Below, in pieces: positions 1 to 27,194 of a stretch of DNA of 27,194 nucleotides (positions are counted from its first letter, which is position 1; every line of letters starts with the position of its first letter). Source of the stretch: a virus. A model generated the notes under the pieces. That model did not search any database, had not been told where the DNA came from, and saw only the letters and a program-made list of their open reading frames with translations. Location of the stretch: positions 1 through 27,194 of the IMG/VR virus record IMGVR_UViG_3300043137_000288; one strand, written 5' to 3'. The translations under genes and the position numbers were made by a program.

Positions 1-951
1 ACCATGTAAACCACCTAAACCGTAATCAGTAGGTGTATTTTTGAAATTCATCCTATACTTAGGGCCAGATTCTTCTTTTTCAGAATCAATTGCAGTGTCT
101 ACAACTAGGCTTTTAAACCAGTTGTGCACAGCATTAAACTCAGGTGTATGAAATTTTACAGAAGGTAATATTATATCTCTAACAGTTACAGTTTCCCTTT
201 CTGTTTTCATTACTTTGATTTCCTTCTTATTCTTACTAAGCTTTTCACTTAAGAAGTGCAAAAACATCTCTTTGCTAATTCTTGGTTCACTAGCACTATG
301 TAAGGATAATTCATACTCAGAACTCAATTCAGCTCTTAAGTTTATCTGACTAGCCATTATCTGTTCACCTTTAGGATTTCTAAGTGTAAAAATCTGTTTG
401 GTAGATAACACGTCATTAATACAATAGTTGATTACCATGTCTAAAGTAGCTTGGTCTTCAACTCTCTCCCCGTGAGGATGAGGCATTTCTTCTACATTGT
501 GCCAGTCCATAGAGAACTGAACCCATTTAAGAGAAGTACGTTTTGCATTACTGTCCCAGTGATTTAACTTAAAAATGTCAAGGCATGGAATAGTCAGTCT
601 AAATTCTGGATAATCAAGAAATTCACCTTTATTTGATTTGTCAATAATAGTTTTTACATAAGCATATATTCTACCAGCAATCTCTTCACCATCTCTGGAG
701 GAATAGAATTCTAAGTTTTCAAGTATATGCTCAGTAATTTGCGCGTCAAACGCAAGATTGTTGTAACCAAAATGCCAATCTTTATTCTGTTGATTCTCTA
801 ACAAAAACTTGATGTACAAATGAATATCATTACGGTGTTTACCTATAACAAATATGTGTTGTTCATCAGAATCATAAGAGCGAAAAACAGCAATAAAACA
901 ATTGACAATGGTTTCATAGTCCATTATCCAAAATTTACGCTGTCTACTCAT
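1..951 (-). CDS. Family B DNA polymerase, N-terminal part (partial, runs off left edge)
   Basis: This is the phage replicative DNA polymerase. Only the first 317 residues are in the window and the frame stays open to base 1. The 3'-5' exonuclease domain is clear: Exo I is MDYETIVN (D11, E13), Exo II lies around FGYNNLAFD (61-69, D69) and Exo III is YCINDVLSTKQIF (Y176, D180). The visible part ends at YGLGGLHG (310-317), the glycine-rich stretch that marks the start of the polymerase domain in many phage and plasmid type-B enzymes. The start codon shares one base with the stop of the upstream gene (TAATG), so the two are probably translationally coupled. The exonuclease and family assignment is firm. 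Nothing can be said about the polymerase active site, which lies outside. Confidence 0.92.
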   Translation of the reverse strand, partial: MSRQRKFWIMDYETIVNCFIAVFRSYDSDEQHIFVIGKHRNDIHLYIKFLLENQQNKDWHFGYNNLAFDAQITEHILENLEFYSSRDGEEIAGRIYAYVKTIIDKSNKGEFLDYPEFRLTIPCLDIFKLNHWDSNAKRTSLKWVQFSMDWHNVEEMPHPHGERVEDQATLDMVINYCINDVLSTKQIFTLRNPKGEQIMASQINLRAELSSEYELSLHSASEPRISKEMFLHFLSEKLSKNKKEIKVMKTERETVTVRDIILPSVKFHTPEFNAVHNWFKSLVVDTAIDSEKEESGPKYRMNFKNTPTDYGLGGLHG

Positions 952-1343
952 TACATGGGTGTTTCTGTTGTTAAATCAATTGGCTCATTGACAATATTCA
1001 AAGCTTCATGATCACTGTTTACTGCAAAAGTCAAGATAAATTTCTCAATATCTGACTTGTTATCAATGTAGTATTCATAGTAAGTTTCCATGATTCTGCG
1101 TTCTTCAACAATTTGTTGACCTTCAACGCCTTTCATTTGAATTACTTGACCTTTGTCTGATAACTTAGGTAACATTTGAGGCTTGTCTTTTTTATCTTTA
1201 CTGATAACTGCAAGAACTCTAGTGTTTGGATCATAAATCACCTCGTTAAATGGGCATTCATGTGACATTGGCATCATACGGAAGCTCTTGCGTCCATACC
1301 AGTCTGTGCTATACACAAACATACATTTGGTTTCTTTTTGCAT
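951..1343 (-). CDS. Conserved phage protein of unknown function upstream of DNA polymerase
   Basis: A 130-residue soluble protein that I do not recognise. It starts MQKETKCMFVYST and is of mixed charge, with many Lys and Glu. The middle is charged (around VISKDKKDKPQ and EERRIMETYYEYY). There is no signal peptide, membrane segment or metal-binding motif. It overlaps the polymerase gene by one base (TAATG) and follows the 186-residue unknown by 25 bases, so it belongs to the same transcript as the polymerase. A replication accessory role is guessed from position only. Confidence 0.75.
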   Translation of the reverse strand: MQKETKCMFVYSTDWYGRKSFRMMPMSHECPFNEVIYDPNTRVLAVISKDKKDKPQMLPKLSDKGQVIQMKGVEGQQIVEERRIMETYYEYYIDNKSDIEKFILTFAVNSDHEALNIVNEPIDLTTETPM

Positions 1344-1368
1344 TTGGTTTTTATTAGTATTTAAAGTT

Positions 1369-1929
1369 TTAATTAATCCATTCTAACCCATCAGGGCATT
1401 CTTCCATAAAGCATTCTTTTTGCTTATCATAATGATCACAAAGTTCACCAACACTTTTAATAAACTCTTCTTCTACATCTAGTATCTGAGCGTATTGTTT
1501 AAAGTATTTGGTAGGGAACAAGAATGATTCAATGTAAACCCATTCAGGGGTGTGTACTCCATAATAGTCAGTGAGAGCTTTCTTTACAAAAGGAGATAGC
1601 TCTGAATACTTTCCTGAAAGAAAAGCATCATAGTCACTTGCCATAGAGTTAAAATCAAAGATATATACAATCTTGTTATTGTCAAGAGGCACACACATGT
1701 CTAACATTTTGTGTGTGATTAAGTATTCTCTTTCAAATACTTTCCAGTCTTCAGTATTTTTTATCTCATACACACAAATTAGTTTTCTGGAAGATGCATC
1801 ATAAGCTGTCCCACTCCAAGACAAATATGTCTGGAGAGGACGCTGATGTTTGTCTTTTTTGAATCCTAATAATGGATACAAGAAAGTCATAGACTTTTGG
1901 AAATACTTGTTGTATATCTGTGATATCAT
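1369..1929 (-). CDS. Conserved phage protein of unknown function
   Basis: A 186-residue protein rich in aromatic residues (Tyr, Phe, Trp), with no recognised motif. It starts at an ATG that overlaps the stop of the upstream PD-(D/E)XK nuclease gene by four bases (ATGA), the usual sign of translational coupling. The alternation of hydrophobic strands (LICVYEIKN, KIVYIFDF) with an acidic helical C-terminal half suggests a compact alpha/beta fold. There is no signal peptide or transmembrane segment. Its place between the nuclease and the polymerase suggests a role in DNA replication or recombination, but nothing in the sequence shows it. Confidence 0.75.
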   Translation of the reverse strand: MISQIYNKYFQKSMTFLYPLLGFKKDKHQRPLQTYLSWSGTAYDASSRKLICVYEIKNTEDWKVFEREYLITHKMLDMCVPLDNNKIVYIFDFNSMASDYDAFLSGKYSELSPFVKKALTDYYGVHTPEWVYIESFLFPTKYFKQYAQILDVEEEFIKSVGELCDHYDKQKECFMEECPDGLEWIN

Positions 1930-2972
1930 AGTACTATTTCACCGTTGACTAAAAATTCATAAGGAAGCTCAAAAGATTTATTTTCAAAATGAAAATTAGC
2001 TCTGTTAAGCATCTCATCTGTTTTAACTAACCACTCTTTCATTGTATCATCTGATACTCTGATTGGTGCAATTTGCATATAAGGATCAACAACAACAAAT
2101 CTAAAAGATATTTTGTAGTCTGCATATTCAGCTTTGCTTAAATAAACATGCTCAACCATCTTATAGTACATTGCTGCTTGCATCCAGTAACGATAATACT
2201 CAATGCTGTCTGTAAAAGAACCAATGTCTTTAGAAGTTTTCTTCAAGTCATTAACTCTGATTTCTTTAGCATTACTATCAAATACTAGATTGTCAATAAA
2301 TCCTCTGAAACCAAACAAGAAGTTTTCATCAAACATTGCAAGTTCAATTTCATTTTGTTTGGTGATACCATTAAAGCTATCACCAAAGAATCCCATAACA
2401 TCCATGACGTTAGGTTTACTTTTAATTTTGTCAACTACAGAAGTTGCAAAAGTATGTGTGTCATGATCAATAACAGTACGTCCTTCAGCTTTCTTCATGT
2501 ATTCCCAATAAGCAACGTGGTCCTCAGTAATAATTTTATCAAGGCGTTGTGCATCAGTCTTTAAAGATTGATAAAGGTTCATGTCTGTTAGAATGTCAAG
2601 GATTGCAGGATTAAACTCATGCAATTCTTCTCTTGTATCTCCAGAACTTTTTAGTTCTTTATAATGTGCAAATAAAGTTTGCAATAACTTTTTAGGGTTA
2701 TCACTTGGTGTATTTACTGCACTTAGAACAAACTCTTCATCAAACGATTCAGGTTTGAGTAATAGACAATGAATAAGTTTACCTTCCACCATGTTCTTGT
2801 CTTCAGTGTCTTCTCTTTGACCTAAAACATAGTGACTGTAAAATAAAGCAGGGCTAAACAATAATTTGTTAAGTCCTGAATAGGATAATAAGAAGGGCTT
2901 TGAAAAAAACGCTTCTTCTTTTTGCATACGTTCTGCGAATGCAACATCTGTGGTAAATCTAGCTACTGCCAT
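1926..2972 (-). CDS. PD-(D/E)XK exonuclease, RecE/ExoVIII-like (RecB family)
   Basis: Probably a phage recombination exonuclease that resects double-stranded ends, as RecE-type nucleases do before strand annealing. The N-terminal block LLSYSGLNKLLFSP followed by GKLIHCLLLKPESF is typical of exodeoxyribonuclease 8-like proteins. With the ATG start used here (348 residues), the catalytic motifs come in RecB-family order: GKLIH (64-68), acidic NEIE near 208-211, GFRGFID with D227, DLKK with D242 and K244, and QAAMY (265-269), a QxxxY motif. A longer reading frame begins at a TTG at 3008. I prefer ATG 2972 because it lies four bases after the upstream stop and has an A-rich AAAAAAATGGC context, as the uracil-DNA glycosylase gene also does. 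A Sak4-like ATPase and a candidate ssDNA-binding protein nearby complete a plausible recombination set. Confidence 0.85.
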   Translation of the reverse strand: MAVARFTTDVAFAERMQKEEAFFSKPFLLSYSGLNKLLFSPALFYSHYVLGQREDTEDKNMVEGKLIHCLLLKPESFDEEFVLSAVNTPSDNPKKLLQTLFAHYKELKSSGDTREELHEFNPAILDILTDMNLYQSLKTDAQRLDKIITEDHVAYWEYMKKAEGRTVIDHDTHTFATSVVDKIKSKPNVMDVMGFFGDSFNGITKQNEIELAMFDENFLFGFRGFIDNLVFDSNAKEIRVNDLKKTSKDIGSFTDSIEYYRYWMQAAMYYKMVEHVYLSKAEYADYKISFRFVVVDPYMQIAPIRVSDDTMKEWLVKTDEMLNRANFHFENKSFELPYEFLVNGEIVL

Positions 2973-2976
2973 TTTT

Positions 2977-3432
2977 TTAACATTTACAATTTTCCATATC
3001 TCTTGCAAAGTATCTACCTAAAATATTACCATTGTATGTGTTTGCTTTAAGCACATCATTTTTTACTTGATGTGAAAGTTCACAATAGTTTAAATACTTT
3101 TTAGTACAACATACTTCCAAGATTTCTCTTTTGAAATTTTCAGGTCCCATTCTAGCTACATCTTCTTTCAAATCTACAGATGAACCATAGTAGGTCATCC
3201 AATCAGATTCTTTGACTGTTTGCTTGAATATTTTTCTAGTACCTGTTTGTGTCTTTTCTCTTTTGGAGATCCTAGTCTTACGCTTATGGTAAAGACTCTT
3301 TTGGCCAATGTAAAACTTACCAGTTTTTAAGTTGGTTATTCTGTATATAAAACCAATGACTTCCTCATGATTTGGGATGTCTTCAACTTTTAATACCTTC
3401 TTCTTAAGAGAAGGATAATACCAGTTTGTCAT
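2977..3432 (-). CDS. GIY-YIG endonuclease (SegE-like)
   Basis: A 151-residue single-domain endonuclease. The GIY-YIG core starts at GFIYRITN (27-34) and continues to KFYIGQKS (39-46). Basic residues follow (HKRKTRISKREK), then a YYGSS segment, and a conserved-looking Glu in NYCELSHQ (E118) that would bind the catalytic metal. This resembles the SegE type of phage T4, a family that includes free-standing homing endonucleases. It lies between primase and the PD-(D/E)XK nuclease, four bases from the latter, so it is either a mobile endonuclease that has settled in the operon or a repair and recombination nuclease. The fold is well supported; the biological role is open. Confidence 0.82.
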   Translation of the reverse strand: MTNWYYPSLKKKVLKVEDIPNHEEVIGFIYRITNLKTGKFYIGQKSLYHKRKTRISKREKTQTGTRKIFKQTVKESDWMTYYGSSVDLKEDVARMGPENFKREILEVCCTKKYLNYCELSHQVKNDVLKANTYNGNILGRYFARDMENCKC

Positions 3433-3453
3433 AAAATAAAGTGTTAAGTTCTA

Positions 3454-3461
3454 CAAAAATA
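3454..3461 (-). promoter_or_regulatory. Possible -7 element (TATTTTTG) upstream of the GIY-YIG gene
   Basis: The 35-base gap between primase and the GIY-YIG gene carries TATTTTTG on the minus strand, a match to the Bacteroidota -7 consensus TAnnTTTG, 22 bases before the ATG. I find no TTTG at the expected distance upstream, so this is a weak candidate. Confidence 0.3.
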
Positions 3462-3467
3462 ATGAAA

Positions 3468-4475
3468 TTAATCATCATCTGAATGCAATTTTGCATATTT
3501 GTCACAAGCATTATCAAGCTTTGGAACAAACTCATATATTGCTTTTTTAATACCATGTTGTTTGACAATGTCAGCAATGTCTTTTTCTAATGGTAAATAG
3601 CAAAATGGTAGCTTATACTTTTCTTCATAAGCTTTCATTGCTTTAATTCCAGCATCATCGCTGTCAAAAATAGTAACAACAGATTGATATTCTTCTTTAA
3701 GTTCAAAGATAACATCTGGATGTAGCATGCTGTTCTCACTGTCTGGTGCTATAACATCAATGTTTAAGCCCATACTTTTAATTGCCATACAATCTTTTAG
3801 TGAAGAAGCAATCACAATAATTGGTTTCTTTTCTAACTGATCATAACCTTGAATATAATCACAAATTTTAATAAACTTGCGTTCTCTATTCATTGGTTGG
3901 TAGATTTTATAGAGGACGCCATCACTTGTAAAATAACCATATACATACTTACTTACCACTGTGAATTCATCTTCTATTTCATTGTCATTCAATACTTTTT
4001 GCATTGTATATCTATCCAAGGGAATTACATTGTAATTATTTAGAATTTTACTTGATATATTATATGCAGACCAAAACTTAGCGTCATTTTCATTCCAACC
4101 TCTGGTTCTCCACTTATCAACTTTCCATTTAGAATGTTGAGTTATGTTTGTTTCACATATCTTACCAGTTTTTACGTAGTCAACGTAGTCTTTAATCACT
4201 CTGTGAGAAGCATCAGCAAAACTGAGATTCCACATGTGCATCATTAAATCTATTGCACCTCCACCTTTTCCAGTGGAAAAACATTTATACTTATACACCT
4301 TATTATCAGCATTGTAGTATATGTACATGGAAGGTGTTTTGTCATTCAGATTAAAAAGACTATTAATTCTTACACTTTGACCTGTTAATTTTTGTGGTAG
4401 ACCAAGATAGTTTTCAAATATCCAAGCAGATGGTATTGTATTGATATCTGTTATGTAGTGTTTGGATGAAAACAT
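3468..4475 (-). CDS. DnaG-type DNA primase with Toprim domain
   Basis: This 335-residue protein should make RNA primers for phage replication together with the DnaB-type helicase encoded at 6807-7907. The N-terminal region (about 36-85) aligns by eye with the CHC2 zinc-binding domain (SLFNLNDKTPSM, then KCFSTGKGGGAID), but the usual Cys/His ligands are reduced to one cysteine (C65). A Toprim-like domain spans about 218-305: VIASSLKDCMAIKSMG (221-236), APDSEN (243-248), DSDDAG (271-276) and KDIAD (298-302). The motif I glutamate of canonical Toprim is replaced by a serine-lysine version (SSLKD). The gene starts a new transcription unit: a terminator and an overlapping promoter candidate lie just upstream. 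Confidence 0.85.
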   Translation of the reverse strand: MFSSKHYITDINTIPSAWIFENYLGLPQKLTGQSVRINSLFNLNDKTPSMYIYYNADNKVYKYKCFSTGKGGGAIDLMMHMWNLSFADASHRVIKDYVDYVKTGKICETNITQHSKWKVDKWRTRGWNENDAKFWSAYNISSKILNNYNVIPLDRYTMQKVLNDNEIEDEFTVVSKYVYGYFTSDGVLYKIYQPMNRERKFIKICDYIQGYDQLEKKPIIVIASSLKDCMAIKSMGLNIDVIAPDSENSMLHPDVIFELKEEYQSVVTIFDSDDAGIKAMKAYEEKYKLPFCYLPLEKDIADIVKQHGIKKAIYEFVPKLDNACDKYAKLHSDDD

Positions 4476-4481
4476 AGTTTA

Positions 4482-4511
4482 CAAAAGTATAAAAAAAAAG
4501 GGAGAACCAAA
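4482..4511 (-). promoter_or_regulatory. Candidate Bacteroidota-type promoter for primase
   Basis: On the minus strand, TTTG (4511-4508), an 18-base spacer and TACTTTTG (4489-4482) match the -33/-7 consensus TTTG and TAnnTTTG. The -7 element ends only six bases before the primase ATG, so the transcript would have a very short leader or none. The TTTG is also the loop of the terminator at 4491-4519. Confidence 0.6.
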
Positions 4512-4519
4512 GTCCTCCC
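4491..4519 (-). terminator. Rho-independent terminator after the candidate ssDNA-binding gene
   Basis: In minus-strand orientation the stem GGGAGGAC / GTTCTCCC (8 pairs, one G-U) closes a TTTG tetraloop and is followed at once by nine T. It sits 28 bases past the stop of the 4548-5348 gene. This is the strongest intrinsic terminator in the left half of the window. Confidence 0.9.
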
Positions 4520-4547
4520 CTTAATTATGTATAGAACAACTCAGATA

Positions 4548-5348
4548 TTACAAATTCAATCCTTCAGGGACGCTAGATGTAACTTCCATTTCTGGAAATG
4601 CTGCAGTGTTTGTCACAGTAGTTCCAGGAAACCCGTTAAGAGTTGATGTACTACTTGTACCTGTTACAGCAAACATGTCATTTGCAGATTGTCCACCAAA
4701 CTCAGTTACTGGAGCAGCAACTTCTTCAGTTTTTACAATGATGTGTTTAGCAGCATCATACTGAATAAAGTTTATCATGTTACCTTCAGCATCTTCCAAT
4801 ACAGAGTAAGGGAAATCTTTACCTTCTTGTTTAGGGAAGAATAAACGGTAATTAGCCTTGTCATAACCTTCAGTAAAGTATTCTTGACCACCAATAGTAA
4901 AACTAGCAAATGGACCATTCTTCAAAATAAAGCTACGTACTGCTTCTACATACTCTTCAATTGTTGCAGCAGAGATACCGTCACCAGCATTCATTGCGTT
5001 AAACACATTAAGTTGTTTAGCCAAGTTGTTAATCCAACGGAAGATTTGCTCATCACGTTTGATTTCTGTACCATTGTACGTGTAGTCACTGAAAGGGTAA
5101 CGTCCATTGCGTACATTACCAATCTGTCCTTTGTAGTTTCCTAGTGCAGGATTCATTTTGTCAATAGGTAGTCCAACAAAATCAGGACGCTCAGGACCTT
5201 CTAAAGTTACAACTACAAAATACGCATCTTTTTTGTAAGCTGGTGCGTCAAGCTTAATGTCTACAATACGACATACATGTGTACCTGGAGTTAGGATTTT
5301 TGGTGCATTTGCACCTGCGTTTGGGTTGAAATTACTAGATTTAAACAT
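4548..5348 (-). CDS. Putative single-stranded DNA-binding / replication protein
   Basis: A 266-residue protein that I think is the phage ssDNA-binding protein, though no motif proves it. The N-terminus (KILTPGTHVCRIVDIKL, then YFVVVTLEGPE) has the strand pattern of OB-fold and DUF669-like phage replication proteins. The middle is helical (IFRWINNLAKQLNVFNAM). After about residue 205 the sequence becomes low in complexity and rich in Ser, Thr, Ala and Gly (TGTSSTSTLNGFPGTTVTN), ending in a mildly acidic tail. A flexible tail of this kind is common in SSBs. It lies 34 bases downstream of the Sak4-like ATPase gene and ends at a strong terminator, so it closes a replication and recombination operon. 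Confidence 0.6.
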   Translation of the reverse strand: MFKSSNFNPNAGANAPKILTPGTHVCRIVDIKLDAPAYKKDAYFVVVTLEGPERPDFVGLPIDKMNPALGNYKGQIGNVRNGRYPFSDYTYNGTEIKRDEQIFRWINNLAKQLNVFNAMNAGDGISAATIEEYVEAVRSFILKNGPFASFTIGGQEYFTEGYDKANYRLFFPKQEGKDFPYSVLEDAEGNMINFIQYDAAKHIIVKTEEVAAPVTEFGGQSANDMFAVTGTSSTSTLNGFPGTTVTNTAAFPEMEVTSSVPEGLNL

Positions 5349-5382
5349 ATTTATTTGATTTTAATTGTTTACTTGTTATTAA

Positions 5383-6138
5383 TTAGTCAATGAATATTTT
5401 GTCCCATGAGGTAGTGACAGAACCATCAGCGTTTACTTCAGAAACTACAATCTCTGCGTTTCTCAAATGTTCTGGACGTGCGCCACAAGCAATCTCATCT
5501 GCAGTTTTAAAACTTAAGATGTTCTGATTTCCTTTGCGATACAAATATCCAATAGCATCTGAGTTAGAAGTTGTGATACGTTTCAACTTACCTGTCAAGT
5601 CAAGATCAAGAGAATTAAATTCTGCACCATTCTTTTCAAGAAGTGTATCTTTAATGTGCCCTACAAGAATAACATGTGGAGCAAGTGTCTTGATGTAGTC
5701 AACAATTTTCTCAAATGCTTGACGTAACCAAGGATAACCAGCACCATTTGCCATGTTTAAAATAGAACCATATTCTGCTTTGCCTTTGGTAAACCATGAT
5801 TTACCCATTGCACTTTTAGAATAAAGCTCTTCTGCATATGGAATACACATTTCTTCCAATGCTGTGATTGTGTCTACAGCAATAAACTTGTAAGGTTTTC
5901 CTGCATCTGTAATTGCTTTACCAATCTTGGCAATATCAGCAACGCTGTTTGCTTTGACCTTGAGAGCATCTACATAGTCAGTACCATTTTCCAAGTCAAT
6001 AATCAAACAGTTATCAAGTTGGGCCAGCAAAGTTGTTTTTCCAACTTTAGGCTTACTGAAGATAATCATGTTCTTTGGACTTTTTGTTGTTGCCTTCACA
6101 ATTTTAGTAGGAAGGACAAACTCAGTTGATTCTGCCAT
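5383..6138 (-). CDS. Sak4-like / AAA_24 ATPase (phage recombinase-type)
   Basis: A 251-residue RecA-fold ATPase of the kind found beside phage SSB and nuclease genes, where such proteins (Sak4 group) promote single-strand annealing or recombination. Walker A is SKPKVGKT (28-35), Walker B is FIAVDT (85-90), and a conserved ILVGHIKD (157-164) provides the sensor histidine region seen in this family. The size is typical. Its neighbours (candidate SSB immediately downstream, a PD-(D/E)XK exonuclease further along) fit a recombination-dependent replication role. ATPase assignment is firm; the recombinase role is inferred from context. Confidence 0.82.
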   Translation of the reverse strand: MAESTEFVLPTKIVKATTKSPKNMIIFSKPKVGKTTLLAQLDNCLIIDLENGTDYVDALKVKANSVADIAKIGKAITDAGKPYKFIAVDTITALEEMCIPYAEELYSKSAMGKSWFTKGKAEYGSILNMANGAGYPWLRQAFEKIVDYIKTLAPHVILVGHIKDTLLEKNGAEFNSLDLDLTGKLKRITTSNSDAIGYLYRKGNQNILSFKTADEIACGARPEHLRNAEIVVSEVNADGSVTTSWDKIFID

Positions 6139-6143
6139 TTTGT

Positions 6144-6785
6144 TTACTTGTTTTTAGAAATTAATTGATTTAACCATTTTTTGTTAGACATTGGCACATT
6201 TTGTATCATACAATAAATATCTCTTATTGTCAATGATGTATAGTGGTTGTCTTCTTTTTCTGCAAAAGCCTCGTCAAAAGACTGTTCATTAAATGGATCT
6301 TCTAAATTGTCAAACAAACTGCTGTTAGAAGACTTAAACATTCCAGGAGCAGATTCTTTATGAACTGTTGGAATAATAGCTGTAACATCACTTTTGTTTA
6401 CAATCTCAAGATCGCTCAACCTAACAGCATATGTTGATGTAGGTAGTTTGTCAGATGGAATTTCTACATACTTCTCAGGTTCACTTTTCCAATGAGGATT
6501 GTGAGGAAGTTTGTACAAAGTTCTATGATTTGGGGTAAAATAATACTGATCCCAGTCAAATAGTTCAGTGTAATAGTCATTTCCACTATTAAGTTCACTA
6601 GGAAAAAATCTAACACATGCTTCGCGTGTGCCATCATTACTAAATTCTTTGCCCATGTAGCAAAGTTTAGCTCCAAAAGTAGGATTGTCAATTGCCAAAT
6701 CCTTAAATAGTGGTTGCCAGAAAGGCTTGTAATCAGCAGTGATCTCAGAGATATGCTTTTTAGGTTTGTCTGTTGCGTTACTCAT
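6144..6785 (-). CDS. Conserved phage protein of unknown function between helicase and recombinase genes
   Basis: A 213-residue protein that I do not recognise. The first 110 residues contain many aromatic residues (FWQPLF, YYTELFDWDQYYF, NPHWKSEPEKY), followed by an acidic, probably disordered stretch (SSLFDNLEDPFNEQSFDEAFAE) and a short helical C-terminus (TIRDIYCMIQNV). This layout, a folded domain, an acidic linker and a terminal helix, suits an adaptor that docks on a partner. It lies between the DnaB-type helicase and the Sak4-like ATPase, with gaps of 21 and 5 bases, so a helicase-loading or accessory role is conceivable but unproven. Confidence 0.75.
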   Translation of the reverse strand: MSNATDKPKKHISEITADYKPFWQPLFKDLAIDNPTFGAKLCYMGKEFSNDGTREACVRFFPSELNSGNDYYTELFDWDQYYFTPNHRTLYKLPHNPHWKSEPEKYVEIPSDKLPTSTYAVRLSDLEIVNKSDVTAIIPTVHKESAPGMFKSSNSSLFDNLEDPFNEQSFDEAFAEKEDNHYTSLTIRDIYCMIQNVPMSNKKWLNQLISKNK

Positions 6786-6806
6786 TTGCGTTTGCGTTTT
6801 AAATTA

Positions 6807-7907
6807 TTAAGTTGTTCTTTTTGGTTTCATTCTAGGTGCTGGAACTTCTTCCAATCCCATTACTTTATAGTTTGCGTAATACCATTGCACACTAACATCA
6901 CCAAAACGATTCTTCAATACATGAAGAGCAAGGTGATTTTCCATAGATGGTTCAATAATATACTGATTAGGACCATACAAACTAATGTTATATTTAGCAG
7001 GTCTATTCATTGCAATCATTACATCAGCACATTGTAACAAAGAGTCACTGCCAAATACATCAGCTTCTGTAGGATAGTTAGATAACTTTCCAGGAATTTG
7101 ACGTTCAGCATTGTCAATGTCACGATTTAACTGTGTCAATACAATAAAAATAACAGGATACCTATTTTTTATCATTGTCATCATAGTAGCCAACTTCTCT
7201 AAAGTTTGTTGCTTGCTTGTTTCAGAAGCACCTTGCTTTATTAAAAGGGTATGGTCCAATGTAACAATAAATGGTTTTTTAGTCTCATGATAAAACTTCT
7301 CAATTATCTCTTGCATTTGAGCAACATTAGTAGCAGTATCAACTACATACTCTTGTCTATCTGATTGCTTACCTGCATATTCTGCAAGTTTTTTGAAATC
7401 AGTTTCTGATAATGGTGGTAATCCATCATCTTGCGCAGACTGAATGTATCTAACATTTAAATTAGAGGCATTTGATAATTCTCTAATTGCCATGTTTCTA
7501 CCAAGCATCTCAAATTGAAAATGTAATACAGAGAAATCTTGTTCTGGATTTAATCTTTGCAAATCTCTTGTAATAGAAGATGCAAAAAGTGTTTTACCAA
7601 CACCAGGTCTAGCACCAACTACATAAAGTGATTGCCATTCTAATCCATTAAGACCAATTTTGTTAAAACCACTCCATTGAGTTTTGAGTGATGTAGCACG
7701 TCCTGACTTGCGTTGTTCTAAATAACTTACGCCTTCTGCCATAAGATCACCATAACGTTTCCATATTTTACTATGAGGTGGGTGATTGGCTGGTTTTGTA
7801 GCAGGATTGCTATAAGAGACAGGTGGTGAAGTTGTTTTAGGTGCGTCACCAGCACCTTGATCAGCCACAGATCTTTCTGCAGATAATCCTGACTTTGAAT
7901 TAAACAT
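6807..7907 (-). CDS. DnaB-type replicative DNA helicase
   Basis: This 366-residue protein is a RecA-fold replicative helicase related to the DnaB C-terminal domain. Walker A is GARPGVGKT (98-106). The motif FQFEM (130-134) carries the catalytic Glu position of DnaB (usual form SLEM). Walker B is FIVTLDHT (213-220) and motif H4-like TQLNRDID follows at 258-265. The first 45 residues are a Pro/Ser/Thr-rich, low-complexity tail, and the usual DnaB N-terminal collar domain is missing or reduced, since bacterial DnaB is about 100 residues longer. It should unwind the phage fork together with the primase and polymerase encoded downstream. A good promoter lies 33 bases upstream. Confidence 0.9.
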   Translation of the reverse strand: MFNSKSGLSAERSVADQGAGDAPKTTSPPVSYSNPATKPANHPPHSKIWKRYGDLMAEGVSYLEQRKSGRATSLKTQWSGFNKIGLNGLEWQSLYVVGARPGVGKTLFASSITRDLQRLNPEQDFSVLHFQFEMLGRNMAIRELSNASNLNVRYIQSAQDDGLPPLSETDFKKLAEYAGKQSDRQEYVVDTATNVAQMQEIIEKFYHETKKPFIVTLDHTLLIKQGASETSKQQTLEKLATMMTMIKNRYPVIFIVLTQLNRDIDNAERQIPGKLSNYPTEADVFGSDSLLQCADVMIAMNRPAKYNISLYGPNQYIIEPSMENHLALHVLKNRFGDVSVQWYYANYKVMGLEEVPAPRMKPKRTT

Positions 7908-7939
7908 GTACGTTGCGTTAAGCGTTTGCGATTGAGTTA

Positions 7940-7970
7940 CAAATATACAAAAACATTCTCAATTTGCAAA
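7940..7970 (-). promoter_or_regulatory. Bacteroidota-type promoter for the helicase operon
   Basis: On the minus strand TTTG (7970-7967) is followed by a 19-base spacer and TATATTTG (7947-7940), a perfect match to TTTG and TAnnTTTG. It occupies the 63-base gap between the uracil-DNA glycosylase stop and the helicase start and predicts a leader of about 25-30 bases. Confidence 0.75.
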
Positions 7971-8696
7971 TCACCAAATGATATTTTTACCATCCATTTT
8001 AGTAATTTCTTCATTGATTTTGTTAAATATATCATTACAATCCCACTCTTGTTGCTTTTGATATGCAGCAGATGCAGGATGAGTTGCATATAGTTTAACA
8101 TGTTTGTCAGAAATTAGTTCTTCATACTCTTGCGCTTTCTTTCCTAAGAAAACAAAAATGACTGACTTATCCATAGAGTTTATCATGTCAAGTACATAAT
8201 TAGTAAAGGGTTCCCATATACTAAAATGTTTGCCAATCTTGCCAATTTCTGTTGTAAGAGAAGTATTTAGCATTAGAATACCTTGATTAGCCCATGGAGT
8301 TAAATCTGCAGATAAATCTTTTGCTTGTACTTTGTCTTGATAAACAGTTTTTGCAATTGCGTTATGGATATAACGTAGAGATGCTTCTTTCTTCATTGTG
8401 TTACCACATGAAAAAGAAATACCATCTGCCACATTTAATTGTGGATAGGGGTCTTGCCCTATAAATACCACTTTTAAGTCATTAGCAGGACATTCCTGAA
8501 AAGATCTAAACACTTGTTTTAAAGGAGGTGTAAAACGTTTATCATTTTCTACCTGATCTTTTAGAGCCAAGATGACCTTTTCAAAATCTTCAGACAGCAA
8601 AAATCCTTTTAGGACATTATGCCAACCTGATAATTTTAATGATTCTGCCAGCTTAAAACTGATATCTTTTGGATCAATAACAATTTTTTCTGCCAT
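7971..8696 (-). CDS. ung: Uracil-DNA glycosylase, family 1
   Basis: A 241-residue enzyme that cuts the bond between uracil and deoxyribose to begin base-excision repair. Family 1 signatures are present in order: VVFIGQDPYP (76-85, catalytic D82), LMLNTSLT (141-148, with the uracil-contacting N144), VFVFLGKKAQ, and the histidine loop HPASAAY (206-212, H206). The loop differs from the cellular HPSP form and the water-activating loop ends in Pro instead of His (GQDPYP). With dUTPase in the same genome, it would keep uracil out of phage DNA. The ATG sits in the context AAAAAAATGGC, with no Shine-Dalgarno sequence. Confidence 0.93.
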   Translation of the reverse strand: MAEKIVIDPKDISFKLAESLKLSGWHNVLKGFLLSEDFEKVILALKDQVENDKRFTPPLKQVFRSFQECPANDLKVVFIGQDPYPQLNVADGISFSCGNTMKKEASLRYIHNAIAKTVYQDKVQAKDLSADLTPWANQGILMLNTSLTTEIGKIGKHFSIWEPFTNYVLDMINSMDKSVIFVFLGKKAQEYEELISDKHVKLYATHPASAAYQKQQEWDCNDIFNKINEEITKMDGKNIIW

Positions 8697-8699
8697 TTT

Positions 8700-8730
8700 T
8701 TTGATACTTTGAATTATTTGTTTATTTTTG
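8700..8730 (+). promoter_or_regulatory. Bacteroidota-type promoter for the only plus-strand gene
   Basis: On the plus strand TTTG (8700-8703), a 19-base spacer and TATTTTTG (8723-8730) match the consensus exactly. The -33 element begins four bases outside the uracil-DNA glycosylase start codon. Transcription would begin near 8737, about 14 bases before the ATG at 8751. That rules out a start at the TTG at 8709. Confidence 0.75.
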
Positions 8731-8750
8731 TTGAAATTAAACTACACAAC

Positions 8751-9089
8751 ATGTCTGAAGTAAATCAAACTAATGAAAGTGCTGAAAACCTACCGTCAAT
8801 GGTTGAGGTTATTATGCCAAGTGCAATTGTTGAAATTAAGATGAGTACAGGATACTATCAAAAGATTCAAGCAATTGTTGGTTTTTTTGTAAAAGGTAAG
8901 ACTCCTGAACAAATGCAGGATGCACATAACCAAATAAAAGACCAAAACATTACAGAAGAATGGGTTGGTCACTATGAGACAATCTTAATTCTTTGTAGAG
9001 AATTTGAATCTAAAGCACAAGAACAAGGATTTGTTCAAAAAGTTACTTTAGAAGAAGCCCAAAAGCTTATTGGAGAAACTGAAGATTAA
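8751..9089 (+). CDS. Isolated plus-strand phage gene, function unknown
   Basis: A 112-residue acidic protein that I cannot assign to a known function. It has a short polar N-terminus, a hydrophobic strand region (MVEVIMPSAIVEIKM), then mostly helix (YYQKIQAIVGFFVKGK; HYETILILCREFESKAQEQ). There is no signal peptide or clear membrane segment. It is the only gene here read on the plus strand. It has its own consensus promoter, is divergent from ung, and its TAA stop overlaps the stop of the following minus-strand gene by four bases (TTAA). A frame extending to a TTG at 8709 is rejected because that start lies upstream of the -7 element. Separate transcription suggests a different time or level of expression from the replication genes. 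Confidence 0.85.
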   Translation: MSEVNQTNESAENLPSMVEVIMPSAIVEIKMSTGYYQKIQAIVGFFVKGKTPEQMQDAHNQIKDQNITEEWVGHYETILILCREFESKAQEQGFVQKVTLEEAQKLIGETED

Positions 9090-9478
9090 TATAAGTTGCA
9101 ACCAAACATGTGACCTACTTCAATGCAGGTTTCAATAGCAGCAGATAATTCTTCCTTAGAACAATCGCCAAAACTTTTTAATTGTTTATCAGATGAGCTG
9201 GTTCCTGTAATAACATACAGACCAGCTTTTTCTTTTATAACATCTTTCATTTCTTCAAAAGTGTGGCCAGTAAAAGCAGCAAGTTCTCTAATTAATGCAT
9301 GAGCTTTTGCAAGTTGCCCAGCAGTTTTGTCAACGTTGTTTGTCATGGACATGTAAACTTCTATGTTTGTCCCTTCTTTCAAAGACATTGCAAAAAGTTT
9401 CAACTTGCCCGCATCAGATTCAGACGCGGGAACAAGTTGTCCATCTTTCTTGATGAATTTAACTATTGTATTGTGCAT
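9086..9478 (-). CDS. NinB-like / phage recombination accessory protein (tentative)
   Basis: A 130-residue protein. The central helical part (DKTAGQLAKAHALIRELA, then FTGHTFEEMKDVIKEKAGLY) resembles the pattern of phage NinB/Orf-type proteins, which bind ssDNA and help recombination mediators: a QL(A)xxH region, then a G-x-T/S-x-EEhK segment. The C-terminus ends GDCSKEELSAAIETCIEVG. I rely on remembered family patterns, so the name is tentative. It sits two bases after the stop of the SF2 helicase gene and converges on the plus-strand gene with a four-base stop overlap. An HNH-like protein (10935-11351) recalls the NinG partner of lambdoid phages. Confidence 0.55.
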   Translation of the reverse strand: MHNTIVKFIKKDGQLVPASESDAGKLKLFAMSLKEGTNIEVYMSMTNNVDKTAGQLAKAHALIRELAAFTGHTFEEMKDVIKEKAGLYVITGTSSSDKQLKSFGDCSKEELSAAIETCIEVGHMFGCNLY

Positions 9479-9480
9479 AA

Positions 9481-10596
9481 TTAATTAATAGGATCTGTGT
9501 AAACTATTTTCTCAGGGTCTAGATCTCTTAATGCATCTTGTACCCAATCTTCATCTACAGTGTTACCATACATAAGAATATGAATTACAGCTTTATCATC
9601 AGGATTCAAACGTAACAAACGTCCTATCCTTTGACTAGCTTTTCTTTCATTAGAATATGCATGAAGTATAATACCATACTTTAGATTAGTAATGTTGATA
9701 CCCTCATTCAATTGTTGAACACATGTAAGTTCATCTATCTTTCCTTCTTTAAAAGCTAACAAAGCATCTTCACTCATGGAGTTTTTGCTATGGTATCTAT
9801 TTACAGATATTCTATCAGCTTGATCAGTAGTATTACAGAATACTAAGCATTTTTCATGCATCATATTTAACAATTCTCTGGCGTATTTTTCTTTAGATCT
9901 AAATTGCATTAGAGCTTGCATTCTCATAATCCTAAAGATTTTAGTCTGTGCAGGATTAGTAGCAGAAGCAAGTCTTCCACACCAGTAATCATAGTTCTGA
10001 GACTCAGACGTCATAAAGAATCCACCTTTTTTGGTTTCTACTCTGTGGGTCTTTGCATTGGATAATGGAATCCTGTGTACTAAGATTTTGTAATCGTTAA
10101 GAATTTTATCATCTACAGCGTCATCTGTAATGTAAGTGTAAACAATGGGACAGTATCTGTTAACCATCTCACCTTTTTCAGAGTTCTTGTAACGTGGTGG
10201 AGTACCACTTAAACCAAGAATCTTACCTGTATATGTAGCCAAATAGTAATCATGAGTAAAAAGAAGACTGTGACATTCATCTAAATAGATAACATCATAA
10301 TCTCTTGTTCTTTTACTTAATGATATGTAAGTTGTGAAGTCAATATAATCCAACAAGTAATCCAGTCCAAACTTTTTAGCATCATCTTTCCAGCTTTCAA
10401 AGATTGAAACTTTTGGAGCTACTACCAGAAATCTGGTTTTTAAATTTGGAAACTCTTTTTCCATGTGACGTAAACCAATTAATGTTTTACCTACACCCAT
10501 GGAAATGCCAAGACCACATCTGTAATGGGAGGCAGATGCGGTCAAAGCTTCCTGTTGAATCAACTCTCTCTTGGTTAATTCAATTGTGTCGCTCAT
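9481..10596 (-). CDS. SF2 (SNF2/DEAD-like) DNA helicase
   Basis: A 371-residue superfamily 2 ATPase, probably a DNA helicase or translocase used in replication restart or repair. Motif I is SMGVGKT (32-38). Motif Ia lies near LVVAPKVSIFESW. Motif II is YLDECHS (104-110, a DECH box) and motif III is LSGTP (129-133). The second RecA-like domain contains LVFCNTTDQA (251-260), a QQLNEGINI motif V region and QRIGRLLR (322-329, motif VI with the arginine finger). It is short for a cellular SF2 protein and close to the compact form common in crAss-like and other Bacteroidota phages. The start overlaps the previous stop by one base (TAATG). Confidence 0.88.
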   Translation of the reverse strand: MSDTIELTKRELIQQEALTASASHYRCGLGISMGVGKTLIGLRHMEKEFPNLKTRFLVVAPKVSIFESWKDDAKKFGLDYLLDYIDFTTYISLSKRTRDYDVIYLDECHSLLFTHDYYLATYTGKILGLSGTPPRYKNSEKGEMVNRYCPIVYTYITDDAVDDKILNDYKILVHRIPLSNAKTHRVETKKGGFFMTSESQNYDYWCGRLASATNPAQTKIFRIMRMQALMQFRSKEKYARELLNMMHEKCLVFCNTTDQADRISVNRYHSKNSMSEDALLAFKEGKIDELTCVQQLNEGINITNLKYGIILHAYSNERKASQRIGRLLRLNPDDKAVIHILMYGNTVDEDWVQDALRDLDPEKIVYTDPIN

Positions 10597-10922
10597 TACT
10601 TGTTTGGTTTTACTCTAGGAGTTTGTCTTGGCTTTCTTGGAGCTTCTTGTAATTTAGGTTTTTCTACTTCTGCAACAACAGGTTTGTCCTCTTTAACTTT
10701 TGCAAGTTCTACAGGTTGATCTTGTGCTTGCATAGTTTTACCTTTGTCTTGACCACCAACAATTCTGTCTTTGTCTACCCAGTAGATACCTAACAATGTT
10801 TCATTTAACCAACGTTTAAGTGCATTTGGTTTGTTTGGAGACCAAAGCATTAAACCTTTTTCATTTTGTGCGTCTTCTTGTGTGTTTGCACCAATGATGT
10901 AATAACCAATGAATTTTTTCAT
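10596..10922 (-). CDS. Small protein with Pro/Lys-rich basic tail, unknown function
   Basis: A 108-residue protein that I do not recognise. The first 55 residues look folded (FIGYYIIGANTQED; KRWLNETLLGIYWVDKDRIVG). The rest is a low-complexity tail rich in Lys, Pro, Glu and Val, ending in a strongly basic segment (EAPRKPRQTPRVKPNK) that could bind nucleic acid. It is translationally coupled (TAATG) to the downstream SF2 helicase gene, so it may act with it; this is inferred from gene order only. Confidence 0.72.
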   Translation of the reverse strand: MKKFIGYYIIGANTQEDAQNEKGLMLWSPNKPNALKRWLNETLLGIYWVDKDRIVGGQDKGKTMQAQDQPVELAKVKEDKPVVAEVEKPKLQEAPRKPRQTPRVKPNK

Positions 10923-10934
10923 TTTCTTCTTTTT

Positions 10935-11351
10935 TTATAATCTAGATTGTGATAAATTGAGTTCTTTTGCTTGCGCAGGGTGCTCTTCTACCCATTGATG
11001 ACATGTCATGCACAAAGGAATCCATGTAGTACTATCAAGATAGTATCTTCCACGTCCTTTTGTATGATGTATTGTGAGATTTTCTGCCAAGGAATTGAGA
11101 CATCCAGGGAGTTTAGCAAAACATGTGGAGTTTTCAGGTTTAGACAAGAATTCCTTTCTCATCTTGCTATAAAGTAAGTCCAAAGGTTTCTTTTTGTCAG
11201 AAGTCAGTTTTAATATTCCTGTCTTCTTTGGATATTTCACTGGGGATTGTCTGTTCCAGCAATCTTTGCAGAACTTTTCACCCTCATGATTCTTCCATAT
11301 TACTTTGTCTTCACCACAAGCTGAGCATGTTTTTAATTTTGGTTGCAGCAT
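10935..11351 (-). CDS. HNH-like / NinG-like zinc-binding nuclease candidate
   Basis: A 138-residue Cys/His-rich protein with two metal-binding units. The N-terminal one is a zinc ribbon, CSAC (9-12) with CKDC (28-31). The C-terminal one looks like a treble-clef HNH core: C77 and C84, then LTIHHTKGRG with H95-H96, then LCMTCHQW with C114, C117, H118 and H124. The order Cys, HH, CxxCH matches HNH endonucleases such as NinG/Rap, which resolve recombination intermediates. A basic segment (KKTGILKLTSDKKK) lies between them. It is encoded just upstream of the SF2 helicase and NinB-like genes. Metal binding is well supported; nuclease activity is inferred. Confidence 0.65.
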   Translation of the reverse strand: MLQPKLKTCSACGEDKVIWKNHEGEKFCKDCWNRQSPVKYPKKTGILKLTSDKKKPLDLLYSKMRKEFLSKPENSTCFAKLPGCLNSLAENLTIHHTKGRGRYYLDSTTWIPLCMTCHQWVEEHPAQAKELNLSQSRL

Positions 11352-11366
11352 TCTTATTAAATAAGG

Positions 11367-11657
11367 TTACTGTTCTAAGTTGTCGTAGTCAATGTATTCA
11401 TCATCATAAAGCTTTTCTTCAGGAAGTACATCTGTTAAATCTTCTACGTATTCTTCCTCTTCTATAATTGAGTCTTCATCAATAATTTCTTCTTTTTCAG
11501 ATGCGTTTCCATATTTTAAAACGCTTAAAGCAAAAGGATCATTAACTTCTTCACCATAGTTAAAGGCAACATACATGTTTAATTCATCATCTGTCATCCT
11601 CAAATATTGCTCAATTGAGATTTCTATACATTTACCATTTGGCAATTGATATAGCAT
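11367..11657 (-). CDS. Small acidic conserved phage protein
   Basis: A 96-residue protein with a short folded N-terminus (MLYQLPNGKCIEISIEQYL, then MTDDELNMYVAFNYG) and a very acidic C-terminal half made largely of Glu and Asp (EEEEYVEDLTDVLPEEK). I recall similar short proteins in crAss-like phages but no function for them. The acidic tail could mimic DNA or bind a basic partner, which is speculation. The region upstream (11658-11767, 110 bases) is AT-rich, with no ORF and no convincing promoter. The nearest thing is TATTTTAG on the minus strand near 11686, one mismatch from the -7 consensus and lacking a -33 box. Confidence 0.75.
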   Translation of the reverse strand: MLYQLPNGKCIEISIEQYLRMTDDELNMYVAFNYGEEVNDPFALSVLKYGNASEKEEIIDEDSIIEEEEYVEDLTDVLPEEKLYDDEYIDYDNLEQ

Positions 11658-11767
11658 TTGAGTGTCAGTGTTTATTATCTGCCACTAAAATACAATTTTT
11701 CTCAGAACATTGAATATGTAAAGATAAATATTTAAAATTAAAATAGTACTATATTGCTATGATTTTT

Positions 11768-12136
11768 TTAGAAACTTGCCTTATTAGCATATGATTCAAT
11801 AAATTCTTCAAAAGTAAGCATAATTTTATCATACTTATCTTCCATTGAATGTATTGTTATTATTTGCTGAACAGTATTGACTGTTATAAGTAAATTTACA
11901 TCATTGTACAATTGAGTACCAATTCCAAAACCTTTATCTTCCAACCAACATTCTAATGGTAACATTCTACAGAAAATCATTTTAGATAAGTAATCAGGGT
12001 CATCCCATCTTTTACCTACTTTTAATGCATCATAGACATCACTTACAAGTGTGTTTGCTGTATCATGTGTATATAAATATACGCTGCCATATAGTCCAAT
12101 TATTTGAACTTGACCACTGTTTTTATTTATATTCAT
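11768..12136 (-). CDS. Hypothetical phage protein
   Basis: A 122-residue protein without recognised motifs. It has beta-rich hydrophobic stretches (VQIIGLYGSVYLYTH; DVNLLITVNTVQQIITIH) and an acidic C-terminal helix (TFEEFIESYANKA). Codon choice and AT content look like the neighbours, so there is no sign of recent transfer. The ATG follows the stop of the 48-residue gene by 11 bases. No signal peptide or membrane segment is seen. Confidence 0.72.
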   Translation of the reverse strand: MNINKNSGQVQIIGLYGSVYLYTHDTANTLVSDVYDALKVGKRWDDPDYLSKMIFCRMLPLECWLEDKGFGIGTQLYNDVNLLITVNTVQQIITIHSMEDKYDKIMLTFEEFIESYANKASF

Positions 12137-12147
12137 AAATAAAAGTT

Positions 12148-12294
12148 TTACTGTAGAAATTTAACTCCAACTTCAAACCACAAAAAATGTATAAACAACT
12201 TGTGTTTAAATTCAGAAGAAGCATACTGTTTTTCATGCAGTAAAGCAAATCCAAATTTTCTTGAGTTAAATTCTAAAAATAATTTAAAAATCAT
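12148..12294 (-). CDS. 48-residue aromatic-rich small protein directly after dUTPase
   Basis: This short gene fills an apparent 158-base gap. Its ATG (12294-12292) follows the dUTPase TAA stop with no base between them, and the frame runs 48 codons to TAA at 12148-12150. The product begins MIFKLFLEFNSRKFGF and ends with Phe/Trp-rich KHKLFIHFLWFEVGVKFLQ, an aromatic and basic amphipathic peptide. The perfect abutment and protein-like composition support a real coding gene. Competing frames (a 37-codon one at 12123-12236 and an 18-codon plus-strand one) are less protein-like. I cannot assign a function. Confidence 0.75.
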   Translation of the reverse strand: MIFKLFLEFNSRKFGFALLHEKQYASSEFKHKLFIHFLWFEVGVKFLQ

Positions 12295-12720
12295 TTAATT
12301 ACCTGTTGAGCCATGACCTCCATCACCTCTTTCAGTTTCAGATAATTTATCAACTTCTTCAAAGTCAATGTGAGGATAAGGCATGATGATTAATTGTGCA
12401 ATCTTTTCACCTACTTTGTATTTTACATCTGCGTAAAAACGTGAGTTAAAAGTTGCTTGAATCTCTCCACGATAACCTGAATCAATAACACCAACTGAAT
12501 TGCTGAGGTATTGTTCATATTTGCGTATTGAGCTGCGCGGGAATACAAGTCCTACATATCCTTCTGGAATTTCTACTGCAAGTCCAGTTCCATATACAAC
12601 TTGTTCTTTGTCATAACTAATGATATGTGTAGCTACTAAATCTAAACCAGCGTCTCCTGGTTTTGCATATACAGGAACTACAGCATCTTTGTGTAAACGT
12701 TTGATTTTAACTTTCATCAT
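12295..12720 (-). CDS. dut: dUTPase (trimeric dUTP pyrophosphatase)
   Basis: A 141-residue enzyme that splits dUTP into dUMP and pyrophosphate, keeping uracil out of phage DNA and supplying dUMP for thymidylate. All five trimeric dUTPase motifs are present: I GDAGLDL (22-28), II PRSSI (61-65), III GVIDSGYRGE (77-86, with catalytic D80 and the substrate-stacking Y83), IV GEKIAQLII (104-112), and V RGDGGHGSTG (131-140). Motif V has His where the substrate-stacking Phe is usual (GGFGSTG). Two ATG codons are adjacent at the start. It overlaps the upstream gene by 14 bases and is followed directly by the 48-residue gene. Confidence 0.95.
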   Translation of the reverse strand: MMKVKIKRLHKDAVVPVYAKPGDAGLDLVATHIISYDKEQVVYGTGLAVEIPEGYVGLVFPRSSIRKYEQYLSNSVGVIDSGYRGEIQATFNSRFYADVKYKVGEKIAQLIIMPYPHIDFEEVDKLSETERGDGGHGSTGN

Positions 12721-12937
12721 CGCTATTTTTATATTTTTCTAAATCAGTTAAATGTTCAGCTTGTTCTTTTATGAAGGTTTCAATGCCATCATTATGAAAT
12801 CCATCTGCCACAAGTAATCCTTGTATTGCTTGAAAGATTTCTTCTAATGGAGAATCCCATGGAAGTTCTGCTGTTAATGTTTTATCATAGTGTTTTACTG
12901 TGATAATCATTGGTGATGGTGTTCTGTAAGGCATCAT
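12707..12937 (-). CDS. Small conserved phage protein of unknown function
   Basis: A 76-residue protein. The core (MIITVKHYDKTLTAELPWD, then SPLEEIFQAIQGLLVADGF) suggests two strands and a helix. The alternative start at Met10 would remove only a short Pro-rich leader. It overlaps the upstream gene by four bases (ATGA) and dUTPase by 14, so all three are co-translated. No motif points to a function. Confidence 0.72.
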   Translation of the reverse strand: MMPYRTPSPMIITVKHYDKTLTAELPWDSPLEEIFQAIQGLLVADGFHNDGIETFIKEQAEHLTDLEKYKNSDDES

Positions 12938-13104
12938 TTTTTCTTCTTATGTTTTCTTTTTAAAACTATTTCTTCAGGTTCATCATCTTCTGTTACAAAG
13001 TGAAGAGTTAAATCTTCATCTGATGGTCCAGTTTTTGGTTCAACACCATTCTTGATCATATCTACTATAAGTAGTAGTTCTGTCATAGAAATTTCTATTT
13101 TCAT
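12934..13104 (-). CDS. 56-residue protein with a Lys-rich tail, unknown function
   Basis: A small gene whose start needed a decision. The longer frame begins at a TTG at 13179, inside a hairpin and upstream of a promoter. The ATG at 13104 lies about 20 bases after a -7 element and gives a product starting MKIEISMTELLLIVDMIKNG. That product has one amphipathic helix, an acidic middle (TEDDEPEEIVL) and a basic end (KRKHKKKK). It is the first gene of the unit that continues through 12707-12937 and dUTPase. Function unknown. Confidence 0.7.
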   Translation of the reverse strand: MKIEISMTELLLIVDMIKNGVEPKTGPSDEDLTLHFVTEDDEPEEIVLKRKHKKKK

Positions 13105-13122
13105 AATAGTCAGTTTTAATTG

Positions 13123-13153
13123 CAATAATACAAAAAATATTTTAATACACAAA
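13123..13153 (-). promoter_or_regulatory. Candidate promoter for the dUTPase-containing unit
   Basis: On the minus strand TTTG (13153-13150), exactly 19 bases, then TATTATTG (13130-13123): one mismatch to TAnnTTTG. It lies just after two hairpins that follow the upstream gene, so a transcription boundary is likely here. Confidence 0.5.
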
Positions 13154-13160
13154 ACAGAGC

Positions 13161-13212
13161 TTAAGGTCACAAATTGCAACCTTAAACCCTTGTTTTTGTG
13201 ATTTTTTCACAA
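13161..13212. repeat. Two tandem hairpins at an operon junction
   Basis: The first inverted repeat is TTAAGGT (13161-13167) with ACCTTAA (13179-13185), an 11-base loop. The second is TTGTGA (13196-13201) with TCACAA (13207-13212), a 5-base loop. They follow the stop of the 13217-13468 gene. Neither has a strong minus-strand T tract, so attenuation, weak termination or a binding site are all possible. Confidence 0.6.
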
Positions 13213-13216
13213 TTTC

Positions 13217-13468
13217 CTAGTCAAAAACGTAAGAAACTGTGTTGTTAAATGGATTAAACTCCACTTGATTTGTTTTGTAATATGTTCCAGGAAGTAACAT
13301 GATTGTGGCATGCTCTTCATGTGTTATAACAGACTGCTCTTTTACAGTAAGTTTAATTGTCTGATTTCCCATATCTTGATATTCAATAGGAATTTTGCTA
13401 TTTATAGCGTGCGTGTTTGCGCCTTCTCCTGTTGCAAGAACAACGCGTTTTGCTGTTTTAGCTTCCAT
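13217..13468 (-). CDS. HEEHA-motif small protein (partner of DUF6745-like gene)
   Basis: An 83-residue protein with a distinctive layout: a VVLATGEG-x-N-T-H-A start (9-21), a strand-rich middle, the motif ITHEEHATI (48-56), then LLPGTYY and VEFNPFNNTVSYVFD at the end. I recall short proteins with a HEEH(A/G)-hydrophobic-PxGxY-(R/V)E-(Y/F)-x-PF ending, encoded near DUF6745 genes in actinobacteria, cyanobacteria and phages. No function is known to me. The two His-Glu pairs could bind a metal. It is third in a run with 13472-13720 and 13717-14418, separated from the former by three bases. Confidence 0.78.
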   Translation of the reverse strand: MEAKTAKRVVLATGEGANTHAINSKIPIEYQDMGNQTIKLTVKEQSVITHEEHATIMLLPGTYYKTNQVEFNPFNNTVSYVFD

Positions 13469-13471
13469 AAT

Positions 13472-13720
13472 TTACAAATTTGATTCAGGTATAGGTTGTT
13501 TTTCTTGATACCCTGGACAATCTTCTTGCATCCAAACTGGATCATAATCATAAGGAAAGTCCCACCATCCATTTTTAATTGCATGTTCTGCACCTTTTGG
13601 ATGAGCGTCTTTGCGCTTTTTGTAATATGACCAGTATCTAATACATTGAATATGAGCAGAGTTCACATATGCGTTACTTTTTGAATGAACACATTTGTGA
13701 CAATTTGTTTTACAAATCAT
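13472..13720 (-). CDS. Small Cys/His-rich protein (GWWDFPYDYDPVW motif)
   Basis: An 82-residue protein with a likely metal-binding N-terminus: C3, C7, C10 and H12, then SAHIQC (H23, C26), and a late C68 in DCPGY. A strongly aromatic block GWWDFPYDYDPVW (51-63) follows. I recall the pattern CxxCxH...HxxC...GWx-FPxxFDPVW from short conserved proteins of phages and bacteria without known function. It overlaps the DUF6745-like gene by four bases (ATGA). A minus-strand ORF in another frame at 13402-13593 is a shadow of this gene. Confidence 0.78.
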   Translation of the reverse strand: MICKTNCHKCVHSKSNAYVNSAHIQCIRYWSYYKKRKDAHPKGAEHAIKNGWWDFPYDYDPVWMQEDCPGYQEKQPIPESNL

Positions 13721-14418
13721 GATTGTGCTTTTAAAAGTTTAAGATACATCTCTTTTTCAATATGATAAGGACGCGATAATTCTTTTGAATTAGCACTTGC
13801 TTTGGCAATAATAATATCACCTTGACGATACAATGCTTCAGGGTCAGAAATGTTTAATTGAAAAGTCCAAGCAATTGCTTCAATTGCATCTTTCTTTTCA
13901 CCAACATGTCTTGGAACATAAATCCAATACTCACGCCCTGTTGTTGTACACCAACAACGTACAGCATAAATATCAGCATTAGCTCTACGCCAGTCTGATT
14001 TTTCTTCTGGGAACAACTTATCACCTTTGATTAAGTAAAGTTCATACTTATCATGAATGATTTTAATATCCATACTACTGTCTGATTCATTCCACACTGC
14101 ATTGTTAAACACTAATGTTTCTTCTGCAACAAGGGAAGGTTCAAGTTCTTGAAACATTTTTTCAATTCCAATAGCTCTGAAATACAATCTGCGTATTTCA
14201 AGATTTTCTTTAGCAAAACCATCTTGTGCAGTTGCAGGTTTTATATCATTCCAGACTGAAGCACAATGATCTGCAAATTCTTGCATTGAATCAAACCTGA
14301 TCACATTTGTCATAAAAGTATTGAAATCTTTGTACATTGTTTTCCAAAGAATCAATGCGTCATCATAAGAGACACCATGCTGATTCTCTACTGTGTACTT
14401 TAGTTCTTTATAATTCAT
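13717..14418 (-). CDS. DUF6745-like protein
   Basis: A 233-residue protein that I match from memory to DUF6745, a family without a known function. Landmarks are RAIGIE (81-86), EPSLVAEE (93-100), a YELYLIKG strand, WCTTTGREYWIYVP (156-169) and DAIEAIAWTF (177-186) followed by RQGD (198-201). The family is spread through actinobacteria, cyanobacteria and phages, where it is often near small His/Cys-rich genes like the two downstream here. There is no signal peptide. The ATG overlaps nothing upstream but lies two bases from the next gene, and its stop overlaps the Cys/His gene by ATGA. Confidence 0.72.
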   Translation of the reverse strand: MNYKELKYTVENQHGVSYDDALILWKTMYKDFNTFMTNVIRFDSMQEFADHCASVWNDIKPATAQDGFAKENLEIRRLYFRAIGIEKMFQELEPSLVAEETLVFNNAVWNESDSSMDIKIIHDKYELYLIKGDKLFPEEKSDWRRANADIYAVRCWCTTTGREYWIYVPRHVGEKKDAIEAIAWTFQLNISDPEALYRQGDIIIAKASANSKELSRPYHIEKEMYLKLLKAQS

Positions 14419-14420
14419 GA

Positions 14421-15104
14421 TTATTCAGTTTCGTTTTCTAAAAGTTGTTCAAGATTGATTTCTACATAATTTTCAGATGTTTCTCTTTTTGAGTATACAA
14501 TATTTTCTAAAGTATAAACAAGGTCATCACCATCTTCTGTAAAGTCAGTTCTAAATATTTGATAGTTTTCCCAGAATCCATCAATATCATCTTCATCATC
14601 TACATCAGCTTTAGCAGCTTCCATGATTTCTTCTGATAACATTTCCTGCAATTTCTTAGCAACAGATTCAGTATCAGGATGATCAAAACCATTTCTAATT
14701 CCAAATGTAACGTTTACAGTACAGTCTTCATCTTGAGTTTCAATATCAATATCATCAAAATGAATGTGTTTAGGAATTCTGATTTCTATGTTTGCTCTTG
14801 CATCTGTTGAATCAGTTTCTGTGTAATAGTCAGTACCTTGAAACATTTTAGTGTCAGGATCAAACGGTGCTTCACCAGATGCAGAAAATTCACCTGCCCA
14901 TGAACCATAATCAAGTTGATCATACATCATGTCAACTAGACTTTCTGCTTCAGGATCACTACTATCTTCACCATCTACTTCAATGTGCACCCATCCAGAA
15001 TCTCCTCCACCATCCCATTTTAGGACAACTTCAGAACCTTCTTCTGTTTTTTTTAAACACCAGTCAAGGATTTGTTTGATTGTAATTTCTTTTTCTTCAC
15101 TCAT
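14421..15104 (-). CDS. Acidic GGGDSGW protein of unknown function
   Basis: A 227-residue, highly acidic protein. Its N-terminal half carries striking conserved-looking motifs: LKWDGGGDSGWVHIEV (28-43), LDYGSWAGEFSASGEA (64-79) and MFQGTDYYTE (87-96). The second half alternates beta strands with Asp/Glu-rich linkers (DVDDEDDIDGFWENY). I recall bacterial and phage proteins with the GxGDSG and GxDYYxE motifs but no biochemical role. The stop of the next gene downstream overlaps its start region by ATGA. Plus-strand frames crossing it at 14867-15129 are shadows. Confidence 0.75.
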   Translation of the reverse strand: MSEEKEITIKQILDWCLKKTEEGSEVVLKWDGGGDSGWVHIEVDGEDSSDPEAESLVDMMYDQLDYGSWAGEFSASGEAPFDPDTKMFQGTDYYTETDSTDARANIEIRIPKHIHFDDIDIETQDEDCTVNVTFGIRNGFDHPDTESVAKKLQEMLSEEIMEAAKADVDDEDDIDGFWENYQIFRTDFTEDGDDLVYTLENIVYSKRETSENYVEINLEQLLENETE

Positions 15105-15499
15105 AACAATTGTGGTTTTTCTTGTTTAACAAAATCTGATTTGTCTTTTGACATTTCTTTTAACATTTTTCTTCCATCACCTGGTTTAAACATCCAGCCT
15201 TGTACAACCATGTGGTCAAGGTAATCTTTAATTGTTGGAATCCAACCAAGGTCTTCCATACAATGTTGTTCACCAATTGCTCTTACAGGAACCATGCGTC
15301 CTTCAGAGTTAGTGATATATGTGCCAAATTCATGCTCACAAAAGAAGATACCTTCTGAGTGATGTCTTAATGCCCTATGACGCATGTCAGGGTAGTGCAT
15401 TTTAGTTTCATCAAACCAGTTGTGAATGGGCAAGTAGTCATCTACATGCCCACCCCATTTTTTCTGGCTTGAAATACTATGATGTAAAGGATGACTCAT
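15101..15499 (-). CDS. DUF6915-like protein
   Basis: A 132-residue His-rich protein beginning MSHPLHHSISSQKKWGG, then DDYLPIHNWFDETK, RHRALRHHSEGIFFCE and VRAIGEQHCMEDLGWIPT. I match this series from memory to DUF6915, a family of unknown function in bacteria and phages. The many conserved His and Asp residues would suit a metal-dependent enzyme, which is an inference. A longer frame begins at a TTG at 15508; I use the ATG at 15499, which still overlaps the preceding gene by 23 bases. The stop overlaps the next gene's ATG (ATGA). Confidence 0.75.
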   Translation of the reverse strand: MSHPLHHSISSQKKWGGHVDDYLPIHNWFDETKMHYPDMRHRALRHHSEGIFFCEHEFGTYITNSEGRMVPVRAIGEQHCMEDLGWIPTIKDYLDHMVVQGWMFKPGDGRKMLKEMSKDKSDFVKQEKPQLL

Positions 15500-15806
15500 T
15501 GTTTTCAAGTTCTAAAGTTTCAACTGCAAATTCAATAGCTGCTGATATACAACGTGTTGTTGCACGCCACATATTATATTTGTGAGAACCAGTAACAAAA
15601 CCAAATTCAGTTCTGCCGTCACCTGGAACAACTTTAAAAGTTTTACGTAAAACATCCATTTCTAAATAAACAGCTGCATGTTTCTTAATACCTTTTTCAT
15701 CTTCATAAGAATGAGAGAATTGGTATTTTTGTTCTACTAAAGATTGTTGTACTGGAGAATCTATTTTTTCTAGAAACTCATCAATTGGTAAATTATTCAT
15801 GCTCAT
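15477..15806 (-). CDS. Conserved phage protein of unknown function
   Basis: A 109-residue protein. The C-terminal part (FKVVPGDGRTEFGFVTGSH followed by YNMWRATTRCISAAIEFA) looks like a small alpha/beta domain ending in an amphipathic helix and a polar tail. Two in-frame ATGs (15806, 15800) are possible starts. It overlaps its neighbours on both sides (14 and 23 bases), which fits the dense packing here. Function unknown. Confidence 0.72.
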   Translation of the reverse strand: MSMNNLPIDEFLEKIDSPVQQSLVEQKYQFSHSYEDEKGIKKHAAVYLEMDVLRKTFKVVPGDGRTEFGFVTGSHKYNMWRATTRCISAAIEFAVETLELENNESSFTS

Positions 15807-16029
15807 CTTCTTGAGTTATTATATCAAAATGATCACCTATTTTTCTAAGAGTGTTGGCAAGGTGTTTAGCCAAATTTTTAACTGCTTCAGGATCAAGTGA
15901 ATTTAACCATTCATCTTGTTTAGATTCTGGGCAATCTTCAAAGCATGTTGGTTCACGCTTTTCTTCATTGTCAAACTTGTGGAATATATAAACTCCACTA
16001 AGATTTCTGCGATTTAGAGTTGCTTCCAT
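15793..16029 (-). CDS. Small conserved protein (LSGVYIF...EPTCFEDCPE), unknown function
   Basis: A 78-residue protein. The N-terminal half has the motif NLSGVYIFHKF and then REPTCFEDCPESKQ, with two cysteines three residues apart (C29, C33). The C-terminal half is a helix (DPEAVKNLAKHLANTLRKIG) ending GDHFDI. I recall this arrangement from short proteins of many phages and some bacteria, always without a function. It starts one base after the stop region of the next gene (shared base 16029). Confidence 0.75.
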   Translation of the reverse strand: MEATLNRRNLSGVYIFHKFDNEEKREPTCFEDCPESKQDEWLNSLDPEAVKNLAKHLANTLRKIGDHFDIITQEDEHE

Positions 16030-16280
16030 TAGTTAATTAGTTCAAAAAAGTTTTCATTAATGTAATCATCAACTGCATCTATATCACGTGGTTGTCTATC
16101 TAACCAAATGATTTCTTCTAAATGATAAGATTGATTGTCATTGTCATGAGTTACTACTACAGTAAATTCATAAACTTCTTCTTGATATTCATCTTCCCAC
16201 TGAGAACAGTCACAAGTGTAAGTACCAGAATAATGTTTTGTTTCGCTGAATGGTTTCTTGTTTATTTTTAAATCTTTCAT
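16029..16280 (-). CDS. Small acidic protein, unknown function
   Basis: An 83-residue protein with HYSGTYTCDCSQWEDEY (two Cys at 23 and 25), then a run of strands (YEFTVVVTHDND, YHLEEIIWLDRQP) and a short acidic helix. It looks like one small beta-rich domain. The stop shares its first base with the next gene (TAATG type junction). No function can be assigned. Confidence 0.7.
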   Translation of the reverse strand: MKDLKINKKPFSETKHYSGTYTCDCSQWEDEYQEEVYEFTVVVTHDNDNQSYHLEEIIWLDRQPRDIDAVDDYINENFFELIN

Positions 16281-16282
16281 AA

Positions 16283-16843
16283 TTATCTTACAATAAATTG
16301 ATTTGGTGGAAGTTCATAAGTTCTAAAAACTCTCATGCCTTTATAAAATATCTTAGCTTCAGCATCAATATTAATCATTGTACTGCTAAAACTACTACTC
16401 ATTACTTCTTGAGCAATTTCTTTAAAAGTATCAGGATTACACATAATGATAAATTCTTCAGCAGAATAATGTCCACCTTTGCGATATGCTTCTACAATAG
16501 CTTTTTCTAGTAATACATATGGAGTTGTTAGGTCTGACATATAAGTTTCATAACCTACAGGTACCTTAACCTTTTTAAATCCATAGTTTGGAGCTGTCAT
16601 AGCTTTTAATTGATGATGCTGATTTTGGATCTGATCATAGATGTTTTGATAATAGTCAATGTTTCTTTTAACAGATTCCATTCCAGCTTCTAAATTGACA
16701 AGTTCTTCAACCATTTGGTTGTTGTAAGAACTTGAATACTCAGCTTCTGCATATCCTTTTTCAGATTCAGCATGCCATAAAGCGTGCTTATATGCTTCAG
16801 CTTGCATCATATACATGTACTCAGCTTCATCATGTGGTTCCAT
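16283..16843 (-). CDS. Helical phage protein of unknown function
   Basis: A 186-residue protein. The first 80 residues are long helix with probable coiled coil (AEYMYMMQAEAYKHALWHAE; MVEELVNLEAGMESVKRNI). The rest is alpha/beta and ends with MRVFRTYELPPNQFIVR. The N-terminus is unusually rich in Met, Glu, His and Tyr. The ATG shares a base with the stop of the upstream gene (16843). I do not recognise the family. A structural or scaffold-like role would fit a coiled coil, but there are no structural genes nearby. Confidence 0.72.
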   Translation of the reverse strand: MEPHDEAEYMYMMQAEAYKHALWHAESEKGYAEAEYSSSYNNQMVEELVNLEAGMESVKRNIDYYQNIYDQIQNQHHQLKAMTAPNYGFKKVKVPVGYETYMSDLTTPYVLLEKAIVEAYRKGGHYSAEEFIIMCNPDTFKEIAQEVMSSSFSSTMINIDAEAKIFYKGMRVFRTYELPPNQFIVR

Positions 16844-17175
16844 TACTTTAAATTTTCAAGTTCTTTAATAATAGATTCCATTTCAACACCAATTTGTTTG
16901 TGTAATTTGTGCTGACTCTTTGGTTCATGAAGTTCACTAAGCGTTCTGTAACGAATTTTGAGTTCTTGTTCTCTTTTTGATTTTTCTTTTGCTGCTTCTT
17001 GATGTTTTACAAGAATTTCAACAGCAGATTTTACATCAAATTGTAAACCCATTCTGTCAATTGCCAAGACTGTGTCAAGAATAATACTTGCTGTATTTTC
17101 ATTTACACCTATGTCTACTAATCCAAGAGCTACTCTGAACTCTTGTGGTTTAATTTTCTTTAATGCTGATGCCAT
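16843..17175 (-). CDS. Helical/coiled-coil protein, unknown function
   Basis: A 110-residue, mostly helical protein. The centre (AVEILVKHQEAAKEKSKREQ) and C-terminus (LHKQIGVEMESIIKELENL) have the charge pattern of a coiled coil, while the N-terminal part (EFRVALGLVDIGVNENTAS) is more globular. It overlaps the upstream Zn-binding gene by 26 bases in another frame. No motif identifies a function. Confidence 0.7.
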   Translation of the reverse strand: MASALKKIKPQEFRVALGLVDIGVNENTASIILDTVLAIDRMGLQFDVKSAVEILVKHQEAAKEKSKREQELKIRYRTLSELHEPKSQHKLHKQIGVEMESIIKELENLK

Positions 17176-17551
17176 GTTCTTTTCTGTATTGAATTTCTTT
17201 TCTAATAAGATCTAAATGCCAGTCTGGTCCACCATAATCTAATACAGCTTCTAACCAGTTATCATTCATATCGCATATTGCAATCCACGATAATGGTTGT
17301 TTACCATCAACGCCTCTTCCTCCACGCGTAGCATACTTGCGTACAAGTTCAAAATCATCATCTGCATAAACAGCATAGATTTTTATTTTTGTCATATCTT
17401 TTGCACCATATCTTAAATAAGAAGTGCCACCATCTACCATTGCGTTGTTAGGACAAGAACATGTTTTGTAATCATGTCTGTGATAACTTACAATAGTTTC
17501 ATTACACTCTTGACATGTCACAGAGTTGTAAACTAATTGTTTATCTTGCAT
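17150..17551 (-). CDS. Zn-binding conserved protein (DUF7695-like, tentative)
   Basis: A 133-residue protein with a clear N-terminal metal site: NSVTCQECNETIVSYHRHD (C13, C16, H24, H26) and TCSC (C31, C33). It continues DGGTSYLRYG (40-49), then a strand-helix domain with the sequence RGGRGVDGKQPLSWI. I recall this series (YNSV-C-x2-C, HDY-x-CxC, DGG-x2-YLRYG) as a conserved family without function, possibly DUF7695. It overlaps genes on both sides by 11 and 26 bases. Confidence 0.72.
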   Translation of the reverse strand: MQDKQLVYNSVTCQECNETIVSYHRHDYKTCSCPNNAMVDGGTSYLRYGAKDMTKIKIYAVYADDDFELVRKYATRGGRGVDGKQPLSWIAICDMNDNWLEAVLDYGGPDWHLDLIRKEIQYRKEHGISIKEN

Positions 17552-17765
17552 GTTCTAATGGAATAAAAGTTTTGTTAAAATATTCTTCTGACACTATTTT
17601 TTTGATTTTTTCGTAGCAGTCAGAGTTTGTTGTAAGTTTATTACCTACTTTTTTAAACGTTATAAAAATATCACTATTTACATAACGTATGCCATACTCA
17701 TGATTACTTTCTAGCATTCTGTCAAATAAAAATTCTTGTATTTTTTTTTCTGATTCACTAATCAT
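17541..17765 (-). CDS. Small hypothetical phage protein
   Basis: A 74-residue protein with no recognised motif: a basic and acidic helix at the start (SEKKIQEFLFDRMLES), a strand pair (YGIRYVNSDIFITFKKVG) and a short helix (SDCYEKIKKIVSEEY). It is coupled to the 28-residue membrane peptide gene by an ATGA overlap and overlaps the Zn-binding gene by 11 bases. Confidence 0.65.
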   Translation of the reverse strand: MISESEKKIQEFLFDRMLESNHEYGIRYVNSDIFITFKKVGNKLTTNSDCYEKIKKIVSEEYFNKTFIPLEHAR

Positions 17766-17848
17766 AAAAACATTAGCATTACACCTGCAAATCCAATACC
17801 TGCAAAGAAGTATATAAGATTATTTAGCCATTGAGGATAATTTTCCAT
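17762..17848 (-). CDS. 28-residue single-span membrane peptide
   Basis: A very short gene in the gap between the radical SAM gene and the 74-residue gene. It runs from ATG (17848-17846) to TGA (17762-17764), and the TGA overlaps the next ATG (ATGA), the same coupling used across the window. The product begins MENYPQWLNNLIYFF and continues with a hydrophobic Gly/Ala/Met/Leu stretch to the end, giving one membrane span of about 20 residues. Such peptides in phages often act on the inner membrane, for example in superinfection exclusion or as lysis regulators. No function can be assigned here. Confidence 0.65.
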   Translation of the reverse strand: MENYPQWLNNLIYFFAGIGFAGVMLMFL

Positions 17849-17857
17849 ATGAGATCT

Positions 17858-18715
17858 TTAAAAAATGTATCTAATTTTATTCCAAGGAATAATTTCATCA
17901 TGAAGGTTTGTAAACTCTTCTATGTACTGTGATTTCAAACCATGCTTATAGCGTAGATTTAATCCTCCATACTGAGATACTTTGTCTTCTTGAATAGAAG
18001 GATTCCATAACAAGTCTTCACCAGTTAAGTTATTTTCTAAATTGTAAAAGTGTTTGTCACGATTATGTGTTAAGAATATAACCTCAGCTTTAACTTGGTC
18101 TTTGTACTTTCTATCTACAAGAGCATCTACACCTTCAAAAAGCAGTCTATACTGTTCTAACCAATCATCTGTAACAATTACAGGTGAAAAGTTGATATGT
18201 ACATCATATCCAGCTTCAATAAAATGATTAATAGCTTTAATTCTATCAATAATTTTAGTTGTGTTTGGTTCTAGTAAATCTGCATACTTCTGAGGCATCA
18301 ATGAAAATCTTATACGTATCTTTTTTTCTGGATTGTACGTAAGAAGTTCATCATTTACATACTTTGTTGCAAATGAACCCATTGCAATTTCACTTTGCTT
18401 AAAAAAGTCAAAAATGTACTGCCATCTGTGATATTTAAGATGTAAAGCAAAGTCTTCATTGCATGATATGTCATAAGTAACAAACTTTTCATGAGTTTGA
18501 TTAGGTTTATTTACAGTAGAAAACCAGCTATGATTGTTGATTTCTGTAAGAATTTCACTGGTGTTTTTTGCTATATCTAAACCTTCTGGTTTATGACGCT
18601 TCATGTAACAATAAGTGCAATTAAATAAACAGCCATGACCAAAACTAGGTGATATAAAATCAGTACTTCTACCACTTTCTCTAATAACCATTGATTTTCT
18701 TACAACTTGTTCCAT
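17858..18715 (-). CDS. Radical SAM protein, spore photoproduct lyase-like
   Basis: A 285-residue radical SAM protein. The 4Fe-4S cluster motif is CLFNCTYC (C29, C33, C36), preceded by SPSFGHG and followed by YMKRHKPEG, as in SplB-type enzymes. SplB proteins repair the thymine dimer called spore photoproduct and keep a late catalytic cysteine about 43 residues after the cluster. C85 in ISCNEDFAL is 49 residues after C36 and is the only cysteine after the cluster, so it may be the equivalent. IRIRFSLMP (133-141) and GYDVHINFSPVIV (169-181) match core barrel strands. It is shorter than bacterial SplB (about 340) and could be a repair or modification enzyme of phage DNA. Radical SAM assignment is firm; the substrate is inferred. 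Confidence 0.85.
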   Translation of the reverse strand: MEQVVRKSMVIRESGRSTDFISPSFGHGCLFNCTYCYMKRHKPEGLDIAKNTSEILTEINNHSWFSTVNKPNQTHEKFVTYDISCNEDFALHLKYHRWQYIFDFFKQSEIAMGSFATKYVNDELLTYNPEKKIRIRFSLMPQKYADLLEPNTTKIIDRIKAINHFIEAGYDVHINFSPVIVTDDWLEQYRLLFEGVDALVDRKYKDQVKAEVIFLTHNRDKHFYNLENNLTGEDLLWNPSIQEDKVSQYGGLNLRYKHGLKSQYIEEFTNLHDEIIPWNKIRYIF

Positions 18716-18717
18716 GG

Positions 18718-19068
18718 TTATTCTTTTTCATTAAGCTTTACAATGTAGTTTTCCCAACCCATTTTCTTAGCAACAAATGCAATTCTAACACAATGATCTA
18801 CCATTGCACCAGTTTGTCCACCTGTTTCTTCTGGGTCATTTTCATGAAGACACATGTAATCAATTAATGGTCTAACAATTGCATCGTTGACTTTTACGCC
18901 ACCAGCACTTACTTTGTCACATAATTCTTGATGATCATCAAGGTACTCAACACCTCTTGTCACCATGCGTTGACATTCTAATTCATAATCACAAGGATTT
19001 GACTGATCTTCTGAAAAGCCACTTAAAAAGTCTCCCACAGGATACTTGTACTTTGATTCTGTTTTCAT
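18718..19068 (-). CDS. Conserved phage protein (GGQTGAMVDHC), unknown function
   Basis: A 116-residue protein whose C-terminal part, ETGGQTGAMVDHCVRIAFVA, then KKMGWENYI, is distinctive; I recall it in other phage and bacterial hypothetical proteins. The N-terminal part contains ELECQRMVTRGVEYLDDH. Cysteines are scattered (C26, C32, C49 and others). It ends two bases before the radical SAM start. Close coupling suggests a shared role, but there is no direct evidence. Upstream, 61 bases hold an inverted repeat and a possible 15-codon leader. Confidence 0.75.
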   Translation of the reverse strand: MKTESKYKYPVGDFLSGFSEDQSNPCDYELECQRMVTRGVEYLDDHQELCDKVSAGGVKVNDAIVRPLIDYMCLHENDPEETGGQTGAMVDHCVRIAFVAKKMGWENYIVKLNEKE

Positions 19069-19112
19069 AGTTCTTGTTGTTTAATTTGCATGAATTTTTC
19101 CAAATATTTCAT
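19065..19112 (-). CDS. Possible 15-codon leader peptide coupled to the next gene
   Basis: An ATG at 19112-19110 opens a frame of 15 codons (MKYLEKFMQIKQQEL) whose TGA overlaps the ATG of the 18718-19068 gene in an ATGA junction. Most of the real gene junctions in this window look like this, which is why I list it. The length is too small to exclude chance, and it starts inside an inverted repeat. Confidence 0.3.
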   Translation of the reverse strand: MKYLEKFMQIKQQEL

Positions 19113-19115
19113 GCA
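19087..19115. repeat. Inverted repeat TGCATGAA / TTCATGCA
   Basis: Eight paired bases (19087-19094 with 19108-19115) with a 13-base loop, in the 61-base gap upstream of the 18718-19068 gene. No T tract follows on either strand, so it is more likely a regulator site or RNA hairpin than a terminator. Confidence 0.5.
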
Positions 19116-19129
19116 GAATTGTTCAATAA

Positions 19130-19369
19130 TTAATAATAAATAAACCCTAATTGAAATTGGGCAAGTCTTGTGTCATCTTCATGACTTGATAAACCAAGTG
19201 ATATACTTTCACCATTACAAGTGCATGTAGGATTACCTTCTTCATTTAATCCAAAATAAATAAAACCTGCACTAATTGGACTCATGTGTTTAAAATCACT
19301 GTGCAACATAATTTCACCAAAAACAATAATTTCTTTGTCTTTGGTTTTGATGTACTTTGCTTTTGCCAT
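19130..19369 (-). CDS. Small conserved protein (MAKAKYIKTKDKEIIVF family), unknown function
   Basis: A 79-residue protein that I recognise as a recurring but unnamed family: starts MAKAKYIKTKDKEIIVFGE, continues MLHSDFKHMSPISAGFIYF, then PTCTCNGESISLGLSS (C49, C51) and ends with DTRLAQFQLGF. It looks like a compact beta-rich domain. It lies 21 bases past the tRNA-like sequence and is read in the same direction. I know no function for the family. Confidence 0.78.
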   Translation of the reverse strand: MAKAKYIKTKDKEIIVFGEIMLHSDFKHMSPISAGFIYFGLNEEGNPTCTCNGESISLGLSSHEDDTRLAQFQLGFIYY

Positions 19370-19390
19370 TTGTTTGTTTTTTAAAATTAG

Positions 19391-19456
19391 AAGTCAGGCA
19401 AGGACTTGAACCTTATCCGCTTTATCAGTGCGGTGCTTCCATTCAGCTACCTGACT
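19391..19456 (-). tRNA. Abbreviated tRNA-Ile(GAU)-like sequence
   Basis: Read on the minus strand, the region folds into a cloverleaf: a 7-pair acceptor stem AGTCAGG/CCTGACT, then canonical T8-A9, and a 3-pair D stem GCT/AGC with GG in the loop. The anticodon arm is CCGCA/AGCGG (one A-A mismatch) with loop CTGATAA and anticodon GAT (Ile). The T arm is TAAGG/CCTTG with the canonical loop TTCAAGT. The variable region is one base long and the D loop is short, so the total is about 66 bases instead of about 74. CCA is not encoded. It could be a working minimal tRNA, a decayed gene or a tRNA mimic. Confidence 0.65.
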
Positions 19457-19530
19457 ATGTTGCTTGTCTTTCCAAGCTGTCACGATTTTGCTAGTGTCAG
19501 ACAATTGTTTTGCCTCTCATTACCTCACTA
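19457..19530 (-). other. Non-coding stretch with hairpins upstream of the tRNA-like sequence
   Basis: This stretch has no ORF of useful length. On the minus strand it contains GCTTG/CAAGC (loop GAAAGA) and CTAGTG/CACTAG (29-base loop), the latter beginning at the TAG stop of the upstream gene. Together with the tRNA-like element it makes the largest gene-free transcribed segment here (about 160 bases). I see no second tRNA: no T-loop consensus is present. Confidence 0.4.
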
Positions 19531-19776
19531 GTTTTGGGGAGTGCCTACCTGATTACTCACATCCATTCCGCCTTGCAGGGGAAAATTTCTTTGTTTCATC
19601 TCTTCTTCTAGGGATTGATCTGGACTATAAACTTTAGAACATTTTCCACAAATGTGAAACTCTCCATCTTTTGTCCATTTATTGACAAATTCACCTTCTT
19701 TTATGTAAGGCTTGCATGTTTTACAATTACATGCGTTTGCTGTGCCACAATGTGGACAATGAAAGGCTCCCATCAT
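19528..19776 (-). CDS. Zinc-ribbon protein
   Basis: An 82-residue protein with dense metal-binding cysteines: CPHCGTANACNCKTC (C7, C10, C16, C18, C21) and later ICGKC (C43, C46). This suggests one or two zinc ribbons in a protein of the transcription or nucleic-acid binding type. The rest is polar and low in hydrophobics. It uses a TAG stop and overlaps the Tudor-like gene by an ATGATG junction, so the pair may be co-expressed and act together. No enzyme motif is seen. Confidence 0.72.
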   Translation of the reverse strand: MMGAFHCPHCGTANACNCKTCKPYIKEGEFVNKWTKDGEFHICGKCSKVYSPDQSLEEEMKQRNFPLQGGMDVSNQVGTPQN

Positions 19777-19955
19777 ATTAGTGTAGTTTTATTGTACTTT
19801 AACAAAAGAATTTTTTGAGATCTACCAAACTGAACTTTAATGGCTTCTCCAGGAATAACATTAATTACTTGCCCTGTACCAAACTTTGTGTGTTTTACAA
19901 TTTGACCAATTGTATACTCACTTTCAACGGGTTCTTCTTTTTTAGCCTTTGCCAT
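19773..19955 (-). CDS. Stand-alone UvrD/PcrA C-terminal Tudor-like protein
   Basis: A 60-residue protein consisting of a basic N-terminus (MAKAKKEE) and one small beta-barrel: VKHTKFGTGQVINV (20-33), AIKVQFG (38-44) and QKILLL (47-52). The pattern VxHxxFGxGxV, then hxVxF, then KxL is that of the C-terminal Tudor-like domain of UvrD/PcrA helicases, which in PcrA binds RNA polymerase. Here it has no helicase attached. Overlap with the zinc-ribbon gene suggests joint expression. RNA polymerase binding is an inference from the domain only. Confidence 0.65.
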   Translation of the reverse strand: MAKAKKEEPVESEYTIGQIVKHTKFGTGQVINVIPGEAIKVQFGRSQKILLLKYNKTTLI

Positions 19956-19961
19956 GATTTG

Positions 19962-20447
19962 TTATTTTTTAGGTATCTTGATATTTAATTCTTCATGAGT
20001 TACTGGTTTGTAATCAGTGTTCTCACAAGACACGCAATAATATTTTGGTTCATTAATGATATTTTCATGGACATGCCCATGTATGTTTCCATAAACTCTT
20101 TCAAGTTCAAAAGGATGTACTGGACAGTGTGTTAACCAAAAACCTTTGTGTTTAATCATTCCTGATACACTGTGAACATGTTTCAATAGCTCTGCTACAT
20201 CTTGGTGTCTATCATGATTACCCAGAACCACATGCTTCACGCCATTAAGACGTGAGAGCAAGTGATAAGGGCTTTTCTTTTCCATGGATACATCTCCAAG
20301 AATATAAGTAACATCACGTTTTGAAACAGTATTATTCCAACGTTGGATTATAAATTCATCATGCTCTTCAGCACATGAAAATCCACGTTTTATGGCCATA
20401 TTTGTATGACCAAAGTGAAGATCTGCAATAAAACGAATTGTGCTCAT
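19962..20447 (-). CDS. Calcineurin-like metallophosphoesterase
   Basis: A 161-residue metal-dependent phosphoesterase with all core motifs: DLHFGH (9-14), GDVS (51-54), GNHDR (76-80), THCPVH (106-111) and NIHGHVH (121-127). These residues hold two metals and the phosphate. Small phage members of this family act on nucleotides, RNA ends or nucleic acids, and the exact substrate cannot be read from sequence. It starts three bases after the VWA gene ends and precedes the Tudor-like gene by six. Confidence 0.9.
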   Translation of the reverse strand: MSTIRFIADLHFGHTNMAIKRGFSCAEEHDEFIIQRWNNTVSKRDVTYILGDVSMEKKSPYHLLSRLNGVKHVVLGNHDRHQDVAELLKHVHSVSGMIKHKGFWLTHCPVHPFELERVYGNIHGHVHENIINEPKYYCVSCENTDYKPVTHEELNIKIPKK

Positions 20448-20450
20448 ACT

Positions 20451-22328
20451 TTAGATTGTTATTTTTTCTTTGATAAGTTTATCAACTTTCTTAGACATGT
20501 AATTTACTAAATCTTTTGGAAGATTTTTGATATCTGTCATCTGGATAAAGTAGTCAAACATCTCTTTAGAAGGAACATGTTCTTCAATTGCAATCTGAAT
20601 AACTTGGAAACCTAGTGACTGAGCACGCGTAACTTTTTTACGTGTATCATCAATTGCACTACGTCCTCCATATCCAGATGCACTTGGAGCACCATCTGAT
20701 AATACAATAAGTAAACCTTGATTTTCTGTTTGACCACGCATACGTCTAGCTGCAGCAAATATAGCATCACCGTCTCTATTGTTTGCATGTGCTTCAACAG
20801 AACCAAGAGAAAAAGAATCTGTTATGTATCCTTTTTCACGGTAAACTGTCATATCAACAGAATCTCTACCATTTGTATCAGCAGTGTGACCATAGATAAA
20901 CAATTCTACATCAGGCATTTTCTTGAAAACTTCATTGATAAAAATTGCAGCTTCTCTTGCTTTTTGAATTTTAGAACCTCCCATAGATCCAGACTCATCA
21001 ATAAGAACACCAACACAAACTTTGCTTGTTGTTACTTGACCAAATCTTTCATAAATAGTAGGAACTTGTTGAGCAGCTTCTGCAATCTTATTAGTATCCA
21101 AACGTCCTGAACGCATAGATTTCATGCTAAACTCATAGTTTTTACTCTTGCGAGAAAACAACTTTTGTAACACAGCAGCTTTTGTTGTGTCAATTTTAGT
21201 TATAGCATCTCTATATCTATCTTTAGAACGTGTGTTTACTTCAGCTTTCTTCCAGTAAACATTTCCTTGAGAAGTTTCACCTTCATCATCCCAGTTGAAA
21301 TCTGATTTTGGTGGACTTGGAGCAGTTTCAGACATATCATCTACAAAATCTTCAAACTCACCACTAAAATCTTCACCACCAGGAGAGCCTTCTTCAGGAT
21401 TAATCAATGCAGCCATCATATCTTTAGCAACATCATTAAGTTCTGCTTTAGACATTTCAGGAGTTGCTTTACTTGGTGCACCAGTTCCTTCAGATTCACC
21501 TTCATCAGATTCATCTTCACCTGATCCACCACCTCCAGGAGGTTCTTCTTCCTTTTCAGTATATTTGTATACAATGTTTGATAAACTTGTTGCCATACTA
21601 GCACAGCTATCATAATCACTTGGTATACCACCATGCTTCTTAAGAATACGCTCCATTGACTTCAAAGGTTCAGCAAAATCTTCCATGTCTTCTTCAGAAA
21701 TATTAGCTGGATAGCGTAACATTTTTACCACAAGATCAAGTAAGCGTTTTTGCTTTGGTTCTTCTACGCCAGGTCCTTCATAGTTTTCAAATCTATGTTC
21801 TTTGTATTTTTGTACAAACTTCAAATAACCAGGAAGACGGTCTGCAAGTTTCTTGTCAATACGTTCTGTGTTTAATACACTTGTAATCAAGTCTTTAACA
21901 CTGACTCCTTTTGAAGTGTCACGCATTAACATGGTCTTATTGTATTCTTGTGTTGTCTGCATTGTTGCAAGAGCAGCATTTTGAATAGCAGCACCATAAA
22001 AAGCATCTAATAGCTTCTCATCTCTGTCAAGGTATTTACCATTTTCATCTCTAAGCATGCTTAAAGGTACTTGAACTTTAGGATCTGTATAACCTCTTTT
22101 AGATGTTTGTATATCATTAGAGTACTTAAATGTTTTAGGCACACCAATAACTCTAAACATAGAGCCAATCATTTTAGAAGCTTCCTTCAGTGAGTTGTCA
22201 TTTCTGATAAAGTATGAAGAGTATGAACTCCTATCTTTATCCCAGTTGAAGAAACGTTTTGATTCATCATTGAATGTATACGCGTCTTCAGCTCTTCTGT
22301 TAAACCAGTCTTTTACTAATTTGCTCAT
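20451..22328 (-). CDS. VWA-domain protein, CobT-like partner of a MoxR ATPase
   Basis: A 625-residue protein, the largest complete gene here. An N-terminal helical region (1-255) is followed by a very acidic, Gly-rich linker (EEPPGGGGSGEDESDEGES, about 262-350) and a C-terminal von Willebrand factor A domain. The MIDAS motif is DESGSMG (444-450), with further strands LIVLSDGAPSA. The layout resembles cobaltochelatase subunit CobT, NorD and other proteins that work with MoxR AAA+ ATPases, where the VWA partner recruits a substrate. A MoxR-type gene lies directly upstream, so the two very likely form a complex. A plus-strand ORF over the acidic linker (21295-21615) is an artefact of its composition. 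Confidence 0.85.
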   Translation of the reverse strand: MSKLVKDWFNRRAEDAYTFNDESKRFFNWDKDRSSYSSYFIRNDNSLKEASKMIGSMFRVIGVPKTFKYSNDIQTSKRGYTDPKVQVPLSMLRDENGKYLDRDEKLLDAFYGAAIQNAALATMQTTQEYNKTMLMRDTSKGVSVKDLITSVLNTERIDKKLADRLPGYLKFVQKYKEHRFENYEGPGVEEPKQKRLLDLVVKMLRYPANISEEDMEDFAEPLKSMERILKKHGGIPSDYDSCASMATSLSNIVYKYTEKEEEPPGGGGSGEDESDEGESEGTGAPSKATPEMSKAELNDVAKDMMAALINPEEGSPGGEDFSGEFEDFVDDMSETAPSPPKSDFNWDDEGETSQGNVYWKKAEVNTRSKDRYRDAITKIDTTKAAVLQKLFSRKSKNYEFSMKSMRSGRLDTNKIAEAAQQVPTIYERFGQVTTSKVCVGVLIDESGSMGGSKIQKAREAAIFINEVFKKMPDVELFIYGHTADTNGRDSVDMTVYREKGYITDSFSLGSVEAHANNRDGDAIFAAARRMRGQTENQGLLIVLSDGAPSASGYGGRSAIDDTRKKVTRAQSLGFQVIQIAIEEHVPSKEMFDYFIQMTDIKNLPKDLVNYMSKKVDKLIKEKITI

Positions 22329-22340
22329 ATGAATGTATTT

Positions 22341-22370
22341 AAAAAAAGAGGGAGTATTTCATCCCTCTTT
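22341..22370 (-). terminator. Rho-independent terminator between MoxR and VWA genes
   Basis: In minus orientation AAAGAGGGA pairs with TCCCTCTTT over nine bases with an 8-base loop, and the following run gives seven T. It lies 16 bases past the stop of the ATPase gene and 13 bases before the start of the VWA gene. Confidence 0.88.
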
Positions 22371-22385
22371 ATAATTTTGGTATGC

Positions 22386-23672
22386 TTAAAAAGCAGAAAC
22401 AATAGAAAGTACTTTGCTACGCTCAGATACACCAATTCCATCTTCAAACAATGGCATAATAGTAGCAAGCAAAGCTTTATCTACATCAAAACCATCTGCA
22501 ATAAGACTTGCAGCTTGAAGTGTGTGACGAACAGAAACAGCTGTTGAAAGTTCTTGCTCTTTGTATTGTTTACGTATCTCATTGGATACACGCACAATTG
22601 CAGTTGCAAACTTTTCATCAATTCCTGTACGTAACTTGATAATGTTTACCTCATCTTTTTCAATTGGGTAATCAAGTTCTATAGGAAAGAATCTATCTAA
22701 CAATGCACGGTCAATTGAATGAGTACCTGAATACTCAGAACCAAGATTAGCGGTTGCAAAGAACACAGTGTTCTCATTAACAGCAATCCTACGATCACAA
22801 TCTTCACATGCAATATCTACTGGTAAGTAACGTCTTTTATCCAAACATGGAAACAAGATATTATTTGCAGCAAGAGGTGAACGGTTCAACTCATCCAATA
22901 ACATAATACCACCAGCTTGAATATTATTTACAAAAGGTGCAAACTCAAATGATGAGTGACCTTCATTGTTCAAACGGTGAACGCCAAGTAATGCTGATTG
23001 AGCATCTTGAACAGTACCCATGTCTTGGATGTACATGTTTCTTTCCATTGCAAGTGCAAGGTGAGATACAATTTCTGTTTTACCAGAACCTGTTGGCCCT
23101 ATAAGCAAAGTATTCTCTCCTCTCAATACATTTCTCACAAGTAAGAACCACATGTCAGGATCAATGTGAAAACCACAGTCTTCAACAGATGGAACAGGAT
23201 AGTTAGCTGCAATAGTACGTTTAAGATTTGTTCCAGAAGGAATTTCACCTGCAACAGTTGGTTTTGGAGCTATCATTGCATCCCAGTCATATTCATAACC
23301 ATAAGATGCAAACTGTTCTGCCATTGCTTTTGCTTTTTCAATGCCATATAACTCACTGTCAATCATATAATTAACAGTAAAATCAGCCATTTCTTGTAAA
23401 CGCATTTTATCTACATGAGCCAATGGAAAAACTGTGCTATCATAAAACATAGCAACAACATTCTCTTTGCGAATGTGTAAATGGTCATCTTCTGGAAAAT
23501 CATATCCATCAGTGATGAATATTGTTCCTAAAGGATACTTTGCAAACTCAGCAATTGGAGATGTAATTTTCATGTCGTCCATGTGACGTGTCAAAGTTTT
23601 CTCAAAAGATTGTTTAGGTAGAGTCTTAACTTGGTAGCTTGTGCCGCTGATAATTGATTGTAATAAAATCAT
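22386..23672 (-). CDS. MoxR/CobS-type AAA+ ATPase
   Basis: A 428-residue protein. The N-terminal 150 residues have no familiar motif and include two clusters of His, Asp and Glu (YDFPEDDHLHIRKENVVA). The AAA+ module has Walker A GPTGSGKT (192-199), Walker B LLDELNR (258-264), sensor 1 in FATANLG (N309) and the arginine finger region RALLDRF (322-328). The pattern FPIELDYP after the AAA+ core is typical of MoxR and CobS. MoxR ATPases act as chaperones that remodel or load a protein complex through a VWA partner, encoded just downstream here. The strong terminator between them suggests that the two are made in different amounts. Confidence 0.88.
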   Translation of the reverse strand: MILLQSIISGTSYQVKTLPKQSFEKTLTRHMDDMKITSPIAEFAKYPLGTIFITDGYDFPEDDHLHIRKENVVAMFYDSTVFPLAHVDKMRLQEMADFTVNYMIDSELYGIEKAKAMAEQFASYGYEYDWDAMIAPKPTVAGEIPSGTNLKRTIAANYPVPSVEDCGFHIDPDMWFLLVRNVLRGENTLLIGPTGSGKTEIVSHLALAMERNMYIQDMGTVQDAQSALLGVHRLNNEGHSSFEFAPFVNNIQAGGIMLLDELNRSPLAANNILFPCLDKRRYLPVDIACEDCDRRIAVNENTVFFATANLGSEYSGTHSIDRALLDRFFPIELDYPIEKDEVNIIKLRTGIDEKFATAIVRVSNEIRKQYKEQELSTAVSVRHTLQAASLIADGFDVDKALLATIMPLFEDGIGVSERSKVLSIVSAF

Positions 23673-23695
23673 TTCTTTTTAGTATTAATTGTGAG

Positions 23696-24271
23696 TTAGT
23701 AAATTTCAAAACCATTACAGTTTTCTAAGAAGAGTGCAAATTCTTCAATGTTGTCAAGATTTGTTGCATGAGATGGAGTATAGAGTACACCATCTAGTTC
23801 TGCTTGTTCAAAGAATATACCTGGATATTTTGCGTTCAATGCTTCAAGAACTACTTCATCTTTTATAGAAGGTTCATTTGAATCTTTTAGATTCCACCAA
23901 CCTGTGTTTAAATAAACAATCTTGTTGTCATTTAATTTCATGTCAGCAGCAAAATCTCTAAAGCATTTAGCCAATTGTTCACAAAGACCTTTATCTTTGA
24001 CTCCTCCACCACCATTTTCACCTAATTGCTTTAGGGTTTCTTCTGGTAAATGAAGTTCATAAGCACTGTTAAATACTGAAATCAACATTTGTAATGGACG
24101 CCAATGCCACCAGTTGTTTCTAAAGTAGAAACCTGGGTTTGATTGTTCCCATTCTTCACGCATTTTCCAATAAGCTTGGATTTGGTCTTCAGATAAATCT
24201 TGATAATTATCTGGTAATTCTGGTGCAGTTTCAGTCAACTTTGGACTGATTCCATAAATGTCTACTCCCAT
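23696..24271 (-). CDS. Conserved phage/bacterial protein (MGVDIYG), unknown function
   Basis: A 191-residue protein opening MGVDIYGISPK, followed by FYFRNNWWHWRPL (about 48-60) and a helix-rich middle with GENGGGGVKDK. I recall bacterial and phage proteins with the same MGxDIxG start and a WRPL-like Trp cluster, but no function. There is no signal peptide. The gene follows the palindromic intergenic region at 24272-24424, so it could be controlled by it. Confidence 0.75.
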   Translation of the reverse strand: MGVDIYGISPKLTETAPELPDNYQDLSEDQIQAYWKMREEWEQSNPGFYFRNNWWHWRPLQMLISVFNSAYELHLPEETLKQLGENGGGGVKDKGLCEQLAKCFRDFAADMKLNDNKIVYLNTGWWNLKDSNEPSIKDEVVLEALNAKYPGIFFEQAELDGVLYTPSHATNLDNIEEFALFLENCNGFEIY

Positions 24272-24313
24272 GATTGTAAAGTGTTAATTTTAAAGGCTTT
24301 TTTTGAGTAAAGG

Positions 24314-24352
24314 TATTCACTGGTGACACTTGATGGTATTCACCAGTGAATA
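24314..24352. repeat. Long inverted repeat TATTCACTGGTGA / TCACCAGTGAATA
   Basis: Thirteen perfectly paired bases on each side (24314-24326 and 24340-24352) with a 13-base loop. The arms are also near-direct repeats because CACTGGTG and CACCAGTG are near mirror images: GGTATTCAC(TGG/CAG)TGA occurs at 24312 and 24335, 23 bases apart. No T tract follows on either strand, so termination is unlikely. Confidence 0.8.
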
Positions 24353-24392
24353 GTAAGTAAAGAGAAGAATATAAAGAGAAAGCGAAGAAATT

Positions 24393-24411
24393 TCATGGGT
24401 GTCACCCATGA
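24393..24411. repeat. 19-base palindrome TCATGGGTG-T-CACCCATGA
   Basis: Nine-base arms around a single central T (24402), in the same 153-base intergenic region as the longer inverted repeat and about 40 bases from it. Next to it, on the plus strand, is a 40-base purine-rich tract (24353-24392) with few pyrimidines. Confidence 0.75.
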
Positions 24412-24424
24412 CACTCGTCACTCT

Positions 24425-24868
24425 TTAAAATCCTCCTTTAAAGTCATTAATGTTGAAACCATCTGGATCTGAGCTGTCATCTTCATCACCTGATATTCCA
24501 AGTTCATTTTTAACTCTATTTTTAAGTTCCTCTAATTTAGAAACATCTCCGTTTTTTAAAGCTTCACGTGCATCTTCTTCAAATTTTCTGATTTTATCAA
24601 CAATGTGACTAGGCATTTGATTTATTGCACGCGATGCATTTTCAACAGTTTCAAACTTCTCATGAATAGACTCACGAGCCTCTTCAAGTTTTCTGATTGC
24701 AAGATCCAACATTCCAAGTGTTTGGAAGGGTGTACCTTTTACTTTAACAGCACTTCCAACAGGAATACCATTGTCATCAGCTTCAATGCATATTAACACA
24801 TGGTCATTGAATTCTAATTCTTTGTTTTCAATTTCTTGAATTTGAGCTAAAAATGATTTTTTTGACAT
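24425..24868 (-). CDS. Helical phage protein with acidic tail, unknown function
   Basis: A 147-residue protein. A short strand region (HVLICIEADDNGIPVGSAV, then KVKGTPFQTLGML) is followed by long charged helices that may form a coiled coil (AIRKLEEARESIHEKFET; IVDKIRKFEEDAREALKNG) and an acidic tail ending DPDGFNINDFKGGF. It lies 11 bases after the winged-helix gene. I do not recognise it; the tail would fit a protein that docks on a partner. Confidence 0.72.
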   Translation of the reverse strand: MSKKSFLAQIQEIENKELEFNDHVLICIEADDNGIPVGSAVKVKGTPFQTLGMLDLAIRKLEEARESIHEKFETVENASRAINQMPSHIVDKIRKFEEDAREALKNGDVSKLEELKNRVKNELGISGDEDDSSDPDGFNINDFKGGF

Positions 24869-24879
24869 GATTTTTGAAT

Positions 24880-25155
24880 TTAAGATTTTTTACTTTTATC
24901 CATCAAGTTGTAGGTGATGGTTTTCCTTTGAGATGGGTCATACAACCTTTGTATAACACCCGTTTGAATTAATTCTTTAAGAAGTCTTTGAACAGTAGAT
25001 TTACTTTTACCAGACATCTTACATAAAGTTGAAATTGCAGGATAACAGTAATCTTTGTTACCACACAAAGAACAAACAATAGCGTATAGTCCTTTTGCTT
25101 CTAAAGAAATTAATTCAGAATAGGACACGATGTTGTTTATTCTACCGTAGTTCAT
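24880..25155 (-). CDS. Winged helix-turn-helix protein (HTH_36-like)
   Basis: A 91-residue DNA-binding protein. After a short start (MNYGRINNIVSYSEL) the core reads LEAKGLYAIVCSLCGN, CYPAISTLCKMSGKSKSTVQR (the recognition helix region) and LLKELIQTGVIQRLYD (the wing), the pattern of phage helix-turn-helix domains used in replisome organisers and transcriptional regulators. The frame extends to a GTG at 25182 and an ATG at 25179; I prefer ATG 25155, which overlaps the upstream gene by only 14 bases and begins at the conserved core. It may bind the palindromic region nearby at 24272-24424, which is a guess. Confidence 0.75.
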   Translation of the reverse strand: MNYGRINNIVSYSELISLEAKGLYAIVCSLCGNKDYCYPAISTLCKMSGKSKSTVQRLLKELIQTGVIQRLYDPSQRKTITYNLMDKSKKS

Positions 25156-25465
25156 TTGATAACTGTTTAAAAGTGTCATCACAACTTTCTAACAGTTCTA
25201 CAATTGGTCCTAGTTTAGCAACAACAGATTTAGCAAGAATGTAATATTCTGTAGCTTTAAACTTAGCTATATGCTCATCAGAAACTTGCATAATTGCTAC
25301 GCCATCACCCATTGGAGTTTTAACTGTTTTCGTGATTTGATTCTTACTTAGATTTTCATCAAGTTTGTCTACATACTTTTTAAAACGATAGTATACAAGC
25401 ATGATTTCAGAATTAGAGAGTCCACCATATTTGATGGACTCATCTGTTTGAGTTGTTTTAGCCAT
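25142..25465 (-). CDS. Helical phage protein, unknown function
   Basis: A 107-residue, mostly helical protein (EIMLVYYRFKKYVDKLDENL; YYILAKSVVAKLGPIVELLE) with one short strand pair (TPMGDGVAIMQV). No motif is recognised. It overlaps the upstream gene by eight bases and the winged-helix gene by 14, so the three form one unit and may be related in role. Confidence 0.72.
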   Translation of the reverse strand: MAKTTQTDESIKYGGLSNSEIMLVYYRFKKYVDKLDENLSKNQITKTVKTPMGDGVAIMQVSDEHIAKFKATEYYILAKSVVAKLGPIVELLESCDDTFKQLSNELR

Positions 25466-25988
25466 TTAAAGAGACATTTTGGATTGTGATGTTAAAGAAG
25501 TTTTTAGGAAGCAACTTGCGTTTTACAAACTCTTCAATTACTTCTTTTGTAGAGATGCCAAGACTTCTTAAAGTTACAGTCTTTGGTAATTCTAAAAACC
25601 AATCATGATCTTTTGAACCCAAGTTAAATGTTGGAAAAATAGCATTCATTAGCTTTGTTTCAGCATAATAATACTTTTTAGCCTTCATAATGTGCAAAGC
25701 TCTTTTAGCTTTTTTGTAGTCTTCAACAATCTTGCTGATTGCAGAAGGTGACAATGTGGACATTTGTTCTGGCGTGTACTCTTTCAATCCATACATCAGA
25801 CGTCTGAACATTTGGCGTTGAACCATGTTCAAATGAATCTTTTCTAAATCTGTGCTAGTTTGCGCAATGTGCTTTGGCTTGTAGTCTGATTTTGATTGAA
25901 AATTTTGAGTGTAACGCTCTAGTTGAGGTTTACCGTTTTTGTCATAGGTCAATAGACCTTGGGCTGTGGCTGTAATTTGATTCTTCAT
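25458..25988 (-). CDS. Conserved phage protein of unknown function
   Basis: A 176-residue basic protein, largely helical, with the segments RRLMYGLKEYTPEQM, SAISKIVEDYKKAKRAL and FVKRKLLPKNFF. It is the first gene of the unit that continues with 25142-25465 and the winged-helix gene. I cannot name a family; the basic surface would fit RNA or DNA binding. A 94-base gap with a dyad and a terminator lies upstream. Confidence 0.72.
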   Translation of the reverse strand: MKNQITATAQGLLTYDKNGKPQLERYTQNFQSKSDYKPKHIAQTSTDLEKIHLNMVQRQMFRRLMYGLKEYTPEQMSTLSPSAISKIVEDYKKAKRALHIMKAKKYYYAETKLMNAIFPTFNLGSKDHDWFLELPKTVTLRSLGISTKEVIEEFVKRKLLPKNFFNITIQNVSLNG

Positions 25989-26021
25989 TTTTTGTCAATT
26001 TTAGAGTAAATAATGGATACC

Positions 26022-26037
26022 ATCACTGCATAGTGAT
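26022..26037. repeat. Dyad ATCACT-GCAT-AGTGAT upstream of the 25458-25988 gene
   Basis: Two six-base arms around GCAT, 33 bases upstream of the ATG and just past the terminator at 26049-26079. Its size and position are those of an operator. No consensus promoter is seen next to it; the closest is TAAAATTG (minus strand, 26003-25996), one mismatch from the -7 box and without a -33 box. Confidence 0.5.
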
Positions 26038-26048
26038 ATGATTGTCAT

Positions 26049-26079
26049 AAAAAAGGACCTGTATCTCTACAAGTCCTTT
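26049..26079 (-). terminator. Rho-independent terminator after the small membrane protein gene
   Basis: In minus orientation the stem AAAGGAC-TTGTA/TACAGGTCCTTT has 11 pairs with one A-C mismatch and a 4-base loop (GAGA), followed by a run of six T. It starts four bases past the stop of the 26083-26283 gene and ends a transcript coming from the right edge of the window. Confidence 0.88.
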
Positions 26080-26082
26080 GAA

Positions 26083-26283
26083 TTAAAGTTTAATAAGTGG
26101 TTGATCTACATCTACAAATTGAGATAGTAGTTGAACCATTAGAATAGGCATAACACAGAATGGTGATAAGATCAACATTAAGATATCAGCAACACTTAAC
26201 ATACGTGCTTCTGATAAGGTCATAATGCTGAAAATTGTTCCTCCTATGTAGGATAATACTAGATAGATTTGTAATGCTAACAT
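26083..26283 (-). CDS. Small two-helix membrane protein (possible holin)
   Basis: A 66-residue protein with two hydrophobic segments: about 1-23 (MLALQIYLVLSYIGG and on) and about 32-54 (ADILMLILSPFCVMPILMV). The short loop between them contains EAR, and the tail is polar (VDVDQPLIKL). Size and topology fit a class II phage holin. It ends a unit that begins with a membrane-anchored peptidoglycan hydrolase gene and stops at a terminator, which is the layout of a lysis cassette. The holin name is an inference, as membrane peptides with other roles are common. Confidence 0.65.
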   Translation of the reverse strand: MLALQIYLVLSYIGGTIFSIMTLSEARMLSVADILMLILSPFCVMPILMVQLLSQFVDVDQPLIKL

Positions 26284-26456
26284 TGTTCTTTTGGTTTTTG
26301 TTGTACAGAATCTTGTACATCTTCATGTACAACAGGTTGACTATTCATTTCTTGTTCTTCAAGGTATCTTTGATACCAATAAGCGTCATCAAGATGCTCG
26401 TTTTCAATTGCTTCTTGCTCACGCTTGAGCATAAAGACTTCTTTCATTCTTCCCAT
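26277..26456 (-). CDS. 59-residue charged protein in the possible lysis cassette
   Basis: A short gene in what would otherwise be a 135-base gap. ATG at 26456-26454, TAG at 26277-26279. The product begins MGRMKEVFMLKREQEAIENE, continues HLDDAYWYQRYLEEQEMN and has a polar tail with QDSVQQKPKEQC. This acidic-basic helical composition is protein-like. It overlaps the downstream membrane protein gene by seven bases and the upstream gene by 38. The coding DNA contains a perfect 8-base hairpin (TTGTACAT, loop CTTC, ATGTACAA at 26313-26332) and a further GGTATC/GATACC hairpin. Confidence 0.7.
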   Translation of the reverse strand: MGRMKEVFMLKREQEAIENEHLDDAYWYQRYLEEQEMNSQPVVHEDVQDSVQQKPKEQC

Positions 26457-26754
26457 GTGTATCTAATTTATTTAGTTTAATACATTTTTGTTCTGGGGTA
26501 CAGGTGTTGATAAGAAAATATTCATTTTCTGTGTCAAACAAGTACTGAGGATGAACAGAGGACATAGCTTCTTTCATCTCAAAGAATCTTTCTCTTTTGC
26601 AATTGCGAGAATGTTTGTTCAATACAAGAATTTCATATCTTGTTTGAGGTGGATTATCAATTTCTTTAATAGACTTGATAAATTCTGATACACCTTCTTT
26701 AAAAGTTCTGAGAGAGTTCTCTAACCTTAGCGACATAATTTGGAGCTTCTGCAT
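26419..26754 (-). CDS. Hypothetical protein overlapping both neighbours
   Basis: A 111-residue protein. A helical N-terminus (LENSLRTFKEGVSEFIKS) is followed by an alpha/beta part (RYEILVLNKHSRNCKRER; YLFDTENEYFLINTC). An alternative ATG (26736) gives a 105-residue product beginning MSLRLENS. Either start overlaps the upstream hydrolase gene (56 or 38 bases), and the gene ends 38 bases inside the next one. Such overlaps are longer than elsewhere in the window, so the start, or the reality of the gene, is less certain than for its neighbours. No motif is recognised. Confidence 0.55.
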   Translation of the reverse strand: MQKLQIMSLRLENSLRTFKEGVSEFIKSIKEIDNPPQTRYEILVLNKHSRNCKRERFFEMKEAMSSVHPQYLFDTENEYFLINTCTPEQKCIKLNKLDTHGKNERSLYAQA

Positions 26755-27194
26755 AATTTTCTTTTAAGTATTGATAATAACCTTCTTCAGTTTTGATACT
26801 TGTCAAGAAGGCACATTGAAATAAAGCATAATCAACAACGCTTTCACGCCAGTGACCATACATAGCATGACCTAATTCACTTCCAAGATTTGTAGTTGCA
26901 CGTACACGTGCCTGCTTCATACCAAATAAGTTATGGTTTGCAGTAAAAATCTTTGAATTAAAGTTACCTGTTTCAAGTACTGCTTGAGCATATACTATGT
27001 GAGGAAACTTAATGTTAAGTTGTAAGAGATACTCTTTAAACTTTTCTTTTGTGAACTTATCATTCTCCTGAATAACAATCATACGTTCTTCTGGTGTTGC
27101 AACAGCATGCTTGTAATCATAATAGCCTTTGTAATGTCCAATGACATAAGAGGTTAATGATGCAAATACAATTGCAAGAATAATATAAAGACTT
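26699..27194 (-). CDS. Membrane-anchored glucosaminidase-like peptidoglycan hydrolase (partial, start beyond right edge)
   Basis: An ATG at 27082 could look like the start, but the frame is open to the right edge and adds a hydrophobic segment (LYIILAIVFASLTSYVIG) followed by HYKGYYDYKHAV. The gene therefore starts outside the window, and its product has an N-terminal membrane span or signal anchor. The catalytic part begins FPHIVYAQAVLETGNF, where the Glu in LETGNF fits the catalytic Glu of the glucosaminidase/FlgJ (GH73) fold, followed by NHNLFGMKQAR and YALFQCAFL. The likely role is cutting peptidoglycan, either at lysis or at entry. The smaller genes downstream, one of them a membrane protein, make lysis plausible. 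Confidence 0.78.
   Translation of the reverse strand, partial: SLYIILAIVFASLTSYVIGHYKGYYDYKHAVATPEERMIVIQENDKFTKEKFKEYLLQLNIKFPHIVYAQAVLETGNFNSKIFTANHNLFGMKQARVRATTNLGSELGHAMYGHWRESVVDYALFQCAFLTSIKTEEGYYQYLKENYAEAPNYVAKVRELSQNF

Follow-up and report, generated by a model that had tools for sequence, protein, structure and literature searches.

We analysed a window of 27,194 bases, i.e. a whole virus record, in which an open reading frame (ORF) beginning with ATG and encoding 285 amino acids was found on the minus strand at positions 17858-18715, as the preliminary description had it. The following features were distinguished at this locus:

17858..18715, minus strand: viral radical SAM enzyme of the spore photoproduct lyase (SPL) family, 285 aa, without about 62 N-terminal residues of SplB (Pfam, NCBIfam, phmmer, AF2 model and superposition)
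18608..18631, minus strand: CX3CX2C cluster motif C29-LFN-C33-TY-C36, including Y35 (SplB Y97) (sequence and alignment)
18605..18607, minus strand: codon of Y37, counterpart of the radical-relay Y99 of B. subtilis (alignment; function according to the available part of PMC3742179)
18461..18463, minus strand: codon of C85, counterpart of the hydrogen-donor C141 of B. subtilis and C140 of G. thermodenitrificans (alignments)
18362..18364, minus strand: codon of K118 (SplB K175) (alignment)
18302..18304, minus strand: codon of S138 (SplB S196), in an RFS motif (alignment)
17969..17974, minus strand: codons of Q248-Y249, opposite R305-Y306 of the SplB C-terminal hairpin, with Arg replaced by Gln (alignment)
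18718..19068, minus strand: upstream neighbour gene, 116 aa, 2 bases from the SPL gene, found in a minority of viral loci (ORF list)

What had been claimed for the protein sequence was borne out. The SPSFGHG lead-in and the subsequent CLFNCTYC motif are both present, and the protein contains exactly four cysteines (29, 33, 36 and 85), so that C85 is indeed the single one beyond the cluster motif. It lies at about the distance where SplB keeps its hydrogen donor, the spacing from C29 being 56 residues vs 50 in SplB. The open frame spans 289 codons, four of them ahead of the ATG; the N-terminus can thus be extended by four codons at most, and SPL residues 1-62 are absent.

In Pfam, the protein belongs to the SPL family (PF20903; 84.2 bits against a gathering cut-off of 27, 1.1e-23). 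The best-scoring NCBIfam family was TIGR03886 (7e-93; profile positions 62-346 of 346), whose equivalog cut-off was missed (311.5 vs 437.55 bits), about 61 N-terminal profile positions being uncovered. The spore photoproduct lyase equivalog TIGR04070 also scored below its cut-off (9.5e-23; 80.7 vs 400 bits). None of the 16 records scored passed the TIGR03886 cut-off, and all 82 members of our 82-sequence alignment matched both TIGR03886 and the SPL model TIGR04070. Among solved structures, phmmer with the single sequence retrieved GtSPL at 3.6e-8, and a 17-member profile reached SPL at 3.4e-18, all strong matches being SPL entries. Judged by these scores, the homology of the protein to SPL is far beyond chance.

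The AF2 model built from the 82 sequences (pLDDT 96.0, pTM 0.92) led to the same family. The preliminary description had suggested superposing a predicted structure on bacterial SplB; in VIA-align, model residues 1-285 were placed on residues 63-341 of the chain of 4fhf, GtSPL with a bound dinucleoside spore photoproduct, with Z 30.9 and rmsd 2.0 Å over 275 residues. According to this superposition, the window protein starts at about SPL residue 63. Six SPL entries were matched at Z 30.6-30.9 (2.0 Å, 274-275 residues) and the next family at Z 14.1, while the RNA methylating enzyme RlmN reached Z 13.7 vs 30.9 for SPL, and no RNA methylase appeared near the top of the NCBIfam matches. A Foldseek search with this model agreed on SPL. 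Another AF2 model, from 17 sequences, was dropped for its pLDDT below 50 over most of residues 1-44; Foldseek gave SPL there as well. In BFVD, which comprises predicted viral proteins, the best match had TM 0.65 at 14% identity, hence no close SPL was evident in that collection. Neither the NCBIfam profiles nor the structure search offered a radical SAM family that fits better. The window protein fits the SPL kind by fold and catalytic set; it lacks the N-terminal part and the hairpin arginine, and scores below the two equivalog cut-offs.

For residue mapping we used SplB of Bacillus velezensis (342 aa), in which the cluster and donor cysteines are numbered as in B. subtilis. In the alignment, SplB C91, C95, Y97, C98, Y99, C141, K175 and S196 correspond to C29, C33, Y35, C36, Y37, C85, K118 and S138, respectively, and in the phmmer alignment C85 stands opposite the cysteine of 4fhc and the alanine of the C140A mutant entry 4fhe. 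Outside this set, SplB S143 is replaced by E87 and hairpin R305 by Q248, and Y306 is kept as Y249. The equivalent hairpin of G. thermodenitrificans SPL, Arg304-Tyr305, takes part in contacting the lesion. Since the hairpin Arg is Gln and S143 is Glu, lesion recognition by the viral SPL may differ from that of SplB. As for the reaction itself, in the available part of PMC3742179 the hydrogen donor of SPL is C141, and Y99 and Y97 belong to the radical chain. Taken together, the alignments and the predicted fold make SPL-type chemistry of the viral protein well supported, with C85 as the counterpart of the hydrogen-donor cysteine, as had been proposed for this phage-borne enzyme.

The same residues recur in related viruses. 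We read 252 viral loci, which represented 179 distinct sequences; L071, with no open motif frame, was excluded from the set of 80 proteins, and eight weak genome-search loci (L168-L175) yielded no protein. The eight SPL reaction residues were conserved in all 81 viral representatives, save Y37, which was present in 80. C85 was found in 178 of the 179 distinct sequences, the remaining one being truncated, the CX3CX2C spacing in 172 and the hairpin tyrosine in 169. Threonine takes the place of Y37, the Y99 counterpart after the third cluster cysteine, in two (L046, L147). Conservation of the cluster cysteines and tyrosine is biased by retrieval, as the search patterns of two scans held parts of the cluster motif; C85 was outside the patterns of those two scans and is included in one pattern of the 18-locus scan. 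Some variation occurs within the cluster: three viral proteins (L109, L112, L154) have one more residue between cysteines 1 and 2, and two others (L185, L188), along with L082, L159, L294 and L295, have CX3CX4C instead of CX3CX2C (CLGGCRNSYC, CNAGCSNSYC).

The four IMG/VR scans returned 156, at least 591, 18 and 284 relatives in overlapping sets. Viral SPLs are common in uncultured viruses, probably those of Bacteroidota. At the same time, tblastn with the window protein gave no match at 1e-5 among 50,697 deposited phage records, in which the long Bacteroidota form had one distant match (22.7% identity). Relative to the window, dN/dS was 0.02-0.17 wherever computable among the 40 of 80 pairs listed, i.e. 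the viral SPL is under purifying selection. The median GC content of the viral loci was 0.313. Phages of Bacteroidota are AT-rich anyway, and for this reason the composition was not counted as evidence.

Conservation of C85, proposed beforehand as a check on the assignment, held for every readable viral relative and failed for many bacterial TIGR03886 proteins. Among 14 of 19 plasmid records sampled, 11 encoded TIGR03886-type proteins (L277-L280, L285-L291; three from Deinococcus, five from Alphaproteobacteria, three from Actinomycetota) and three SplB-like ones; in all 11 of the former the C141 position is glutamate (YD[IL]GEN.D). Of 13 distinct Bacteroidota genes, 12 have cysteine there and one glutamate. 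The virus keeps a cysteine that is gone from much of the family it matches best, and we regard this as the best indication that its chemistry resembles that of SplB and is more than an inheritance. The shared name "spore photoproduct lyase family" may hide a different reaction in the proteins with glutamate.

Cysteine-type homologues in Bacteroidota comprise long (L157, L158) and short forms (L082 from Cesiribacter, L159); the latter lack the N-terminus, as the virus does. Unlike the viral genes, these homologues look chromosomal by their neighbours (those of two short cellular forms), and the short ones have CX3CX4C, not CX3CX2C. Such genes appear infrequent: a strong TIGR03886 match was present in four of 395 Bacteroidota genomes, two of them above the cut-off, and in one family 10 of 196 genomes matched the viral profile at 1e-20. 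In a tree of 95 rows, whose bootstrap was not fully settled, one clade (83 rows, 100/99) unites the Bacteroidota long forms with 79 short forms from viruses and two from Bacteroidota. Nested in it, the short forms are a clade of their own (81 rows, 100/100), in which 76 viral rows again group together (99/98). Two viral long forms fall outside the clade, and the SplB type stands apart (100/100). Most simply, a cysteine-type SPL would have passed from Bacteroidota to viruses, a direction that we infer, and the N-terminus would have disappeared.

Compared with SplB of B. subtilis and G. thermodenitrificans, the viral protein shares the fold, CX3CX2C and the counterparts of Y97/Y99, the donor cysteine, K175 and S196, and differs in sequence (about 18% identity), in the lack of residues 1-62, in Gln248 in place of Arg305, and in being virus-encoded among replication genes. 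Its best-scoring family is that of non-sporulating bacteria (Deinococcus, Alphaproteobacteria, Actinomycetota), and Gln of the virus at the hairpin position is paralleled by Gln or Glu in six aligned cellular long forms of TIGR03886. The short N-terminus, the score below cut-off and the donor cysteine set it apart from that family.

The SPL gene sits in a replication and nucleotide-repair region. The window encodes a DnaB-type helicase, a Sak4-like protein, a uracil-DNA glycosylase (UDG), a dUTPase, a ResIII-type helicase, a DnaG-like zinc ribbon and a GIY-YIG nuclease, together with a CobS/CobT-like pair of AAA and VWA proteins. In this pair (20451-23672), the VWA/CobT-like protein adjoins the CobS/CbbQ-like AAA ATPase; the PHROG matched by the latter is named "porphyrin biosynthesis", but the two resemble a MoxR/VWA pair. 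The UDG-family protein (7971-8696) matches phrog_12143, a PHROG of unknown function, at 1.9e-43.

As for the immediate neighbours, two attributions of the preliminary description had to be given up. The adjacent "DUF-like" gene is the 116-aa gene, which had no match to any Pfam or PHROG family. The "UvrD-type Tudor gene" at 1.6 kb is a 60-aa ORF 1.06 kb away (18715 to 19773), with a match to the Tudor model below cut-off (16.6 vs 23.9 bits), and was present in just two of the viral loci compared. Both were rejected as functional partners, given their weak or missing family matches and the minority of loci in which they occur. Neighbour clustering over 114 distinct loci revealed no general partner gene: the commonest family, a helicase, was found in 27, followed by a gene that by eye appeared to encode a DNA-binding protein (21), a small gene (18), and VWA/CobT-like and UDG-like genes (17 each). 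Among 15 long carrier contigs, which may be incomplete, UDG was matched in four, and photolyase (PF03441), UVDE and Pyr_excise, the T4-type dimer glycosylase (PF03013), in none.

A Bacteroidota host of the window virus, assumed from the outset, is likely by its replication genes. Sak4 matched 38 records, 29 of them from uncultured phages, those listed being faecal cr phages, and the helicase gene matched 81, including 29 Flavobacterium and 29 Bacteroides phages. The DnaB gene matched 430 records over many hosts, the best of those listed being from faecal cr phages, which we take to be "crAss-like". The AAA gene matched 68, mainly Mycobacterium and Gordonia by count, the best named match being a Bacteroides phage. 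Promoters lent the host assignment no support: the -33/-7 pattern, a Bacteroidota promoter motif, occurred five times vs 2.77 expected, and 18 of 100 shuffles scored as high.

Our preferred reading, to which we assign a probability of roughly 60%, is that the gene encodes a functional, N-terminally short viral SPL that, at infection, directly reverses thymine lesions of the spore photoproduct type in phage DNA. We infer the lesion, the timing and virion DNA as the substrate. The enzyme would act on the viral genome as it enters the cell, after sunlight had damaged its thymines inside the capsid, where the DNA would be dense and in part dehydrated. After infection the viral SPL would be made and bind a [4Fe-4S] cluster via C29, C33 and C36; SAM would be cleaved to the 5'-deoxyadenosyl radical, the lesion would split, and C85 would give a hydrogen back to the thymine methyl radical. 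Y37, together with Y35, would then pass the thiyl radical back, with SAM regenerated, following the reaction scheme in the available part of PMC3742179.

The preliminary description reasoned that the absence of sporulation implies another substrate, or modification of bases or tRNA. This finds no support, as the catalytic set is intact and formation of spore photoproduct is described outside spores as well, in dry or A-form DNA (PMC3231322 and PMC12029717, as far as available). DNA in capsids is dense and poorly hydrated, and virions are for that reason a plausible source of spore photoproduct. The available text of PMC12029717 also cites a desiccation-driven B-to-A transition and the occurrence of spore photoproduct in organisms that form no spores, and reports that UV induces an SPL family gene in Curtobacterium. 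Furthermore, LexA control was predicted for splB of alpha- and beta-proteobacteria (PMC3323433) and SplB-like enzymes were tied to SOS operons (PMC3765255), both according to the parts available. Our literature search found no report of spore photoproduct in phage particles. Counting against the preferred reading are the two missed equivalog cut-offs, the absence of about 62 N-terminal residues, the replacement of the hairpin Arg and of S143, and the lack of a conserved partner gene. Moreover, with dimer-repair matches in 0 of 15 carrier contigs, these viruses would repair the rarer lesion and not the commoner dimers.

The nearest competitor, which we consider rather unlikely, would have the same SPL radical chemistry act, in the DNA of phage or host, on another thymine lesion or on a broader range of dimers, with the hairpin and the short N-terminus accounting for specificity. 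While the Arg-to-Gln and Ser-to-Glu replacements and the absent N-terminus would agree with this, and the cellular sister group, having swapped even the donor cysteine for glutamate, indicates that the SPL family does diversify, the virus has retained the residues of the spore photoproduct radical chain (PMC3742179, available part) and mostly the hairpin tyrosine. Next, it appears improbable that the enzyme is an auxiliary one, mainly protecting the infected host's DNA in sunlit water and not the incoming virus genome: hosts can use the same repair, as the cellular genes most closely related to it are chromosomal ones of Bacteroidota, but few sampled Bacteroidota carry a close relative, and the viral gene is placed among replication genes. 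Still less probable is a base- or tRNA-modifying enzyme instead of a repair enzyme. Many radical SAM enzymes are encoded by phages, yet the RlmN match is at the level of the general radical SAM fold, less than half the Z-score of SPL, and a thymidylate-synthase-family gene was present in only two of the 15 long carrier contigs, which does not point to a thymine-modification pathway in common. Finally, a decayed or inactive relic, to which the missing N-terminal region might point, is hardly credible given the low dN/dS in the pairs listed and catalytic residues that are near-invariant across the distinct viral sequences.

What our data suggest, under the preferred reading, is that virus DNA in its tight packing may be damaged in the manner of spore DNA and be repaired by the virus upon infection. 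Spore photoproduct has so far been regarded as damage to endospores and dried cells; given a conserved viral lineage that retains the whole catalytic set, DNA packed in capsids would be its third natural setting. Phage-encoded UV repair as such is represented by T4 endonuclease V (Pfam PF03013), an excision glycosylase without radical chemistry. No phage SPL was reported in the titles covered by our literature search, most subscription papers being outside its scope, and PMC10765411, as far as available, gives SPL for bacteria and lacks it in the examined part of its viral gene table. More tentatively, we can imagine a joint picture, which we hold possible though doubtful as a whole: DNA in capsids of Bacteroidota phages would form spore photoproduct in sunlight, a large and unnoticed viral SPL lineage would reverse the damage directly on infection, with need of neither light nor host photolyase, and the glutamate-type bacterial proteins would be a different enzyme. 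A single residue separates the cysteine-type SPLs of spore formers, Bacteroidota and viruses from the identically named glutamate type.

As a separate observation, both types occur next to each other on plasmid p546-2 of Roseomonas haemaphysalidis (L292:2299-4420), where an SPL gene of the Glu type and one of the Cys type share 11 bases, as if co-translated.
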